From Acidihalobacter aeolianus (GTDB taxonomy: Bacteria; Pseudomonadota; Gammaproteobacteria; DSM-5130; Acidihalobacteraceae): a stretch of 64,000 nt of DNA. The stretch covers positions 2,250,462-2,314,461 of the forward strand of contig NZ_CP017448.1 in the NCBI RefSeq assembly GCF_001753165.1. The letters run 5' to 3'. How positions within the stretch are numbered: position 1 is the stretch's first letter; the number at the start of each line of letters is the position of its first letter. A model generated the notes under the pieces. It was not told the DNA's origin, did no database searches, and saw nothing but the letters and a program-made list of their open reading frames with translations. The position numbers and the translations under genes were made by a program. Below, one piece after another: positions 1 through 64,000 of this stretch.

Positions 1-2427
1 CTCACCCATCGGACCTGGGCCTCGCTGACCCACCCGGACGATCTACCCACCAACGAAGCACTGTTCAAGCGCCTGGTCGCCGCGGAGATCGACGAATACA
101 CCCTGGACAAACGCTTCATCCGCAAGGACGGCAGCCACTTGTACGCACACCTGGCGGCGCGCGCGGTGCGTAACGACGATGGGAACCTTGCCTATATCGT
201 CTCGCTGGTCGAGGACATCACACCGCGCAAGCAGGCCGAGGCGCGTGACCACATGCGCGAACAGGCGCTTGAACGAGTGGCCAAGGGCGCTCCCCTCGGC
301 AAGTTGATGCTGGCGCTGATTCACGACGTCGAATCTGACAACCCGGGGATGCTTTGTTCGATCCTGCTGCTCGACGAGGAAGGCCAGACCCTCCATGCCG
401 GTGCAGCCCCCAGCCTGCCCGATTTTTACAACGAAGCGGTCGACGGTCTGACCATCGGCCCCGAACGCGGCTCCTGCGGTACCGCGGCCTATACCGGCCA
501 GCGCGTGCTGGTAAACGATATCGCCAACCATCCGTACTGGCCCGAACCCTACCGCAGCATCGCCGCGCGCGCGGGACTGGCCGCCTCGTGGTCAGAACCC
601 ATCCGCAGTGCAAACGGCAAAATACTCGGTACCTTCGCGATCTATCACCGCCAGCCCCGGGCGCCGGGCCCGCATGAGATCGCCGTCATCGAAAGTGCCG
701 CCAACCTGATCGGCATCGCCCTGGACCGGCGACGAGCGGAAGAAGAACGGCACCTGGCCTCCCTCATCTACCGCAGCAGCAGCGAGGCCATGGTGGTCAG
801 CGACCCCGACAACCGGATCATCGCGATCAACCCCGCCTTCACCAAAATCACCGGTTACGAACTCGGCGAGGTTCTCGGGGAAAACCCCAAGATCCTGCGC
901 TCGGGCCGCCATGACGCCGAGTTCTACCGATTGATGTGGCAGGCGATCGAAACACAGGGATTGTGGCAGGGCGAAATCTGGAACCGCCGCAAGAACGGAG
1001 AGATATTCCCGGCCTGGCTGACCATCAACACCATCCGCGGCGAGCAAGGCGAGATTCAGCGCTATGTCGCGCTGAGTTCGGACATCACCGACAAGGTCCG
1101 CTCCGACGAACTGATCTGGCGTCAGGCGAATTTCGACTTTCTCACTGAACTACCCAATCGCTACATGTTCCACGACCGGCTGGAGCAGGAGGTGCGCAAG
1201 GCGCACCGCGAAGGCTCGCGGCTTGCCCTGCTGTTCATCGACCTCGACCACTTCAAGGAGGTCAACGACACGCTGGGTCACCCCATCGGCGACATGCTGC
1301 TGATCGAGGCGGCGGAAAGAATCCATGCCTGCATCCGCGAATCGGACACGGTCGCGCGGCTGGGCGGCGATGAATTCACCCTCATTCTGACTCTGCTAGC
1401 TGACACCAGCGATGCCGAAAACATCGCCCAGCACATCATTGCCGCCCTGTCGGAACCCTTCGTTTTCGGACGCGACTCAGCCTATGTCACGGCAAGCGTC
1501 GGCATCACCCTGTACCCCGACGATTCGACCGATGTGGAACAGCTGTTGCGCAACGCCGACCAGGCCATGTACGCAGCCAAGAACGCCGGGCGCAACCGAC
1601 TGAGCTACTTCACCCAAGCGCTGCAGGAATCCGCACAATACCGCCTGCGCCTGATCAACGATCTGCTTGGCGCACTGGCAGACAGACAGTTCGAAATCCA
1701 TTTCCAACCGATCATCGATCTCGCCAGTCGCCGAACGGTCAAGGCAGAAGCCCTGCTGCGCTGGAATCATCCCGAGCACGGCACGATCAGCCCGGCCGAA
1801 TTCATCCCGTTGGCCGAGGAAACCGGCTTGATTGTCGGGATTGGCGATTGGGTCTTCCGTGAAGCAGCCGGCTGTCTGCAACGCTGGACGGAACTTGCCG
1901 GGACCGAGCTGCAGATTTCGGTAAATATGTCTCCAGCTCAATTCCAGAGTGACGTCCTGGTGATCGAGGATTGGCTCGCTCACCTGCGCAGTCTCGGCGT
2001 GGCCGAGCAACGCCTGAGCATCGAGATCACAGAAGGGCTGCTGCTGAATGCACATCCCAGCGTCACCGATAAACTACTCGCCTTCCGCGATGCCGGCATC
2101 CAGGTGGCGATAGACGACTTCGGTACCGGCTATTCCGCCCTGTCCTATCTCAAACGTTTCGATATCGACTATCTCAAGATCGACCAGTCTTTCATCAGCA
2201 ATCTCGAAACCGAGCCCAACGACCTGGCACTCTGCGAGGCCATCGTCAGCATGGCGCACAAGCTCGGCCTCAAGGTGATTGCGGAGGGAGTGGAAACCGA
2301 GCAGCAACGCGAGTTGCTCAAGCGCATTTCGTGCGACTACGGACAGGGCTACCTGTTTTCCAGACCGCTGCCTCCGGCCAAGTTCGAACGACTTCTACAG
2401 GACAACAGAGGCCACTTGCGCGCCTGA
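1..2427 (+). CDS. PAS-GAF-PAS-GGDEF-EAL cyclic-di-GMP signalling protein (5' end outside window)
   Basis: The reading frame is open from base 1, so the gene begins upstream; 808 codons are visible. Domains in order: the end of a PAS domain (about residues 1-80), a GAF domain (about 95-245), a second PAS domain with PAC tail (about 255-375), GGDEF (about 385-545) and EAL (about 560-800). The cyclase motif GGDEF is intact at residues 455-459. The phosphodiesterase motif EAL is intact at 583-585, with DDFGTGYS and EGVET further on. Both enzymatic halves therefore look competent to make and break c-di-GMP. No membrane segment is visible in this part; the input domains suggest a redox, gas or small-ligand signal, but the ligand cannot be read from sequence. 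Confidence 0.93.
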   Translation, partial: LTHRTWASLTHPDDLPTNEALFKRLVAAEIDEYTLDKRFIRKDGSHLYAHLAARAVRNDDGNLAYIVSLVEDITPRKQAEARDHMREQALERVAKGAPLGKLMLALIHDVESDNPGMLCSILLLDEEGQTLHAGAAPSLPDFYNEAVDGLTIGPERGSCGTAAYTGQRVLVNDIANHPYWPEPYRSIAARAGLAASWSEPIRSANGKILGTFAIYHRQPRAPGPHEIAVIESAANLIGIALDRRRAEEERHLASLIYRSSSEAMVVSDPDNRIIAINPAFTKITGYELGEVLGENPKILRSGRHDAEFYRLMWQAIETQGLWQGEIWNRRKNGEIFPAWLTINTIRGEQGEIQRYVALSSDITDKVRSDELIWRQANFDFLTELPNRYMFHDRLEQEVRKAHREGSRLALLFIDLDHFKEVNDTLGHPIGDMLLIEAAERIHACIRESDTVARLGGDEFTLILTLLADTSDAENIAQHIIAALSEPFVFGRDSAYVTASVGITLYPDDSTDVEQLLRNADQAMYAAKNAGRNRLSYFTQALQESAQYRLRLINDLLGALADRQFEIHFQPIIDLASRRTVKAEALLRWNHPEHGTISPAEFIPLAEETGLIVGIGDWVFREAAGCLQRWTELAGTELQISVNMSPAQFQSDVLVIEDWLAHLRSLGVAEQRLSIEITEGLLLNAHPSVTDKLLAFRDAGIQVAIDDFGTGYSALSYLKRFDIDYLKIDQSFISNLETEPNDLALCEAIVSMAHKLGLKVIAEGVETEQQRELLKRISCDYGQGYLFSRPLPPAKFERLLQDNRGHLRA

Positions 2428-2447
2428 GGGCAAACCGTCCTCACAGG

Positions 2448-2512
2448 TTGACACCACCCCATCATAGGCATATCTTGCGGTTAGTCTGCACCAAAAACAC
2501 CATATATGGCGT
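2448..2512 (+). promoter_or_regulatory. Sigma-70 promoter overlapped by a NrdR box pair, upstream of nrdD
   Basis: A -35 TTGACA (2448-2453), a 17-bp spacer and a -10 TATCTT (2471-2476) form a good promoter. A near-consensus NrdR box, ACACCATATATGGCGT, lies at 2497-2512 (consensus ACAC-N-ATATAT-N-GTGT). A degenerate second box, TAGGCATATCTTGCGG, lies at 2465-2480 on top of the -10. The boxes are 32 bp apart centre to centre, the roughly three-turn spacing known for NrdR pairs. NrdR is the nucleotide-sensing repressor of ribonucleotide reductase genes, so this fits the downstream nrdD. The promoter is a direct reading; repression is inferred. Confidence 0.75.
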
Positions 2513-2749
2513 TATGGCCTTGGAATCAGGTAGGCGCCGCTGGAAGGCAGACCCGAGCAGGCCACACCCGCGCGCCCGCCACGGCGCGACGCGTTAGATG
2601 CTGACCCGTCTCGCGAGAAACTCTGGCCTTCGCGACCGTCACGGCCGCGCGAAGAAGCCGGCTCGTGCAGACACGAACGATGACGAGGCGACTTCCCAGC
2701 GCAGATCGCGCAGGCGTCCACTTCCGACGAGCACCGCTCAGGAGGCGCC
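2513..2749 (+). other. Long nrdD leader without a supported gene
   Basis: About 240 bases separate the NrdR box from the nrdD start. The stretch is GC-rich and could fold (GGCCT near 2516 can pair with AGGCC near 2558), but I recognise no riboswitch core; the cobalamin-box signatures are absent. The only open frames are GC-driven. The nrdD ribosome site, AGGAGG, sits at its end (2740-2745). Confidence 0.4.
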
Positions 2750-4831
2750 ATGGAATCCGAAGTCACGCCCGTCAGCAGCCATGCCGCGCGCCCCCACGCC
2801 CCCCTCAACATCCCGCCAACCGCACGGCCCCGGACAGTCGTCCTGCGCGATGGCCAGCATGCCCCCTTCGATCCTGCCCGCATCCAGGCAGCCATCGCCA
2901 AGGCCCTGTTCGCGGCCGAACCGAACGCCGCGGGGAACGTGGAAACGGCCCGCGAGCTGACCGCCACGGTCGAGCACGCCCTGGAAAGACGCCTCGGCGA
3001 GAGCGGCTGCGTCGATATCGAATACGTGCAGGATCAGATCGAGCTCGCACTGATGCGCGCCGGCCGCTACGCCGTCGCACGCGCCTACGCGGTCTACCGC
3101 GACCGTCATCAGCGCCTGCGCCAGGACGGACGCACCCTGGTCGACGTGGAATCCTCGGTCAAGGAGTACCTGAGCCGCGCCGACTGGCGCGTTCACGCCA
3201 ATGCCAACCAGGGCTATTCACTGGGCGGACTCATCCTCAACGTGTCCGGCAAGGTAGTCGCCAATTTCTGGCTCAGCCATGTGTATCCGCCCGAGGTAGG
3301 CGAGGCCCACCGCAACGCCGACCTGCACATCCACGACCTCGACATGCTCTCAGGCTACTGCGCCGGCTGGTCGCTGCGAACCCTGCTGACCGAGGGTCTC
3401 AACGGCGTTCCGGGGAAGATCGAGGCCGGCCCGCCCAAACATCTGTCGAGCGCGGTCGGGCAGATGGTCAACTTCCTCGGCACTCTGCAGAACGAATGGG
3501 CCGGCGCACAGGCCTTCAGCTCCTTCGACACCTACCTCGCGCCCTTCGTGCGCAAGGACCGGCTCGACTACGACACCATCCTGCAGCACCTCCAGGAACT
3601 CATCTTCAACCTCAACGTCCCTTCGCGCTGGGGCACGCAGACGCCGTTCACCAATCTCACCTTCGACTGGGTCTGCCCGACGGATCTGGCAGGGCAGCAT
3701 CCGATGATCGGCGGCGAGGAAATGCCCTTCACCTACGGCGAGCTGGGCCCCGAAATGGAGCTGATCAATCGCGCCTACATCGAGGTCATGACGCGCGGCG
3801 ACGCCAAGGGCCGTGTGTTCACTTTTCCGATCCCGACCTACAACATCACGCCGGAATTTCCCTGGGAATCAGACAACGCCACGCGCCTGTTCGAGATGAC
3901 CGCGAAATACGGCCTGCCGTATTTCCAGAACTTCCTCAATTCCGATCTCGAACCGCACATGGTCCGCTCGATGTGCTGCCGGCTGCAGCTCGATTTGCGC
4001 GAGCTGCTCAAGCGCGGCAACGGCCTGTTCGGCTCCGCCGAGCAGACCGGGTCGATCGGCGTGGTCACCATCAATTGCGCCCGGCTGGGCTATCTGCATC
4101 GTGGCGACGAGGAGGCCCTGTTCGCACGCCTGGACGCGTTGCTCGAACTCGCCAAATCCAGCCTGGAGATCAAGCGCAAGGTCATCCAGCGTTTCATCGA
4201 CGAAGGCCTGTTCCCGTACACCAAGCGCTATCTCGGCACCCTGCGCAACCATTTCTCGACGCTCGGGGTCAACGGCATCAACGAACTGATCCGCAACTTC
4301 ACCGACGATGCGCACGACATAGTCACCGACTGGGGCCACGCCTTCGCCTGCCGCATTCTCGACCGCGTGCGGGCGCGCATCGTCGATTTCCAGGAGGAGA
4401 CCGGGCACCTCTACAACCTGGAGGCCACGCCGGCCGAGGGCACCACCTACCGCTTCGCCAAGGAGGACCGCAAGCGCCTGCCGGGCATCCTGCAGGCCGG
4501 CACTCAGGATAAGCCCTACTACACAAATTCGAGCCAACTCCCGGTCGGCTTCACCGACGACCCCTTCGACGCGCTGGAACGCCAGGAGGCACTGCAGCAG
4601 CGCTATACCGGCGGCACCGTGCTCCATCTCTACATGAACGAACGCATCTCCGACGCGGAGGCCTGCAAGCTGCTGGTAAAACGCTCGCTGGAGCGCTTCC
4701 GGGTGCCCTATCTCACGGTCACCCCAACCTTTTCCATCTGCCCGAAACACGGCTATCTCGCCGGGGAGCACGAATTCTGCCCGCACTGCGACGAGGAACT
4801 GCTGGCACGCAAACGGACGGCCGTGCACTGA
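2750..4831 (+). CDS. nrdD: Class III anaerobic ribonucleoside-triphosphate reductase, large chain lacking its own glycyl-radical tail
   Basis: NrdD reduces ribonucleotides to deoxyribonucleotides without oxygen, using a glycyl radical installed by NrdG. The 693-residue protein has one N-terminal ATP-cone (about residues 24-120), then the ten-stranded barrel typical of the family. It ends in a Zn-type motif, CPKHGYLAGEHEFCPHC (C664, H667, C677, C680). In well-studied NrdD chains the glycyl-radical loop follows this zinc site. Here the chain stops 13 residues after it and that loop is encoded by the next small gene. The frames differ, and a stop, a 40-bp gap and a fresh ribosome site separate them. 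The start is set by AGGAGGCGCC before ATG. Confidence 0.95.
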   Translation: MESEVTPVSSHAARPHAPLNIPPTARPRTVVLRDGQHAPFDPARIQAAIAKALFAAEPNAAGNVETARELTATVEHALERRLGESGCVDIEYVQDQIELALMRAGRYAVARAYAVYRDRHQRLRQDGRTLVDVESSVKEYLSRADWRVHANANQGYSLGGLILNVSGKVVANFWLSHVYPPEVGEAHRNADLHIHDLDMLSGYCAGWSLRTLLTEGLNGVPGKIEAGPPKHLSSAVGQMVNFLGTLQNEWAGAQAFSSFDTYLAPFVRKDRLDYDTILQHLQELIFNLNVPSRWGTQTPFTNLTFDWVCPTDLAGQHPMIGGEEMPFTYGELGPEMELINRAYIEVMTRGDAKGRVFTFPIPTYNITPEFPWESDNATRLFEMTAKYGLPYFQNFLNSDLEPHMVRSMCCRLQLDLRELLKRGNGLFGSAEQTGSIGVVTINCARLGYLHRGDEEALFARLDALLELAKSSLEIKRKVIQRFIDEGLFPYTKRYLGTLRNHFSTLGVNGINELIRNFTDDAHDIVTDWGHAFACRILDRVRARIVDFQEETGHLYNLEATPAEGTTYRFAKEDRKRLPGILQAGTQDKPYYTNSSQLPVGFTDDPFDALERQEALQQRYTGGTVLHLYMNERISDAEACKLLVKRSLERFRVPYLTVTPTFSICPKHGYLAGEHEFCPHCDEELLARKRTAVH

Positions 4832-4871
4832 TACCCCATCCCATCCAATATCCGAGAAGAGGAGACATCCC

Positions 4872-5072
4872 ATGAACGAAACGCTTCAATACGTCCCTGA
4901 AACCCAGTTGCCGGACGAGGAACGCCAGCGCTGCGAGGTGTGGACCCGCGTGATGGGCTATCATCGTCCCGTCGCCGAGTTCAATCCCGGCAAACAGTCG
5001 GAGCATGCCCAGCGCCGGCACTTCCGCGAGCCGGTCGAGGCGGAAGCCGCACCGTGCACGACCTGCGCATAG
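4872..5072 (+). CDS. Separate glycyl-radical polypeptide of the class III reductase
   Basis: This 66-residue protein carries RVMGYHRP (residues 26-33) followed by FNPGKQSEH. It is the counterpart of the RVCGY...FNAGKQ glycyl-radical loop at the C-terminus of ordinary NrdD; the radical site would be Gly29. A clear ribosome site, GAGGAGA, lies 6-7 bases before ATG, so it is translated on its own. It sits between nrdD and nrdG and overlaps nrdG by 19 bp, so the three are one operon. I infer that it docks into the NrdD barrel and is the substrate of NrdG. A cysteine pair near its end (CTTC) may bind metal or simply be tail. A sequencing frameshift is unlikely because the intervening DNA has a stop, a spacer and a ribosome site. 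Confidence 0.9.
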   Translation: MNETLQYVPETQLPDEERQRCEVWTRVMGYHRPVAEFNPGKQSEHAQRRHFREPVEAEAAPCTTCA

Positions 5073-5755
5073 GCGGTTTCACACCGTTCACCACCCTCGA
5101 CTTCCCTGATCGTCTGGCGGCGATCGTGTTCTGCCAGGGCTGCCCCTGGCGCTGCGACTACTGTCACAACCAACCTCTGCAGCCGGGCAAAGGGCGTACG
5201 GCGGGTCCTGCCTGGGAACGGGTCGAGGCCATGCTGACGCAGCGCCGTGGACTGCTCGACGGCGTGGTGTTCAGCGGCGGAGAGCCCTGCGCGCAGTCCG
5301 GCCTGCGCCCTGCGCTCGCCGTGGTCAAGTCCATGGGTTATGCCACTGGGCTGCACACCGCCGGGGCCTACCCCACCCGCCTGGAAGCGGCACTGGACAC
5401 GCTCGACTGGATCGCGCTGGACGCCAAGGGTCCGCTGGAGGATTACGCTACGATCGTCCACGCCCGCGGCGCGGGTGAACGCTTTCGCCGCAGCCTGGAG
5501 ATCGTGCTCGGTAGCGGGCTTGGATACGAGGTCCGCACTACGCTCTATGCGGACGCGACGCCCGAGAAACTGACCCGCTTCGCCGGGTTGCTGGCCGGTC
5601 TCGGGGTGCGTCACTACGCCTGGCAGGCTAGGCGCTCGACCGACATTGCGGGCAGACCGCTCATCGAGGCACCGCCAGACCCTGGTTGGCATCAGGCGGC
5701 GGCAACTGTCGGCCCCTGGTTCGAATCGTTCGAGTTCAGAACAGGCGGGCCCTGA
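5054..5755 (+). CDS. nrdG: Anaerobic ribonucleotide reductase activase (radical SAM)
   Basis: NrdG uses a [4Fe-4S] cluster and S-adenosylmethionine to abstract a hydrogen from the reductase glycine. The radical-SAM motif is C30-x3-C34-x2-C37 (GCPWRCDYC), followed by the SAM-binding FSGGEP stretch. I choose the GTG at 5054, giving 233 residues starting HDLRIGGFTPFTTLDFPD. That is the normal N-terminus of this activase type, and GAGGCGGAAG upstream can serve as ribosome site. A longer in-frame ATG at 4940 would only add sequence that overlaps the small glycyl-radical gene. In this genome its target glycine should lie on the separate 66-residue protein. Confidence 0.93.
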   Translation: MHDLRIGGFTPFTTLDFPDRLAAIVFCQGCPWRCDYCHNQPLQPGKGRTAGPAWERVEAMLTQRRGLLDGVVFSGGEPCAQSGLRPALAVVKSMGYATGLHTAGAYPTRLEAALDTLDWIALDAKGPLEDYATIVHARGAGERFRRSLEIVLGSGLGYEVRTTLYADATPEKLTRFAGLLAGLGVRHYAWQARRSTDIAGRPLIEAPPDPGWHQAAATVGPWFESFEFRTGGP

Positions 5756-5775
5756 ATCCAGAGCCCGCACGAGGC

Positions 5776-5994
5776 TTAGACGAAGCCCAAGATCGCTCCC
5801 AACAGCGGCATCGTTGCACCGATGCCGCGCAGCTCCGCCAAATGCTTGATCGCATCGACGTCGATGACGTTGTTCAGGTAGCCGACGGTAGCGATGACCG
5901 CGACGATGATCAGGATCGTCGGTGCTGACCCTGTGCCGTCGAATCGAATACCCACACTCTGATTCGATGGCGTTTCGTGGGTGACTGTATTCAT
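5776..5994 (-). CDS. Small two-helix membrane protein, unknown function
   Basis: The protein has 72 residues, with a polar N-terminal third, a hydrophobic segment APTILIIVAVIATVGYL (about 24-40), a charged linker (DVDAIKHLAELRG) and a second hydrophobic end (about 58-72). A strong ribosome site, GAGGAGG, precedes the ATG on the minus strand, so it is very likely translated. It converges on nrdG and diverges from ubiT across a gap that contains an FNR box. I do not recognise a family. The position inside the anaerobic island suggests an anaerobic membrane role, but that is inference only. Confidence 0.7.
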   Translation of the reverse strand: MNTVTHETPSNQSVGIRFDGTGSAPTILIIVAVIATVGYLNNVIDVDAIKHLAELRGIGATMPLLGAILGFV

Positions 5995-6210
5995 GGCAAG
6001 GCCTCCTCTCGATGACGGGTATGTCCCTGGTAGAAGCGGAGCCCTGACGGCACCGGCACATACGGTCGGTCAAAACCGTTACACCGGCATGCATACGCTG
6101 CTGGATCGCAAACCTGCGTCATCCGCATGTCTTGCAACTCTGCCTCATAAGTTGCGACACGCTATTCGTTGATGGGGTTCATCGACCTTGTGGCTTGACC
6201 GGACACGCGC

Positions 6211-6224
6211 TTGATCTCGGTCAA
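6211..6224. promoter_or_regulatory. FNR-type box upstream of ubiT
   Basis: TTGATCTCGGTCAA matches the FNR/ANR consensus TTGAT-N4-ATCAA in nine of ten fixed positions. It lies 60 bp before ubiT and 217 bp before the divergent 72-residue gene. A possible -10 (TATGCT, 6231-6236) is too close for classical FNR activation, so I do not assign a start site or say which gene is controlled. Confidence 0.65.
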
Positions 6225-6284
6225 GCGTCATATGCTAAACGAGGTGCAAGCTGACGCCGGTAGAGACTCTCAGGAAAGGCCCTT

Positions 6285-6857
6285 ATGCCCCATCATGCCT
6301 CCCCGCCCGCAGCGACCGTCGGTGCAGCTTCCTCGCATCCGCTCGCCCTGCTGCTCAGGGTCACGCCCAACGCCCTCCATGGCATAGCCTTGGCGCGCGG
6401 TTTCAATCTCGCAGTGGACAGGCAGGCACTGGCCGCGAGGGCAGCCGACCTCGAAGGGCGGCATATCGGCATTCAGATCGAGGACACAGGGAACCATTGG
6501 TGTTTTCGGATTTATCGAGACCGCTTGTACTACGTACGTAGCGAAATCGAAGACTGCGACGTGCGCATTCGTGGCTCGCTGGAGGATTTTCTGCGGCTGG
6601 CGCTGCGCCTGGAGGACCCGGACACCCTGTTCTTCCACCGCAGGCTGATCATTGAGGGAGCCACGGAAACAGGGCTCGCGGTGAAGAACCTGCTCGACAG
6701 TCTGGATTTCGATCTCGAGGCGCGTCTGGCCGAACTGCCGGGACCCGCGCCGGCCAAACGCCTTGCCGGGAAGGCCGTGCGCAGCCCGGCGGCCCAGCGG
6801 GTGCATCGGCTCGTGGTCCGTGCAATCGCCCCGCGAGACCGCTCCGAGTCTATCTAG
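6285..6857 (+). CDS. ubiT: UbiT, SCP2-domain protein of oxygen-independent ubiquinone synthesis
   Basis: UbiT is the lipid-binding accessory factor that, with UbiU and UbiV, lets bacteria make ubiquinone without O2. The 190-residue protein has an SCP2 sterol-carrier fold at about residues 35-150. It includes the stretch HRRLIIEGATETGLAVKNLL that is typical of the YhbT/UbiT branch. No signal peptide or membrane helix is seen, so it should be cytosolic and bind isoprenoid intermediates. AGGAAAGG precedes the ATG. It converges on ubiV with a 46-bp gap. The nearby ubiU and ubiV genes make the UbiT assignment firm compared with generic SCP2 proteins. Confidence 0.9.
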   Translation: MPHHASPPAATVGAASSHPLALLLRVTPNALHGIALARGFNLAVDRQALAARAADLEGRHIGIQIEDTGNHWCFRIYRDRLYYVRSEIEDCDVRIRGSLEDFLRLALRLEDPDTLFFHRRLIIEGATETGLAVKNLLDSLDFDLEARLAELPGPAPAKRLAGKAVRSPAAQRVHRLVVRAIAPRDRSESI

Positions 6858-6903
6858 CGCCGCATATTCACGACAGAGCAGTTTTCCTTTCCCTGATCTC
6901 GCA

Positions 6904-7803
6904 TCAGGCCCGCGGAGTCGGCGCCCAGAGCATGCCGGGCTCGCCATGCCAGTAGCCGTTGCAATAGCCTTCCGGACTCAATGGCCGCAGGGCATCGCAG
7001 GCCTCGGGCACCTTGCTCTGTCCGTCGATCACGCCCCGGAAGGCCGAAACGATGTCCGCCGTGCCCTGCTGTTGAGGCATCACCCTCAAGACATCCACGC
7101 CCCGCGCCTGCAGGGAGGGGAAATCGGCCAGCAGATTGCACGGCAGAGCGGACTGTAGCTGCACGCCGTTGACCGTGAACAATGCCGACCCCTCCTGGGT
7201 CGACAACGGCAGGCCCTCCGGAAAATCCCCGCAACGGAACCCGCAACGATCCTTGGCAAGACCCGCGTCGCGCGCAGTGAAACAGCGCGCGGAAAAGGCA
7301 AGCGGCAACCGGCCGTAGGCCAACACCTCGATCTCCACGCCCTCCGGGTGCTCATCCCGCATCGCCTGCAGCGATTCCGCCGACATCTCCACTGGCGAGA
7401 CCCAGCGGAACGCACCCAGCTCAACGAGCAGATCCAGGGCCATGGGGTTGTAGCAGTTCACATGCGGACCGACGACGAAAGGCGTTTCGCCGGACAGCGC
7501 CTGCACCGCTGCCATGTCGTTGGCCTCGATCCGGTAACGGCCGTTGCGACAGATGCGCTCGAGCATGGCCAGTTCCGATGCCGCCTCGACCAGCGCCAGT
7601 GTGGACAGCACGACCTCTTTGCCTGCCGCGGCGAGCCGGTCCGCCGCTTCCAGCCAATCGCGCAGTCCGAAACTGCGCCGTTTCGCGCAAACCACCTCGC
7701 CCAGATAGACGATATCGAGCGGCCAGGACTCAACTTCGCGGTAGAACGCCTGCATGCGCTCCTTTGGCCAGTAATACCCAAGCGGGCCCAATGCCAGTTT
7801 CAT
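6904..7803 (-). CDS. ubiV: UbiV, peptidase-U32-family Fe-S hydroxylase partner (O2-independent ubiquinone)
   Basis: UbiV forms a heterodimer with UbiU that carries out anaerobic hydroxylations of the ubiquinone ring. The 299-residue protein has the four cysteines expected for the UbiV [4Fe-4S] cluster: C39, C174, C187 and C191, the last two in DRCGFRCG. The ATG at 7803 starts MKLALGPLGYYW, the usual UbiV N-terminus; an open frame upstream overlaps ubiU and is not part of the protein. It follows ubiU by 16 bp and is the last gene of the operon radical-SAM gene-ubiU-ubiV. The family is named after peptidases, but UbiV is not a protease. Confidence 0.92.
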   Translation of the reverse strand: MKLALGPLGYYWPKERMQAFYREVESWPLDIVYLGEVVCAKRRSFGLRDWLEAADRLAAAGKEVVLSTLALVEAASELAMLERICRNGRYRIEANDMAAVQALSGETPFVVGPHVNCYNPMALDLLVELGAFRWVSPVEMSAESLQAMRDEHPEGVEIEVLAYGRLPLAFSARCFTARDAGLAKDRCGFRCGDFPEGLPLSTQEGSALFTVNGVQLQSALPCNLLADFPSLQARGVDVLRVMPQQQGTADIVSAFRGVIDGQSKVPEACDALRPLSPEGYCNGYWHGEPGMLWAPTPRA

Positions 7804-7819
7804 CTCACGTTCCTCCCGT

Positions 7820-8830
7820 TTACTGCCAGGGACGGTCGAGGGCACCCAAGGTGTGGCTCTGTCCTTCCGAAAGCTTGTCCAGCGAGCGGCGCCAGGCGGG
7901 ATCGACGACACCGCCCGGATCGCGGACACAACGGTCCAACGCCTGCCTAAGCACCCGGGTGACCTCGCCGACATAGGCCGGGCTGCGCTGGCGGCCCTCG
8001 ACCTTGATCGCTGCCACGCCGGCCTGTACCAGCTGCGGCAGGATATCCAGCACATTGAGGCTGGTCGGTTCCTCGATCGCGTAATCCGGGGCGCCGGAAA
8101 CCCGGTAACGCCCCTTGCACAGCGTGGGGTAGCCCGCCGGTTCGTCGGGGGCGTAGCGGTCGATGAGCACGCCGTTCAGGCGGACCTGTCGCCAGGCCCC
8201 GGTTTCCTCCCAACGAACCGCATGGGCGGGCGAACACACGCCGCGCGTGTTCGGCGAATCCCCGGTGACATAGGACGACAGCGCGCAGCGCCCCTCCACC
8301 ATCACGCAAAGGCTGCCGAAGCCGAACACCTCGATTTCCATCGGACTTTGTTCGACGATGGTGCGCACCTGCTGCAGCGACAGCACCCGCGGCAGCACGG
8401 CCCGCTGCACGCCGAAACGCTCGCGATAGAACGCCAGCGCCCGTGGATTGGTGGCCGATCCCTGCACCGACAGATGCAGACGCAACGCTGGGTGCCGATC
8501 GGCGGCATAGCCGAGCAGACCCGGATCGGCCATGATCACAGCATCCACGCCCAGCCCAGCGGCCGCATCGACGGCCGCCGTCCACTGCTTCCAGGTTTCC
8601 GCCTGCGGATAGGTATTGAGCGCCAGCAGAACCTTGGAATTGTGACGATGGGCGTAATCGATGCCGCGGGCGATCTCGGCATCGGAGAAGTTCAGGCCGG
8701 GGAAATTACGCGCGTTGGTGGCGTTCTGAAATCCCAGATAGACCGCATCCGCACCACCGTCGACCGCCGCCCGCAGCGCGGGCAGGCCGCCTGCGGGACA
8801 GACGAGTTCGGGCAGGCGGTCAACACCCAT
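7820..8830 (-). CDS. ubiU: UbiU, peptidase-U32-family Fe-S hydroxylase subunit (O2-independent ubiquinone)
   Basis: UbiU pairs with UbiV in the anaerobic hydroxylation of ubiquinone precursors, using prephenate as oxygen donor in studied systems. The 336-residue protein shows LVCPAGGLPALRAAVDGGAD at the start and the four cluster cysteines C175, C182, C199 and C238. These have the same spacing as the four cysteines of Escherichia coli UbiU, with an offset of six. The ribosome site is weak, so translation may depend on the upstream radical-SAM gene, whose stop is 33 bp away. Regulation would come from the FNR-type promoter before that gene. Confidence 0.93.
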   Translation of the reverse strand: MGVDRLPELVCPAGGLPALRAAVDGGADAVYLGFQNATNARNFPGLNFSDAEIARGIDYAHRHNSKVLLALNTYPQAETWKQWTAAVDAAAGLGVDAVIMADPGLLGYAADRHPALRLHLSVQGSATNPRALAFYRERFGVQRAVLPRVLSLQQVRTIVEQSPMEIEVFGFGSLCVMVEGRCALSSYVTGDSPNTRGVCSPAHAVRWEETGAWRQVRLNGVLIDRYAPDEPAGYPTLCKGRYRVSGAPDYAIEEPTSLNVLDILPQLVQAGVAAIKVEGRQRSPAYVGEVTRVLRQALDRCVRDPGGVVDPAWRRSLDKLSEGQSHTLGALDRPWQ

Positions 8831-8863
8831 GGATATCGGATCCGGAAATTCGCTCCGAGCGGA

Positions 8864-9487
8864 TCACCCGACGTGCCCCAGCTCCCGCCTGCGGAAGCCG
8901 ACGCCGATCTTGTCCGCGATTTCCGCACAGGCATCCATGTCCACGCCGGGCAAGCCCGCCACCGCGGTTGCGGTCACGTCAGGCACCACGTCGGGAGCCC
9001 GATACAGAAAATCCAGCACGGCGGCATAGGCATCCGGCGTCTTAGGTCGACAGTTCACCGCATACACTGCGGCGGTCTGCGCATTGAGCGAAACCGAAAT
9101 CGCATCCACCGATTCCGCCAGTCTAGGCAGCAGGTCGCGACCGTAAACGTAGTTGCTCAGACCATCCGTGTTGAGTCGTACCCGATAACCTCGCTCGCGC
9201 AGTCTACGGCCGGTTTCGAGTACCGTGCCTAAGCGCAGCGTCGGCTCGCCGAGTCCGCAGAACACCACCTCGTCGCAGGCTTCGGGTTGGTTTTCCACTT
9301 CGCTCATCAATGTATCCACGTCCGGCTCCCCGTGCAGGCGGAGGCCATACCCTCTGACATCCCATTGTCCGTTGAATTTCGGACAGAAACGGCAACGCAG
9401 CGAGCACCGGTTGGTTAAGTTCAGATAGCAGTTGCCATTCAGGTTGTAGGCGTAAACGGCATCAGCAGCGGTACATGTTCCGTTCAT
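8864..9487 (-). CDS. Radical SAM protein of the TatD-linked type, first gene of the ubiUV operon
   Basis: The 207-residue protein has the radical-SAM motif C28-x3-C32-x2-C35 inside NLTNRCSLRCRFCPKFNG, then FCGLGEPTLR, which replaces the usual GGEP. This is the pattern of the short TatD-associated radical SAM family; the substrate is unknown. I choose ATG 9487 because AAGGGTGG lies 7 bases before it; an in-frame TTG at 9505 would add six residues. It leads the operon with ubiU and ubiV and is preceded by a textbook FNR-type promoter. A role in anaerobic quinone or cofactor metabolism is therefore reasonable but not shown. Confidence 0.85.
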   Translation of the reverse strand: MNGTCTAADAVYAYNLNGNCYLNLTNRCSLRCRFCPKFNGQWDVRGYGLRLHGEPDVDTLMSEVENQPEACDEVVFCGLGEPTLRLGTVLETGRRLRERGYRVRLNTDGLSNYVYGRDLLPRLAESVDAISVSLNAQTAAVYAVNCRPKTPDAYAAVLDFLYRAPDVVPDVTATAVAGLPGVDMDACAEIADKIGVGFRRRELGHVG

Positions 9488-9520
9488 TTTGGCCACCCTT
9501 CGCAAGCACAGTCGTGTTGC

Positions 9521-9563
9521 ACTATAGGCACCAAACCGGAACCGCCTAATTGACTCACATCAA
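9521..9563 (-). promoter_or_regulatory. FNR-activated (class II) promoter of the radical SAM-ubiU-ubiV operon
   Basis: Read on the minus strand, the FNR-type box at 9563-9550 is TTGATGTGAGTCAA (plus strand TTGACTCACATCAA). It is followed by a -10 TATAGT at 9526-9521. The predicted start near 9515 places the box centre at about -41.5, the position for direct FNR activation. The leader would be about 28 bases. Confidence 0.75.
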
Positions 9564-9674
9564 TCTAGATAAGCATTTAAGTCTATACAAATGTTCTATT
9601 TTTCCAGAAGCCGATTTACTGATGACTTTTTATCCCTCTAATTTCATATAAATAAGCGCAACAGCTTTTATCGC

Positions 9675-9680
9675 ACTTGA
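9675..9680. repeat. Left copy of 6-bp target duplication of the IS21-family element
   Basis: ACTTGA directly abuts the left end of the element and is repeated exactly at 12283-12288. Removing the element and one copy restores a continuous sequence. Confidence 0.88.
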
Positions 9681-9807
9681 TGCGTATTTCGGCGCAACGT
9701 GACCGGTCATTTCGCTCGAACGTGACCGCCCGTTTCGGATCAACGTGACCGGCCATTTCGTTTGATCGTGACCGATTTCGGCTCTTTTTCCGAAATCGGC
9801 GGTCACG
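9681..9807. repeat. IS21 left-end multiple terminal repeats
   Basis: CGTGACCG recurs at 9698, 9721, 9744 and 9767, exactly every 23 bp, each followed by a TTTCG block. The last copy forms a large inverted repeat with CCGAAATCGGCGGTCACG at 9790-9807. IS21-family elements carry such repeats as transposase binding sites. They are not iterons or CRISPR repeats. Confidence 0.85.
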
Positions 9808-9914
9808 TTCCTCCGTCATCTCATCCAAGCCACTGGAATTCTTTCACTTATTCCGGCACAACCGCGCTCCTTTGCTCACTCAAGGAGACAGCGGTGCCGG
9901 CAGCGAGGATTCCA

Positions 9915-11432
9915 ATGAAGCATGTCATCGAGGTGCTGCGCCTCAAATACGCAGCCCAACTCAGCCACGCGCAGATCAGCCGCGCCTGCGGCCTGTCCAA
10001 GGGCGCGGTCAACAAGTACGTCAACCTGGCCAGGGCTCAAGGCATCACCTGGCCGTTGCCTGCGGACATGGACGAGGCCGCCCTGGAGGCACGTCTGTTT
10101 CCCGCCAAGGCGCCCTCGAGCCGGTTCGTCGTCCCCGACGGCTTCCAGATCCATCAGGAACTCAAGCGCAAGGGCGTGACCCTGCAACTGCTCTGGGCCG
10201 AGTACTGCGCCGCGCACGGCGAGCGCGCGTACGCGTATACCCAGTTCTGTCACCATTACCGGCAGTGGCGAGAGCGGCAGAAGCGCAGCCTGCGCCAGCA
10301 CCATCAGGCCGGGGAAAAGGTCTTCATCGATTACTGCGGGCCCACGGTCGACATCGTCGACCGTCACACCGGCGAGGTGCGTACCGCACAGATCTTTGTC
10401 GGCGTGCTCGGGGCCTCCAGCTACACCTATGTCGAGGCTACCTGGACCCAGTCGCTGCCCGACTGGATCGCCTCCCACCAGCGCATGCTGGGCTTCTTCG
10501 GCGGGGTGCCGGCGCTGCTGGTGCCGGACAACCTCAAGGCGGCGGTTCAGCGCGCCGAGCGCTACGCGCCGCAGCTCAACGCCACCTATGCCGAGATGGC
10601 GGCGCACTACGGCACCGCCGTGCTGCCGGCGCGGCCCTACAAGCCCAAGGACAAGGCCAAGGTCGAAGTGGCGGTGCAGGTGGTCGAGCGCTGGATCCTG
10701 GCGCGGCTGCGCCACCACCGCTTCTTCTCGCTGGCCGAGTTGAACCGGGCCATCGCCGCGCTGTTGCCTGAACTGAACGAGCGGCTCTTCCAGGGTCGCA
10801 CCGAGAGCCGTCGCGACCTGTTCGAGAGCCTCGATCGGCCCGCGCTGCGCCCGCTGCCGGGCGAGGCTTACGTCTACGCCGAGTGGCGACGCGCCCGGCC
10901 CGGCATCGACTACCACGTCGAGGTCGACAAGCGCTGCTACAGCGTCCCGCATGCCCTGGTCGGCCAGGTGCTGGACCTGCGCATCACCGCCACCACGATC
11001 GAGGTGCTGCACCGGGGTCAGCGCGTGGCCCTGCATCCGCGCCACCACGGCCCGGGCCGCTACGTCACCGTCACCGAGCACATGCCCAAGACCCATCAGG
11101 TGCACCGTGACTGGTCACCCAAGCGCTTCCTGCGCTGGGCGAGCCAGATCGGCCCCAGCACGGCCGAGGTGGTACGCCGCCAGCTGACCGACCGGCCTCA
11201 TCCGGAGCACGGCTACCGCGCCTGCCTGGGGCTGCTCAGCCTCGCTCGGCGTTACCGCCCGGCGCGCCTGGAGGCGGCCTGCGCTCGAGCCTTGGCCATC
11301 GACTCGGCCCGTTACCAGAGCGTCAAGTCGATCCTCGCCCGCGGCCTTGACCAACAGCCCCTCGATCAGAGCCCGGCCCAGGAGGCACTGCCCCTGCACG
11401 CCAATGTCCGCGGCGCCAACTACTATCACTGA
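9915..11432 (+). CDS. istA: IS21 transposase IstA
   Basis: The 505-residue protein has an N-terminal helix-turn-helix (QLSHAQISRACGLSKGAVNKYV). The DDE integrase core shows acidic residues in FIDYCGP, VPDNLKAAV and the KVEVAVQVVERWIL helix. A C-terminal region follows, with YHVEVDKRCYSVPH. ATG 9915 has GAGGAT upstream and yields the normal family N-terminus; the open frame extends to 9762, but that segment is terminal-repeat DNA. IstA cuts and joins DNA and needs IstB for target choice. It is followed by istB after 13 bp. Confidence 0.95.
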   Translation: MKHVIEVLRLKYAAQLSHAQISRACGLSKGAVNKYVNLARAQGITWPLPADMDEAALEARLFPAKAPSSRFVVPDGFQIHQELKRKGVTLQLLWAEYCAAHGERAYAYTQFCHHYRQWRERQKRSLRQHHQAGEKVFIDYCGPTVDIVDRHTGEVRTAQIFVGVLGASSYTYVEATWTQSLPDWIASHQRMLGFFGGVPALLVPDNLKAAVQRAERYAPQLNATYAEMAAHYGTAVLPARPYKPKDKAKVEVAVQVVERWILARLRHHRFFSLAELNRAIAALLPELNERLFQGRTESRRDLFESLDRPALRPLPGEAYVYAEWRRARPGIDYHVEVDKRCYSVPHALVGQVLDLRITATTIEVLHRGQRVALHPRHHGPGRYVTVTEHMPKTHQVHRDWSPKRFLRWASQIGPSTAEVVRRQLTDRPHPEHGYRACLGLLSLARRYRPARLEAACARALAIDSARYQSVKSILARGLDQQPLDQSPAQEALPLHANVRGANYYH

Positions 11433-11445
11433 GGAGCTCCACGCC

Positions 11446-12189
11446 ATGCTCAATCAACAGACCCGCCAACAGCTGCGCACCCTCAACCTCACCGGCATGC
11501 TCGCCGCCCTCGAGCAACAACAGGGCCAACCCCAGACCCATGCGCTGTCCTTCGACGAGCGCCTCGCCCTGCTCATCGAGCACGAGGTGCTGCACCGCGA
11601 GAACCGACGCCTCACCCGCCTGCTCAAGGCCGCCCGCCTGCGCGTGCCGGCCTGCGTCGAGGACATCGACTACCACCACCGCCGGGGCCTGGAAAAGCCC
11701 CGCATGGCCCAACTGGCCAGCCTCGACTGGATACACCAGGCACTGAACCTGTGCCTCACCGGACCGACCGGCTGCGGCAAGACCTGGCTCGCCTGCGCAC
11801 TGGGCAATCAGGCCTGCCGGCGCGGCCTGTCGGTGCGCTACCTGCGCCTGCCGGCGCTGTTCGAGCAGCTGCGCATCGCCCACGGCGACGGCTCCTACGT
11901 CCGGCTCATGGGCCAGCTCCTCAAAACCGACCTGCTGATCCTCGACGACTGGGGCATCCAAAAGCTCAACACCGCACAGCGCAACGACCTGATGGAAGTC
12001 ATCGAGGATCGCCACGGCCGACGCTCCACCCTGATCGCCAGCCAGTTGCCTATCGAACACTGGCACGACTACCTCGGTGAAGCCACCCTGGCCGACGCTA
12101 TCCTCGACCGCCTCCTGCACGGCTCACACCGACTCAACCTGACCGGCGAGTCCATGCGCAAGATCCAGGCTCCGGTTGACGGATCGTGA
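11446..12189 (+). CDS. istB: IS21 helper ATPase IstB
   Basis: IstB is the AAA+ ATPase that remodels target DNA and activates IstA. The 247 residues include Walker A GPTGCGKT (106-113) and Walker B LLILDDWG (about 164-171), with the N-terminal dimerising helix typical of the family. GAGGAG precedes the start ATG at 11446. Its stop codon lies inside one copy of the right-end GTGACCG repeat. The reading frame is intact, so the element could be autonomous. Confidence 0.95.
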   Translation: MLNQQTRQQLRTLNLTGMLAALEQQQGQPQTHALSFDERLALLIEHEVLHRENRRLTRLLKAARLRVPACVEDIDYHHRRGLEKPRMAQLASLDWIHQALNLCLTGPTGCGKTWLACALGNQACRRGLSVRYLRLPALFEQLRIAHGDGSYVRLMGQLLKTDLLILDDWGIQKLNTAQRNDLMEVIEDRHGRRSTLIASQLPIEHWHDYLGEATLADAILDRLLHGSHRLNLTGESMRKIQAPVDGS

Positions 12190-12282
12190 CCGCTCAGGAT
12201 AGAAAAACCACTCCAGTGCGCAACCAATGAGAGCAGCGGTCACGTTCACCGAAATCGGCGGTCACCTTCGACGAAATGCGCA
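12183..12282. repeat. IS21 right-end terminal repeats
   Basis: One direct ATCGTGACCG (12183-12192) and two inverted copies, CGGTCACG (12237-12244) and CGGTCACC (12259-12266), precede the terminus ATTTCGTCG/TGCGCA at 12282. They mirror the left-end repeats. Confidence 0.8.
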
Positions 12283-12288
12283 ACTTGA
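12283..12288. repeat. Right copy of the IS21 target duplication
   Basis: ACTTGA, identical to 9675-9680, follows the right terminus directly. Confidence 0.88.
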
Positions 12289-12371
12289 ACCTGACGAGAA
12301 ATGATTCGTTTTTCGCATAGCGGGATTTAGCCTGGATTCAGCCGCTATATCGCGGTCTGCGCATGGCGTAT

Positions 12372-12926
12372 TCATGCCCTCCAGCGGTCCTGTTCCGTCA
12401 GCGCCCTGCCCCGGCGTTCCGCCATGCAGTGACCGAGACGGACAAGGTCGGACGGGGTCAGCAAAGCGTTTGCGAGAGGAAAGACCTCGGTATCCTCGAA
12501 ACGGTAGTGCGAACGCACCGCTGACACAAAGACGGATGGCGCCAGCGGGTCCGCGGCACGTTTTTCAGTTAGCGCGACAAGCGCCTCGCGCAACCTGTGC
12601 CAGGCCACGATCTGACCTCCGTGCTCGTCCGCCGTGCGCGCGGCCCAGGCAGCCACCGCAGCCCGCGTCTCCCCCGTATCCGCGCGATATTCCAGCAAAG
12701 GCAGGAGATCGATCTCCTCGTCGGCATGATGTTGGGGCGCGGCGCGGTCGAAATATTCCAGCACTCGACGAGCTGCGGTGCGTGCCTCGTCGTCGGCACC
12801 GAAGGCGTCGACATGAGCCTCCAGCTTTTCCAGGGTGGTGCAGAAACTTTCCATCCTGCGATGGCAAGCGGCAAGCAGGCCGAGTGGATCGTCGAACCCG
12901 GCCGCGGTGTCGGCAAACAGCATCAT
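12372..12926 (-). CDS. Hemerythrin-domain protein
   Basis: The 184-residue protein has an all-helical HHE fold with the histidine and acidic ligands of a di-iron site: CHRRMESF, HHADEEIDLLP, ADEHGGQIVAWH and HYRFEDTEVFPLA. Such proteins bind O2 or NO, or serve in iron-nitrosyl repair. Its ATG overlaps the stop of the truncated-globin gene by 4 bp (ATGA), so both are co-translated. With the globin and the divergent DNR-like regulator it forms a likely NO or O2 stress module. Which gas it handles cannot be decided from sequence. The IS21 element lies 90 bp beyond its stop. Confidence 0.85.
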   Translation of the reverse strand: MMLFADTAAGFDDPLGLLAACHRRMESFCTTLEKLEAHVDAFGADDEARTAARRVLEYFDRAAPQHHADEEIDLLPLLEYRADTGETRAAVAAWAARTADEHGGQIVAWHRLREALVALTEKRAADPLAPSVFVSAVRSHYRFEDTEVFPLANALLTPSDLVRLGHCMAERRGRALTEQDRWRA

Positions 12927-13336
12927 GTCAGCTTCCCCGCAACCTGGGTCAGTACCCGCCCCATCGCACGGGCACGGCGCAACCAGAGTTCAGCATACGG
13001 CCCCGGCAAGCGCTGCCGCACGCAGGTGCCGAACAACGTAAACCAGCGCTGCAGGTCATCTTCGGTGACGCCGGCCGTACGATGCCTTTCGACTACCCGA
13101 TAGCGGTAAGCGGCATAGGCGCGTCCGCCGAGGGCTACCCACCAGAAGTGCGTCAATCGCGCCTCATGGTTGGCCCAGTCGCGCACCGTAGCGAAGCGCG
13201 GCCCCAGCACCGGGTCGCGCCGGGCCTGTGTATAAAATGCAGAAATCACGTCGCGGATCGCGGCGAGGCCGATGTATTCCGCCTCGGGGCGAAGCGTGCG
13301 TGTCGCCCGCTGTCCATCCAATGCCTCGTCGCTCAA
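12923..13336 (-). CDS. Group III truncated haemoglobin
   Basis: The region IRDVISAFYTQARRDPVLGP and then HEARLTHFWWVALGG is the short-globin core of group III truncated haemoglobins, which are linked to NO detoxification or O2 scavenging. I choose a TTG start at 13336: it has GGAGG eight bases upstream, gives 137 residues (the usual size) and leaves room for a promoter. The longer frame from GTG 13387 would place the start codon only 14 bp from the FNR/DNR box, too close for transcription to begin upstream of it. It is followed by the hemerythrin gene with a 4-bp overlap. Confidence 0.85.
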   Translation of the reverse strand: MSDEALDGQRATRTLRPEAEYIGLAAIRDVISAFYTQARRDPVLGPRFATVRDWANHEARLTHFWWVALGGRAYAAYRYRVVERHRTAGVTEDDLQRWFTLFGTCVRQRLPGPYAELWLRRARAMGRVLTQVAGKLT

Positions 13337-13400
13337 GCGAATCGCCTCCAGTCGTCCCGGAATTGCGTTGCATGGTCGCACCGTCACCCCATGTGGAGCA

Positions 13401-13414
13401 TTGATTCAGATCAA
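13401..13414. promoter_or_regulatory. Perfect FNR/DNR-type palindrome between the globin operon and the DNR-like regulator
   Basis: TTGATTCAGATCAA fits TTGAT-N4-ATCAA exactly. On the minus strand, activation at -41.5 would start transcription near 13366, just before the globin ribosome site. On the plus strand it lies 83 bp before the regulator start and could mediate autoregulation. Confidence 0.85.
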
Positions 13415-13496
13415 GGGCCGGGTGACACGAGTCCGCATCAGGCGCAATACACTAAACTGCCGTGGGTTTCACCTGAATACCGGCTACCGGCGAGAC

Positions 13497-14171
13497 ATGA
13501 CCGAGGACCTGAACAATATCGCACTGCTGGCGGCGCTAGACGACGGGCAGCGTCAGACCCTGTCCAGGCACGTCAAGCACCGCAAACTCGAGCGTGGTGA
13601 GACGCTGTTCGCTGCCGGCTCCCCGGCCGAGGCGTTTTTCTGGCTACGCACGGGCGCGATCAAGCTCTTCATGCTGTCCCGGCATGGTGAGGAAAAGGTC
13701 ATGAACATCGTCCAGCCTGGGACCACCTTCGCCGAAGGCGTCGCATTCATGGACCCGCCAGTCTACCCGGTCACGGCACAGGCGCTGGAAGCCAGCGAAG
13801 TGCTCGCGATCGACACCGCAACATTCCGCGCCCTGCTGCAGGACTCGCCGCCTACCTGCCTCGCTCTGCTCGCCCAGCAGACCGGACGCATCCAGAGTCT
13901 GCTCACGGAAATCGAGGCGCAGACCCTGGAAAGCGCGCATCACCGTCTGATCGCCTACCTGCTGGCACTTGCCGGTCCCAGCGACGACCTGCAGCTTCCC
14001 GCCAGCAAGGCCGTGGTGGCCGCACGCCTCGCCATCAAGCCCGAAACCCTGTCACGGCTACTCACCGAACTACAGCGTCGCGGGCTGATCGAGATGCACG
14101 AACGCAAGCTGCGCCTGCTCGATGTACGAGGCCTGCGTCGGCTGGCCGCTGCGCCCACCCTGCACCCATGA
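13497..14171 (+). CDS. Crp/Fnr-family regulator of DNR/NnrR type
   Basis: The 224-residue protein has an N-terminal cyclic-nucleotide-binding fold (about 10-125), a dimer helix and a C-terminal winged helix-turn-helix (about 165-205). The recognition helix shows E183, S186 and R187 in KPETLSRLL, the FNR pattern that reads TTGAT half-sites. It lacks FNR cluster cysteines (only C121 is present), so it is not an Fe-S oxygen sensor. The DNR branch senses NO through haem, which suits its globin and hemerythrin neighbours. The start is ATG 13497; the open frame continues upstream through the FNR box but has no support there. Confidence 0.85.
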   Translation: MTEDLNNIALLAALDDGQRQTLSRHVKHRKLERGETLFAAGSPAEAFFWLRTGAIKLFMLSRHGEEKVMNIVQPGTTFAEGVAFMDPPVYPVTAQALEASEVLAIDTATFRALLQDSPPTCLALLAQQTGRIQSLLTEIEAQTLESAHHRLIAYLLALAGPSDDLQLPASKAVVAARLAIKPETLSRLLTELQRRGLIEMHERKLRLLDVRGLRRLAAAPTLHP

Positions 14172-14175
14172 TCCG

Positions 14176-14209
14176 CTGAACGTCCGAACCGCCGCTTGGC
14201 CGCGTTCAG
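14176..14209. terminator. Hairpin between convergent regulator and MOSC genes
   Basis: CTGAACG (14176-14182) pairs with CGTTCAG (14203-14209) between the two stop codons. No T-run follows, so it is only a possible bidirectional terminator. Confidence 0.35.
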
Positions 14210-15060
14210 ACCAGATAGACGGGATCGCCAACGCGCAGGCAGCCTGTTTCCAGCCCCGTGCCATAGATGCCCAGGTTCTGCTCCGCTTCGCGGACAATGC
14301 TGCGCAAGATCGAGGCGTCCTCCGACAGTCCGCGCTGCTTGCGTGCGACCGCGCCGCAGCGCGGCGTCGTCTCCGTACAATCCACCCGGGCCGAACCCAG
14401 ATGTAGCTTGCGCCCGATCCAATCCTGCTCGACGTACCCCTCGGCCTCGGCCGTTGTCTCGATCACGACGTTCGGCCGGAAACGGCGCACGTTCCAGTCC
14501 GCAGCAGGATTCGAGGCGCGCAACCGAGCCAGCGTGGCGGTGGTTACCAAATGGAACGGCGTGACCAGAAAGAACGTCCCAGGCTGACAGACATACTCCG
14601 AAAACTCAGGTGGCGCACCGCTGAAATCCGGCAATGGCTCGCCCGGCAGACGCGCGAAGGTCGCCTTGAGTTCCTCGAACCAGGTGTGGTCGTCAGCTTT
14701 GTGGCGCCGGTAGAAGCTGCCGTCCCCAAGCGGCCGCAGGGCTTCGAGGGTCGATGAGCGCCCGGTGAGCGCGGACAGACACGCGTGGATGTCGCCATCG
14801 TCGCTGCCCACCACATCGCCCTCGGGAAACGTCACATCGACATGACCGCTGCCGTCCGCACGCAGTCGCGCGTCGCAACGCAGCAGTTCGGGCCGAAACT
14901 TGCAGCTTTGGATCTCGCCCCGCGCGGTATCGCGCAAGGCCCACAGACGATCCCCCTCGACACCCCCACCAGCGATCAGGCGTCCCTCGTTCAGCGCCTC
15001 GCCCGCCATGCCCTTGACCGGATAGCGCCATATCTCCCTGATGATACCGATCTGCTCCAC
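14206..15060 (-). CDS. MOSC-domain protein with N-terminal beta-barrel (YcbX/mARC type)
   Basis: The 284 residues show IIREIWRYPVKGMAGE at the start, the signature of the MOSC N-terminal barrel domain. The C-terminal MOSC domain (about 130-280) includes FRPNVVIET and CTETTPRCGAVARKQ. Cys in the latter stretch is the likely molybdenum-cofactor ligand position in this family. Relatives bind sulfurated Moco and reduce N-hydroxylated compounds. GTG 15060 is chosen because AAGGAG stands 5 bases before it. No ferredoxin domain is fused here, unlike E. coli YcbX, so an electron donor would be separate. Confidence 0.85.
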   Translation of the reverse strand: MEQIGIIREIWRYPVKGMAGEALNEGRLIAGGGVEGDRLWALRDTARGEIQSCKFRPELLRCDARLRADGSGHVDVTFPEGDVVGSDDGDIHACLSALTGRSSTLEALRPLGDGSFYRRHKADDHTWFEELKATFARLPGEPLPDFSGAPPEFSEYVCQPGTFFLVTPFHLVTTATLARLRASNPAADWNVRRFRPNVVIETTAEAEGYVEQDWIGRKLHLGSARVDCTETTPRCGAVARKQRGLSEDASILRSIVREAEQNLGIYGTGLETGCLRVGDPVYLV

Positions 15061-15521
15061 GATGTCTCCTTGCCCTGAGTGATGCGTAATTGGCAAGCAG
15101 ATTACGTGCCGGGAGGCAGACGTTGTATCAAGGCGCTGGCATGTGTAACACGTATTTCATACGAGAGTGTCGTATCGATGAGTGGCGTGCGCTAACATCG
15201 AAACTGCAATAATTTCTTCAAGCTTCAAGTAGAGAAACAACGACTCCGAGTTTGAAGATGCACAATCAGCCACTGACTGCCAATTTTCTCGCGTCGAGAG
15301 ATATCAGTCTCGTCCTGACAGATATCGCATCAAGTTTTCGTCATGCCCAAAATCGGACCGACAGCCCAATGACCAGGCATATGCTCACAAGTTATAAAAC
15401 CACCCGACCATAATCTCCCCGGGAAACGATCGCACGCAACGGCAACAGGCTTGACAACTCACACCTGCGGGCTACCAATGCATGCTCTACGGCAAACGTT
15501 ACCACTCATAGTGAGAAATCA
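15061..15521. other. AT-richer gap without a supported gene
   Basis: About 460 bp mark a drop in GC between the MOSC gene and the PAP2-type gene. A 51-codon ATG frame (15258-15413) lacks a convincing ribosome site or any recognisable motif. A -35-like TTGACA at 15451-15456 with TACCAA 16 bp later might be the promoter of the downstream gene. Confidence 0.5.
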
Positions 15522-16151
15522 GTGAAAACACGCCTCACATACCTTCAAATCTGGATTCTGGCACTGGTTTCGTGCGTAGCCGCCATATGGTTTTCATTTT
15601 CTTACGTAGATATTCCCGTAGCACAATTCTTTTCCGGATCAAAACACTACTTAAACGCAATTATCAAACCAGCCAGCGAAGATTTCGCCAGCACCATTAT
15701 CTTATTTTTAGAAGCAACCACGATTTTAGGTTTATCGATTGTCTGTTTATTTTCCAACAAGAAACTGCCGCCACTTGCCGAAGCCGTAGGTTTGGCCTGC
15801 CTTGCTTCGATTAGCGTTTACGCAATAGACAGCAATGTATTGAAACCACTATTTGGCGTTCCGACACCGGACAAGGTCTTGGATGGTGCCAGGCACACCT
15901 TCAACTTTTTTGCCGGCTCCGAGCACAGCACTTTTCCATCTGGCCACATGACGCTTGCAGCGCCGTTTGCGGGCGTATTCATGCGTCTATATCGACAAAG
16001 CATTCTCCCGCTTTCCGCACTTCTTTTGTTTGGGGCCGCCTTGTTAGTCGCCGGCGAGTGGCATTTTGTGAGCGACGTCATTGCCGGAACCTTTATTGGA
16101 TTATCTGCAGGCCTGCTCGCAGCCCAGCTATGGGTTTTACATTCCAATTGA
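15522..16151 (+). CDS. PAP2-superfamily integral membrane protein with divergent catalytic motifs
   Basis: The 209-residue protein has about five to six hydrophobic segments, an N-terminal one at 10-27. It carries PAP2 motifs: K108 in KPLFGVPTP, PSGH at 139-142, and GEWHFVSDVIAG with H181 and D185. The usual motif arginines are missing. The KX6RP motif reads KX6TP, and the SR preceding the last histidine is replaced by hydrophobic residues. It may be an altered lipid or undecaprenyl-pyrophosphate phosphatase, or catalytically weak. The GTG start has only a poor ribosome site. Base composition is lower in GC than the neighbours, which hints at transfer. Confidence 0.75.
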   Translation: MKTRLTYLQIWILALVSCVAAIWFSFSYVDIPVAQFFSGSKHYLNAIIKPASEDFASTIILFLEATTILGLSIVCLFSNKKLPPLAEAVGLACLASISVYAIDSNVLKPLFGVPTPDKVLDGARHTFNFFAGSEHSTFPSGHMTLAAPFAGVFMRLYRQSILPLSALLLFGAALLVAGEWHFVSDVIAGTFIGLSAGLLAAQLWVLHSN

Positions 16152-16358
16152 CTGACCGAACACCGACTGAATCACTCACGTTTTCATCGACACGCGGCGA
16201 TCTGTCAGCCCCTCATCATGCCAGCACACCCCACACAAGCGGCGCACCAGCAGAAGCCGCCCATAACCGTGCATCTCCCATACCTGTTGCGTTAATTTGG
16301 TTGCCGTTCATATCTCGATCGCTGCTTCATCAACGGCTCCGAGAATTCCATGCGCCCA

Positions 16359-16395
16359 CAAAAAGGCCCCTCCCGCCCATGGCGGAAGGGGCCGT
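16359..16395 (-). terminator. Rho-independent terminator of the putrescine transporter operon
   Basis: On the minus strand GGCCCCTTCCGCC pairs with GGCGGGAGGGGCC and is followed by TTTTTGT. It lies 25 bp beyond the potF-like stop and also faces the end of the PAP2-type gene. Confidence 0.85.
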
Positions 16396-16419
16396 TTCAA
16401 GCCGGGTTACTAGACGAGC

Positions 16420-17481
16420 TTACTGTTCGCGCGCGGCGCGCCAGATGGCCTGGTATTCCTTGAGCTTTTCACCCTTGAGGCCAGGCATGTAATAAAGCCG
16501 CTTCCACTGTTCCTTCGTCGGCGAGACCAACGGCGAGGTCAGCACCTTGTCGAGGTAGGGCTTGGCGGCCGCGTTGGGGCTGGCGTAGACGTTGTAGTTC
16601 GACAACTCGGCGCCGATCTTGGCGTCAAGGATGAAGTTGATGAATTTGTACGCCAGTTCGGGATTCGGCGCATGCGACGGGATGGCCATGTTGTCCACCC
16701 ACACCTCGGCGCCGCCCTTCGGAATGATGTACTTGATGTACTTGGTCGCCTTCGGGCTGCTCTCGATTTCGTTGGCAAGGTCGCCATTATAGACGATACC
16801 GGCGGCGATCACGCCCTTTTCGAGCTGGTGCAGCGCCGGGGTACCGTCGACGAAGCCGACGAAGTTATGCCGTTTCTTGGTCTCGACGACCAGCTTGGCC
16901 GCGGCCTTCCATTCGCTGGGCTTCTCGCAGCCGAAGGTGTAGCCGAGGTAGGCACAGGCGGCATGCAAGGTGTCCTGGCCGGTGCCGCCCATCAGCGCGA
17001 AGGGATAGCTCGGGTTGACCTTGGGATCGTACAGCACGCCCCAGGTCTGCGGCGGGTTCTTGAACTTGCGTACGTCGTAGGCCAGCGCCGTCGTACCCCA
17101 CTGGTAGGGAATCGCATACTCGTCGTGCGGGTCGTAGGCGGTGTTCTGGAACTCCGGCATCAGATTCTTGAAGTTGGACAGCTTGGCCTTGTCCAGCTTC
17201 CGGATCAGACCGGCCTCGGCCATGCGTTCGATCATGTAGTTCGAGGGTACGACGACGTCGTACTGCGAGGTGCCGCCAGCCATCAGCTTGGCCAGCAGTT
17301 CGGAGTTCGAGGAGTAGTAAGTCTGCACCACCTTGACGTGGTACTTGGCCTCGAACTGCTTGATGATCTTCGGGTTCATGTACTCGGTCCAGTTGAACAG
17401 ATACAGCGTCTGTTCGGCCGAGGCCATCGCGGGCAGCGCCGCAATCGACAGCAACAGCAAGGTACGTTTGAGCATACGCAT
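16420..17481 (-). CDS. potF: Putrescine/polyamine ABC transporter periplasmic binding protein
   Basis: The 353-residue protein starts with a clear Sec signal peptide (positives, then LLLLSIAALPAMASA, cleavage near residue 22). The mature start QTLYLFNWTEYMNP is the hallmark of PotD/PotF proteins. It delivers polyamines to the permease. The gene is the last of four transporter genes and starts 2 bp after the previous stop. Degradation genes for gamma-glutamyl-putrescine next door point to putrescine as substrate, but spermidine cannot be excluded. Confidence 0.92.
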   Translation of the reverse strand: MRMLKRTLLLLSIAALPAMASAEQTLYLFNWTEYMNPKIIKQFEAKYHVKVVQTYYSSNSELLAKLMAGGTSQYDVVVPSNYMIERMAEAGLIRKLDKAKLSNFKNLMPEFQNTAYDPHDEYAIPYQWGTTALAYDVRKFKNPPQTWGVLYDPKVNPSYPFALMGGTGQDTLHAACAYLGYTFGCEKPSEWKAAAKLVVETKKRHNFVGFVDGTPALHQLEKGVIAAGIVYNGDLANEIESSPKATKYIKYIIPKGGAEVWVDNMAIPSHAPNPELAYKFINFILDAKIGAELSNYNVYASPNAAAKPYLDKVLTSPLVSPTKEQWKRLYYMPGLKGEKLKEYQAIWRAAREQ

Positions 17482-17483
17482 TT

Positions 17484-18344
17484 TCAGGATCCCCCTTCAG
17501 AGGCGGTGACGGCCGCGTTCGGCGGCGGGTTTGACGACAAGTGCCCGTGACGCCGGGCGCGGAAAAAAGTCTGTGCGAGCGCGACCAGCAGGACCGCGCC
17601 GATCATGATGCTGGCGATGGCGTTGGTCTGCGGCGTGACGCCGTGCCGCGCGATGCTGCCCCAGATGTAGATCGGCAGGGTCACGCTGCCGGGGCCGCTG
17701 GTGAAGAAACTGATCACGAAATCGTCCAGCGACAGCGTGAAGGCGAGCAGGAAGCCCGCGACCAGCGCCGGCTTGAGCACCGGCAGCCAGAACGCGTAGA
17801 TGCTCTTGAGCGGTGACGCATAGAGGTCGGCCGCGGCGTGGATGAGATTGCGGTCCAGCCCCACGAGGCGGGCATAGACGACCAGCGCCACATAGGGGAT
17901 CTGGAAGCTGATATGGGCGATGCCCATGGTCACGAGCCCGGCGCTGGGCCAGCCGATGAACTGGTGCATGTAGTTGAAGAACACCATCTGCGAGATGCCG
18001 TAGATCACGTCCGGCATGACGATGGGCAGATACACGATCAGCGCGAGGATGGCGAAGCCGCGGCCGCGGTAGCGGTGCAGGCCCACCGCGAGCAGGGCGC
18101 CGAGGACGGTGCCGAAGGCGGCCGACACCAGGCCGAGTTCGAGCGAGCGGAACATGGCATGCAGCATGCCGCCCTGCTCCCACACGCGCTCGTACCAAGC
18201 GAAGGTGAAGCCGGTCAGATTGACCGCCGCCGCTTCCGGTTCGAAGGAGAAGGCAACCACGATGAACAGCGGCAGCCACAGGAAGGCCATCGTGGCGATG
18301 GCCACGACCTGGGACAGGCGGGCGGTGAACGAGGTGCGATTCAC
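17484..18344 (-). CDS. potI: Polyamine ABC transporter permease (PotI/PotC type)
   Basis: The 286 residues contain six membrane helices. The coupling-helix region AAADLYASPLKSIYAFWLPVLKPALVAG is the EAA loop that docks to the ATPase. The N-terminus FLWLPLFIVVAFSFEP is typical of PotC/PotI. It overlaps the upstream permease gene by 4 bp and forms the heteromeric channel with it. Confidence 0.92.
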   Translation of the reverse strand: MNRTSFTARLSQVVAIATMAFLWLPLFIVVAFSFEPEAAAVNLTGFTFAWYERVWEQGGMLHAMFRSLELGLVSAAFGTVLGALLAVGLHRYRGRGFAILALIVYLPIVMPDVIYGISQMVFFNYMHQFIGWPSAGLVTMGIAHISFQIPYVALVVYARLVGLDRNLIHAAADLYASPLKSIYAFWLPVLKPALVAGFLLAFTLSLDDFVISFFTSGPGSVTLPIYIWGSIARHGVTPQTNAIASIMIGAVLLVALAQTFFRARRHGHLSSNPPPNAAVTASEGGS

Positions 18345-19231
18345 AGCAGGTTTGCCTCCCCCGCGTTGAGTCGTCGTGCCATGCGCCGGAACACGACCAG
18401 ACCGCCGAAGGTGAACACCAGCATCACCAGGGTGAGCGCGGCGCCGAAGGGCCAGTTGGGCATCGAGCTGAACTGCTGGGCGATGAGGTTGCCGAGCAGC
18501 ACGGAGCGGTCGCCGCCGAGCAGCTGCGGCACGATGTAGGCGCCGAAGGCCGGGATCGCCACCAGGATGATGCCGGCCAGCAGGCCCGGCACGGTCTGCG
18601 GGAAGACGCCGTGACGGAACACCCGCCAGCCGCTCGCGTAGAGGTCGCGCACCGCGTCGACCAGGCGCCAGTCCAGCTTTTCAACCGAGGCGTAGATCGG
18701 CAGCACCATATACGGCAGGTAGTTGTAGACGAGACCCATGGACACCGCGAAGCCGCTCGGGTACAGCCCCATGTGCTGCGGCAGCAGACCCAGTGAGATG
18801 GCGAGATGCGACAGCCAGGTCTCCGGCGCGAGGATCTGCATCCAGGCGTAGGTACGCACCACCTGATTGGTCCAGGACGGCACGATCACCAGCAACAGCA
18901 GGATCGGGCGATAGCGCTCGCGGGCCCCGGCGATGAAGAAGGCGAGCGGATAGGCCAGCAGGGCCGTGGCGACGGTGGTGTAGAAGGCCTGCGTCAGCGA
19001 GCGCCAGATCACCAGAAGATTCCCCGGGCTCCAGCCCAGGAAACTGTACCCGGCGACCTGCACGAAGGCGCTGTCGGTCAGCGGGAGCGTGGGCTGTCCG
19101 TACTGGCCGTTGGTCATGAAGGCAAGCAGACCCATCAGCAAGCTGGGCAGAAACAGAAAGACCGAAATCCAGGCCACGCCAGGTGCGACGGTGAGCATCA
19201 AACCGAGGCCGCGGCGTAGCGGTGCATTCAT
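18341..19231 (-). CDS. potH: Polyamine ABC transporter permease (PotH/PotB type)
   Basis: The 296-residue protein has six membrane helices and an EAA loop (VDAVRDLYASGWRVFRHGVFP). The motif PSWTNQVVRTYAWM is conserved in PotB/PotH. I take ATG 19231 (MNAPLRRG), 37 bp after the ATPase stop. An in-frame ATG at 19294 would start within the ATPase gene and add 21 residues with no family match. It lies second in the operon potG-potH-potI-potF. Confidence 0.9.
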   Translation of the reverse strand: MNAPLRRGLGLMLTVAPGVAWISVFLFLPSLLMGLLAFMTNGQYGQPTLPLTDSAFVQVAGYSFLGWSPGNLLVIWRSLTQAFYTTVATALLAYPLAFFIAGARERYRPILLLLVIVPSWTNQVVRTYAWMQILAPETWLSHLAISLGLLPQHMGLYPSGFAVSMGLVYNYLPYMVLPIYASVEKLDWRLVDAVRDLYASGWRVFRHGVFPQTVPGLLAGIILVAIPAFGAYIVPQLLGGDRSVLLGNLIAQQFSSMPNWPFGAALTLVMLVFTFGGLVVFRRMARRLNAGEANLL

Positions 19232-19268
19232 CGGCGGCGCGCTCCCCGTTGCAGCATCGGCGCGTTCC

Positions 19269-20375
19269 TCATCGCTCGGCCAGCGGCAGCACATCGCGCG
19301 GGTGCACCTGCACCAGCACGCGCTCGCCCTCGCTGGGCAAGTGCACGTCGTGCGAGCAGTGGGTCACCGTCGCGATCAGGCTGGTGCCAGCGGCATCCAG
19401 CGTGTAGCGCGTCCCCGAGCCCAGATAGATACGCTCGACGACCGTGGCCTCGAAGCGATTGCGTTCGTCCTGCACCGGCTCGCCCAAACTCAGGCGCTCG
19501 GGGCGCATCATCACCCGCGTGATGCCTTCCGGCGCGGGTTCGTGCAGACGCAGGCGGCCGATCGCGGTCTCGATCTCGCAGCCCGCCGAGGCGCTCACCG
19601 GCAAACTGTTGGCCTGTCCCAGGAATTCTGCGACATAGGCGGTGCGAGGGCGTTCGTAAAGCTCGGTGACGCCGCCGACCTGCTCCACCCGACCGTCGCG
19701 CATCACCGCAATGCGGTCGGACAGGGTCAGTGCCTCGGACTGGTCGTGGGTCACCAGGATGAAGGTCATGCCCAGGCGCCGCTGGGTGCGCTTGAGTTCG
19801 ATCTGAAGTTCGGCGCGCAGCTTGGCGTCGAGCGCGGACAGCGGCTCGTCGAGCAGCAGGATCTGCGGTTCGTTGACCAGCGCACGGGCCAGCGCCACGC
19901 GCTGCTGCTGCCCACCGGAGAGCTGTTCGGGGCGGCGCTCGGCCAGTGCTTCGATGTGCATGAAGGCGAGCATGTCGGCCACCTTGCGCTGGCGCGTGAG
20001 CTTGTCCATGCCCTGCATGCGCAGGCCGAACGCGACGTTGTCGGCGACGTTGAGATGTGGAAACAGGGCGTAGGACTGGAACACCGTATTGACCCGGCGT
20101 GCATGCGCTACCTGCGCCGTCACCTGGCGACCGTCTATCACCACGTCGCCCGATGTCGGCGTCTCCAGCCCGGCGATCAGGCGCAGCAGTGTGGTCTTGC
20201 CGCAACCCGATGGACCGAGCAGGGTAAAGAACTCGCCCGGGTTGACCTTGAGATCGACACCGGCCAGCGCCAGATGGCCCTCGTACCGCTTGCTGAGCCC
20301 GACCACCTCCAGCCCGACGCCGGTCGAGCCGACATTCTCGATGGTCTGAGCATCTACCGCTGTCGCCACATTCAT
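19269..20375 (-). CDS. potG: Polyamine ABC transporter ATPase (PotG/PotA type)
   Basis: The 368-residue ATPase has Walker A GPSGCGKT, signature LSGGQQQR, Walker B ILLLDEP and the H-loop THDQSEA. A C-terminal TOBE domain (about 290-368) is typical of polyamine importers. ATG 20375 is preceded by GGGGAG; an upstream in-frame start at 20462 would add 29 unsupported residues. It is the first gene of the transporter operon. A sigma-54-like element lies 71-86 bp upstream. Confidence 0.92.
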   Translation of the reverse strand: MNVATAVDAQTIENVGSTGVGLEVVGLSKRYEGHLALAGVDLKVNPGEFFTLLGPSGCGKTTLLRLIAGLETPTSGDVVIDGRQVTAQVAHARRVNTVFQSYALFPHLNVADNVAFGLRMQGMDKLTRQRKVADMLAFMHIEALAERRPEQLSGGQQQRVALARALVNEPQILLLDEPLSALDAKLRAELQIELKRTQRRLGMTFILVTHDQSEALTLSDRIAVMRDGRVEQVGGVTELYERPRTAYVAEFLGQANSLPVSASAGCEIETAIGRLRLHEPAPEGITRVMMRPERLSLGEPVQDERNRFEATVVERIYLGSGTRYTLDAAGTSLIATVTHCSHDVHLPSEGERVLVQVHPRDVLPLAER

Positions 20376-20445
20376 CTCCCCATGCTTACCGGGCTCTGCC
20401 GCGACACCCGTCTGGACGGCCGCGAACGTATCGCAGAATTCTGTT

Positions 20446-20461
20446 ACCAAAATGCGTGCCA
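20446..20461 (-). promoter_or_regulatory. Possible sigma-54 promoter of the putrescine transporter operon
   Basis: On the minus strand TGGCAC-GCATT-TTGGT has a perfect -24 element and correct spacing, but the -12 reads GG instead of GC. Transcription would start near 20434, about 60 bp before potG. Nitrogen control would suit a putrescine catabolic locus. The imperfect -12 keeps this tentative. Confidence 0.35.
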
Positions 20462-20758
20462 CAAGCCATCCGAGTTCCGGACGCCCCCCGGAGCGACCCG
20501 GCTGCTTAAAATACTATCCACCCACATCGCCGGGCCACGTCCACACCCTTTTCCGGCGCCCCGCGCCGCCAGGCCAATAATTCCTTTTTTATCAATATGT
20601 AAAAGTCAAGTTACCCATGACACCCAGTGACTGACCAAGCGCACACCATCTCCCAATCGCCTCATCAGGGAGCGGCCTCGACTTAAATACTAAACACAGC
20701 ACCACATCAGCACCGCTGCGGAGCATGCGCACCGTTTTGGCGCGCAACATCCGCAAGC
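20462..20758. other. Intergenic stretch between spuC and the transporter
   Basis: About 300 bp between the end of spuC and the transporter promoter region. It becomes AT-rich near 20575-20700, and I see no gene, clear terminator or repeat in it. Confidence 0.5.
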
Positions 20759-22144
20759 TCAAACAACCTCGCCCAGTCGCGCCGCCGTCTGATCCAGACA
20801 GCGCGCCGCCTTCTCGATCAGCTCGTCCACCTGTTCGCGGCTCAGCACCAGCGGCGGCGAGATGATCATGGTATCGCGAACCGCGCGCATGACCAGTCCG
20901 TTTTCGACGCAGATGTCACGACACAACGTGCCGACCTTGCCGGCCGGCGCGAAATCCTCGCGCGGCGACTTCGACTTGACCAGTTCGAGCGCCGCGACCA
21001 TGCCCACACCGCGCGCCTCACCGACCAGGGAATGGTCCGCCAGCTCGCGCCAGCGCTGCTGCAGGTAGGGTGCGACATCCTCCGCCGCACGCTCGATGAT
21101 GCGCTCGTCGCGCAGGATGCGCAGGTTGGCCACGGCCACCGCGGCAGCCACCGGATGGCCGGAGTAGGTGAAGCCGTGGAAGAACTCGCCGCCCTCCCCG
21201 ATCAGCACGTCGGCCACCTTGTCGCCGACCAGCACGCCGCCGATGGGCTGGTAGCCCGACGACAGTCCCTTGGCGATGGACATGAGGTCTGGCTCGATGC
21301 CGTAATGCTGCGAGCCGAACCAGGTGCCGAGCCGGCCGAAGCCGGTGATGACCTCGTCGGCCACCAGCAGGATGTCGCGTTCGGCGCAGATGCGCTTGAT
21401 CTCGGGCCAGTAGCTGTCGGGCGGCACGATCACCCCGCCCGCCCCCTGGATCGGCTCGGCGATGAAGGCGGCGACGTTGCACTCGCCGAGTTCGTCGATC
21501 TTGCGCTCCAGTGCGCGCGCCGCACGCAGGCCGAACTCGTTCGCATCCATCTCCGGCGCCACGCCGAAGTGATACGGCTGCTCGATGTGCGCGATGCCGG
21601 GAATCGGCAGGTCACCTTGAGCGTGCATCGCCTTCATCCCGCTCAGGCTGGCGCCGGCCACGGTGCTGCCGTGGTAGGCGTTGTCGCGCGCGATGATGAT
21701 CTTCTTGTAGGGCTTGCCCTTGAGCTTCCAGTAGTAGCGCACCATGCGCAGCACGGTGTCGTTGGACTCCGAGCCCGAGCCGGTGAAGAAGACGTGCTTG
21801 AACTGCGGCGGGGTCAGCTCGGCGAGCAGCGCGGACAGTTCCACCGCCGGCGGCGTCGAGCACTGGAAGAAGTTGTTGTAGTAAGGCAGCTCCTGCATCT
21901 GCGCGTACGCCGCATCGGCCAGCTCCTTGCGTCCGTAGCCGATGTTCACGCACCACAGCCCGGCCATGCCGTCGAGGATCTTGTTGCCCTCAGAATCCCA
22001 GATGTAGCAGCCCTCGGCATGCGTGACGATGCGCGAGCCCTTGGCGTTGAGCGCCTTGTAGTCGGTAAAGGGGTGCAGGTGATGCGCGCTGTCCTGGCTC
22101 TGCCAGCCGGAGGTATGCGGTTGCCGGGGGGCGGTTTGGGCCAT
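20759..22144 (-). CDS. spuC: Putrescine-pyruvate type class III aminotransferase
   Basis: The 461-residue PLP enzyme shows HGSTVAGASLSGM, the cofactor-contacting LLVADEVITGFGRLG and the Schiff-base lysine in SIAKGLSSGYQPIGG. These are the signatures of SpuC-type omega-aminotransferases, which transfer the amino group of putrescine (or a related diamine or gamma-aminobutyrate) to pyruvate. It follows puuA by 39 bp in the same direction. It offers an aminotransferase route beside the gamma-glutamyl pathway encoded around it. Exact substrate choice within the family is uncertain. Confidence 0.88.
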   Translation of the reverse strand: MAQTAPRQPHTSGWQSQDSAHHLHPFTDYKALNAKGSRIVTHAEGCYIWDSEGNKILDGMAGLWCVNIGYGRKELADAAYAQMQELPYYNNFFQCSTPPAVELSALLAELTPPQFKHVFFTGSGSESNDTVLRMVRYYWKLKGKPYKKIIIARDNAYHGSTVAGASLSGMKAMHAQGDLPIPGIAHIEQPYHFGVAPEMDANEFGLRAARALERKIDELGECNVAAFIAEPIQGAGGVIVPPDSYWPEIKRICAERDILLVADEVITGFGRLGTWFGSQHYGIEPDLMSIAKGLSSGYQPIGGVLVGDKVADVLIGEGGEFFHGFTYSGHPVAAAVAVANLRILRDERIIERAAEDVAPYLQQRWRELADHSLVGEARGVGMVAALELVKSKSPREDFAPAGKVGTLCRDICVENGLVMRAVRDTMIISPPLVLSREQVDELIEKAARCLDQTAARLGEVV

Positions 22145-22183
22145 GGGACGGATCTCCGTGAAGTCGTGTTCGAGTGGGTGGCG

Positions 22184-23533
22184 TCAGACCGAGAGCAGCA
22201 GGAACTCGCGCTCCCAGGAGCTGATCACCCGGAAGAAGGTTTCGTATTCCTTGCGCTTGATCGCCCCGTAGACGCGCACGAAGCGCTCGCCGAGCAGCAT
22301 CTGCAGCGGCGCGCACTCGTCGAGATTGCGCAGCGACTCCTCCAGGCTGCGCGGCAGCCCGAAGGGTAGTTCGTAGGCGCTCGCCTTCTGCTCCGCGCGC
22401 GGCTCGATGCGCTCGATGCAGCCGAGCAGGCCGCAGGCCAGGGTCGCGGCCAGCGCGAGGTAGGGGTTGGCGTCGGCGCCGGCCACGCGGTTCTCCACGC
22501 GCATGGCATGGGCCGGCGCGAAGGGCACGCGCAGGCCGACGGTGCGGTTGTCCATGCCCCAGTCGGCGTTGATCGGCGCCGACTCGTGGCGGGCGATGCG
22601 ACGGTAGGAATTGACGTTCGGCGCGAAAAACGACATCGCCGCCGGCAGATAGCGCTGCAGGCCGCCGATGAAGTGACGGAAGTATTCGCTCATGGCGCCG
22701 TTCTCGTCCGCGAACAGGTTCTTGCCGGTGGTCGCGTCGACCACGCTCTGGTGAATATGCATGGCGCTGCCGGGCTCGTTCTCCAGCGGCTTGGCCATGA
22801 AGGTCGCATACATGTCGTGGCGCATCGCCGCCTCACGCACGGTGCGCTTGAAAAGGAATACCTGGTCGGCCAGCGACAGCGCCTCGCCGTGCAGGAAGTT
22901 GATCTCCATCTGCGCCGCGCCGGACTCGTGGATCAGGGTGTCGATATCCAGTTCCTGCGATTCGCAGTAGTCGTAGATATCCTCGAACAGCGGATCGAAC
23001 TCGTTGACCGCGTCGATGCCGTAGGACTGGCGTGCGCGTTCCGGGCGCCCGGATCGGCCGATCGGCGGCTCCAGGGGGTAGTCCGGATCGGTGTTGCGCT
23101 TGACCAGGAAGAATTCCAGCTCGGGGGCGACCACCGGTCGCCAGCCGCGCTGCTCGTACTGCGCGAGCACGCGCTTGAGCACTTCGCGCGGGGCGATGTC
23201 CACCGGCGAGCCGTCGCGCAGGAAGCAGTCGTGGATGATCTGCGCCGTGGGATCGGCTGCCCAGGGGACCATGCGCAGGGTATTGGTATCCGGCCTCAGG
23301 ACCATATCGATCTCGCGCGGGTCGACGATATTCTCGTCGTCCGGCCAGTCGCCGGTCACGGTCTGGATGAACAGCTGCTCGGGCAGGCGCAGACCCAGCT
23401 CCTTACAGAACTTGCTGGCCGGGATGATCTTGCCGCGGGCGTTGCCGGTCATGTCCGGCACGAGGCACTCGACTTCGGTGATGCGCCGCTCCGCGAACCA
23501 GCCGTTGATGAACTCCATGTCCTGCTGATCCAT
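22184..23533 (-). CDS. puuA: Gamma-glutamylputrescine synthetase (glutamine synthetase fold)
   Basis: The 449-residue protein carries the glutamine-synthetase catalytic domain: MEINFLHGEA, KPLENEPGSAMHIHQS, FFAPNVNSYRR and NRVAGADANPYLA. It lacks the adenylylation-loop tyrosine region of GlnA. It belongs to the PuuA/SpuI group, which ligates glutamate to putrescine at the cost of ATP, the first step of the Puu pathway. It stands 12 bp after puuD. A divergent paralogue lies at 24548, so the two may differ in polyamine preference. Confidence 0.88.
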   Translation of the reverse strand: MDQQDMEFINGWFAERRITEVECLVPDMTGNARGKIIPASKFCKELGLRLPEQLFIQTVTGDWPDDENIVDPREIDMVLRPDTNTLRMVPWAADPTAQIIHDCFLRDGSPVDIAPREVLKRVLAQYEQRGWRPVVAPELEFFLVKRNTDPDYPLEPPIGRSGRPERARQSYGIDAVNEFDPLFEDIYDYCESQELDIDTLIHESGAAQMEINFLHGEALSLADQVFLFKRTVREAAMRHDMYATFMAKPLENEPGSAMHIHQSVVDATTGKNLFADENGAMSEYFRHFIGGLQRYLPAAMSFFAPNVNSYRRIARHESAPINADWGMDNRTVGLRVPFAPAHAMRVENRVAGADANPYLALAATLACGLLGCIERIEPRAEQKASAYELPFGLPRSLEESLRNLDECAPLQMLLGERFVRVYGAIKRKEYETFFRVISSWEREFLLLSV

Positions 23534-23545
23534 GTCGCGCTCTCC

Positions 23546-24301
23546 TCAGTCGCCCCGCGACCGTTGTCTGCAGGCCTCACCGAAGGCCTCGAACAAGGTC
23601 ACCGAATCCGGATTGTCATGCACCATCCATTCCGGATGCCATTGCACCGCAAGATTGAATCCGGGCGCGTCGGGCAGCGTGAAGGCCTCGACCAGCCCGT
23701 CGTCGGCGCGCGCCTCGGCGCGCAATCCCGGAGCCAGGCGATCCACGCCCTGCCAGTGCAGCGAATTGACCGCGATCCGCGGCCGCCCGATCAACGCATC
23801 CAGCAGCCCGTCGGGGACCAGTGTCACCTCGTGTGCAATACCGTACTGTGCTTCCACGGGCAGATCGGGATTCTCGCGATGATCCTGCATGCCCGGGATT
23901 TCCTGCACCCGCTGGTGCAACGTACCGCCCAGGGCCACGTTCACTTCCTGCAGGCCGCGGCAGATCGCGAACAGGGGAACGCCGCGGTCCAGCGCGGCAC
24001 GGATCAGCGGCAGGCTCAGGGCATCCCGCGCAGGGTCGTGCAGCGTACCCTCCACGCTCGGCGGACCGCCGTAGAGCGCAGGCTCGACGTTCGAAGGGCT
24101 GCCGGGAAACAGCAGACCGTCGACACGCTCGAGCAGCGCATCGATCTCCACCGCCTCCGCCATCGCGGGCACGACCAGCGGCAGACCGCCGGCCGCCTCG
24201 GCGACGGCGCGCAGATATTTCTCGCCAGCCGCATGGAACCAGTGGTGCCCCAGCAGACGCGTATCGGCAGGTACCGCGATCAGGGGTTTGCGCTCAGACA
24301 T
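23546..24301 (-). CDS. puuD: Gamma-glutamyl-gamma-aminobutyrate hydrolase (class I amidotransferase fold)
   Basis: The 251-residue enzyme shows the nucleophile elbow AICRGLQEVNVALGG and the catalytic HPE in QWHPEW. This is the PuuD pattern; it splits gamma-glutamyl-GABA into glutamate and GABA. ATG 24301 (MSERKPLIAVPAD) is chosen; the open frame extends 35 codons upstream into the divergent promoter region. The ribosome site is weak. It is the first gene of the minus-strand run puuD-puuA-spuC. Confidence 0.88.
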   Translation of the reverse strand: MSERKPLIAVPADTRLLGHHWFHAAGEKYLRAVAEAAGGLPLVVPAMAEAVEIDALLERVDGLLFPGSPSNVEPALYGGPPSVEGTLHDPARDALSLPLIRAALDRGVPLFAICRGLQEVNVALGGTLHQRVQEIPGMQDHRENPDLPVEAQYGIAHEVTLVPDGLLDALIGRPRIAVNSLHWQGVDRLAPGLRAEARADDGLVEAFTLPDAPGFNLAVQWHPEWMVHDNPDSVTLFEAFGEACRQRSRGD

Positions 24302-24312
24302 GCAGCCAACCA

Positions 24313-24332
24313 ATGTTAAGTTTTTTAAACAT
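24313..24332. promoter_or_regulatory. Palindrome in the divergent puuD / puuA-paralogue promoter
   Basis: ATGTTAAGTTTTTTAAACAT is a 20-bp imperfect palindrome 12 bp upstream of the puuD start. It may be an operator for a local polyamine regulator or overlap a promoter. No cognate regulator gene is present in the locus. Confidence 0.35.
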
Positions 24333-24547
24333 AGCACCGCTAAAAACCCGAAACAAGCCAGGGATGGCGCTGCCATGACCATCGCACGCGCCGCTTCGGC
24401 ATACACGCGATATCACGCCAAACGCCGCCACGAACAGACGAATAACCGCGATCAACGCGCCACCGAACGACACAAAACCGCTGCTCGCTTGACAAGCCCG
24501 GACCCGAGCAAAGACTATAAGGATATTAAACAATCAGGGCCAAACCG

Positions 24548-25930
24548 ATGTCTCCGCCAGCATACCAGCCGCAACATCCGGAAGTCGCCGCCTTTCTACA
24601 GCAGCACCCGGAGGTGGAGGCCGTCGATCTTATCGTCTCCGACGTCAACGGCATCCTGCGCGGCAAGCGCGTCGACGTACGTGCCCTGGACAAGGTCTAC
24701 GCCGACGGCGTCAACCTGCCCGGCTCGATCTTCGCCGCAGACATCACCGGCGATACCGCCGAGGAAACCGGTCTCGGCTTCGAGATCGGCGACGCCGACC
24801 AGATCTGCTATCCGATTCCCGGCACGTTGCGCATCGCCCCCTGGCATCGCCGCCCCATGGGCCAGTTGCTGCTGTCCATGTACGACCACCAGGGCGCGCC
24901 GTATTTCGCCGACCCGCGCCACCGCCTTGCCTCGGTGCTCGAACTGTTTCTCGACTCCCTCGGACTGGTGCCGGTGGTGGCGGTGGAACTGGAGTTCTAT
25001 CTGATCGACCGCGAGCGCGCCGCGGACGGCGGCCCGCAGCCGCCGCTGTCGCCGGCGACCGGCGAGCGCGAGCGCAAGACCCAGGTTTACGGCATCACCG
25101 AACTCGACGACTACAGCGCCTTCCTCGACGAGGTCGATGCCGCCTGCCGCGTCCAGGGCATCCCGGCCGACACGGCGGTGGCCGAGTACGCGCCCGGCCA
25201 GTACGAAATCAACCTCAAGCACCAGGACAACGCCCTGGCCGCCTGCGACCACGCCGTGCTGCTCAAGCGCGTGATCCGCAGCATCGCCCAACGCCACGGC
25301 ATGTACGCGACCTTCATGGCCAAGCCGTATGCCGACCTGCCGGGCAGCGGCACGCACATCCACGTCAGCCTGCTCGGCCCCGACGGCGGCAACGTCTTCG
25401 CCGACGGCACCCCTGAGGGCGGCCCGTTGCTCAAACACGCGCTCGGCGGCCTGATCGAGACCATGGCCGAAGGCATGGCGCTGTGCGCGCCGAATGCCAA
25501 TTCGTTCCGTCGTTTCCGCGAGGAAACCTTCGTGCCGCTGACGCCGGCCTGGGCGCACAACAACCGCACCACCGCGCTGCGCATCCCGGCCGGCCCCGAC
25601 CACGCGCGCCGCCTTGAGCATCGGGTCGCCGGCGCCGACGCCAACCCCTATCTACTCACCGCACTCGTGCTCGCCGGTATCCATCACGGCCTCACGCAGA
25701 CCCTCGACCCCGGCGCGCCGATCACCGGCAATGCCTACGCACAGCTTGAACCGAGCCTGCCGCTGACCTGGCTGGACGCGCTGCGCGCGCTGGACCGGGC
25801 CGCCGTGCTGCCGGCCTATTTCGGCACCGATTTCCTCAAGGTATATCTCGCCAACAAGCTCACCGAGCGCGAGAAATTCCGCCATCACATCTCGTCGCTG
25901 GAACACGACTGGTATCTGCTCACCGTCTAG
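24548..25930 (+). CDS. Second gamma-glutamylpolyamine synthetase-like protein (glutamine synthetase fold)
   Basis: The 460-residue paralogue has the same catalytic blocks as the divergent puuA: QYEINLKHQDN, KPYADLPGSGTHIHVS, CAPNANSFRRFR and HRVAGADANPYLL. The N-terminal half is clearly diverged. It is followed after 18 bp by puuB, so it should feed that oxidase. One paralogue may act on putrescine and the other on spermidine, diaminopropane or another amine. A TTGACA at 24490 and TATAAG at 24517 are promoter-like, but their spacing is too long to be confident. Confidence 0.85.
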   Translation: MSPPAYQPQHPEVAAFLQQHPEVEAVDLIVSDVNGILRGKRVDVRALDKVYADGVNLPGSIFAADITGDTAEETGLGFEIGDADQICYPIPGTLRIAPWHRRPMGQLLLSMYDHQGAPYFADPRHRLASVLELFLDSLGLVPVVAVELEFYLIDRERAADGGPQPPLSPATGERERKTQVYGITELDDYSAFLDEVDAACRVQGIPADTAVAEYAPGQYEINLKHQDNALAACDHAVLLKRVIRSIAQRHGMYATFMAKPYADLPGSGTHIHVSLLGPDGGNVFADGTPEGGPLLKHALGGLIETMAEGMALCAPNANSFRRFREETFVPLTPAWAHNNRTTALRIPAGPDHARRLEHRVAGADANPYLLTALVLAGIHHGLTQTLDPGAPITGNAYAQLEPSLPLTWLDALRALDRAAVLPAYFGTDFLKVYLANKLTEREKFRHHISSLEHDWYLLTV

Positions 25931-25948
25931 CCCGCCCCGGAGTCCCCC

Positions 25949-27232
25949 ATGAGCCAGGTACCCCACGCCGATTCGTATTACGCCGCCACCCGGCGCTACG
26001 AACTCGACTTCCCCGCGCTCGCGGAGAACCTGGACGTCGACGTCTGCGTGATCGGCGCCGGCATCACCGGCAGCTCGGCCGCGCTGCACCTTGCCGAGCG
26101 CGGCTACCGGGTCGCGCTGATCGATTCACAGCGCGTCGGCTGGGGCGCATCCGGGCGCAGCGGCGGCCAAAAGATCGCCGGCTTCGCCTGCGACATGGGC
26201 AAGCTGCGCCGGCTCGTGGGGCCAGACGACGCCAAGCGGCTGTGGGACATGTCCGTGGAGGCCATGCAACTGCTCGACGAACGCGTCGCGCGCCACGCCA
26301 TTCCCTGCGACGCCGCATCGGGGCATCTGCACGTCGGCCTCAAGCCGCGCCACGACCGCGAACTCGAGCAATGGCGCGAGGAACTCGAAGGCGTGTACGG
26401 CTACAGCGGACTCGAAATCCTTCGCGGCGAGCCCCTGCTGGCCCAGGTCGGCAGCCCGGTCTACACCAGCGGGCTCTACGACCCGCACAGCGGCCATATC
26501 CATCCGCTCAACTACACCCTCGGCCTCGCCGACGCCGCGCACAAGGCCGGCGCACGGCTGTTCGAGGAAACCCCCGCCCTGCGCATCGACCACAGCAGCA
26601 CCGTCACCGTGCACACGCCCGGGGGCGCCGTCCAGGCGCGCCACGTCATCGTTGCCGCCAACGCCTACATCGACCTGCTCGCACCTTCGCTGCGTCGGCG
26701 CATCATGCCGGTAGGCACCTATATCGTCGCCACCGAACCGCTCGGCGAAGCGCGCGCCCGCAGGCTGCTGCCCACCAACGCCGCGGTTGCCGACATGAAC
26801 TTCGTGCTCGACTACTTCCGTCTCTCGGCCGACCATCGTCTGCTCTTCGGCGGCCGCGTGTCCTACTCGCGCATCGAACCGCTGAGCATTCGCCGCTCCA
26901 TCCGCGCACGCATGGTCAAGGTATTTCCCGAGCTCGCAGACGTCGGCATCGACTACGCCTGGGGCGGTTACGTCGCCATCACCCACAACCGCGCACCGCA
27001 CTTCGGCCGCCTTGCCGACAACGTGTATTTCGCCCAGGGCTTCTCCGGCCACGGCATCGCCCTCACCGGTCTGGCCGGACAGCTCATGGCCGAGGTCGTC
27101 GCCGGTCGCGAGGAACGCTTCGACGTCTTCACCCGCATCCCGCACATGCCTTTCCCCGGCGGCGAATGGTTCCGCACCCCCGCCCTGGTCGCAGCCATGA
27201 CCTGGGCACGCATCAGGGATGCGTTACCCTGA
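25949..27232 (+). CDS. puuB: Gamma-glutamylputrescine oxidase (FAD-dependent, DAO family)
   Basis: The 427-residue flavoprotein begins with a short tail, then the FAD-binding VCVIGAGITGSSAALHLAERG (about residues 32-52) and GWGASGRSGGQ. The C-terminal end GFSGHGIALTGLAGQLMAEV is typical of this family. PuuB oxidises gamma-glutamylputrescine to the aldehyde and releases ammonia and H2O2. It is co-oriented with the second synthetase gene. No aldehyde dehydrogenase (puuC) is in the window; that step must be encoded elsewhere. Confidence 0.9.
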   Translation: MSQVPHADSYYAATRRYELDFPALAENLDVDVCVIGAGITGSSAALHLAERGYRVALIDSQRVGWGASGRSGGQKIAGFACDMGKLRRLVGPDDAKRLWDMSVEAMQLLDERVARHAIPCDAASGHLHVGLKPRHDRELEQWREELEGVYGYSGLEILRGEPLLAQVGSPVYTSGLYDPHSGHIHPLNYTLGLADAAHKAGARLFEETPALRIDHSSTVTVHTPGGAVQARHVIVAANAYIDLLAPSLRRRIMPVGTYIVATEPLGEARARRLLPTNAAVADMNFVLDYFRLSADHRLLFGGRVSYSRIEPLSIRRSIRARMVKVFPELADVGIDYAWGGYVAITHNRAPHFGRLADNVYFAQGFSGHGIALTGLAGQLMAEVVAGREERFDVFTRIPHMPFPGGEWFRTPALVAAMTWARIRDALP

Positions 27233-27616
27233 TAGCGCCTTGACGCTTTGCGAATCCTGAAGTATCCAGCCGATGCAAATCGACTTTCGGTTTCTAGCGC
27301 GATCACACCGATAGCGTCTCGTCCAGATCGCTCTGCCACTCCAACCGGCAAAAACCCGTTCATGCAATGGCCGAACAGCATGCATACCCGGATTGTTTTT
27401 CACACACACTACAATGACAGAGTGCGAGATTCATGATCCAAATCTAGCTTTATATACCGCAATCACATCAATAGCAGACATCATCAGCGCCTGGGAAAGC
27501 CCCACAAAGACAACAGACGACAACACATATCCCAATGGATCGTGTCGATACGAAAAAAATATATTTATCAAAAAAATCTCAGACAACAACAAGAACGGAA
27601 ACAACATACTAAGTGG
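27233..27616. other. AT-rich gap without a gene
   Basis: This 384-bp stretch between puuB and the IS630-family element becomes strongly AT-rich after 27395. Open frames here are short, without ribosome sites or motifs. I see no repeat or terminator that I can support. Confidence 0.5.
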
Positions 27617-28694
27617 TACGTTAATTACCCGACATTATTGTGGATGTAGGCGAGGTTTTTATCCTGGAAAAAGCCTTTGACGATGTGAGTGAGCCGCTGC
27701 AGCCTGCGCAGAAATCGCGTGACCGTTTGGCGAAGCTGATCCGGGCCACTGTGGCGGACCTTGCCCAGGTGGTGCCGCTTGAGCCAGTTCCATACCCATT
27801 CGTCCGGGTTCAGATGAGGTGAGTACGCCGGCAGGATAAAGAGTCGGAGCCGACCCGCGGTGCCGTCAACGAAGTCCCTGACTTTGCGTGAGCGGTGCAC
27901 CGGGTGTCCGTCGACAATCAGAAAGACCGGGGTGGTAGCCCCCTCGATCAGCCGTCCCAGAAAGTCGATGAACATAGGCGCCGTCAGGGTGCCGGTGAAG
28001 GTCATAAAGCGCAGCCCGCCTCGGGGGCTGACGGCCGAGATCATGTTCACGCCAAATCGAGCGCCGGTGGTCTCAATGACCGGCGTCTGACCGATCGGTG
28101 CCCAGGAGGTGCCGCTGTGGTGATCCGAACGCACGCTGGCCTCATCACCGAAGTAGATCGTGGCCTTCTCGCGCTTGGCCAGCCGACGTATCTCGGGGTA
28201 GGCCACGGCCTGCCCATGCTCGACCGCTGCCTCGTCACGTTGATAGGCCCGGTGCAAAGGACGCTGTGGCGACAGCCCCAGCGTACGCAGCAGACGGCCC
28301 ACCGACACCTCGCTGAGGCGTACCTTAAACTCGCGGCGGATGAGTTCGCGGACCATCGCACGCGTCCACAGAGCGAACTCGAACTTCAATTGCGTGGGGT
28401 TGTGCTCGGTGATGAGCCGGTAGAGCCGATCCAGCTGCCCGCCCCTGAGCTTCGGCTCCCGACCCTTGGCCTTGCGCTGGCGAAGCGCCTCAAGACCGCC
28501 CTCGCGGTACGCCGCCAACCAGGCGTAAATCTGGCTACGATGAAAGCCCAAGGCCTGGATCACGACTTCGGGGCTTTCGCCGGCCTCGACCCTCATCACG
28601 GCTCGAATGCGAATGGCTTCCAGCGTGCTGCGATCAAGCTTGCGCCGTCTAATTTCTCCATCCCTAAATCATATCGTGTCGGGTTATCAATGTA
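27617..28694. mobile_element. IS630-family insertion sequence flanked by TA
   Basis: The inverted ends are CGTTAATTACCCGACATTAT at 27619 and, read inward from 28692, CATTGATAACCCGACACGAT; 14 of 20 positions agree. A TA dinucleotide lies outside each end (27617-27618 and 28693-28694), the target duplication of this family. The element itself is about 1074 bp with one transposase gene. The right end lies 17 bp from the stop of the cytochrome c'-like gene. Confidence 0.88.
27625..28599 (-). CDS. IS630-family transposase
   Basis: The 324 residues contain an N-terminal helix-turn-helix (ESPEVVIQALGFHRSQIYAWL). The DDE core shows IYFGDEASVRSD, FLIVDGHPVHRS and YSPHLNPDEWVWNWLK. The stop codon lies within the left inverted repeat. 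The start is unclear. The GTG at 28599 and ATG at 28596 are usable, but 20 in-frame codons upstream encode GEIRRRKLDRSTLEAIR, which looks like normal transposase sequence with no start codon of its own. An ATG at 28661 opens a different frame and ends at TGATG on the start. This suggests a small frameshift or translational coupling. Confidence 0.85.
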   Translation of the reverse strand: MMRVEAGESPEVVIQALGFHRSQIYAWLAAYREGGLEALRQRKAKGREPKLRGGQLDRLYRLITEHNPTQLKFEFALWTRAMVRELIRREFKVRLSEVSVGRLLRTLGLSPQRPLHRAYQRDEAAVEHGQAVAYPEIRRLAKREKATIYFGDEASVRSDHHSGTSWAPIGQTPVIETTGARFGVNMISAVSPRGGLRFMTFTGTLTAPMFIDFLGRLIEGATTPVFLIVDGHPVHRSRKVRDFVDGTAGRLRLFILPAYSPHLNPDEWVWNWLKRHHLGKVRHSGPDQLRQTVTRFLRRLQRLTHIVKGFFQDKNLAYIHNNVG

Positions 28695-28711
28695 CTGCTT
28701 AGTAAGTCACC

Positions 28712-29185
28712 TCATTTCAGCCTGTACGCCGAATGACAGGCAACACATGTTTCGGTCATCCTGGAGAGCGCACGTAACGGAGGCTTGAGGTTGCCGGTAG
28801 CTGCGGCATCCTGTGCCGAGATGGCAAATTCGGCCGCTCTTTGGTGCATGAGCGCACCCAGCTTCATCATGCCATGCGGCATGTATTTCGCCTCTTCCGC
28901 CATCTGATGGCCATGCATGGACGACATGCCCAGGGTCGCGGTGGCGATCTCGGCGGCTTTTTCGAATCTGCCGCTGGCCAACGCCTGCTGAATTTCGGCC
29001 ACCCCTTGAAGATGCAGGCGCATCGTGAACAGGGTTTGACGCTTCAGCATGGGCGGAAACATCACCTCGATACGCGAATCGGGTTTGGCGGGGTGTGCCG
29101 GGGGAATCTGCGGCGAGGCGTGGGCATACGATGCGGTCACAAGTCCGCCCAACAGGACCCCGGCCAGACGAAATTTTGGATTCAT
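28712..29185 (-). CDS. Cytochrome c'-like periplasmic monohaem protein
   Basis: The 157-residue protein has a signal peptide (LAGVLLGGLVTASYAHA, cleavage near residue 23). Its four-helix-sized body carries the single haem motif CVACH ten residues before the C-terminus. A C-terminal CxxCH is the mark of class II cytochromes c' and relatives, which bind NO or transfer electrons in the periplasm. ATG 29185 is selected by GGAGG 6 bases upstream. Several methionines and histidines in the middle (SSMHGHQMAEE, MPHGMMKLGALMH) could bind metal. The IS630-family element is inserted just past its stop. Confidence 0.8.
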   Translation of the reverse strand: MNPKFRLAGVLLGGLVTASYAHASPQIPPAHPAKPDSRIEVMFPPMLKRQTLFTMRLHLQGVAEIQQALASGRFEKAAEIATATLGMSSMHGHQMAEEAKYMPHGMMKLGALMHQRAAEFAISAQDAAATGNLKPPLRALSRMTETCVACHSAYRLK

Positions 29186-29484
29186 AAAAACCTCCGCGAA
29201 AAGGGTTCCCGAGCGCAGGGCTCGGATATTTTTCATTCAATAAACGCGCTCAGCCCGCTTTATGCGGATAATTGCCCGCAAAAATCAATCATCGCCTGCG
29301 CAGCAAAACCTTTCTTCGCCTGGATCGATATGTCGAGTGGCCGGTGCGACACATACGCCCACTCCGCATGCCTACAATCCCCTCTATCGCCGCCACCGCG
29401 TGCAAGACTTTCGCGGTAGTATGGCCCTGTCCCGCCCGCGGCCATGCTCGGCCGGGCGGTCCGTCATCAACCCGGTTCCCTGCC
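29186..29484. other. Divergent region between cytochrome c'-like and hupT genes
   Basis: It holds a hairpin, CCGAGCGCAGGGCTCGG (29209-29225), in the leader of the minus-strand cytochrome gene. I find no sigma-54 or FNR box before hupT. The hupT frame is open from 29272, but that N-terminal part does not resemble a kinase. Confidence 0.45.
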
Positions 29485-30825
29485 GTGAAACGACCCGAAC
29501 GCAGCGAAGACTCGACGGATGCCTCGGAGATCGTGTGGATGGATGTCATCCACAAGATGGACGAGACGTACGAGAATCTGGTCCGCTACCAGATCGAGCT
29601 GGAGCAGAAGAATACCGAGCTGGAGGAGGTGCAGACCTTCATCGCCAGCGTGCAGTCGTCGATGACCGACGTGATGATCGTGTGCGACGTCGAGGGGCGG
29701 ATTCAGCAGGTTAACAAGTCGCTTGAGGCGCTGACGGGGCGCGCGGCGGCGGACTGGGTCGGGCAGCCGTTGAGCGCGCTGTTCGCGCCCTCCTCCAAGG
29801 CGCTGGCCGAGAGCTTCAAGGAACGCCTGCTCAAGCAGCCGGTGCGCGACTGCGAGGTCAGCATGGTCGGGACCGAGGATACGGTCCCCCTGTCGCTCAA
29901 CTGCAGCACGCGCTTCGACCCGCGCCGGCGGCCGGTCGGCGCCGTGCTCATCGGGCGGCCGGTCGGCGAGCTGCGCCGCGCCTACGAGGCGCTCAACAAG
30001 GCGCACGACCAGCTCAAGGAGGCGCAGAAAAATCTGGTGCAGGCCGAGAAGATGGCCTCGCTGGGCCGCCTCGTGGCGGGCGTGGCGCACGAGCTGAACA
30101 ACCCGATCAGCTTCGTCTACGGCAACGTCCACGTACTCCAGCGCTATGTGCACAAGCTCGACGAATACCTCGCTGCGATCCACGCCGGCGACCTGGACGA
30201 GGCGCTGGAGGCGCAGCGCAAGCGCCTGCGCATCGACAAGATCCTCGCCGATCTGGCGCCGCTGATGGAGGGCACCCTGGAGGGCGCCGAGCGGGTGCGC
30301 GATCTGGTCGAGGACCTGCGCCGCTTTTCCGGGGGGCAGAAATCGCGCAGCGCGAGCTTCGACCTGTCCCACGTGGTCAAGACCGCGGCGCATTGGGTGC
30401 TCAAGGGCGCCCGCCGCGAGATCGACGTGCGCATCGACCTGCCCGAACCCTTTCTCGCCGTGGGGCATGCCGGGCAGCTGCATCAGGTGGTCATGAATCT
30501 GGTGCAGAATGCGGTCGACGCGGTGGCCGAACATCCCGCCCCGCAACTGCGCGTGCGCGGCGGCGTCGCCGCGGACATGCTCTGGCTAGAAATCCACGAC
30601 AACGGCCCCGGCATCGCGCCCGCTGACCTGGAACACATCTTCGAACCCTTCTTCACGCGCAAGCCGGTGGGCCGGGGAACGGGGCTCGGCCTGTCGATCA
30701 GTTACGGCATCGTCGCTGAGCACGGCGGCACGCTGCGCGCCGGGGCGAGCGACCTGGGCGGGGCGATGTTCCGCATCGAACTGCCGCGCGAGGCCGCCGA
30801 CGGCGGCGAGGCGGAAGCGCCATGA
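29485..30825 (+). CDS. hupT: H2-responsive PAS sensor histidine kinase
   Basis: The 446-residue kinase is soluble, with no membrane helix. After an N-terminal coiled coil (YENLVRYQIELEQKNTELEE) comes a PAS domain (about 60-165). The phospho-acceptor H-box is VAGVAHELNNPISF and the ATPase motifs are NLVQNAVDAV, DNGPGIAP and GRGTGLGLSISYG. This is the layout of HupT/HoxJ, which receives the H2 signal from the regulatory hydrogenase. GTG 29485 is chosen by size and the KRPERSED start, though the ribosome site is poor. It overlaps hupU by 4 bp, so sensor and kinase are co-made. Confidence 0.88.
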   Translation: MKRPERSEDSTDASEIVWMDVIHKMDETYENLVRYQIELEQKNTELEEVQTFIASVQSSMTDVMIVCDVEGRIQQVNKSLEALTGRAAADWVGQPLSALFAPSSKALAESFKERLLKQPVRDCEVSMVGTEDTVPLSLNCSTRFDPRRRPVGAVLIGRPVGELRRAYEALNKAHDQLKEAQKNLVQAEKMASLGRLVAGVAHELNNPISFVYGNVHVLQRYVHKLDEYLAAIHAGDLDEALEAQRKRLRIDKILADLAPLMEGTLEGAERVRDLVEDLRRFSGGQKSRSASFDLSHVVKTAAHWVLKGARREIDVRIDLPEPFLAVGHAGQLHQVVMNLVQNAVDAVAEHPAPQLRVRGGVAADMLWLEIHDNGPGIAPADLEHIFEPFFTRKPVGRGTGLGLSISYGIVAEHGGTLRAGASDLGGAMFRIELPREAADGGEAEAP

Positions 30826-31832
30826 GCGGCGGCGCGCGGATGAACCTGCTATGGCTGCAGTCCGGCGGCTGCGGCGGCTGCACGATGTCGCTGCTCTGCG
30901 CCGACACGCCCGACCTGCTCACCCGGCTGGACGCCTCGGGCATCGACCTGATCTGGCATCCCTCGCTCAGCGAAGCGGGAATGGACGAGGCCCTGCGGCT
31001 GTTCGAGGACATTCGCTCCGGCCACCTGCGGCTGGACGCGCTGTGCGTCGAGGGTTCGCTGCTGCGCGGCCCGCACGGCACCGGGCGCTTCCACATGCTC
31101 GCCGGCACCGGGCAGCCGATGATCGAGTGGGTGCGCGAGCTCGCCGCGGTGGCGCGCTACTGCGTGGCCGTCGGCAGCTGCGCCGCCTTCGGCGGAGTCA
31201 CCGCGGGCGGCTCCAACCCCACGGACGCCTGCGGCCTGCAGTACGATGGGCGTTACCCCGGCGGGCTGCTGGGCAAGGACTACCGTTCCGGCGCCGGCCT
31301 GCCGGCGATCAACGTCGCCGGCTGCCCCACCCATCCGGACTGGGTGCTGGACACGCTGCACCTGCTCGCGCGCGGCGAACTCGGCGCGGACGATCTGGAC
31401 GACCTGGCACGCCCGCGCATGTATACCGATCTCCTGGCCCACCACGGCTGCCCGCGCAACGAGTTCTACGAATACAAGGCCAGCGCCATCGAGCCCTCGG
31501 ACCTCGGCTGCCTGATGGAGCACCTGGGCTGCATGGGCACGCAGGCGCAGGCGGACTGCAACGTGCGCACCTGGAACGGCGAGGGTTCGTGCACCCGGGG
31601 CGGCTACGCGTGCATCAACTGCACCGCGCCCGAGTTCGAAGAGCCGGGCCACGCCTTCCTGCGCACGCCGACCGTGGCCGGCATCCCGCTCGGCCTGCCC
31701 ACCGACATGCCCAAGGCCTGGTTCATCGCGCTCAGCTCGCTGGCCAAGGCGGCCACACCGCAGCGCATCAAGGAAAACGCCCGCGCGGATCACGTCGTCG
31801 CCCGCCCCGGGCGCAAGCCGGACAGGAAATAG
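30822..31832 (+). CDS. hupU: Regulatory (H2-sensing) hydrogenase small subunit
   Basis: The 336-residue protein has the Fe-S cluster cysteines of [NiFe] small subunits: SGGCGGCTMSLLC, VGSCAAFGG, AGCPTHPDWV, HHGCPRNEF and CVRTW-like CNVRTWNGEGSC. It has no Tat signal, so it stays in the cytoplasm, unlike HupS. It belongs to the HupU/HoxB group. The tail RIKENARADHVVARPGRKPDRK is basic and may help bind the kinase. It is placed between hupT and hupV with tight spacing. Confidence 0.92.
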   Translation: MSGGARMNLLWLQSGGCGGCTMSLLCADTPDLLTRLDASGIDLIWHPSLSEAGMDEALRLFEDIRSGHLRLDALCVEGSLLRGPHGTGRFHMLAGTGQPMIEWVRELAAVARYCVAVGSCAAFGGVTAGGSNPTDACGLQYDGRYPGGLLGKDYRSGAGLPAINVAGCPTHPDWVLDTLHLLARGELGADDLDDLARPRMYTDLLAHHGCPRNEFYEYKASAIEPSDLGCLMEHLGCMGTQAQADCNVRTWNGEGSCTRGGYACINCTAPEFEEPGHAFLRTPTVAGIPLGLPTDMPKAWFIALSSLAKAATPQRIKENARADHVVARPGRKPDRK

Positions 31833-31837
31833 GTCCC

Positions 31838-33289
31838 GTGGTGCGGCAGATCGTGGGCCCGTTCAACCGGGTCGAGGGCGACCTCGAAGTGCAGCTCGAC
31901 GTCGGCGACGGCCAGGTCGACGCGGCCTGGGTGAACTCGCCGCTGTACCGCGGCTTCGAGCAGATCCTGCTGGGCAAGATTCCCGATGACGCTCTGGTCT
32001 ATGCGCCGCGGGTCTGCGGCATCTGCTCGGTCTCGCAGTCGGTGGCCGCGGCGTTCGCACTGGGCGACGCCTACCGTGCGGAGACCCCACCCAACGGCGT
32101 CCTCGCGCTCGACCTGATCCATGCTGCGGAAAACCTGATCGACCACCTGACTCACTTCTACCTGTTCTTCATGCCGGACTTCGCGCGCCCCGAATACACC
32201 GCCCAGCCCTGGCACGCCGACATCCACGCGCGCTTTCGCGCCATCGAGGGCAGCGCCGCACCCGAGTTCCTGCAGGCGCGCACCGCGTTCATGCACCTCA
32301 TGGGCCTGCTGGCCGGCAAGTGGCCGCACAGCCTCGCCATCCAGCCCGGCGGTTGCACCCGAGCGGTATCCGCGCGCGAGCGCCTGCATCTGGGCAACAT
32401 CGTCGGCGCCTTCCGCCGATTCCTGGAACAACGCGTCTTCGCCGCGCCCCTGGACGAGATCGTCGCCCTCGACGGCCGCGACGCGCTGCTGCACTGGCAG
32501 GCGGCACAGGCCGGGCAGCCCGGCGATCTCGCCCGCTTTCTCGCCCTCGGCGAGGCCCTCGAACTGCACACCCTGGGCCGCGCCGCCGACCGCTTCATGA
32601 GCTTCGGCGCCTACCGCGAAGCTGACGGGGCACCACTCTTCGCGCGCGGCGTGTGGCGCGACGGCGGCCTGGACTCGCTCGACGTCGACGGCATCGCCGA
32701 GGACGTCAGCCACAGCTGGATGGCGGGCGACACGGCACCGCCGCGCACGGCGCGCACCCTGCCCGACCCGGGGCGCGAAGGCGCCTACACCTGGTGCAAG
32801 GCACCGCGTCTGCACGGCGAGGCGGTCGAGGTCGGCGCGCTCGCGCGCCAGCTCGTCGACGGCCATCCGCTGATCCGCGACCTCGTCGCCGCCACCGGCG
32901 GCAACGTGCTCACCCGTGTCGTCGCGCGCCTGCTGGAAAGCGCGCGCATCCTGCTGGCGATGCAGCGCTGGACCGATGCACTGATCCCGGGCGAACCGTT
33001 CCACAACCCCGCCGCCCCGCTGGCCGACGCCGAGGGCATCGGCCTGACCGAGGCGGCGCGCGGCAGTCTCGGGCACTGGGTGCGGATCGAGGGCGGGCGC
33101 ATCCGCAACTATCAGATCGTCTCGCCCACCACCTGGAATTTCTCGCCGCGCGACGCCGCCGGCCAACCCGGCGCGCTGGAGCAGGCGCTGACCGGGACGC
33201 CGGTGGACTCGCCGCGCCATCCGCGGAAGATCGCCGTCCAGCATGTGGTCCGCTCCTTCGACCCCTGCATGGTGTGCACGGCACACTGA
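31838..33289 (+). CDS. hupV: Regulatory (H2-sensing) hydrogenase large subunit
   Basis: The 483-residue subunit holds the NiFe site: RVCGIC (C60, C63) and DPCMVCTAH at the very C-terminus. It stops after the conserved histidine, so there is no tail for a maturation protease to remove, a trait of sensor hydrogenases. Ile62 and Phe110 replace the Val and Leu of catalytic enzymes (compare V78 and L126 in HupL here). The same exchange narrows the gas channel in HoxC of Ralstonia eutropha, at the same numbering. That agreement supports the GTG start at 31838, five bases after the hupU stop. Confidence 0.92.
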   Translation: MVRQIVGPFNRVEGDLEVQLDVGDGQVDAAWVNSPLYRGFEQILLGKIPDDALVYAPRVCGICSVSQSVAAAFALGDAYRAETPPNGVLALDLIHAAENLIDHLTHFYLFFMPDFARPEYTAQPWHADIHARFRAIEGSAAPEFLQARTAFMHLMGLLAGKWPHSLAIQPGGCTRAVSARERLHLGNIVGAFRRFLEQRVFAAPLDEIVALDGRDALLHWQAAQAGQPGDLARFLALGEALELHTLGRAADRFMSFGAYREADGAPLFARGVWRDGGLDSLDVDGIAEDVSHSWMAGDTAPPRTARTLPDPGREGAYTWCKAPRLHGEAVEVGALARQLVDGHPLIRDLVAATGGNVLTRVVARLLESARILLAMQRWTDALIPGEPFHNPAAPLADAEGIGLTEAARGSLGHWVRIEGGRIRNYQIVSPTTWNFSPRDAAGQPGALEQALTGTPVDSPRHPRKIAVQHVVRSFDPCMVCTAH

Positions 33290-33333
33290 CGACAGCGCTG
33301 ACAATCCGCTAACCAGACTGCCCCTTGCTAATC

Positions 33334-33348
33334 GGAAAGTAACTTTCC
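33334..33348. promoter_or_regulatory. Perfect palindrome upstream of the hupS sigma-54 promoter
   Basis: GGAAAGT-A-ACTTTCC has two exact 7-bp arms around one base. It lies about 100 bp upstream of the predicted hupS transcription start, the usual distance for an activator site of a sigma-54 promoter. It is a candidate HupR binding site. Confidence 0.45.
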
Positions 33349-33383
33349 ACCCCAATCTGCACCTCCAAATTCATTAGATCGGC

Positions 33384-33396
33384 TAATTGATTGATG
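33384..33396 (-). promoter_or_regulatory. IHF-like site before the hupS promoter
   Basis: On the minus strand CATCAATCAATTA matches the IHF consensus WATCAA-N4-TTR in all but the first position. It lies between the palindrome and the sigma-54 core, where a DNA bend would bring activator to polymerase. Confidence 0.45.
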
Positions 33397-33415
33397 CCAA
33401 TGGGATTCCCGCCAC

Positions 33416-33431
33416 TGGCCCGTTTAGTGCT
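33416..33431 (+). promoter_or_regulatory. Sigma-54 promoter of the uptake hydrogenase operon
   Basis: TGGCCC-GTTTA-GTGCT has GG and GC separated by exactly 10 bases, as in TGGCAC-N5-TTGCW. Transcription would start near 33443, giving a leader of about 120 bases before hupS. A sigma-54 promoter matches the NtrC-type activator HupR encoded downstream. Confidence 0.7.
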
Positions 33432-33563
33432 TTGACCCTTCCCAAGGCGGGACGCCGACGACACGAGACCATCAAGCTCGGCGCCCTCTCCTAAGAACCC
33501 GCGAATCGATCCGCGACTGCCAGCGCCCGCTCTGCCGTGGGGTAGGCGCAGAGGGAGGAGTAC

Positions 33564-34670
33564 ATGGCGATAGAAACCTTCTACGACGTGATGCGTCGCC
33601 AGGGCATCAGCCGACGCAGCTTTCTCAAGTTCTGCAGCCTGACCGCCACCACGCTGGGCCTCAGCCCGGCCTTCGTACCCAAAATCGCCTGGGCGATGGA
33701 AAACACACCGCGCACGCCGGTGCTGTGGATGCATGGCCTGGAGTGCACCTGCTGCTCCGAGTCGTTCATCCGCTCCGGAAACCCGCTGGCCAAGGACGTG
33801 ATCCTCTCCATGATCTCGCTGGACTATGACGACACACTGATGGCCTCCGCCGGCTTCCAGGCCGAAGCCTGCATGGAAGAGGCCATCGCCAAATACAAGG
33901 GCAACTACATTCTCGCCGTCGAAGGCAATCCACCACTGAACGAGGACGGCATGTTCTGCATCACCGGCGGCAAGCCTTTCATCGAAAAGCTACGGCACGC
34001 TGCCAAACACGCCAAGCACGTCATCGCCTGGGGCGCCTGCGCTTCATGGGGTTGCGTGCAGGCTGCACGGCCCAATCCGACGCGTGCCACGCCGATCCAC
34101 AAAGTGCTCGACAATCCGGTCATCAAGGTGCCGGGCTGCCCGCCCATCGCCGAGGTCATGACCGGCGTCATCACCTACATGCTCACCTTCGGCCATCCGC
34201 CGGAACTCGACCGCCAGGGCCGGCCGAAGATGTTCTACGGCCAGCGCAACCACGACAAGTGCTATCGCCGCGCCCACTTCGACGCCGGCGAGTTCGTCGA
34301 ATCCTGGGACGACCAGGGCGCGCGCGAGGGCTACTGCCTGTACAAAATGGGCTGCAAGGGCCCGACCACGTACAACGCCTGCTCCACCATCCGCTGGAAC
34401 GGCGACACCTCGTGGCCGGTGCATTCCGGGCACGGCTGTTTCGGCTGTTCCGAAAACGGTTTCTGGGACAAGGGTTCGTTCTACGACCGGCTGACCGACA
34501 TCCACGCCTTCGGCATCGATGCCAACGCCAACCAGATCGGTGGCACCGCGGCCGCCGTCGTCGGTGGGGGCGTAGCCGCGCATGCGGCCGTCACCGCGGT
34601 CGTGCGTGCGCGGCGCAACTCCAAGAACAAGAAACAGCATGACGACCACTCAGGAGACAACAACGCATGA
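33564..34670 (+). CDS. hupS: Uptake [NiFe] hydrogenase small subunit, O2-tolerant type
   Basis: The 368-residue precursor has a Tat signal (RRSFLKF at 17-23) and a cleavage region near AWA. The mature part shows CTCC (C61, C63, C64) and ACASWGC (C159, C164). Standard enzymes have Gly at the C63 and C164 positions. The extra pair makes the six-cysteine proximal [4Fe-3S] cluster known from O2-tolerant membrane-bound hydrogenases (group 1d), with the same spacing as Ralstonia HoxK. A C-terminal hydrophobic segment (about 327-345, [19 protein letters not shown]) anchors it. GGGAGGAG precedes the ATG. It overlaps hupL by 4 bp. Confidence 0.96.
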
Positions 34671-36463
34671 GCGTCATCAAGACCCCCAACGGTTTTACCT
34701 TGAACGACAGCGGGCGACGCGTCGTGGTCGATCCGGTCACGCGGATCGAAGGCCACATGCGCTGCGAGGTCAACCTCGACAAGAGCAATGTGATCCGCAA
34801 CGCGGTATCCAGCGGCACCATGTTCCGCGGCCTCGAAATCATCCTCAAGGGTCGCGACCCGCGCGATGCCTGGGCCTTCGTCGAGCGCATCTGCGGCGTG
34901 TGCACCGGCACCCACGCGCTCACTTCGGTGCGCGCGGTGGAGGACGCGCTCGACATCAAGATTCCCGAGAACGCCAACACCATCCGCAACATCATGCAGC
35001 TCACGCTGATGGTGCACGACCACCTCGTGCACTTCTACCAACTGCACGCGTTCGACTGGGTGGATGTCATCTCCTCGCTCAAAGCCGACCCCAAGGCAAC
35101 CTCCGCCCTGGCGCAGAGCCTGTCGCCGTGGCCGAAATCCTCACCCGGCTACTTCCGCGACGTGCAAAATCGCCTCAAGCGCTTCGTCGACAGCGGCCAG
35201 CTCGGCCTGTTCAAGAACGGCTATTGGGGCAATCCGGCCTACAAGCTACCGCCGGAAGGCAACCTGATGGCGGTCGCGCATTATCTGGAAGCGCTCGACT
35301 TCCAGCGCGAAATTGTCAAGATCCATACTATCTACGGCGGCAAGAACCCGCATCCGAACTGGCTCGTCGGCGGCGTACCCTGTGCCATCAACATGGACGA
35401 GGCCATGGCAGCGGGAGCTCCTGTGAACATGGTGCGGCTCAACCACATTTCCGACATCATCAACCGTTCCATCGATTTCATCGACAACGTGTTGCTGCCC
35501 GACATCCATGCCGTCGCCTTGTATTACAAGGACTGGCTGTACGGTGGCGGCCTGTCGAACCAGAACGTGCTGGCCTATGGCGATATGCCCGATCGTGCCA
35601 ACGATTATTCGACGGCCAACCTGCTCATGCCGCGCGGCGCCATCATCAACGGCGACCTGTCGCATGTCTACGATGTCGATCTGCGCGATCCGGAACAGGT
35701 GCGCGAGTTCGTCGACCACTCCTGGTACAAGTACCCGCAGGCCAACGAATCGCTGCATCCCTGGGAAGGTATCACCGACCCGGAATACGTGCTGGGGCCG
35801 CACACCGTCGGCACGCGCACCGACATCAAGCAACTGGACGAAGGCGCCAAGTATTCCTGGATCAAGGCGCCGCGCTGGAAAGGCCACGCCATGGAAGTCG
35901 GCCCGCTGGCCCGCCACATCATCGGCTACGCCAAGGGCATGCCAGAGTGGAAGGAACCGGTAGACAAGTTCCTCAAGGATAACGGATTGGCGTTCAACGC
36001 CCTGTTCTCCACCCTGGGGCGCACCGCCGCGCGCGCCCTCGAAGCGTCTTGGTCGGCGCACAAGATGCGCTATTTCCAGGACAAGCTGATGGCCAACCTC
36101 AAAGCCGGCGACACGTCCACCGCCAACGTCGATAAGTGGGATCCGTCCACCTGGCCCAGCAAAGCCAAGGGCGTCGGCTTCGCCGCCGCACCGCGTGGCG
36201 CACTCGGCCACTGGGTCAAGATCCGCGACGGTAAGATCGAACTCTATCAGGCCGTGGTGCCAACGACCTGGAACGGCTCGCCGCGTGATCCGAAGGAAAA
36301 CATCGGTGCGTTCGAGGCAGCGCTCATGAATACACCCATGGCCAACCCTGAACAGCCGCTCGAGATCCTGCGCACGCTGCACAGCTTCGATCCCTGCCTG
36401 GCCTGTTCGACCCACATCATGTCGCCTGACGGCGAAGAACGCAGCAGCGTCAAAGTGAGCTGA
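34667..36463 (+). CDS. hupL: Uptake [NiFe] hydrogenase large subunit
   Basis: The 598-residue catalytic subunit oxidises H2. Its nickel ligands are in RICGVC (C76, C79) and DPCLACSTH near the end. After that histidine a 15-residue tail beginning IMSPDGEE is to be cut off by HupD during maturation. Gas-channel positions are V78 and L126, as in catalytic enzymes. It travels with HupS through the Tat pathway, having no signal of its own. Length and motifs match group 1 membrane-bound hydrogenases. Confidence 0.97.
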
Positions 36464-36528
36464 ACCGTTGTTGGGGTCGCATCCTGCGATGCGGCCCCGA
36501 ATAAAACGAGCAAAGGGAGAGTTCGTCC

Positions 36529-37236
36529 ATGAACGAAAGCGTCAACCTGAAACCGGTTTACGTCTACGAAGCCCCCGTCAGACTATGGCACTGGATCAAC
36601 GCCGGAACCATTGTCGTACTGGCAATCACCGGCTATCTGATCGGTAGCCCACTGCCGTCGCTGTCCGGGCAGGCCAGCCAGCATTTTCTGATGGGCTACA
36701 TCATCTTCGCCCATATCACCGCCGCCTATATTTTCGCCGTCGGCTTTCTAGGACGTATCTACTGGGCGATCGTGGGCAACCGTTACGCGCATGAGCTGTT
36801 CGTGCCGCCGCTGCTCAGCCCACGCTGGTGGAAAGGCCTGATCTCCGAGGTGCGCTGGTATCTGTTCATGGACAAGGAGTCGCACGTCTTCGTCGGCCAC
36901 AACCCGCTGGCCCAGTCCGCCATGTTCTTCATGTTCGTGCTTGGCAGCCTGTTTATGCTGATCACCGGCTTCGCCCTATACGCCGAGATGTTAGGGCCGA
37001 ACAGCTGGGCGCAATGGGCCTTCGGCTGGGTACTGCCCCTGGTCGGCGGCAACCCGCAAACTCTCCACACCTGGCACCATCTCGGCATGTGGTTAATCGT
37101 CTGCTTCGTCATCGCCCACGTTTACGTCGCCATACGCGAAGACATCGTCTCGCGCCAAACCATGGTCAGCACCATGATCAACGGCTGGCGGTTGTTCAAG
37201 CCAAATCCGGATGCATCCGAGCACGAGAGGCCCTGA
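36529..37236 (+). CDS. hupC: Hydrogenase b-type cytochrome subunit
   Basis: The 235-residue membrane protein has four hydrophobic helices and paired histidines for two b-haems: RLWHWIN, FAHITAAY, TWHHLGMW and IAHVYVA. It passes electrons from HupSL to the quinone pool, here presumably ubiquinone. The start has GGGAG upstream. It is 65 bp after hupL and 1 bp before hupD. Confidence 0.95.
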   Translation: MNESVNLKPVYVYEAPVRLWHWINAGTIVVLAITGYLIGSPLPSLSGQASQHFLMGYIIFAHITAAYIFAVGFLGRIYWAIVGNRYAHELFVPPLLSPRWWKGLISEVRWYLFMDKESHVFVGHNPLAQSAMFFMFVLGSLFMLITGFALYAEMLGPNSWAQWAFGWVLPLVGGNPQTLHTWHHLGMWLIVCFVIAHVYVAIREDIVSRQTMVSTMINGWRLFKPNPDASEHERP

Positions 37237-37237
37237 A

Positions 37238-37876
37238 ATGAGTTCCACCGCAAACGACGCCGCCCCGCAGATTCTGATCCTCGGCATCGGCAACATCCTG
37301 TGGGCCGACGAAGGCTTCGGCGTGCGCGCCGTCGACCGGTTGCACCGCGAATACCTCTTTCCAGAAACGGTGCACCTGCTCGACGGCGGCACCCAGGGGC
37401 TTTACCTGCTCGAACACGTGCAGGACGCCGACATCCTGATCGTGTTCGACGCCGTCGACTACGGCCTGCCGCCCGGCATGCTGAAGCTGATCCGCGACGC
37501 CGAGGTGCCGCGCTTCATGGGCGCGAAGAAGATGAGCCTGCATCAGGCCGGCTTCGAGGAAGTGCTGGCGACCGCCGACCTTACCGGCCGCCTACCGGAA
37601 CGGCTCGTGCTGATCGGCGTGCAACCGGTCGAACTGGACGACTACGGCGGTAGCCTGCGCGAGGCCGTGAAAGCTCAGATCGATCCGGCCATCCGCATCG
37701 CCCTGGAGTGCTTGGACGCATTCGGCATCGGCTACGAGCGCCGCACGCAGCCCTTGCCGGAAACGGACGGACTAAGTGGCCGTGAGCTAACCATGGGCGA
37801 CTACGAAGCCAGCCGTCCGGATGCCGACGAAGCCTGGCGTCACGGCGATTCCCGTTTTTTTAACCCACTCGTTTGA
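37238..37876 (+). CDS. hupD: Hydrogenase maturation protease
   Basis: The 212-residue endopeptidase has ILGIGNILWADEGFGVR, which includes the first metal-sensing acidic residue (Glu in DEGFG). FDAVDYG and HQAGFEEVL carry the other Ni ligands of the HupD/HybD family. It removes the HupL C-terminal tail once nickel is in place. The ATG is at 37238; a 9-codon extension upstream overlaps hupC. The C-terminus (about 175-212) is acidic and longer than in E. coli HybD. Confidence 0.94.
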   Translation: MSSTANDAAPQILILGIGNILWADEGFGVRAVDRLHREYLFPETVHLLDGGTQGLYLLEHVQDADILIVFDAVDYGLPPGMLKLIRDAEVPRFMGAKKMSLHQAGFEEVLATADLTGRLPERLVLIGVQPVELDDYGGSLREAVKAQIDPAIRIALECLDAFGIGYERRTQPLPETDGLSGRELTMGDYEASRPDADEAWRHGDSRFFNPLV

Positions 37877-37888
37877 GGTCGTTTCCCA

Positions 37889-38224
37889 ATGTGCATTGGC
37901 ATCCCCATGCAAATAGTGGCGGTCGACAGTAACGGCACCACATGGTGTACGCGTGACGGCGAGGATCGCAGCGAAGTCGACATCGGCCTGGTCGGCCCCC
38001 AGCCACCAGGCACCTGGCTGCTGGTGTTTCTGGGCAGCGCTCGGGAGGTGTTAACCGAAGACTCTGCACGCACCATCGCGCAAGCGCTGGACGGCGTGGC
38101 CGCGGCCCTTGCCGGTGGTGATTTCGAGCATTTCTTCGCCGACCTCATCGACCGCGAACCGCAACTGCCACAGCACCTGCGCCCCACGGCGACTTCCGAC
38201 GTTCACGAGGATTCCAGCACATGA
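37889..38224 (+). CDS. hupF: HypC-like hydrogenase chaperone HupF
   Basis: The 111-residue HypC/HupF family protein starts MCIGIPMQI, with the essential Cys2. A C-terminal extension (ADLIDREPQLPQHLRP) distinguishes HupF/HoxL from the shorter HypC also encoded here (45229). HupF helps deliver or protect the Fe(CN)2CO unit in HupL under oxygen. It overlaps hupG by 4 bp. Confidence 0.92.
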   Translation: MCIGIPMQIVAVDSNGTTWCTRDGEDRSEVDIGLVGPQPPGTWLLVFLGSAREVLTEDSARTIAQALDGVAAALAGGDFEHFFADLIDREPQLPQHLRPTATSDVHEDSST

Positions 38225-38661
38225 GCATGACCCTGATCGACCGCTTGACCGACGTCCACGACTACCCTCGGCTCGACGCGGACAACTTCGAGCAGTTCGT
38301 CGAGCAGACGCCACAATGTGCACTGTTCTTCACCGAAGATCCGACCAGCTTCCCGGAAAGCAACGATGTCGCCGTCATCCTGCCCGAACTTGCGCAGCGC
38401 TTCGGCGGCAGCTTCACCCCTGCAGTAGTCGCCCGCACTTACGAACGCGAGGTCAGCAAACGCTACGGCGTACGCGAATGGCCGACCCTGGTATTCCTGC
38501 GCCGCGGCGAATATCTCGGCGCCATCGCCCGCGTGCAGAACTGGAGCGAGTATCTAGAACAAATTCAGGGAATCCTGACCAGTGCGCCGCAGCGCCTGCC
38601 CACCGTCGGCATCCCCGTGGTCGCCGCGGCCAGTCAACGTTCCGAGGAGGCACAGTCATGA
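38221..38661 (+). CDS. hupG: HupG/HoxO thioredoxin-like hydrogenase accessory protein
   Basis: The 146-residue protein has a thioredoxin fold (ALFFTEDP, YGVREWPTLVFLRRGEYLG) but no CxxC active site. Relatives act on the HupS small subunit, holding the Tat precursor until its clusters and partner are ready. Overlaps of 4 bp link it to hupF and hupH. Confidence 0.9.
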   Translation: MSMTLIDRLTDVHDYPRLDADNFEQFVEQTPQCALFFTEDPTSFPESNDVAVILPELAQRFGGSFTPAVVARTYEREVSKRYGVREWPTLVFLRRGEYLGAIARVQNWSEYLEQIQGILTSAPQRLPTVGIPVVAAASQRSEEAQS

Positions 38662-39503
38662 AGCCTATCGACATCCCCATCGTCGCCATCGGCCCCGGCA
38701 GCCAGGATGCCACGGAAGACGAGACGCTCAATTACCCGATCCTCCCCAAGGAAATGGACACCTACGTCCCACCGCTGCTGCCAGAGGGCGACGAACTGGC
38801 CCGTGCGCCGCGCGCGCTCGCCGCCCTGTACGAACTTTTGCAATGCGTGGAACACGCGCGCACCGACACCGCCAAACGGTTCATCGACGTTTCCGACTTC
38901 GACGCCGCACAGCGCGAACTGCTCGACCAGATTCTCGGCGAGGGCGAAGTCAGCATCCGCGTGCAGGACACCCACGAATGGCTGATTCAGGAATCGGTGT
39001 TCGCCGGCATCTGGCGCGTGCGTCAGCCGGCTACCGGCACCGATCTCGTCGAGGTCGGCAGCATCCCCGACGCCGTGCTCGAACACGGTCTGAGCGGTGC
39101 GGCCCCACGCCTCGACTTCGTCGCAGGCGCCGCGCCGGCAGGTACCATCAACTCCCCGTCCCTGCTGGTCGAGTTGGCCGCCAAGCAAGCCGAGTGGCGT
39201 GTCGGCATGGAGCCGCACGTGATCAACTTCACCCTCCTGCCGCACAGCCCGGAGGACCTCGACTACCTGAACGCCGTACTCGGCCAGGGCCGCACGCTGA
39301 TCCTCTCCCGCGGCTACGGCAACTGCCGCATCACCGCCACCGGCATTAGCCATATCTGGTGGGTGCAGTACTACAACTCCGTCGACAACCTCATCCTCAA
39401 CACCCTGGAGGTCGTCGACGTGCCTGCCGTGGCGCTCGCCGCACGCGAGGACCTGGAGGACACCGCCGTACGTCTGCGCGAAGTGCTGGAGGCGACGCAA
39501 TGA
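38658..39503 (+). CDS. hupH: HupH/HoxQ hydrogenase small-subunit maturation protein
   Basis: The 281-residue protein matches HupH/HoxQ in length and motifs (GPGSQ, ILPKEMDTYVPP, LSRGYGNCRI, WWVQYYNS). It is thought to work with HupG on the small subunit of O2-exposed hydrogenases. The ATG at 38658 overlaps the hupG stop, and its own stop overlaps the rubredoxin start. Confidence 0.9.
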   Translation: MKPIDIPIVAIGPGSQDATEDETLNYPILPKEMDTYVPPLLPEGDELARAPRALAALYELLQCVEHARTDTAKRFIDVSDFDAAQRELLDQILGEGEVSIRVQDTHEWLIQESVFAGIWRVRQPATGTDLVEVGSIPDAVLEHGLSGAAPRLDFVAGAAPAGTINSPSLLVELAAKQAEWRVGMEPHVINFTLLPHSPEDLDYLNAVLGQGRTLILSRGYGNCRITATGISHIWWVQYYNSVDNLILNTLEVVDVPAVALAAREDLEDTAVRLREVLEATQ

Positions 39504-39730
39504 GCGCGCCGATGAAAACCTTCGAAGGCTCGTTCCTCGGCGACGACAGCAAGATCGCCGACGACGCCCGCATGGAATGCAAGATTTGCTGGTACGTCTA
39601 CGACCCGGCCGAGGGCGATCCCGTGTGGCAGATACCGGAAGGCACGCCCTTCTCGGCCCTTCCGGACCACTGGCGCTGCCCGGAATGCGACGGAAGCAAG
39701 GAGCAGTTCATGGTGCTGATGGAGGACTGA
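39500..39730 (+). CDS. hupI: Hydrogenase-associated rubredoxin
   Basis: The 76-residue protein has two rubredoxin knuckles, CKICWYVYDP and CPECDGSKEQF, which bind one iron. HupI/HoxR is needed for the special proximal cluster of HupS under oxygen, which fits the six-cysteine HupS here. It overlaps hupH by 4 bp and hupJ by 1 bp (TGATG). Confidence 0.94.
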   Translation: MSAPMKTFEGSFLGDDSKIADDARMECKICWYVYDPAEGDPVWQIPEGTPFSALPDHWRCPECDGSKEQFMVLMED

Positions 39731-40212
39731 TGCCAGCACTCGCTGCCGCCGTCGCCCGCCTCGAAGAGACCTTCCGCCGCATCGAACGCGAACGGATGTG
39801 CGACATGCCGCTGCTCAACCCGGCGTTGCGGGTGGAGGCGATTGACTTCCGGGCCCAGGACGACGGCTGGCTGGGCGCACTGATCACGCCCTGGTTCATC
39901 AACCTCGTCATCCTGCCGCGTGATGCTGCGGCCTGGGATGCGCTCGCGCCGACGGCGACCGTGCGCGAGAGCCTGCCCATGGGCGAATGCGAATTTCTCG
40001 TCGGCCGCGACGAAGAGCTGGGTACCTACAAAAGCTGCGCGCTGTTCTCCCCGGCCCTTGAATTCGAGGACCAGGAGGCCGCCCGCGCCACGGCGCGCGC
40101 CGCGCTGGATACCGTCCGGGCCGCGCCGACGTCGGCACCGGCAGCACGCGAATCCGCCGGCCTCAGCCGCCGCGCCTTCCTGCGCGGCGAATTCCGCCGC
40201 ACGCCGCCATGA
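39730..40212 (+). CDS. hupJ: HupJ/HoxT hydrogenase accessory protein
   Basis: The 160-residue protein shows MCDMPLLNPALRVEAIDF and WLGALITPWFINLVILP, the HupJ/HoxT signature. The exact function is unknown; mutants in other bacteria are oxygen-sensitive in hydrogenase assembly. The C-terminus carries SRRAFLRGEFRR, which looks like a twin-arginine motif but is at the wrong end to be a signal. It is in the tightly overlapping hup run. Confidence 0.88.
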   Translation: MPALAAAVARLEETFRRIERERMCDMPLLNPALRVEAIDFRAQDDGWLGALITPWFINLVILPRDAAAWDALAPTATVRESLPMGECEFLVGRDEELGTYKSCALFSPALEFEDQEAARATARAALDTVRAAPTSAPAARESAGLSRRAFLRGEFRRTPP

Positions 40213-41369
40213 GCGCGCCGCACGCCGTCGACCCGGCCGGCCGGCTGCACATCGTGCTCGAACACGACGCAGCCGGCATCGTCGCGGTCGACATCCGCTC
40301 CACCCGCCCGGCATACGCCTCCCGCGCGCTGATCGGGCGCACGCCCGCCGAGGCCGTGCGCCTCGCCCCGCTGCTGTTCAGCCTGTGCGGCGGCGCTCAG
40401 CGCGTGGCCGCGCTCGCCGCCTGCGCCGACGCTCAGGGCATCGAGGCGACACCCGCCGAGCGCGATGCACGCGGCTTCGCACTGGAACTGGAGCGCGTGC
40501 GCGAACATGCCCTGCGCCTGCTCATGGACTGGCCGCAGGCGCTCGGCCTGGAGGCCTGGCGCGACGCCGCGGCACAGCTGTTTGCCCTGCACCGCCGGAT
40601 GGCCGACGCTGGCGAGGACGGTCTCCAGGCGACGCGGGAGGCGTCACGGGCGCTGGAAGCCTTCGTGCGCCGGCGAGTGCTGGGCGACGTGGCCGGCTGG
40701 ACCGCACTGACGGAAACGGACGGCGAGGCCGACGGCACCGGACAAACCGCGCTGGAGCGTCTGCTGCGCCGTCTGGCGGCACGTGGCTGGCAGGCGCTCG
40801 GCGCCGGTACCGGCAGCGTCCCGCTGGAGGACTTCGACCAGGCCGAATGGCGGTCGCGTCTCGCGCATGCGGCGGCCAGCTACGCGCTGTTCCCGCACAT
40901 CGACGGCGAGGCGCGCGAAACCACGCCCTATTCGCGTCAGCGCGAGGCGCCGGCAGTAGCCGCCGCGACGCGACGCTGGGGCGACGGCCTCACCGCGCGT
41001 CTGCTGGCGCTGGCCTGCGAGTTGGATTTTTCCCTGGCAAAGCTGCAGGATTACCTGGAATGGTCGGTCGACGTCTCTCCGCCCCAGGCGGCGGAAGGCG
41101 CGCCGGACGCATCGGGCGAGGGAATCGGCATCGTGCAAGCTGCCAGAGGCCAACTGATACACCGCGTTTCGCTGTCGCAGGGACGCATCCGGGACTACCG
41201 GATCGTGGCGCCCACGGAATGGAACTTCCACCCGCGCGGCGCCGCCGCCCGTGCCCTCTCCTGCCTGCCGTTCCGCGACACGGAAAGCTGTGCGGCGCAG
41301 GCGCGCGCGCTGATCTGCGCCGTCGACCCCTGCGTCGAATACGAACTGGACATCCGCCGCCATGCATGA
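40209..41369 (+). CDS. hupK: HupK/HoxV hydrogenase assembly scaffold
   Basis: The 386-residue protein resembles a hydrogenase large subunit in its C-terminal part: GQLIHRVSLSQGRIRDYRIV and AVDPCVEYELDI. The last CxxC is degenerate (CVEYE) and only one cysteine remains, as known for HupK/HoxV. It is proposed to hold the Fe(CN)2CO group before transfer to HupL. It overlaps hypA by 8 bp. Confidence 0.88.
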   Translation: MSAPHAVDPAGRLHIVLEHDAAGIVAVDIRSTRPAYASRALIGRTPAEAVRLAPLLFSLCGGAQRVAALAACADAQGIEATPAERDARGFALELERVREHALRLLMDWPQALGLEAWRDAAAQLFALHRRMADAGEDGLQATREASRALEAFVRRRVLGDVAGWTALTETDGEADGTGQTALERLLRRLAARGWQALGAGTGSVPLEDFDQAEWRSRLAHAAASYALFPHIDGEARETTPYSRQREAPAVAAATRRWGDGLTARLLALACELDFSLAKLQDYLEWSVDVSPPQAAEGAPDASGEGIGIVQAARGQLIHRVSLSQGRIRDYRIVAPTEWNFHPRGAAARALSCLPFRDTESCAAQARALICAVDPCVEYELDIRRHA

Positions 41370-41703
41370 AATGTCATTATGCGAGGGCATCGTACAGGTG
41401 TTGCAGCAGGAGGCCGAGCGCCAGTCGTTCCACAAGGTCAACCGTGTGCGTCTGGAGATCGGCGCGCTGGCGGGGGTCGAGCTTTCCGCGCTGCGCTTCG
41501 GCTTCGACGTGGTCTCGCGCGGCACGCTGGCCGAGGGTGCCGCGCTGGAAATCATCGAGCAGCCCGCCACCGCCTGGTGCCTGATGTGCATGCGGCCGGT
41601 GACGATCCAGCAGCGTTACGACCCCTGCCCCGAGTGCGGCGCCTACCAGTTGCAGGTCACCGAGGGCGAGGAACTGAAAATCAAGGATCTGGAGGTGGAG
41701 TGA
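41362..41703 (+). CDS. hypA: HypA, nickel insertion protein
   Basis: The 113-residue protein starts MHEMSLCE, with the nickel-binding His2. Its zinc finger is CLMCMRP...CPECGAY. It works with HypB to load nickel into the large subunits. The usual length and intact ligands suggest function. Confidence 0.96.
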
Positions 41704-41704
41704 C

Positions 41705-42606
41705 ATGTGTACCGTATGCGGTTGCGGCGAAGGCGAAGCCAAGCTGGAAGAAAAGGCCCATACCCACGATCACGGGCATGAGCACGATCACGAACATACC
41801 CACGATCATAATCATGAGCATGCCCATGCCGGCGACGGCCATCTGCACTACGGCCGCGGACCGGCGCACGCCCACGCGCCCGGTCTCAGCCAGTCGCGCA
41901 TGGTGCAGATCGAACGCGACATCCTGAGCAAGAACGACGAGTACGCGGCGACCAATCGCGCGCGCTTCGCCGCCCAGGGCATCCTGGCGCTGAACCTCGT
42001 CTCCAGCCCCGGCTCCGGCAAGACCACGCTGCTGGTGGAGACGCTCAAGCGCCTGCAGGGCCGTTTCCCGCTGGGCGTGATCGAGGGCGACCAGCAGACC
42101 AGCAACGACGCCGACCGCATCCGCGCCACCGGCGCCCCGGCGATCCAGGTCAACACCGGCAAGGGCTGCCACCTCGACGCACACATGGTCGGCCACGCGC
42201 TCGACCACCTCGACGCGGCGGCGCAGGGCGTGCTGTTCATCGAGAACGTGGGCAATCTGGTGTGCCCGGCCGGCTTCGACCTGGGCGAGGCGCACAAGGT
42301 GGTGATCCTGTCCGCCACCGAGGGCGAGGACAAGCCGCTCAAGTACCCGGACATGTTCCACGCCGCCGACCTCATGGTGCTGAACAAGACCGACCTGCTG
42401 CCCTACGTCGACTTCGACGTCGAGCGTTGCGTGGAATATGTGCGGCGGGTCAATCCCGGGATCGAGATCCTGCAGCTCTCGGCGCGCAGCGGCGAGGGCA
42501 TGGACGCCTGGCTGGCCTGGATCGAGGCCGAACGCGCGGCGACGCTGCGCGGTCGGCTCGCCGCCCTCGAAGCCGAGGCGGCCACGCTCAGGGACGCGCT
42601 CGCCTG

Positions 42607-42607
<1 letters not shown>
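41705..42607 (+). CDS. hypB: HypB, GTPase and nickel store for hydrogenase maturation
   Basis: The 300-residue protein has an N-terminal CTVCGCG nickel site. A histidine-rich stretch follows (residues 19-58, about 16 histidines alternating with Asp, Glu or Thr). The GTPase domain begins at [11 protein letters not shown] (100-110), with [13 protein letters not shown] and NKTDLL. The His tract stores nickel. The stop overlaps the hupR start (TGATG). Confidence 0.96.
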
Positions 42608-44076
<1,469 letters not shown>

Positions 44077-44146
44077 AGACTGGCGAACAGGAGCTGGCAA
44101 CCTGCACACCACAGTCTCGATTCAACACAAGAGGACAAGACCCATT

Positions 44147-45205
44147 ATGAACAAGCTGGACAGACTGCTGGAGGGCATACCGCGCCATACGCTGGGCATA
44201 CTGTTGCTCACCCTGCTGGCACTCAACGTGCTGGCCTGGCTCGCCGCCTTCGGCCTCGCCACCATCCAGCCTGACATCCTCGCGCTTTCGCTGCTGGCCT
44301 GGGGCTTCGGCCTGCGTCACGCCTTCGACGTCGATCATATCGCGGCCATCGACAACGTCACCCGCAAGCTGCGCCAGGAAGGCAAGCGCCCCGTGGCCGT
44401 AGGCTTCTTTTTCGCGCTCGGCCATTCGACCATCGTCATCGCCCTGTCTGCGGTCATCGCCCTGGCCGGGCACGGCCTGAAGGCCGATTTCGGCTCGCTC
44501 TCGACCTTCGGCAATTTGTTCGGCACCACCGTTTCCGCCGGCTTCCTCACCCTCATCGGCCTGATCAACCTCGTCGTCTTGTGGCAGCTCGTCAAGGCCT
44601 GGCGCGATTACCGTCGCGGCCGCGACACCCGCGCACTGCGCGACGAGAACATCAACGCCCTGCTCGACCAACGTGGCTTTTTCTACCGTGCGTTCCGTTT
44701 CCTGTTCCGCCGCGTCAGCCGCAGTTGGCACATGTATCCCATCGGCGTGCTGTTCGGCCTGGGTTTCGACACCGCGACCGAAGTGGCCGTACTTGGCATC
44801 TCCGGCACGCTGGCTGCCAAGATCGATTTTCCATTCTGGGGCATCATGATCTTTCCCTTCCTGTTCACGGCGGGCATGACACTGATGGACTCGCTTGACG
44901 GAATGGTGATGCTGCGCGCTTACCACTGGGCGCTGTCCGACGCGCTGCGCCGACTTTATTTCAACACCATCATCACCGGCATGGCCTTGGGCCTTGCCCT
45001 GATCATCGGCACGCTCGAATGGCTGCAGGTGCTCGACATGCGTATCGGTAGCCAAGGCACATTCTGGAACTGGGTCAACAGCCTCGATTTCGGCGCCATC
45101 GGACTGGGCGCAGTGGCCATCATGCTGCTCACCTGGGTGCTGTCCGTCGCCTATTACCGGCTGCGCATCGCGCCCGGCGCCACCCTCGCCGACAACGGCG
45201 ACTGA
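44147..45205 (+). CDS. hoxN: Nickel/cobalt permease of the NiCoT family
   Basis: The 352-residue membrane protein has about eight helices. The NiCoT signatures are RHAFDVDHIAAIDNVTR (the HX4DH nickel motif in helix II), LGHSTIVI and LGFDTATEV. It supplies nickel for both hydrogenases. AGAGGA lies before the ATG. The cluster has no hupE, so HoxN probably takes that role. Confidence 0.94.
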   Translation: MNKLDRLLEGIPRHTLGILLLTLLALNVLAWLAAFGLATIQPDILALSLLAWGFGLRHAFDVDHIAAIDNVTRKLRQEGKRPVAVGFFFALGHSTIVIALSAVIALAGHGLKADFGSLSTFGNLFGTTVSAGFLTLIGLINLVVLWQLVKAWRDYRRGRDTRALRDENINALLDQRGFFYRAFRFLFRRVSRSWHMYPIGVLFGLGFDTATEVAVLGISGTLAAKIDFPFWGIMIFPFLFTAGMTLMDSLDGMVMLRAYHWALSDALRRLYFNTIITGMALGLALIIGTLEWLQVLDMRIGSQGTFWNWVNSLDFGAIGLGAVAIMLLTWVLSVAYYRLRIAPGATLADNGD

Positions 45206-45228
45206 CCGCATCCTGCAGGAGATTCATC

Positions 45229-45459
45229 ATGTGCCTCGGCATTCCCATGCAGATCGTCGAAATCAACGGCTACAACGCACGCTGCGAGGCCAAGGGCGTG
45301 GAACGCGACGTCAGCCTGTTCATGCTGCAGGACGAGACCGTCGCCGTCGGCGATCACGTCATGGTCCACGTCGGCTATGCCCTGCAGAAACTCACCGCCG
45401 AGGAGGCGCGCTCGACCTGGGATCTGCTCGACCAGATCATCGACAGCTCCGAGGTCTGA
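45229..45459 (+). CDS. hypC: HypC chaperone
   Basis: The 76-residue protein starts MCLGIPMQI with Cys2. It partners HypD in assembling Fe(CN)2CO and hands it to the large subunit. It is shorter than the HupF paralogue. CAGGAG precedes the ATG. Confidence 0.96.
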   Translation: MCLGIPMQIVEINGYNARCEAKGVERDVSLFMLQDETVAVGDHVMVHVGYALQKLTAEEARSTWDLLDQIIDSSEV

Positions 45460-45472
45460 GCGCGGAGCCCCC

Positions 45473-46573
45473 ATGACCCAGACCACCGCGCAGACCTGGC
45501 TGACCCGTATCCGCGAACTGGCGCTGCCGCGCCCCATCAGGCTGATGAACGTCTGCGGCGGCCACGAGCGCAGCATCAGCTTCTCCGGCATCCGCGGCGC
45601 GCTGCCGCCCGGCATCGAGATCATTCCAGGCCCCGGCTGCCCGGTCTGCGTCTGCCCCGAGGAGGACCTGTACGAGGCCATCCGTCTGAGCCTCGAGGAG
45701 GACGTGGTGCTGGTCGCCTTCGGCGACATGCTGCGCGTGCCGGCCAACGTGCCCAAGGGCGAACCCCGCTCGCTGGAACAGGCCCGCGCCGCGGGTGCGG
45801 ACGTGCGCCCGGTCGCCTCGCCGCAGGAGGCCGCCGCCATCGCCCGCGCCGAGCCCGACAAACCCGTGGTGTTCTTCGTCGCCGGCTTCGAGACGACCAC
45901 CGCGCCGGTGGCCGCGATGCTGGCCGAGGGCGTGCCCGACAACCTGCTGATCCTGCTCGCCGCGCGGTTGACCTGGCCGGCCGTGGCCATGCTGCTGGAC
46001 TTGGGCGAGGCGGCCTTCGACGCGCTGATCGCCCCTGGCCACGTCGCCACCGTGATGGGTCTCGAGGAATGGTCCTTCGTGGTCGAGCGTCACCGCATGC
46101 CCGCGGCGATCGCCGGCTTCACCCCGGAGAGCCTGCTCGCCGCCACCTACTCGGTGCTGCGCCAGACCATCGAAGGCAGGCCTTTCCTCGACAACTGCTA
46201 CCCCGAGCTGGTGCGCCCCGGCGGCAACCCCACGGCCCGGCGCTGGCTGAGCGAGGTGATGCAGGTCGAGGACGCCAACTGGCGCGGCATCGGCATCATC
46301 CCCGATTCCGGCTTCGCCCTGGGACCGGCCTGGCAGCACCTCGACGCACGGCGCGTATTCCCCGCGCCGGAGGGCACGCGGCGCCGCGCCGGCGAGATGC
46401 CGCCCGGCTGCGACTGCGCCTCGGTGGTGCTGGGCCGGATCTACCCGGACCAGTGCCGCCTTTACAGCCGCGCCTGCACCCCGCGCAACCCCATCGGCCC
46501 CTGCATGGTCTCCGACGAAGGCGCCTGCCGCATCTGGTGGTCGTCGGGGCTGCGCGAGGCGCGCAGCGCCTGA
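45473..46573 (+). CDS. hypD: HypD, Fe-S scaffold for the Fe(CN)2CO unit
   Basis: The 366-residue protein has NVCGGHERSISFSG, PGPGCPVCVCP and the C-terminal cluster ligands in GCDCASVVLG, CRLYSRACTPRNP and GPCMV. All expected HypD cysteines are present. ATG 45473 is chosen; the frame extends upstream into hypC. It follows hypC by 13 bp. Confidence 0.95.
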   Translation: MTQTTAQTWLTRIRELALPRPIRLMNVCGGHERSISFSGIRGALPPGIEIIPGPGCPVCVCPEEDLYEAIRLSLEEDVVLVAFGDMLRVPANVPKGEPRSLEQARAAGADVRPVASPQEAAAIARAEPDKPVVFFVAGFETTTAPVAAMLAEGVPDNLLILLAARLTWPAVAMLLDLGEAAFDALIAPGHVATVMGLEEWSFVVERHRMPAAIAGFTPESLLAATYSVLRQTIEGRPFLDNCYPELVRPGGNPTARRWLSEVMQVEDANWRGIGIIPDSGFALGPAWQHLDARRVFPAPEGTRRRAGEMPPGCDCASVVLGRIYPDQCRLYSRACTPRNPIGPCMVSDEGACRIWWSSGLREARSA

Positions 46574-46581
46574 GCTCAGCG

Positions 46582-48846
46582 ATGGCGGCCGTCAGATGGG
46601 TGGTGGGCGGTCGCGTGCAGGGCGTCGGCTATCGCCCCTTCGTCTACCGCCTCGCGCACCGCCTCGGCGTCGCCGGCACGGTGCGCAACGGCGCTGGCGT
46701 GGTGGAGATCGAGGCCCGCGGCGACGACGACGCCCTGGCGGCCTTCGCCGAGGCGCTGATCGCCGAGGCCCCCGCCATCGCCCGCCCGCAACTGCTCGAA
46801 CGCGGCGCGCCGACCGCGGCTGACGACATCGACGAGGGCTTCCGCATCCTGCCCAGCCGCGCCGGCGAAGCCCCGCGCAATCACGTACCGCCGGACTATT
46901 TCACCTGCCCCGACTGCCTCGTCGAGCTCGCCGACCCGGGCAACCGGCGCTACCGCTACCCCTTCATCAACTGCACCCAGTGCGGACCCCGCTACACCCT
47001 GATCCGCGCCCTGCCCTACGACCGCGCGGCCACCACCATGGCGGGCTTCGCGCTGTGCCCCGAATGTCGTCGCGAATACGAGGACCCGCTCGACCGCCGT
47101 TTCCACGCCGAACCGGTGGCCTGCCCCACCTGCGGGCCGCAACTGGCGTTCGTCGCCGGCGACGAACGCGTCGCGGGCAATGAGGCCGCATTGACCGCCG
47201 CCGTCGGCATGCTGCGCGCCGGAGCCACCGTCGCGGTCAAGGGCATCGGCGGCTACCATTTGCTGTGCGACGCACGGAACGAAACCGCCGTCGCCCGGCT
47301 GCGCGCGCGCAAGCCGCGCCCGCACAAACCGCTGGCCGTGCTCTTCGCCGAGGACCTGCGCGACCTGCACCGCGTCGCCGATCTCTCGCCCGCGCACGAA
47401 ACGGCGCTGCGCGCGCCGGAACGCCCCATCGTGCTCGTGCCGCTACGCGATGGGCACGGCCTCGCGCCCTCCGTCTGCCCTGGCCTGAACGAACTCGGCG
47501 TCCTGCTGCCCTACAGCCCGCTGCACCATCTGCTCGCGGCCGATTTCGACGGGCCGCTGGTCGCCACCTCGGCCAATCCCAGCGGTGAACCGGTGCTCAC
47601 CGACGAGGCCGAGGCCGAAAACCGGCTCGCGGACGTGGCCGACGCCTTTCTGCACCATAACCGCCCCATCGAGCGTCCGGCCGACGATTCGGTGCTGCGC
47701 GTCGTCGCCGGGCGCGCGCGTCCGCTGCGCCTCGGCCGCGGGCTGACGCCGCTCGAACTCGAACTGCCGCAGCCGCTGTCCCGCCCGCTGCTCGCCGTCG
47801 GCGGCCACCTGAAGAACACCGTCGCGCTGGCCTGGGAAAACCGCGTCGTCGTCTCGCCGCACCTCGGCGACCTTGTCGGCCCGCGCGCCCGCGACCTCTT
47901 TGCGCGTACCATCGCCGACCTGCAGCGGCTCTACGGCGTGCGCGCCGAGGCCGTGGCCTGCGACGCGCACCCGGATTACGCCAGCACCCGCTGGGCCGCC
48001 GCCCAGGCACTGCCGGTGCACCGCGTCTGGCATCATCACGCGCACGCCTCCGCCGTCGCCGGCGAACATCCCGCTCACCACCGCTGGCTGGCCTTCGCCT
48101 GGGACGGCGTCGGCCTCGGCCCCGACGGCACGCTGTGGGGCGGCGAGGCGCTGTACGGCGCACCGGGCCATTGGAGACGCGTCGGCAGCCTGCGCCCGTT
48201 CCGCCTGCCGGGCGCCGGACGCGCCGGGCGCGAACCCTGGCGCAGCGCCGCCGCCCTGCGCTGGAAGGCGGGCATGCCGTGGCCGCTCGGCGGCGAAACG
48301 GCGGCAGGCGATGCTGCACTCCTGCGCAGCGCCTGGGAGCGCGATCTCAACTGCCACCGCAGCAGCGCCGCCGGCCGCGTCTTCGACGCCGTCGCCGCAC
48401 TGCTGGGTCTGGTCCGCGAGACGAGCTTCGAGGGTCAGGGCCCGATGTACCTCGAAGCCCTAGCGGCCCAGGCCGGAACGGCCAAGGCCGTCGCGCTGCC
48501 GCTGGCGCAGGACGACACGGGCCTGTGGATCACCGACTGGGCGCCGCTGCTGACCCTGCTCGACGACCCTGCGCGCGCGCCTGCCGAGAAGGCCGCATCC
48601 GTACACGAAAGCCTGGCCCGGGCCATCCTCGCCCAATCGCTGGCCCTGCGCGAACGCGAACCGGTCGATGCCGTCGCCCTGAGCGGCGGCGTGTTCCAGA
48701 ACCGCCTGCTCGCCGAGCGCACGCTGGCCCTGCTCGACGCCGAGGGCTTCGACACGCACCTCGGCGAGCGCATTCCCTGCAACGACGCGGGACTGAGCTT
48801 CGGACAGGTCGTCGAATATGCGGCCGCGACCTCGAATCCGTCTTAA
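46582..48846 (+). CDS. hypF: HypF, carbamoyltransferase for cyanide ligand synthesis
   Basis: The 754-residue protein has an acylphosphatase domain (VQGVGYRPFVYRLA, about 1-90). Zinc fingers follow (CPDCL, CTQCGPRYT, CPECRREYEDP, CPTCGP), then a YrdC-like domain and a Kae1-like carbamoyl-transfer domain with WHHHAHASAV. It makes the thiocarbamate on HypE. The start follows hypD by 8 bp; longer open frames upstream are not needed. Confidence 0.95.
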   Translation: MAAVRWVVGGRVQGVGYRPFVYRLAHRLGVAGTVRNGAGVVEIEARGDDDALAAFAEALIAEAPAIARPQLLERGAPTAADDIDEGFRILPSRAGEAPRNHVPPDYFTCPDCLVELADPGNRRYRYPFINCTQCGPRYTLIRALPYDRAATTMAGFALCPECRREYEDPLDRRFHAEPVACPTCGPQLAFVAGDERVAGNEAALTAAVGMLRAGATVAVKGIGGYHLLCDARNETAVARLRARKPRPHKPLAVLFAEDLRDLHRVADLSPAHETALRAPERPIVLVPLRDGHGLAPSVCPGLNELGVLLPYSPLHHLLAADFDGPLVATSANPSGEPVLTDEAEAENRLADVADAFLHHNRPIERPADDSVLRVVAGRARPLRLGRGLTPLELELPQPLSRPLLAVGGHLKNTVALAWENRVVVSPHLGDLVGPRARDLFARTIADLQRLYGVRAEAVACDAHPDYASTRWAAAQALPVHRVWHHHAHASAVAGEHPAHHRWLAFAWDGVGLGPDGTLWGGEALYGAPGHWRRVGSLRPFRLPGAGRAGREPWRSAAALRWKAGMPWPLGGETAAGDAALLRSAWERDLNCHRSSAAGRVFDAVAALLGLVRETSFEGQGPMYLEALAAQAGTAKAVALPLAQDDTGLWITDWAPLLTLLDDPARAPAEKAASVHESLARAILAQSLALREREPVDAVALSGGVFQNRLLAERTLALLDAEGFDTHLGERIPCNDAGLSFGQVVEYAAATSNPS

Positions 48847-48919
48847 CTCGCGAAACTTTGAGCCCTAAAAACATTGCGTTAAGAAACTTTTGCGAAACAG
48901 AACGAAAGGAAACACCATC

Positions 48920-49930
48920 ATGCAGGACACCCACGTCTCCCTCGCCCACGGCAACGGCGGACGCTACATGCGCGAACTGATCGAGGAACTGTTCGCGCGG
49001 CACCTCGCCAACCCGCGCCTCGACGTGGACGCCGACGCGGTGGCGATTCCGCTGCCGCCCGGCGATGTGCTGGTGACCACCGACGGCTTCACCGTGCAGC
49101 CGCTGGAGTTCCCGGGCGGGGACATCGGCGCACTGGCAGTGCACGGCACGGTCAACGACCTTGCCGTGGCCGGCGCGCGGCCGCACTATCTCACGCTCAA
49201 CGTGTTCGTCGAGGAAGGTTTCGAGATCGCCGCCCTCGAACGCATCGTGGCCAGCCTGGCGCGCGCCGCGCGCGAGGCCGGCGTGGCGGTGGCGGCGGGC
49301 GACACCAAGGTGCTGCGCCGCGGCGAGGGCGGCGGCTTGTATCTCGCCACCACCGGCGTCGGCATCCGCGAACCGGGACGGCGTCTCGGCCTGCGCGAGG
49401 TGCGTGCCGGCGACCGCGTGCTGGTCAGCGGCCCGGTGGGCGACCACGGCGTGGCGGTGATGCTCGCACGCGAGCAGTTCGGCCTGCGCGGCGACCTGCG
49501 CTCCGACGCCGCCACCGTACTGCCACTGACCGAAGCCCTGCTCGGCATCGACGGCCTGCGCTTCATGCGCGACCCCACCCGCGGCGGTCTCGCCACCGTG
49601 GCCAACGAGATCGTCCGCGCCACGGGTCTCGACCTGCACCTCGACGAAGCACAGATCCCGGTGCGCCAGCCTGTGCGCGCGGTCTGCGAAATGCTCGGCT
49701 ACGACCCGCTCTACCTCGCCTGCGAAGGCCGCGTGGTCGCGGTCGTCGCCCCCGAGACGGCCGATGCCGCCCTCGCCGCCTGGCGCGAACTGGCCGGCGG
49801 CACCGAAGCCGCACTGGTCGGCACGCTCAGCGAAGCCCGGAACCGCGCCCACGCCATCCTGCGCACCCCGCTCGGCGGCGAACGCGTGCTGGAAGAGCTG
49901 GAAGACGACCCGCTGCCACGGATCTGCTGA
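48920..49930 (+). CDS. hypE: HypE, thiocyanate-forming maturation protein
   Basis: The 336-residue AIR-synthase-fold protein has LAHGNGGRYMRELI at the start and DPTRGGLATVANE in the core. The invariant C-terminal PRIC ends in the cysteine that carries the cyanide. HypF carbamoylates it and HypE dehydrates it. ATG 48920 is taken with AAAGGA upstream; a 10-codon upstream extension is unsupported. It closes the hydrogenase cluster. Confidence 0.95.
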   Translation: MQDTHVSLAHGNGGRYMRELIEELFARHLANPRLDVDADAVAIPLPPGDVLVTTDGFTVQPLEFPGGDIGALAVHGTVNDLAVAGARPHYLTLNVFVEEGFEIAALERIVASLARAAREAGVAVAAGDTKVLRRGEGGGLYLATTGVGIREPGRRLGLREVRAGDRVLVSGPVGDHGVAVMLAREQFGLRGDLRSDAATVLPLTEALLGIDGLRFMRDPTRGGLATVANEIVRATGLDLHLDEAQIPVRQPVRAVCEMLGYDPLYLACEGRVVAVVAPETADAALAAWRELAGGTEAALVGTLSEARNRAHAILRTPLGGERVLEELEDDPLPRIC

Positions 49931-50414
49931 GGACTGCTTTGGGATGGCAACCAGAAGTATGGGGATGGATAGCCAATTTCGCATTGGAGAAGAACTGCTC
50001 CGCTTCGACTGGACGGTCGACGCCGCCAACGCATTTGAATTTCATCGAAAGCCTGGGGCAACACGTGTTGCAGACAAGCTGTATTTTCGCCTCTCTAGTC
50101 CCGACCTCGAAGCCCATGCAAAAAAACAACACAGCGAGTTCGAGGTAACTGAATGTCGATACCGCCGGTTAATGCCTGGGCATTGCCTGGACTCACACGC
50201 CCATCAGCAGCCAGGCCCCCACCAAAAAAAAGATAATTTAGATACACTAAATGGGTCAAAATAAAAACAAATTATAAGCGCGTTACCGTGGAACGCATCA
50301 CCTCCCGCACCACACCTCCATACACCAATATCCGCTTCGCACATCTACGATATCTAGTGACAACATACACTAACGTTCGAATGCCAGCTAACAGTCAATA
50401 TTTCCCCACGCAGG
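49931..50414. other. AT-richer decayed stretch after hypE
   Basis: GC falls sharply past 50100. An open frame containing MATRSMGMDSQFRIGEELL continues to 50264 but has no ribosome site or family likeness. I see no terminator for the hydrogenase operon and no repeat here. Confidence 0.45.
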
Positions 50415-50812
50415 TCAGCCCATGCATCGAGGCAACTCTGCTACAGCTTTTACTCCTTCAAACATTTTTACATTATCAGCAGCAGAATGTGCCGGATGTT
50501 TTTTTCTTCTAAGATATTTCTCAAGCTCGTCATCCTTTAGTGCGAAATAGTCTCCATATGCTTCCGCAAGCCAAGGAAACCCCATAGACTTTTGTCTCGC
50601 AACAACCTCAATCTCTTTTTTGTCGTTTTCTAGCTTTATTTCCAATCTCTCACCTCCTCTTCATGGTCGTTGATTGACTTCTCAAGATTATCTAGCTTTG
50701 GCTTTAACTCCAAGTATTTTTTTGAGTTTGATGTAATCACAGACAGCCAAGAAATTATCATGTATATAATAATTATTGATACGATGACTATCGCCCATAT
50801 TTGCCCATCCAT
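50415..50812 (-). pseudogene. Broken membrane-anchored coiled-coil protein (two overlapping frames)
   Basis: Frame one (50636-50812) starts MDGQIWAIVIVSIIIYMI, a membrane helix. It continues as coiled coil (YLELKPKLDNLEKSIND) and stops at RDWK. Frame two (50415-50645, TTG start) continues the coiled coil as MEIKLENDKKEIEVVARQ and then GFPWLAEAYGDYFALKDDEL. One extra T at about 50645 would fuse them as HEEEVRDLEIKLEND, so this looks like one gene split by a single-base loss. The end of frame two is abrupt and may be a further truncation. GAGGAGG before the TTG leaves open a genuine two-gene operon. The family is not recognised. Confidence 0.55.
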
Positions 50813-50887
50813 TGCAATTTATTCTCATTTTAATGTTAATTACAGGATTGTTTGCCGCTTCGAAACATTCATGAACACTCTACGAAG

Positions 50888-51298
50888 CTATCGCACCTCA
50901 TCCAGCAAATCAGGATGACGCCCCAGCACTTCGAGCAGCTTCACGACTGAACGAGGTGGCTCGACCTTGCCGAGTTCGTAACGACTGAATGCGTTCACGC
51001 CCCCACCAAAGATGTCGGCAGCCTCCTGTTGGGTCAGACGCAACTTTTTCCGAATCCGCCGGATTTCAGCCGACTGCCTAACCTTCTTCTCAGTCAGTAA
51101 CGCATCGCTGACTGCCGCATAACGTTCAGCACTGGCCGCATCGGCAAACTCGATCTCATCACACTGATCGCAAAACCAGCCATGCACGTCCTTAACGACC
51201 TTACTCAGGTCTCCGAGAGAGACGGTCACATCGCGTGTATCAAGACGCATGTGTCCCGCCTCACAATGCATGCAGGGTCGGGAAGATTTCATGTTCAT
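50888..51298 (-). CDS. mqsA: MqsA-type antitoxin (zinc finger plus HTH)
   Basis: The 136-residue protein has two CxxC pairs (RPCMHCEAG and WFCDQCDEI) for the N-terminal zinc domain. A C-terminal helix-turn-helix (about 80-130) includes RLTQQEAADIFGGGVNAFSRYE. This is the MqsA/YgiT layout: it neutralises MqsR and represses the operon. Its ATG overlaps the reconstructed mqsR stop by 4 bp. The reading frame is intact although the toxin gene is not. Confidence 0.9.
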   Translation of the reverse strand: MNMKSSRPCMHCEAGHMRLDTRDVTVSLGDLSKVVKDVHGWFCDQCDEIEFADAASAERYAAVSDALLTEKKVRQSAEIRRIRKKLRLTQQEAADIFGGGVNAFSRYELGKVEPPRSVVKLLEVLGRHPDLLDEVR

Positions 51299-51598
51299 TT
51301 CCTCTTAAACGAAATCACAATCGCGCCATCGGTTCTAAGCGTGAACTTGACGTAGGCCATTCCTGCCGCAGTCGGTACGTGATACACATCCTGCCATTGC
51401 CTGTGATCCTGACACATCGTCATGCTCTGTGTAGAACATCGTGCGGTCGATACTGAGTACCGCTGCCATCATGTCGGCGCTACTCAACCCCATCTCTCGT
51501 CCACCATCAATGGGCGACCGTGTAAACGAAGCGATGCCTAGACGAGCAACGGCTTCCTTGATCTGGGCAAGGTTGTGATGGGGGTTGCGGTTCTCCAC
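51295..51598 (-). pseudogene. mqsR: MqsR-type RNase toxin gene with single-base frameshift
   Basis: The GTG start gives ENRNPHHNLAQIKEAVARLG and then MMAAVLSIDRTMFY, the first two thirds of MqsR. After FY the frame runs off into unrelated residues. Deleting one G at 51429 (plus strand GCTCTGTGTAGAA to GCTCTTGTAGAA) restores FYKSMTMCQDHRQWQDVYHV and a proper end, AIVISFKRK. The restored stop overlaps the mqsA start as ATGA, exactly as in intact mqsRA operons. The toxin is therefore inactivated by a one-base insertion, or there is a sequencing error. Confidence 0.85.
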
Positions 51599-51607
51599 GG
51601 CCCGTTA

Positions 51608-51624
51608 TCAACCTTAATGGTTAA
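51608..51624. promoter_or_regulatory. MqsA-type operator upstream of mqsRA
   Basis: AACC-TTAAT-GGTT (51610-51622) is a palindrome like the AACCT-N3-AGGTT boxes bound by MqsA. It sits 11 bp before the mqsR start. Confidence 0.6.
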
Positions 51625-52112
51625 TTTTGCAAAGGGGGTTATGGGTTACGCCGGGGAGACTGGAGCAGTCAGTGAAAGACTGAAAGATGAGACTGATTCG
51701 TTCTGACTTGACCAGCCTATTGCATGGCAATTGACCAAGCTTTCAGCCATACCGAGAATGGAAGTTGGTCTTCGATGGGCAGCAGAATCCCTCATCAGGA
51801 AGCTGCCGGATATCATGCGAAGTGAAGCATCCCCTAAAATCAGGTCAACTTTTCCCGGCAGCGCGATTTGCAGCGAGAAACGCTGTAACTTATTTATTAT
51901 CAAGGATATACGAGTCCACGTGGGAGCGCCAATATTCTCTTCGTGCCATCGTCATCACCCCACAGCCCGTTGATTTAATGTGTTTACCGGCTAGGGAAAC
52001 CACTCCGGATCAAGATCGTTACTGCAGCCAACCGGATGGTGCTTTTGCAGCGCGCAAATACGCCGCAACGAAAGCCTTCCATACAATCAATTCCCGCAAT
52101 CACAGGTCACGA
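51625..52112. other. Intergenic stretch with no supported gene
   Basis: About 490 bp between mqsRA and the outer-membrane protein gene. Short open frames occur on both strands (for example 51646-51903 minus), but none has motifs or a ribosome site. Confidence 0.5.
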
Positions 52113-52568
52113 ATGACAACCTGCAAACATGGACTCGGTGCACTGATCTGCGCCATCGGCGTTTGTTTGAGCATATCCCCTGCGCATGCTGGATCGGCCA
52201 ATTTCTCGGCCGGTTACAATTTGATTCCCAACTCTTATTACGCTGCCATCGGCTATCGCGAAGGCTATTGGGGTGCCGAAGCGATGCTGATGACCATGGG
52301 CCGTGAGGAACCCACGGTGCGTCCCGGGCCCGAAAGCAACTTCGACCTCATGGGCTATCTTCCCTGGGCCGGTCTTTTCATGCGCGGCGGCGTGGTAGTT
52401 GGCTGGGGCAAGGTAGGTTACGACATCGGCATCGGAGATGACCTCGCGATCAACCGACATTGGGCTATACGGATTCAAGACATCCACTTCCACGCAACCG
52501 AAGATCAGCAGCAAAGTGCCGAATCCGAGCACCAAATATCGATTGGTGTCCGCTACCAGTTCCAGTGA
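52113..52568 (+). CDS. Small exported beta-barrel-like protein
   Basis: The 151-residue protein has a signal peptide (LGALICAIGVCLSISPAHA, cleavage near 26). Alternating strands with aromatic ends follow (NLIPNSYYAAIGYREG, GVVVGWGKVGYDIGIG). It ends in ISIGVRYQFQ, the C-terminal aromatic typical of outer-membrane barrels. I do not recognise the family. The frame is open upstream to 51765, but that part lacks a signal. The last gene of the polysaccharide operon converges on it. Confidence 0.65.
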   Translation: MTTCKHGLGALICAIGVCLSISPAHAGSANFSAGYNLIPNSYYAAIGYREGYWGAEAMLMTMGREEPTVRPGPESNFDLMGYLPWAGLFMRGGVVVGWGKVGYDIGIGDDLAINRHWAIRIQDIHFHATEDQQQSAESEHQISIGVRYQFQ

Positions 52569-52578
52569 CCTTCAAGGT

Positions 52579-53679
52579 TTAACGCACGCCAATCGCACGC
52601 CTGAGAATCGCGCGATACGCCCCTCGCCACCACGGCACACGCCCCTGCTGGCGCGATTTCCATGCCTGCAGTGCCTGCAACGTGCCCTCCGGGGTGCTCA
52701 GGCCGCGCCCTGCGATGTCGAGATAGAGCGGGTACAGGATCAGGGCCCCGGCCACGAGTTCGTCCAAAGCGAGCCTACGGCTACGTCGCGGCAGCGGCAC
52801 CTTGTCCTCGGTCAGGCCCCAGCCAGCGTAGAAGGGGTGCCCGTAGCAGACCACGCGCAAACCGCGCAGCAGTGCTTCGAACCCGCTGAGCGAAGTCATG
52901 GTATGCACTTCGTCGACCTGCGCCAGCATGCGCTCCATGGGCACATCGCTGACGCAGGCGTCGCACCATCGCTCAGCCTCGTCTTCTTGTGCACCCAGGA
53001 TGCGCAGTCGCGCCTCCACGTCAGGATGCGGTTTGTAGACAAGGAATGCGTCTGGATTGGCAGCGCGGACGGCCTGCAGCAGGGCCATGTTGCCACGCAC
53101 TGCGGCGCCCCCGCGGGCGATGGAGGCATCACTCTCGACCTGTCCCGGCACCAGAATGACACGCGGCACATCAGCCGGCCGCGCCCACTCGCCCTGACCG
53201 ACGTTGTACTTGGTGACCCCACCTGCCGCGACCGCCTCGCGCAGGGCCGCGGCGCGCGCGCGGCAGGTGGGCGTGAACTCGGCATGCTGCAGCAGCCATT
53301 CCAGATCGGAGGGTTGCGACGCGTCGTAATACATACCCCGCGTGTCGACCACCCAGGACAACGGTCGGGTCAGCTCTGCGCCCAATCCTACCGAGCGCAG
53401 GAAACCGTCCTCCATACGCACCACTGGCATTTCCTTGGGCATGCCATCCGGCCGCTCGGCAGACCCCCACAATAGCAGGCCAGCCGGCTGGCTCAGCCGA
53501 GCCCCTGGCTCCACGAAGGTAACCTGACGTCCTGGGAAGCAACGGCGCACGAAGCGCCATTTCCAGCGAGGGAAAGACCAGGCATAGAGGCGTTCAGGAA
53601 ACTCGTGCAGGCGCGCGGTAGCTTCCAGCCCCTCCACCTCGGCGCAGGCCTGCGCCGGCAAATTCAGATCGCTCGGCAT
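52579..53679 (-). CDS. KpsC-like beta-Kdo transferase, single module
   Basis: The 366-residue protein carries VVRMEDGFLRSVGLGAELTR and DTRGMYYDASQPSDLEWLL, the capsule-synthesis KpsC signature, and YKPHPDVE and EVHTMTSLSGFEALL further on. Full KpsC has two such modules in about 670 residues; only one is present. KpsC and KpsS build the poly-Kdo linker that joins capsule to lipid. It is the last of five minus-strand genes with overlapping ends (16 bp with the preceding glycosyltransferase). Confidence 0.8.
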   Translation of the reverse strand: MPSDLNLPAQACAEVEGLEATARLHEFPERLYAWSFPRWKWRFVRRCFPGRQVTFVEPGARLSQPAGLLLWGSAERPDGMPKEMPVVRMEDGFLRSVGLGAELTRPLSWVVDTRGMYYDASQPSDLEWLLQHAEFTPTCRARAAALREAVAAGGVTKYNVGQGEWARPADVPRVILVPGQVESDASIARGGAAVRGNMALLQAVRAANPDAFLVYKPHPDVEARLRILGAQEDEAERWCDACVSDVPMERMLAQVDEVHTMTSLSGFEALLRGLRVVCYGHPFYAGWGLTEDKVPLPRRSRRLALDELVAGALILYPLYLDIAGRGLSTPEGTLQALQAWKSRQQGRVPWWRGAYRAILRRAIGVR

Positions 53680-54830
53680 CGTTCGAGAAATGGGTCGACG
53701 ATCGCAAAGTGCGCTCCCCAGTCCCAGCGCTGGTATCCGCGCAGACGTTCTAGCTGCGTACGGCGACGTGGATCGGCCGCCACGCTATAGGCGCGCACTG
53801 CATCGAGCCAGGCAGGGCCATCCAGCGGATCGAGATATTCCGGAATCTCACCCACACTCTCGCGGAATACAGGCAAGTCTGCCGCCAGCACCGGAGTACC
53901 CTGGGACACAGCCTCGATCAGCGGTAGACCGAACCCTTCCACGAAGGAGGGAAACAACAAGGCGCGGGCATGGCGCAGCCAGGTTGCCAGCTCCGTATCG
54001 TTGCAGCGCGGCAACTCGATCACACTCCCGCGCAAAGCGGGGCTGCGCTCCAGCAGATCGATCACCTGTTCGCATTCCCAGCCACGCTGGCCGATCAGCA
54101 CCAACTTCGGCGGCGTTTCGCCAAGCTCGGCAAAGCGTCGCCAAACATGCAGGATCAACAGGTGGTTCTTACGGGGTTCTATCGTCCCCAGCATCACGAA
54201 ATAGGGCTCCGGCAGCAGGGCCTCTGCCCCAGGGGTGGGCAGCGGTTCAATGCCTAATGGCGCAACCACATGCGGCGGCAGGCTACTGCCGTAGCGCGCC
54301 ACATAGTCCACCAAGTCCTGCCGGGTGGCGCCCGAATTGAAGATCAGGCAACTCCCGGTGTCGAGCATGGTGGCGAGACGCTGGTGATGCTTGTCGTCTT
54401 CCTGGGGCCGGCTGTATTCGGGATGTGTCAGCGGTATCAGATCGTGCAGGAAATACACAGGACGCAGTCGAAAGCGGCGCACGGCATAGGCGTAGCCCGG
54501 ATCGTCGAGTCCGCTGTGACCGGTGTTGAGCAACGTCCAGCCGCGGCAGGAGCTACCGCGTAGCAAATGGGCCTGGGCCACATTCAATCGCACCGTCCGC
54601 TGCGGCATCCCGCTCTCGCCGAGCAGTGCTGCGAACACCTTGCGCGACGCCTCATCACCCAATCTCAACCAACGTCCGCGATGGCGCACCAAGGCGCGCG
54701 CACGTTCACGGTAGTGCCGCAGATAGGCCAGACTGACTCGATCCACGCCGGTTGGATGCTTGCCGTCCATCAACCGGCCAGCCAGGCGGCTCACGTCGAT
54801 CAGCATGGGCAGCGAATCCAGCACGCTCAC
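53664..54830 (-). CDS. Glycosyltransferase of GT-B fold (GT4-like)
   Basis: The 388-residue enzyme shows FLHDLIPLTHPEY, VMLGTIEPRKNHLLIL, LVLIGQRGWE and the donor-binding FPSFVEGFGLPLIEAVSQG with the E-x7-E pattern of family 4. There is no membrane helix. It should add a sugar to the surface polysaccharide. Donor and acceptor are unknown. It overlaps the KpsS-like gene by 4 bp. Confidence 0.85.
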   Translation of the reverse strand: MSVLDSLPMLIDVSRLAGRLMDGKHPTGVDRVSLAYLRHYRERARALVRHRGRWLRLGDEASRKVFAALLGESGMPQRTVRLNVAQAHLLRGSSCRGWTLLNTGHSGLDDPGYAYAVRRFRLRPVYFLHDLIPLTHPEYSRPQEDDKHHQRLATMLDTGSCLIFNSGATRQDLVDYVARYGSSLPPHVVAPLGIEPLPTPGAEALLPEPYFVMLGTIEPRKNHLLILHVWRRFAELGETPPKLVLIGQRGWECEQVIDLLERSPALRGSVIELPRCNDTELATWLRHARALLFPSFVEGFGLPLIEAVSQGTPVLAADLPVFRESVGEIPEYLDPLDGPAWLDAVRAYSVAADPRRRTQLERLRGYQRWDWGAHFAIVDPFLERCRAI

Positions 54831-56083
54831 ATCCCTCCGGTACTTTCACGCGCGGTCACCTGCCCCACCGTTCCGGTAAGCAGGCGATGGCAAGCCTCGG
54901 TGACCGCTTCGGTCAGTCCCGGTTCCTTGAAAAACACCCCGCGCAGCAGCACCGTACCGGCCAACGCGGTGGCGAAGACATCCGCCAATTCGGAGTCCGG
55001 CGGACACCCCTCGGTCCAGAAGTCATCCAAATCGCCCTGGAAGGTCAAGCCAGGCACGTCGAAAACGGCCTGACCAAGCACGATCATGGGGGCACGCAGC
55101 TGCAGGGCGCGCATCCCGGTCGTGCTGTTGACCAGGACCACGCCGCGGGCATTCTGGATCAACCGGTTGAGATCGCCACCGCGCACATAACGAATGCGTT
55201 CACTCAAGCCCATGGCGCGAGCCTGATTCAACGCGAAACGCCGCCAATCACGGATCGCCGGGTCCCAGGGATGCTCCTTCAGCACCAGAATCGCGTCGGG
55301 TGGAGCATATTTCGCGAACGAATCCATCACCAGCGGGATCACCTCGTCCATACCCCGGAATGGCGAATAAGCCACGATCTGATAATCGAAATCGAGTTGC
55401 ATCGGAAATAGATAGTACGGCTCATCCGCGCGCACCACCTCATCTACCATCTCGTCCACCTCCGTGCGTCGCAGGCGGTTGCCAAGCAATCGTCGTGCGC
55501 TGGCCAGGGTGTAAATCAGTGTCGGCGGACGCATATCGCTGCGCTGGTAGAAAGGGTAGAGAACCCGGAAAAAAAAATTTCCGAAATTGAACGACAGGTC
55601 TCCGACAGCCATTTGCAGGGCACTGTCGACGAAGCGCGGTTCCCAGTCGAGTACCGTGCACTGCGCTGCAATCTCGCGGATTTTCTCCGGATCGCGCGGG
55701 AATCTCGAACCACCGCTGATGCCGTCATGCTCGAAAATCACCCAGTCCGGACGCAGATAGCCAAAGTCGGTCACCACGACCTGAACACCCAAGCGCTTGG
55801 CAGCCGCCACCGCCTCGCGGTGATAACGCCGCTGCTCGCCCAGCAACAGCAGATCGGTCACACCTTCTCGGCGCATGAACAATTCGACAAACGCCGGCCA
55901 GCGAGAAAAGCGTCCACGGTAATCGATGGAAAAATCGTCGTGCCAGAACAGCCAGTCGCCGAAACAGAGATTGATACGCGTCACCCGCCAACCGCGTTCG
56001 TCCAGACACTGTCCGATGCGCCGAAAAAAGGGCGAAGGCATGCCCTGAAGAAAGAGCGCATGTCGACGGCGAGTCGCCGTCAT
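54827..56083 (-). CDS. KpsS-like capsule polysaccharide (beta-Kdo) transferase
   Basis: The 418-residue protein starts ALFLQGMPSPFFRRIGQCL and has GDWLFWHDD, PMQLDFDYQIVAYSPF, LVLKEHPWDP and VVLVNSTTGMRALQL. These are typical of the KpsS branch of capsule Kdo transferases. It probably starts the Kdo linker on lyso-phosphatidylglycerol. It overlaps both flanking genes by 4 bp. Confidence 0.82.
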   Translation of the reverse strand: MTATRRRHALFLQGMPSPFFRRIGQCLDERGWRVTRINLCFGDWLFWHDDFSIDYRGRFSRWPAFVELFMRREGVTDLLLLGEQRRYHREAVAAAKRLGVQVVVTDFGYLRPDWVIFEHDGISGGSRFPRDPEKIREIAAQCTVLDWEPRFVDSALQMAVGDLSFNFGNFFFRVLYPFYQRSDMRPPTLIYTLASARRLLGNRLRRTEVDEMVDEVVRADEPYYLFPMQLDFDYQIVAYSPFRGMDEVIPLVMDSFAKYAPPDAILVLKEHPWDPAIRDWRRFALNQARAMGLSERIRYVRGGDLNRLIQNARGVVLVNSTTGMRALQLRAPMIVLGQAVFDVPGLTFQGDLDDFWTEGCPPDSELADVFATALAGTVLLRGVFFKEPGLTEAVTEACHRLLTGTVGQVTARESTGGM

Positions 56084-57084
56084 GAACGGCCATGCCGCTG
56101 GAACCAGTCGATGGAAGCCTGCAGCGTATCGCGGTAGGACTGACGCCCCAGGGGCGCGCCCGCCGCCTGCAGCTTATCGATGCGGTGGCCGCAGGTGCGG
56201 CCGAAAATCTGCACGATCAGAGGATGCAGCAGCGGTTCTTGACTCAGCCCAAGCATCCGGTAGGGCGCAGCGAGCACACGCGCGGCCGCACAGGCCAGCC
56301 AGTAAGGCAATCCGACAACCAATCCCTTCCCCCCAATGCCTTTTCGAAAATCCTGTAAGAACATCCGCCAAGTGACGTGCTCTGGGTCACGCACATTATA
56401 GATTTCGCCCGCGGCCACTGGCGCTTCGGCGGCCCATAACAGGCAATCGACCAGATTGTCGACCGCCAGAAATCCGCAATCCACCTGCCCGCCATCCACC
56501 TGCAACATCAAGCCGGCACGCAATTCCTCGCCGATCCGCGCGATGAACGGGCTGCCCGGGCCCATGACATTGGTTGGCCGCAGCACGGTATAAGCCATCC
56601 CCAGGGTCTGCGCCCGCTCACGCAGCAGGGCCTCACCGTGCAGCTTGCTGTCGCCATAGCCGAAACCGGGCGGATTCGGCGGATCGTCCTCGCCACACGG
56701 TCGCGGCGGGAAGCCATACACATCCACCGTCGAGACATGCACGAAGCGTTCCGGCAAGGTGCCAGAAGCTGCGATGGCGTCAAGCAGATTCGCCACGCCC
56801 GTCACATTCGCGCTGTCATAGGCCTCCACGCGATCCCAGGTATGTACGTTGGCAGCGCAATGGAAAACATAATTGACATCGGTCACGGCGGATCCGAGCG
56901 CATCCCTCGCGTCCAGGTCTCCCACGCACAGCTCGACCTGCCCTGCCAGGGCCTCAGGCAGCCGGGATGGATCGCGCACCAGCACACGCACGCGTGCACC
57001 TTCGGCGAGCAGACGCCCAGCCAGATGCCCGCCGATGAAACCGCTTGCGCCCGTAACCAGGACGCGGCTATCGCGCAACGTCAT
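56080..57084 (-). CDS. NAD-dependent sugar epimerase/dehydratase family protein
   Basis: The 334-residue extended SDR has the Rossmann VLVTGASGFIGGHLAGRLL near the start. The catalytic YGDSKLHGE (Y-x3-K) comes after STVDVYGFPP, and RPTNVMGPGSPF is the usual substrate-side stretch. It could be a nucleotide-sugar epimerase or reductase in the polysaccharide locus. The 3-beta-HSD-like tail leaves the substrate open. The start MTLRDSRVLVTG (57084) overlaps the preceding gene by 17 bp. Confidence 0.82.
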   Translation of the reverse strand: MTLRDSRVLVTGASGFIGGHLAGRLLAEGARVRVLVRDPSRLPEALAGQVELCVGDLDARDALGSAVTDVNYVFHCAANVHTWDRVEAYDSANVTGVANLLDAIAASGTLPERFVHVSTVDVYGFPPRPCGEDDPPNPPGFGYGDSKLHGEALLRERAQTLGMAYTVLRPTNVMGPGSPFIARIGEELRAGLMLQVDGGQVDCGFLAVDNLVDCLLWAAEAPVAAGEIYNVRDPEHVTWRMFLQDFRKGIGGKGLVVGLPYWLACAAARVLAAPYRMLGLSQEPLLHPLIVQIFGRTCGHRIDKLQAAGAPLGRQSYRDTLQASIDWFQRHGRS

Positions 57085-58213
57085 CGCCGGACGCCTTGAA
57101 GATCGACCGCGGCTCAGGCTCGGGCACACTGTTCAGCACGCCGTAACCCCACCCCACGAACGGATTGAGCCAGCCCCGGGTAGCGCGCAGCGCCATGCCG
57201 ATAGGCACCACCTCGGCGCCCAGGTCCTGCTTGATCGAATAGGTGGTCAACCCCATTTCCAAGCGCTTGGCGCCGAGTTCGATCGCAGTTTCCACGACCG
57301 TTGCCGCGATATACAGATAAAGCCCGTCGTTCTCCGGCGTCTCGCGCCCGACATACAGCCAGCGCACCAAGTCGCCGTCCTGCAGTAGCAGCGCATGTGC
57401 CGCAAGCTTTCCCTCGCGGTAGAACAGCAAGGCCTTGGAACGCGCGCCCATGCACTCGGATAGCTCACGGTAAAACCGTGGCGTCAGCACCTCGCGCTGG
57501 AACTCCTTGGCATTTTCATGCACCACCATCCATTGAGCGCACAGGGTTTCCGCAAGATCCGAGAAATCGTCGCGCAATTCGTGGCTCACCCCAGACTCGA
57601 TATTGCGTTTGCGATGCTTGAGCAGCTTGCTACGGTAATAGCTGCGCATCGCACGCAGATACGCCTCGGGATCGGACCAGCGCACACTCAAATAGGTATT
57701 GGGTAGGCTGTCGATCCAGTGATAACCATGGCGCGCGAAATCCGTGCGCAAGGCCTGCGCCTCGTGCTCGAAATCTCGCACCACGATCAGCAGATGTCCC
57801 TCGCGCCTGGCGGTTTGGAGCAAGGTCTCTGCGATACGATCCACCATCTCCCGCTCCTGAAGCAGCGGCGTCCTCACGAACGGCGGGCTGACGATGGTGA
57901 TCGGCGTACCGCACTCGAGCATTTTCCATTTGAGAAAATTTGGAAAAACCCGGCGCACCGCACCCAGCAATCCGCGCAGGAACGGCGGCGCGAAAATCGC
58001 GATGTCGGTGGTCACCGTGTAGAACGAATACAGCCCGGCAGGGGTGCCCGCGTCATCACGGAGCAACACATGTCGATATTGGAAATCGTTCAGGCCAGAT
58101 CGCTCAAGGACCGACCAAAAATCCCGTGACATTGCCGCAGAGCCCATGCCCGCTAGCGCATCCCAGGCTTCGGCAGGCACCGCATCGATGCTGTCGTAAA
58201 GCTGTGTTTGCAT
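57068..58213 (-). CDS. FemAB-like GNAT acyltransferase
   Basis: The 381-residue protein has a FemAB-type double GNAT shape with SYYRSKLLKHRKRNIESG in the middle. The C-terminal half shows ALLFYREGKLAAHALLL and LYLYIAATVVETAIELGAKRLEMG. Relatives in polysaccharide and exosortase loci transfer acyl or aminoacyl groups. The acceptor is unknown. It is the first gene of the five-gene operon; the ATG is 58213. Confidence 0.7.
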   Translation of the reverse strand: MQTQLYDSIDAVPAEAWDALAGMGSAAMSRDFWSVLERSGLNDFQYRHVLLRDDAGTPAGLYSFYTVTTDIAIFAPPFLRGLLGAVRRVFPNFLKWKMLECGTPITIVSPPFVRTPLLQEREMVDRIAETLLQTARREGHLLIVVRDFEHEAQALRTDFARHGYHWIDSLPNTYLSVRWSDPEAYLRAMRSYYRSKLLKHRKRNIESGVSHELRDDFSDLAETLCAQWMVVHENAKEFQREVLTPRFYRELSECMGARSKALLFYREGKLAAHALLLQDGDLVRWLYVGRETPENDGLYLYIAATVVETAIELGAKRLEMGLTTYSIKQDLGAEVVPIGMALRATRGWLNPFVGWGYGVLNSVPEPEPRSIFKASGDDVAR

Positions 58214-58388
58214 AAATGGCGAACAACTTACGCAGTTCTTATGACAATCGTTTGTGCATCCGGCGACCTGAATTCCCCGATCAGGTACGCTAATGAGGCG
58301 GCAACACTATAACAGACCGCGTCACCATTCGTGTTGTGACGCTCTGCACCTCCAACCAGTACAATATACGGACCTGACCGGCGGCCCC

Positions 58389-59603
58389 ATGGCGACAATT
58401 CTCATCGTAGGCAAAGGTGGCTTCGGCGATATGATCCCGCTGTGGGACCTCGCCGCCGAACTCCAGCGACGCGGACATCGGCTATCGGTCGCTGCCGAAG
58501 CACATCATAGCCAGGCTTGCCGTGCGCTTGACCTAGACCTGATACCGCTGAGCACCACCCACTCCCCATTCACCGCCACGCCTGATTCTGAGATCGAAAC
58601 CCTGGTCCCGTTCGCCCGCGACGCCGACCTGCTGCTCGGTAATCAGCTCGCCTCCACACCCCCTATTCTGGGCGCGCTGACCGGCACGCCATGGTCATAC
58701 TGCACCGCCTCCCCATTGGCATTGCCATCACATTACGACCTGCCCTGGTGGCCGGGGCTACAGGCGATCCAGCGACGGGCTTCGCAAAGCCGCTTCATCC
58801 AAGACACAGCCTACCGGCTGGCACGCGCGGCTACCCGGCTAGTGATGCAGGCACACCAACGCCAACGCCGTCGCTTCGGGCTGAAAGACGGGGCCCACCC
58901 ACGCTTCGAGGCTCTGTACTCGCCCAGGCTGAACCTGTTGATGACCTCGCCGATACTGGTCGAATCTCAACCGGACTGGCCGCCACACACGCACGTCACC
59001 GGTTTTTGTGCCTACGAGGCACCGTTCCTCGGCAGTCCGGAAGAAACCGAAGCGATGCAGCGCTTTGCTGCAGCCGGCCCGCCCCCGCTGCTGATCGCGC
59101 CTGGTGGCCGCGACCGCGCCCAGCCCGCACACATGGCAAACGCCTGCCTCGCCGCATGCCGACAGCTCGGCCAACGCGCCGTGGTGTTGCTCAATACGCG
59201 CTTTCATCACCTCATACCGCCCGCGCCCGACATCCTGGTCACGGGCTATATGCCCTACGGCACGCTGATCGATCCGATGCGAGCCGTGATCCATTCCGGC
59301 GGCATCGGTACCATCGGCTGGACACTGCGCCTCAACAAACCCTCGCTGCTATTACCCTCGGTCTGGGACCAGTTCGACAACGCGCGACGCGCCACAGAAC
59401 GCGGACTCGCCCTGTCGCTACCGACCCGCGCCAGCAGCTCACGCATCGCACAGAGCATGGAAAAACTACTCTCCGCGCCCTGGCCGAACCTAGAGTCCGC
59501 CTCTCGCGCGATAGCGACCGAACAGGGCGCAACCATTGCCGCCGACGCGATCGAGACGCTGCTGCGCGAACTCGAACGCAGCAAGATCGCCGAGTCTGAT
59601 TGA
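58389..59603 (+). CDS. GT1-family glycosyltransferase (UGT-like)
   Basis: The 404-residue GT-B enzyme starts MATILIVGKGGFGDMIPLWDLAAEL. It has the C-terminal donor site AVIHSGGIGTIGWTLRLNKPSLLLPSVWDQFDNARR, with the HSGG..T pattern of family 1. Such enzymes glycosylate lipids or small molecules (rhamnolipid, sterol or polyketide types). It is divergent from the Kdo operon. ATG 58389 is chosen because the frame upstream lacks homology; the ribosome site is weak. Confidence 0.8.
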   Translation: MATILIVGKGGFGDMIPLWDLAAELQRRGHRLSVAAEAHHSQACRALDLDLIPLSTTHSPFTATPDSEIETLVPFARDADLLLGNQLASTPPILGALTGTPWSYCTASPLALPSHYDLPWWPGLQAIQRRASQSRFIQDTAYRLARAATRLVMQAHQRQRRRFGLKDGAHPRFEALYSPRLNLLMTSPILVESQPDWPPHTHVTGFCAYEAPFLGSPEETEAMQRFAAAGPPPLLIAPGGRDRAQPAHMANACLAACRQLGQRAVVLLNTRFHHLIPPAPDILVTGYMPYGTLIDPMRAVIHSGGIGTIGWTLRLNKPSLLLPSVWDQFDNARRATERGLALSLPTRASSSRIAQSMEKLLSAPWPNLESASRAIATEQGATIAADAIETLLRELERSKIAESD

Positions 59604-59716
59604 CCCAACCGGGGACATCCCGCAGAATCGATCATAGAAAAATTCATAAGCCGCGCGGGCGAGATTCAACCTTCCGGCACAACGCGCCTGCCTTTAGTCA
59701 GCAAGGGATCCCCAGC

Positions 59717-60538
59717 TTGAAATTCCCGACTCGCTACGCCGCCGTCATCGCGTTGATTTTGCCCGGTTCGTCGTCAGCGTTCGGGGCCGCTCTGCCACAA
59801 CCGAAGGGACGCTGGTTCCTGGCGCCGCAGATCAGCTACTACAGCACCAACCGCTACTGGAACAAACAGGGCACAAGCCTGCCGCTCGGCGATTACGCCC
59901 CCTTCGCCAAGAAGGAGATCAGCCTCTACGGCGAATACGGCCTCACTCGGGACACCACTCTCACCTTCAAGACCGCCTACGACAACCTGACCCAGTCCAG
60001 CCCCGGCGGCACCCTGACCGGCAGCGGCTTTACCGGATTCGACCTCGGGCTGATCCACGGCCTGCTGCGCGGCGAGCACTACGCGGTGTCGCTGTATGCG
60101 CAGGTGCTGATCCCCAATGGCCAGACGCCCGGCTCCCAGGGTCTCCTGGTCGGCTACGACCGCACCGGCCTGGAAGGCGGCGTCCTGATGGGCGCCTACT
60201 ACCGCAAGGCCTTCATCGACGCCGGCATCGGCTACCGCCAGTATTTCGGCTACCCCAGCAACCAGATCCGCACCTACATCAACAACGGCTACGCCCTATC
60301 GCCCGACTGGCAGCTCCTGCTCGGCTTCAGCGGCGACTTCGGCACCCAGAGCAACGCAACGCTCAGGATCGGCAACGTCGTTTCCGAGCCCTACTACCAG
60401 CTCGCGCAGATCAGCCTGGGCGTGCGTTACCGGCTAGAGCCGGGCCTGTCGCTGGTGCCCAGCATCAGCTTCCCTGTCTGGGGCCACAACACCGGCCAGG
60501 GGCGGACACTGTCTATGAGCCTGTGGACCTCGTTCTAA
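59717..60538 (+). CDS. Outer-membrane beta-barrel protein
   Basis: The 273-residue protein reads KFPTRYAAVIALILPGSSSAFG as signal peptide. Many amphipathic strands follow (FLAPQISYYSTNRYW, EISLYGEYGLTRDTTL), and it ends LSMSLWTSF with a terminal Phe. I take TTG 59717 because AAGGGATC precedes it and the signal peptide begins there; the frame is open from 59600. Family unknown; it may be a channel or transport-like barrel. Confidence 0.72.
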   Translation: MKFPTRYAAVIALILPGSSSAFGAALPQPKGRWFLAPQISYYSTNRYWNKQGTSLPLGDYAPFAKKEISLYGEYGLTRDTTLTFKTAYDNLTQSSPGGTLTGSGFTGFDLGLIHGLLRGEHYAVSLYAQVLIPNGQTPGSQGLLVGYDRTGLEGGVLMGAYYRKAFIDAGIGYRQYFGYPSNQIRTYINNGYALSPDWQLLLGFSGDFGTQSNATLRIGNVVSEPYYQLAQISLGVRYRLEPGLSLVPSISFPVWGHNTGQGRTLSMSLWTSF

Positions 60539-60581
60539 GCCAGTCGGCGCACGCCTGCGCCACCATCCCTAGCGACCCGTC

Positions 60582-61751
60582 CTACCAAGACGCAGGACTG
60601 CATACGGCGCCCGCGACGGCGCGTGTTCGCGACAGCCATACTCGCCCCGCGGGCTTCAGAACATACGGCGGATAACCGATCCGGTCCTGTCCCAGCCGTG
60701 CGTTGGCGGTCACCAGCCCGAAAGAGTCCGACGCGTTCCCCCAGAAATCTAGCCCATTGTTGTTATGTGCTGGATCGTCGAACAGGCTCATCGCCATGAC
60801 ACCGAACACCCCGTTGTGGGCCATGCTCGGCACCGCGTCAAACAGCTGTGAATAGCCCTCCTTCGCGGCCTTTTCCCAGGTTCCGGCCGGCTGGCCGGGC
60901 GGAGTCATCGTAGCCACCACGAAATAGGCCAACAGCAGCGGCTTGCGATATTTTTTCTGCAGAAAGGCGCTGAATGCGGCGGTGCGCCGCCCCAGCACCT
61001 CGATGCCCTCCTGCTCCGGCGTATAGCTGCGCATGTGGCCTTCGACATCGCGGTGGGTACCCCCGCGCATCTCCTGAAAGGCCAGGAAATCGAGTTGCGG
61101 AATGGCCGGTGTGAGCGCTGGCGCGAAACGCGACCATTCCCGCCGGTCAGAGATCCGCGTGCCGTAGTGACCGAAATCGCCGACACAGGTTCCCACTAGG
61201 ATGCGCAGTCCGGGATGTGCCGCGTGGTGCAGCATCCTCGCAGCCTGCGCCAGCATACGACCGAACGCCGGACGGTCCTGCACGCCTGGAATGTTGAATT
61301 CGGGTTGCAGCACGACAAGCACCGTGCCATGTAGCGGTTGTAGTACACGTACCAGACGCTTCACGCCAGCATAAAAATCCTCGCGGTGCGCCTCGACATC
61401 GTGCCACGCGTCCTTACCTTGCTGGTAGAGATCGCCAAGGGAATACTCGAACAGCACCGGAACATAGCCCCGGTCCATGGCCCCCTGCAAACCTGCAACC
61501 CATGAACCCTGCCAGCCTGCGGGTAGCCAGATGCCCAGAAGCCGGTTGTCGGGTGCGAAACCGAGCCAGTTCAGCAGTTGCGGCGTCGTCTTGTAGTGTG
61601 TTGTATCCAGATGCCAGCGATAGCGGTCGCCCACACCGAAACACATCGAGGCAGCCTGAACCTGTATGGGCAGCAAGCACGCAAGCAGCAACGCCATCAG
61701 CCAAAGTCTGCCCTGCCCCACTTCAGGTTCGGTAAATCGCATTTGCGGCAT
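60582..61751 (-). CDS. Exported TIM-barrel-like (glycosidase-type) protein
   Basis: The 389-residue protein has a signal peptide or anchor (LWLMALLLACLLPIQVQA). The body reads like a beta/alpha-barrel glycosidase: GIWLPAGWQGSWV, VLVVLQPEFNIPG (possible catalytic Glu), FLAFQEMRGG (second Glu) and GVFGVMAMSLFDDP. It could trim or modify the surface polysaccharide. ATG 61751 is used; 61742 is an alternative. It follows the membrane-protein gene by 34 bp. Confidence 0.65.
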   Translation of the reverse strand: MPQMRFTEPEVGQGRLWLMALLLACLLPIQVQAASMCFGVGDRYRWHLDTTHYKTTPQLLNWLGFAPDNRLLGIWLPAGWQGSWVAGLQGAMDRGYVPVLFEYSLGDLYQQGKDAWHDVEAHREDFYAGVKRLVRVLQPLHGTVLVVLQPEFNIPGVQDRPAFGRMLAQAARMLHHAAHPGLRILVGTCVGDFGHYGTRISDRREWSRFAPALTPAIPQLDFLAFQEMRGGTHRDVEGHMRSYTPEQEGIEVLGRRTAAFSAFLQKKYRKPLLLAYFVVATMTPPGQPAGTWEKAAKEGYSQLFDAVPSMAHNGVFGVMAMSLFDDPAHNNNGLDFWGNASDSFGLVTANARLGQDRIGYPPYVLKPAGRVWLSRTRAVAGAVCSPASW

Positions 61752-61785
61752 TCCGTGGTTGTGGCAACGCCGCGACGCGGGTTCT

Positions 61786-63141
61786 TCAGTGTGCAGACAA
61801 AAGCGGCGGGGCGTCCCTGCGGCGGTACAGTCGGTATTTCCCGAAACGAGCCTCCAGCACCATGCCGCGCGGTACGTGACGTACATAATCGTACAACCCG
61901 GTCCCCGGCGTGTCGCCTACCAACAGATAGGCGCAAAACTTTGCCGGCTGCAGTTCCGCCACGGCATACAGACTATTCGCTGGCAACAAAAAAGGCTCGG
62001 CTGTGCCAGCCAGGGCCACCAGTTGATAGGTCTGGCGATCATCCGTAAGCACGCTCCCGACGGGTGCACGAGCAAGCATACGGCCCACTGCCAGATCGAT
62101 GCGGGCAGCCTCATCGTGACCAGCGACGAGCAGATGTCGCATGTTCGGTACGGCAACGAGCCATTGGAGAAGCACTGCCACAAGCAGGGTCGTATGCCCC
62201 CAGCCGGAGACTCGCCGCGGCATGCTGGTAACCGCAAACAGCGTGAACAAGGCCGCCACCGCCGCATTGCTGGCCAGCCCCAGCGTCGGTGAAAAAACGA
62301 TCATGATCAGCGGTACCAGATGCACCAGCAGGCGCAGCGGCGAACGAAACAGTAACAACAGCGCCGTGCCCCAGTAGATGGGAGCCGCCCACAGCCAATC
62401 CGCGAAAAATGCCTTGTGGAAATACAGCGCTGGATAGGCAAAGGCCACTTGTCCCGTAAACAGCCAGGATAGATAAGCCCAGATGCCGAGTGCAGCCATG
62501 GTCGGAAATGCCAGAACGCCGGCGGCCGCCAACAATGCACGCCATGGGTAGCCAGGGGAAAAAAACGGCAGCAGGATGACGAATGCAGGCAGAAAGTACA
62601 GCGCCGAAGGCGTTGCCAAAAATGCCGCCGAGAGCCACAAGCCCGCCTGAAAGGCGTACACGATCTGCCTGTCGACGACATATTTTTCGTAATTCACGAA
62701 AGAAAGGAACAGAAACAAGAAACCGAGCATGTCCGGCAGATCCTGCGTCGCCAGACGCAGGAATTCCGGATTGAAGAAGATACTGCTGGCAATCAACACG
62801 ACCAACCAGCGGTTGAGATCGGTGCGCAACAATTCGCGCAGCAACAGCGTAGCCAGCAAGCCGGCAGTAGCCACGCTGATCAGCGCCAGCCAGGCAGGCG
62901 AGTGCCCTGGCAGCAGCAACAAAAAAGGCAACGGCGGATACACGAAGCCGATGGACTCCAACCGTCCCGTCGCGATCACGAGATATGTCTTTTCGAGCAA
63001 AAACGCTGCTGTGTCGCTCAAGTAATGCTGCCGCAGCATGACTTCCGCCAACAGCGCATAGGGCAGCGTCAGCGCCGGCCACCAGAACCAAACGGGCCAA
63101 CGCGGCAGACTAACCGACCGACTTAGACTTACTGAGTCCAT
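61786..63141 (-). CDS. Polytopic membrane protein, glycosyltransferase-like
   Basis: The 451-residue protein has about ten hydrophobic helices. A periplasmic-type acidic motif (HYLSDTAAFLLEKTYLV) follows helix one, and the C-terminus is soluble. This shape resembles GT-C transferases that use polyprenyl-linked sugars, but no decisive motif is seen. It overlaps the GT2 gene by 32 bp, suggesting joint function. Confidence 0.65.
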   Translation of the reverse strand: MDSVSLSRSVSLPRWPVWFWWPALTLPYALLAEVMLRQHYLSDTAAFLLEKTYLVIATGRLESIGFVYPPLPFLLLLPGHSPAWLALISVATAGLLATLLLRELLRTDLNRWLVVLIASSIFFNPEFLRLATQDLPDMLGFLFLFLSFVNYEKYVVDRQIVYAFQAGLWLSAAFLATPSALYFLPAFVILLPFFSPGYPWRALLAAAGVLAFPTMAALGIWAYLSWLFTGQVAFAYPALYFHKAFFADWLWAAPIYWGTALLLLFRSPLRLLVHLVPLIMIVFSPTLGLASNAAVAALFTLFAVTSMPRRVSGWGHTTLLVAVLLQWLVAVPNMRHLLVAGHDEAARIDLAVGRMLARAPVGSVLTDDRQTYQLVALAGTAEPFLLPANSLYAVAELQPAKFCAYLLVGDTPGTGLYDYVRHVPRGMVLEARFGKYRLYRRRDAPPLLSAH

Positions 63142-64000
63142 GGTGGGTTTTTTCCCAGTAGAACGGCCGGGTCATCAGCTGCCACAGCCCCTTGTACGCG
63201 GCGACACTGTGTAGCAGCCAGTAAAACGGATTGGTTAGACTGAAAATCAACAGCCCATACAGCCTGCGCTTGAACACCGCCAGCATGGACAGATAGATGC
63301 CAAAGGCATTGCCGACCAAGAGATTGAACAACCCTACGTACAGCACCCAGGACGGGAAATAGGCATCGAGCGCGTGCGTGTCCGTGGCCAGCCAGATGAA
63401 ATACAGCACCACCGTAGGCAGGTAAGCCAGAAACGCGACGGGTGTACCGCCGATCAACAGGGCGAAACCCAGAGCCTGCTTGAGTCCCACACTGCGTAGC
63501 AGGCGCAGCGGATGACGACCGTGTACCAGCGCCGTCTGCATGTAGCCCTTGATCCAACGTGAACGCTGGCGAATCCAGTTCGGGATATGGTTATTGGCCT
63601 CCTCCATGGTCGTCGAATTGACGATGCCGACGCGGTAGCCAAGTGCGGTGGCGCGGATGCCCAGATCCGCGTCCTCGGTCACGTTGAAGGGGTCCCACCC
63701 CGCCAGTTCACGCAAACGGTCGACGCGAAAATGATTGCTGGTACCGCCGAGCGGGATCGGTAGGCGCAACTTCTGTAGCCCTGGCAGCATGTAATCGAAC
63801 CAATACGAATACTCCAAGGTAAACATGCGCGTCAGCCAGTTCTCGTCGGCGTTGAAATAATTCAGCGCCGCCTGCACACAGACCAAGTTTTCCGGCCCCT
63901 CGCGAAACGCTACCAGTACCTTCTTGAGCTGATCCGGGTCAGGAATGTCCTCTGCGTCGTAGATCACCAGATATTCCCCACGCGCAAAAGACAGCCCGAC
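63110..64000 (-). CDS. Membrane-bound family 2 glycosyltransferase (N-terminus outside window)
   Basis: The gene continues past base 64000; 296 codons are visible. Motifs of processive GT2 enzymes are present: YDAEDIP (DxD-like), VTEDADLG (TED) and IRQRSRWIKG (QxxRW). Hydrophobic helices follow. It is a cellulose-synthase-like enzyme that likely polymerises and exports a beta-glycan. The two downstream genes overlap or abut and may help export or trim the product. Confidence 0.88.
   Translation of the reverse strand, partial: VGLSFARGEYLVIYDAEDIPDPDQLKKVLVAFREGPENLVCVQAALNYFNADENWLTRMFTLEYSYWFDYMLPGLQKLRLPIPLGGTSNHFRVDRLRELAGWDPFNVTEDADLGIRATALGYRVGIVNSTTMEEANNHIPNWIRQRSRWIKGYMQTALVHGRHPLRLLRSVGLKQALGFALLIGGTPVAFLAYLPTVVLYFIWLATDTHALDAYFPSWVLYVGLFNLLVGNAFGIYLSMLAVFKRRLYGLLIFSLTNPFYWLLHSVAAYKGLWQLMTRPFYWEKTHHGLSKSKSVG

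Follow-up and report, generated by a model that had tools for sequence, protein, structure and literature searches.

The nrdD locus of the window (the whole 64,000-nt stretch of Acidihalobacter aeolianus DNA analyzed here) very probably encodes a class III ribonucleotide reductase (RNR) made of two polypeptides, with the radical on a separate small protein; there is no biochemistry or EPR for it. In glycyl radical enzymes, the radical-bearing part is normally the C-terminal loop of the same chain. The split, its conservation, the selection on it and the absence of another NrdD from the genome are read from sequence; radical formation, catalysis and exchange are inferred. In the mechanism we propose, the ATP-cone, the zinc ribbon and the barrel that holds the presumed catalytic cysteines would come from NrdD. 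The glycyl-radical loop would come from the 66-residue protein, which would dock in the barrel at the site of the ordinary NrdD C-terminus. NrdG, from the same operon-like cluster, would generate the radical on Gly29, and the radical would then move to an NrdD cysteine and start catalysis. Oxygen would cut only a small, cheap and exchangeable chain; replacement of the damaged subunit, which the initial annotation had suggested as an advantage along with regulation, is plausible, and no assay data exist for either. The initial annotation had proposed that NrdG makes the radical on the small subunit for use in the NrdD barrel. This proposal gains support here, as it fits the evidence that we count for a two-chain enzyme: the seamless split, the purifying selection, the kept pair of presumed catalytic cysteines, a tethered structure model and the gene trio of Cupriavidus necator.

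A separate gene for the predicted glycyl-radical loop

The locus comprises the following features (window coordinates).

2750 to 4831, + strand: nrdD, class III RNR large subunit, 693 aa, without glycyl-radical loop
2834 to 3112, + strand: ATP-cone domain, NrdD residues 29-121 (PF03477, E = 4.9e-18)
3359 to 3361, + strand: Cys204 of GYCAGWS in NrdD, Cys in 61/61 rows of alignment A6
3977 to 3979, + strand: Cys410 of SMCCRLQ in NrdD, Cys in 61/61 rows of alignment A6
4739 to 4789, + strand: zinc-site motif CPKHGYLAGEHEFCPHC of NrdD, 13 residues from the NrdD end
4858 to 4864, + strand: ribosome-binding site AGAGGAG of the 66-residue gene, 7 nt upstream of its ATG
4872 to 5072, + strand: free-standing glycyl-radical subunit, 66 aa (PF13597 positions 531-562; 28 aligned relatives, alignment A1)
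4932 to 4934, + strand: Cys21 of the 66-mer, Cys in 28/28 rows of A1
4956 to 4958, + strand: Gly29 (RVMGY), radical glycine by motif, invariant in A1; codon read directly
5054 to 5755, + strand: nrdG-type radical SAM activase, probable GTG start, 233 aa (VHDLRIGGF), 19-bp overlap with the small gene

NrdD matches PF13597 over model positions 2-532 of 562 (E = 6.1e-171) as well as NF006126 (E = 0), and the 66-mer matches PF13597 above the cut-off over positions 531-562 (E = 3.4e-8). Since one chain covers 2-532 and the other 531-562, the split is seamless, and the two pieces, jointly spanning 2-562, pass the profile test for a class III RNR (NRDD/TIGR02487). The NrdD C-terminus reads CPKHGYLAGEHEFCPHC-DEELLARKRTAVH-stop, and a zinc motif of the same form is found in the 76 split NrdDs compared. 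We take Cys410 to be the radical (thiyl) cysteine and Cys204 the second catalytic cysteine, which would give the window NrdD the two barrel cysteines expected of a class III RNR. The RVxGY-type radical-glycine motif is absent from the NrdD chain and present on the 66-mer, whose sequence includes CEVWTRVMGYHRPVAEFNPGKQ and whose loop is CEVWTRVMGYHRP...FNPGKQ. The small gene begins 40 bp after nrdD, in a reading frame shifted by +1 relative to it. The initial annotation had described NrdD as ending just past its zinc site, and the radical loop as a separate gene between nrdD and nrdG that has a ribosome site to itself and is read in a different frame; both descriptions are borne out.

A class III RNR is expected to have a dedicated radical SAM activase, and NrdG adjoins; it is of the NrdG2 type (TIGR02495, E = 1e-50, 171.8 bits against a cut-off of 131.15). 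The nrdG ORF as listed (271 aa) is overlong, the GTG at 5054 being the likelier start. By profile and motif, the window enzyme is a two-chain variant of the class III RNR and not of the one-chain type. The class I/II large-subunit profile PF02867 has no match in the window NrdD, whose Pfam matches are NRDD and ATP-cone only, and the 66-mer has no pyruvate formate-lyase-type glycyl radical domain, PF13597 being its only Pfam match above cut-off (a search to E 10 added one weak DUF; the HMMER filters discard most weak matches).

A second full-length nrdD elsewhere in the genome would have refuted this reading, and the profile search found no second NRDD match in the window's genome, only one NRDD and one radical piece. 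This result also bears on whether the small protein, instead of being a standing subunit, serves for repair as a 'spare part' in the manner of YfiD/GrcA. The logic would be similar, as proteins of this kind exist for pyruvate formate-lyase in E. coli and T4 (available text of PMC8683613), but the window NrdD lacks any loop that could be repaired and no other NrdD was found in the genome; therefore, the normal carrier of the radical must be the small protein. We thus regard a role in repair alone as very unlikely and retain the standing subunit, which may also be exchangeable, so that the two roles overlap.

In the surroundings of the locus, FNR-like sites lie at window positions 6211-6224, 9550-9563 and 13401-13414, the one at 13401 being perfect. 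FNR-like matches with up to 2 mismatches number 20 in the window against 10.1 expected, and none lies upstream of nrdD (2427 to 2750). Adjoining nrdDG, at 6285-8830, are an SCP2-like gene and two U32-peptidase-like genes, which presumably resemble the oxygen-independent ubiquinone genes ubiT/ubiV/ubiU.

Distribution and arrangement of the split

PF13597 matched 38 of 369 genomes in a sample of the class. By row reading, 28 of these are split at about position 530 (for 3 of them the barrel itself is also divided, into two pieces or between two contigs), 7 are fused and 3 are fragmentary or weak, without radical part. The search for the split and for co-occurrence of its halves, suggested at the outset, thus came out in favor of the two-chain reading, as none of the 38 matching genomes has a complete loop-less NrdD without a radical piece. 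A phylum sample, overlapping with that of the class, gave matches in 57 of 398 genomes, of which 13 read as split and the rest mostly as fused. Within the window's order, NrdD is present in 2 of 5 genomes, split in both; 3 of the window's 4 relatives there have no NrdD match, and the system is therefore dispensable in near kin.

Titled genome contigs were scanned with the 28-member alignment A1, which gave at least 567 relatives, and the best 80 loci were kept; because the scan patterns favor the split type, these loci are no measure of frequency. NrdD lies within the locus in 77 of the best 80, as a separate upstream nrdD in 76 and fused in one (L149), and was not seen in the flanks of L082, L133 and L151. 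All three frame relations occur among the 76 split loci (39, 21 and 16), and the gap from nrdD to the radical gene has a median of 32 bp with a range of -89 to +298 bp, 16 pairs overlapping. The gaps are approximate, the small-gene starts having been chosen partly by ribosome-site score. Split types occur in Pseudomonas, Stutzerimonas, Billgrantia and Rhodocyclaceae, on plasmids of Cupriavidus and Bradyrhizobium, and in a few MAGs filed under other phyla. On the NrdD tree described below, the split is no rarity but the normal condition within one large clade that is mainly proteobacterial. Sequencing error as its cause, which resequencing had been suggested to reveal, is rejected, since the arrangement recurs in many independent genomes and in varied frames.

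The two ORFs might still be joined in translation, by stop read-through or frameshift, into one chain after all. Both pieces do share a frame in G002 and in 21 of the 76 titled loci, with a single intervening stop in most of the same-frame loci displayed. However, joining is hard to reconcile with the occurrence of all three frame relations, the spread of gaps given above and the different stop codons, or with phage contigs that bear the radical piece alone. Moreover, in G662 (L065 2497-13925) the radical gene stands directly before nrdG and ~9 kb from nrdD, that is, the subunit travels with its activase. The small ORFs also start with ribosome-site-like motifs, which is weak evidence as the starts were picked with the motif in mind. 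We give next to no credence to joining and keep to two separately translated chains.

Further arrangements were observed in MAGs. In L149 (3-1679; alphaproteobacterium MAG SZUA-601), a single open frame encodes NrdD with two glycyl-radical domains in tandem at its end, and a Geobacteraceae MAG (L144 4983-6533) has two near-identical radical-subunit copies ~1.2 kb apart. That the MAG radical gene without NrdD in L133 belongs to a prophage could not be shown; 2 of its 9 neighbors match PHROGs, both of unknown function.

Plasmid pHG1 of C. necator H16 carries the same gene trio, with a 676-aa reductase, a 66-aa product and an activase; the 66-aa product is annotated 'nrdD anaerobic ribonucleoside-triphosphate reductase'. 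NrdDG of this strain was reported essential for complete denitrification, in a passage that, in the available text, is silent on the small ORF (PMC2864759). With the trio and the reported need for NrdDG, the enzyme so encoded would work in vivo, if the locus behaves as its sequence says. The original H16 genetics is reportedly that of Siedow et al. 1999 (J Bacteriol 181:4919).

Evolution and selection

A quick tree was built from 65 NrdD cores, 9 fused and 56 split; the split rows are every second of 110 plus named ones, L149 was left out as too short, and three rows have very long branches. The fused/split label needs 2 changes on this tree, a split after the fused outgroups and one re-fusion (L006). 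The branch joining all split rows (with L006) has an SH-aLRT of 86, not 95, and L006 lies inside a 40-row branch with an SH-aLRT of 95. A single origin of the split is the simplest reading of the tree.

Purifying selection on the 37-codon core of the small gene is indicated by its pooled pN/pS, which comes to 0.27 for the genome collection (773 close, non-independent pairs among 80 cores of 79 loci) and to 0.36 for the viral set (318 pairs among 75 cores). Conservation at the glycine is inflated because the cores were extracted by motif; the extraction pattern missed the variants TRCMGY (L202) and SRSMGF (G562 and the viral L243). Cys21 is found in 80 of 80 genome-collection cores and 71 of 75 viral cores, whereas at this position the fused NrdD loci have Cys in 4 of 41 readable cases and Thr in 33. 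We infer that Cys21 may aid two-chain assembly. Variant radical subunits with CEVFSRSMGFIRP in place of CEVWTRVMGYHRP are present in L066 (3100-3420, - strand) and L243 (4980-5400). A conserved C-terminal cysteine pair acting as a redox tail was considered and discarded, as two or more Cys are present in only 13 of the 76 tails of NrdD and in 5 of the 76 of the small protein; in the window, CTTCA falls in the overlap with the nrdG start.

These data can be set against the possibility that nrdD is decaying, its pieces being remnants in a cell that uses its other RNR. Such an enzyme is at hand, as the window's genome has one complete PF02867 match (a class I/II-type RNR large subunit in a 976-aa frame), and the absence of an NrdD match in 3 of 4 relatives tested in the order would fit. 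The purifying selection on the small core, the invariance of the presumed catalytic cysteines, the same split in many genera and the requirement for NrdDG reported from H16 nevertheless leave decay scarcely tenable, and a functional two-chain enzyme is the reading that we prefer. A second class I/II RNR large-subunit gene appears in the genome as three adjacent partial matches (G000:C1:1067241-1068696) and is possibly broken.

Structure model of the proposed two-chain enzyme

The initial annotation had suggested modeling NrdD with the 66-mer. We modeled the pair of L076 (Bacterium BMS3Bbin13) as one AlphaFold2 chain, the nrdD stop being read as a residue, and the loop was placed in the barrel. 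The first model, from bacterial rows only, had a mean pLDDT of 76.9 and a poor loop (block 721-730, mean 51; 724-727 and 733-768, <50), and still aligned over 139-731 on residues 26-587 of T4 NrdD (1h7b) with a Z of 31.3. The second model, from 61 rows including 18 naturally fused phage NrdDs, had a pLDDT of 87.2 and a pTM of 0.82, with 97, 88, 92 and 84 for the blocks of residues 711-750. It aligned over 108-748 on residues 85-735 of the active P. copri NrdD (8p2s_B; Z 34.2, rmsd 2.9 Å, 554 residues) and over 139-732 on residues 26-587 of 1h7b. Gly725 of the model falls within ~1-2 residues of the radical glycines numbered Gly711 in P. copri (available text of PMC11226230) and Gly580 in T4 (PMC2795772), a correspondence that is approximate and taken from end offsets only.

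In the model alone, then, the loop sits in the barrel as in solved NrdDs, and the docking geometry is partly imposed because the alignment includes fused phage NrdDs and the chain is artificially tethered. The matching NrdDs of known structure are single chains, and one class I enzyme matches via its ATP-cone region; the 66-mer alone had no significant match in the PDB (best E 0.95). The glycyl domain of P. copri NrdD, as described in the accessible part of PMC11226230, was ordered in one monomer with ATP and undetectable with dATP, and is therefore mobile even when tethered.

Phage contigs with the radical subunit alone

A1 gave 161 relatives in IMG/VR, and the best 80 loci were kept. No NrdD or NrdG was found near the radical gene in these 80 (tblastn with window queries, E<=1e-5, flanks <=10 kb), nor did tblastn find a class I/II reductase in the flanks. 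Whole-contig searches covered 50 of the 80, with preference for long contigs (10-212 kb); each has one PF13597 match, which is the radical part, starting at 513 and 521 in two contigs and at 530-532 in the rest (49 of 50 above cut-off), and none has an NrdD barrel. Six of 30 end-compared contigs (G750, G754, G771, G779, G791 and G792; 35-47 kb) carry exact direct repeats of 99-127 bp at their two ends, the pattern of circular assemblies. They are probably complete, by their end repeats only (such records may be fragments), and no NrdD barrel, radical SAM or PF02867 match was found in them. One of them, G754/L164, is by its gene content a clear tailed phage, the radical gene being surrounded by matches to terminase, head protease, major head, portal-family and tape-measure proteins. 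Portal, terminase and integrase are among the commonest families of the 133 neighbor proteins of the viral genes, each with <=3 matches.

As nothing else of the system was found in these six probably complete phages, the subunit has to meet a host enzyme unless it is inert, and its conservation argues against inertness. On balance, and with considerable reserve, we favor the view that phages carrying only the radical subunit supply it to the two-part class III RNR of the host, whether to form that enzyme, to replenish it or to take it over, which would keep DNA precursors flowing in anaerobic infection. Use of a host NrdD is likely, and a host split NrdD is the obvious partner; the function is inferred, and no host has been identified for these metagenomic contigs. 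The phage copies could also inhibit or decoy the host NrdD rather than serve it, given that functional data are lacking and that the neighboring phage genes are varied and mostly unassigned. However, the radical glycine, needless for an inhibitor, is kept in the 80 viral loci (79 by motif plus L202), which argues for service over blocking. The argument loses weight in that the glycine was required both by the extraction and by one of the two scan patterns, which biases the count. We consider a decoy improbable. If the phage subunit does serve the host enzyme, its gene would be an auxiliary gene for a single domain that brings a radical into that enzyme, the RNR counterpart of T4 Y06I.

BMS3Bbin13 has, besides its split nrdD, a second radical gene (L064 4903-5091, - strand) on a 61-kb phage-like contig (G269:C3), the core of which matches the nrdD-adjacent copy at 36 of 37 residues. 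The contig has matches to a DnaB-like helicase, exonuclease V, HNH, an RNR large subunit and an SSB-like protein, and no structural gene among 25 of 102 families listed. It looks like a phage with a gene taken from BMS3Bbin13 or a near relative, the shared bin being no proof.

An NrdD of the wider family is encoded in 62 viral loci, many of them fused. In at least 15 of the 62, a separate radical gene lies no more than 700 bp away (14 plus L243); the motif-based class of viral NrdDs with 'no radical domain' misses some, L243 at least. By eye, a C-terminal thioredoxin/glutaredoxin-like CPNC stretch was seen in the viral fused NrdDs of L249, L256-L259, L262, L263, L265, L268, L269, L272, L273 and others. 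An N-terminal extension with at least 3 Cys, possibly metal-binding, is present in 11 of 79 viral radical proteins and 1 of 80 in the genome collection.

Viral loci with the Cys-rich N-terminal extension: L160, L162, L169, L170, L188, L203, L204, L210, L211, L213, L226

Among cultured phages (INPHARED), two records match, one of them annotated as a reductase and the other unannotated, and both align over 50-64% of the query at <60% identity; no clear free radical subunit was seen there, the matches being judged from the search listing.

Comparison with known systems

We found no account of an NrdD whose glycyl domain has a gene to itself in the literature searched, where coverage of subscription journals was partial and the H16 genetics may mention the small ORF. 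Split nrdD genes of phages likewise have nrdD in pieces, but the breaks, as far as the available text of PMC3653736 describes them, are an intein, an intron or unexplained and belong to single phages, whereas the split of the window is conserved at one protein boundary. The split class II RNR of Pseudomonas, NrdJa/NrdJb, also spreads one RNR chain over two genes, but it is of the B12 class and has no glycyl radical.

YfiD/GrcA and T4 Y06I are likewise small free glycyl-radical proteins, phage-borne in the case of T4 (accessible part of PMC8683613). They repair an oxygen-cut enzyme that owns a loop, whereas the 66-mer is the sole loop and matches PF13597; a partner enzyme with its own replaceable loop is missing here, as the window NrdD is loop-less and there is no other NRDD. 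Spare parts for glycyl radical enzymes beyond pyruvate formate-lyase have been raised as an open possibility (PMC8683613, in the portion available). The phage-borne free subunits and the tandem radical domains of L149 are what one would expect if the radical subunit were replaceable. In PHROGs, the C-terminal part of phrog_4132 (179 positions) is matched by 8 of 8 small radical proteins scanned (E 7.1e-11 to 9.7e-6); this profile is longer and has no function assigned, and the phage copies, which suggest that viruses too have taken advantage of a swappable radical carrier, offer one for the proteins that match it.

Ordinary NrdDs (T4 1h7b, T. maritima 4coi, P. copri 8p23/8p2s) have the profile, the barrel, the zinc ribbon and the glycyl loop sequence in common with the split system, together with the ATP-cone, where present, and an NrdG-type activase. 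Only in the split system is the glycyl loop on a second polypeptide with its own gene. A split extending across a clade would thus represent a swappable radical carrier, in which activation by NrdG, docking, cutting by O2 and replacement are separately measurable.
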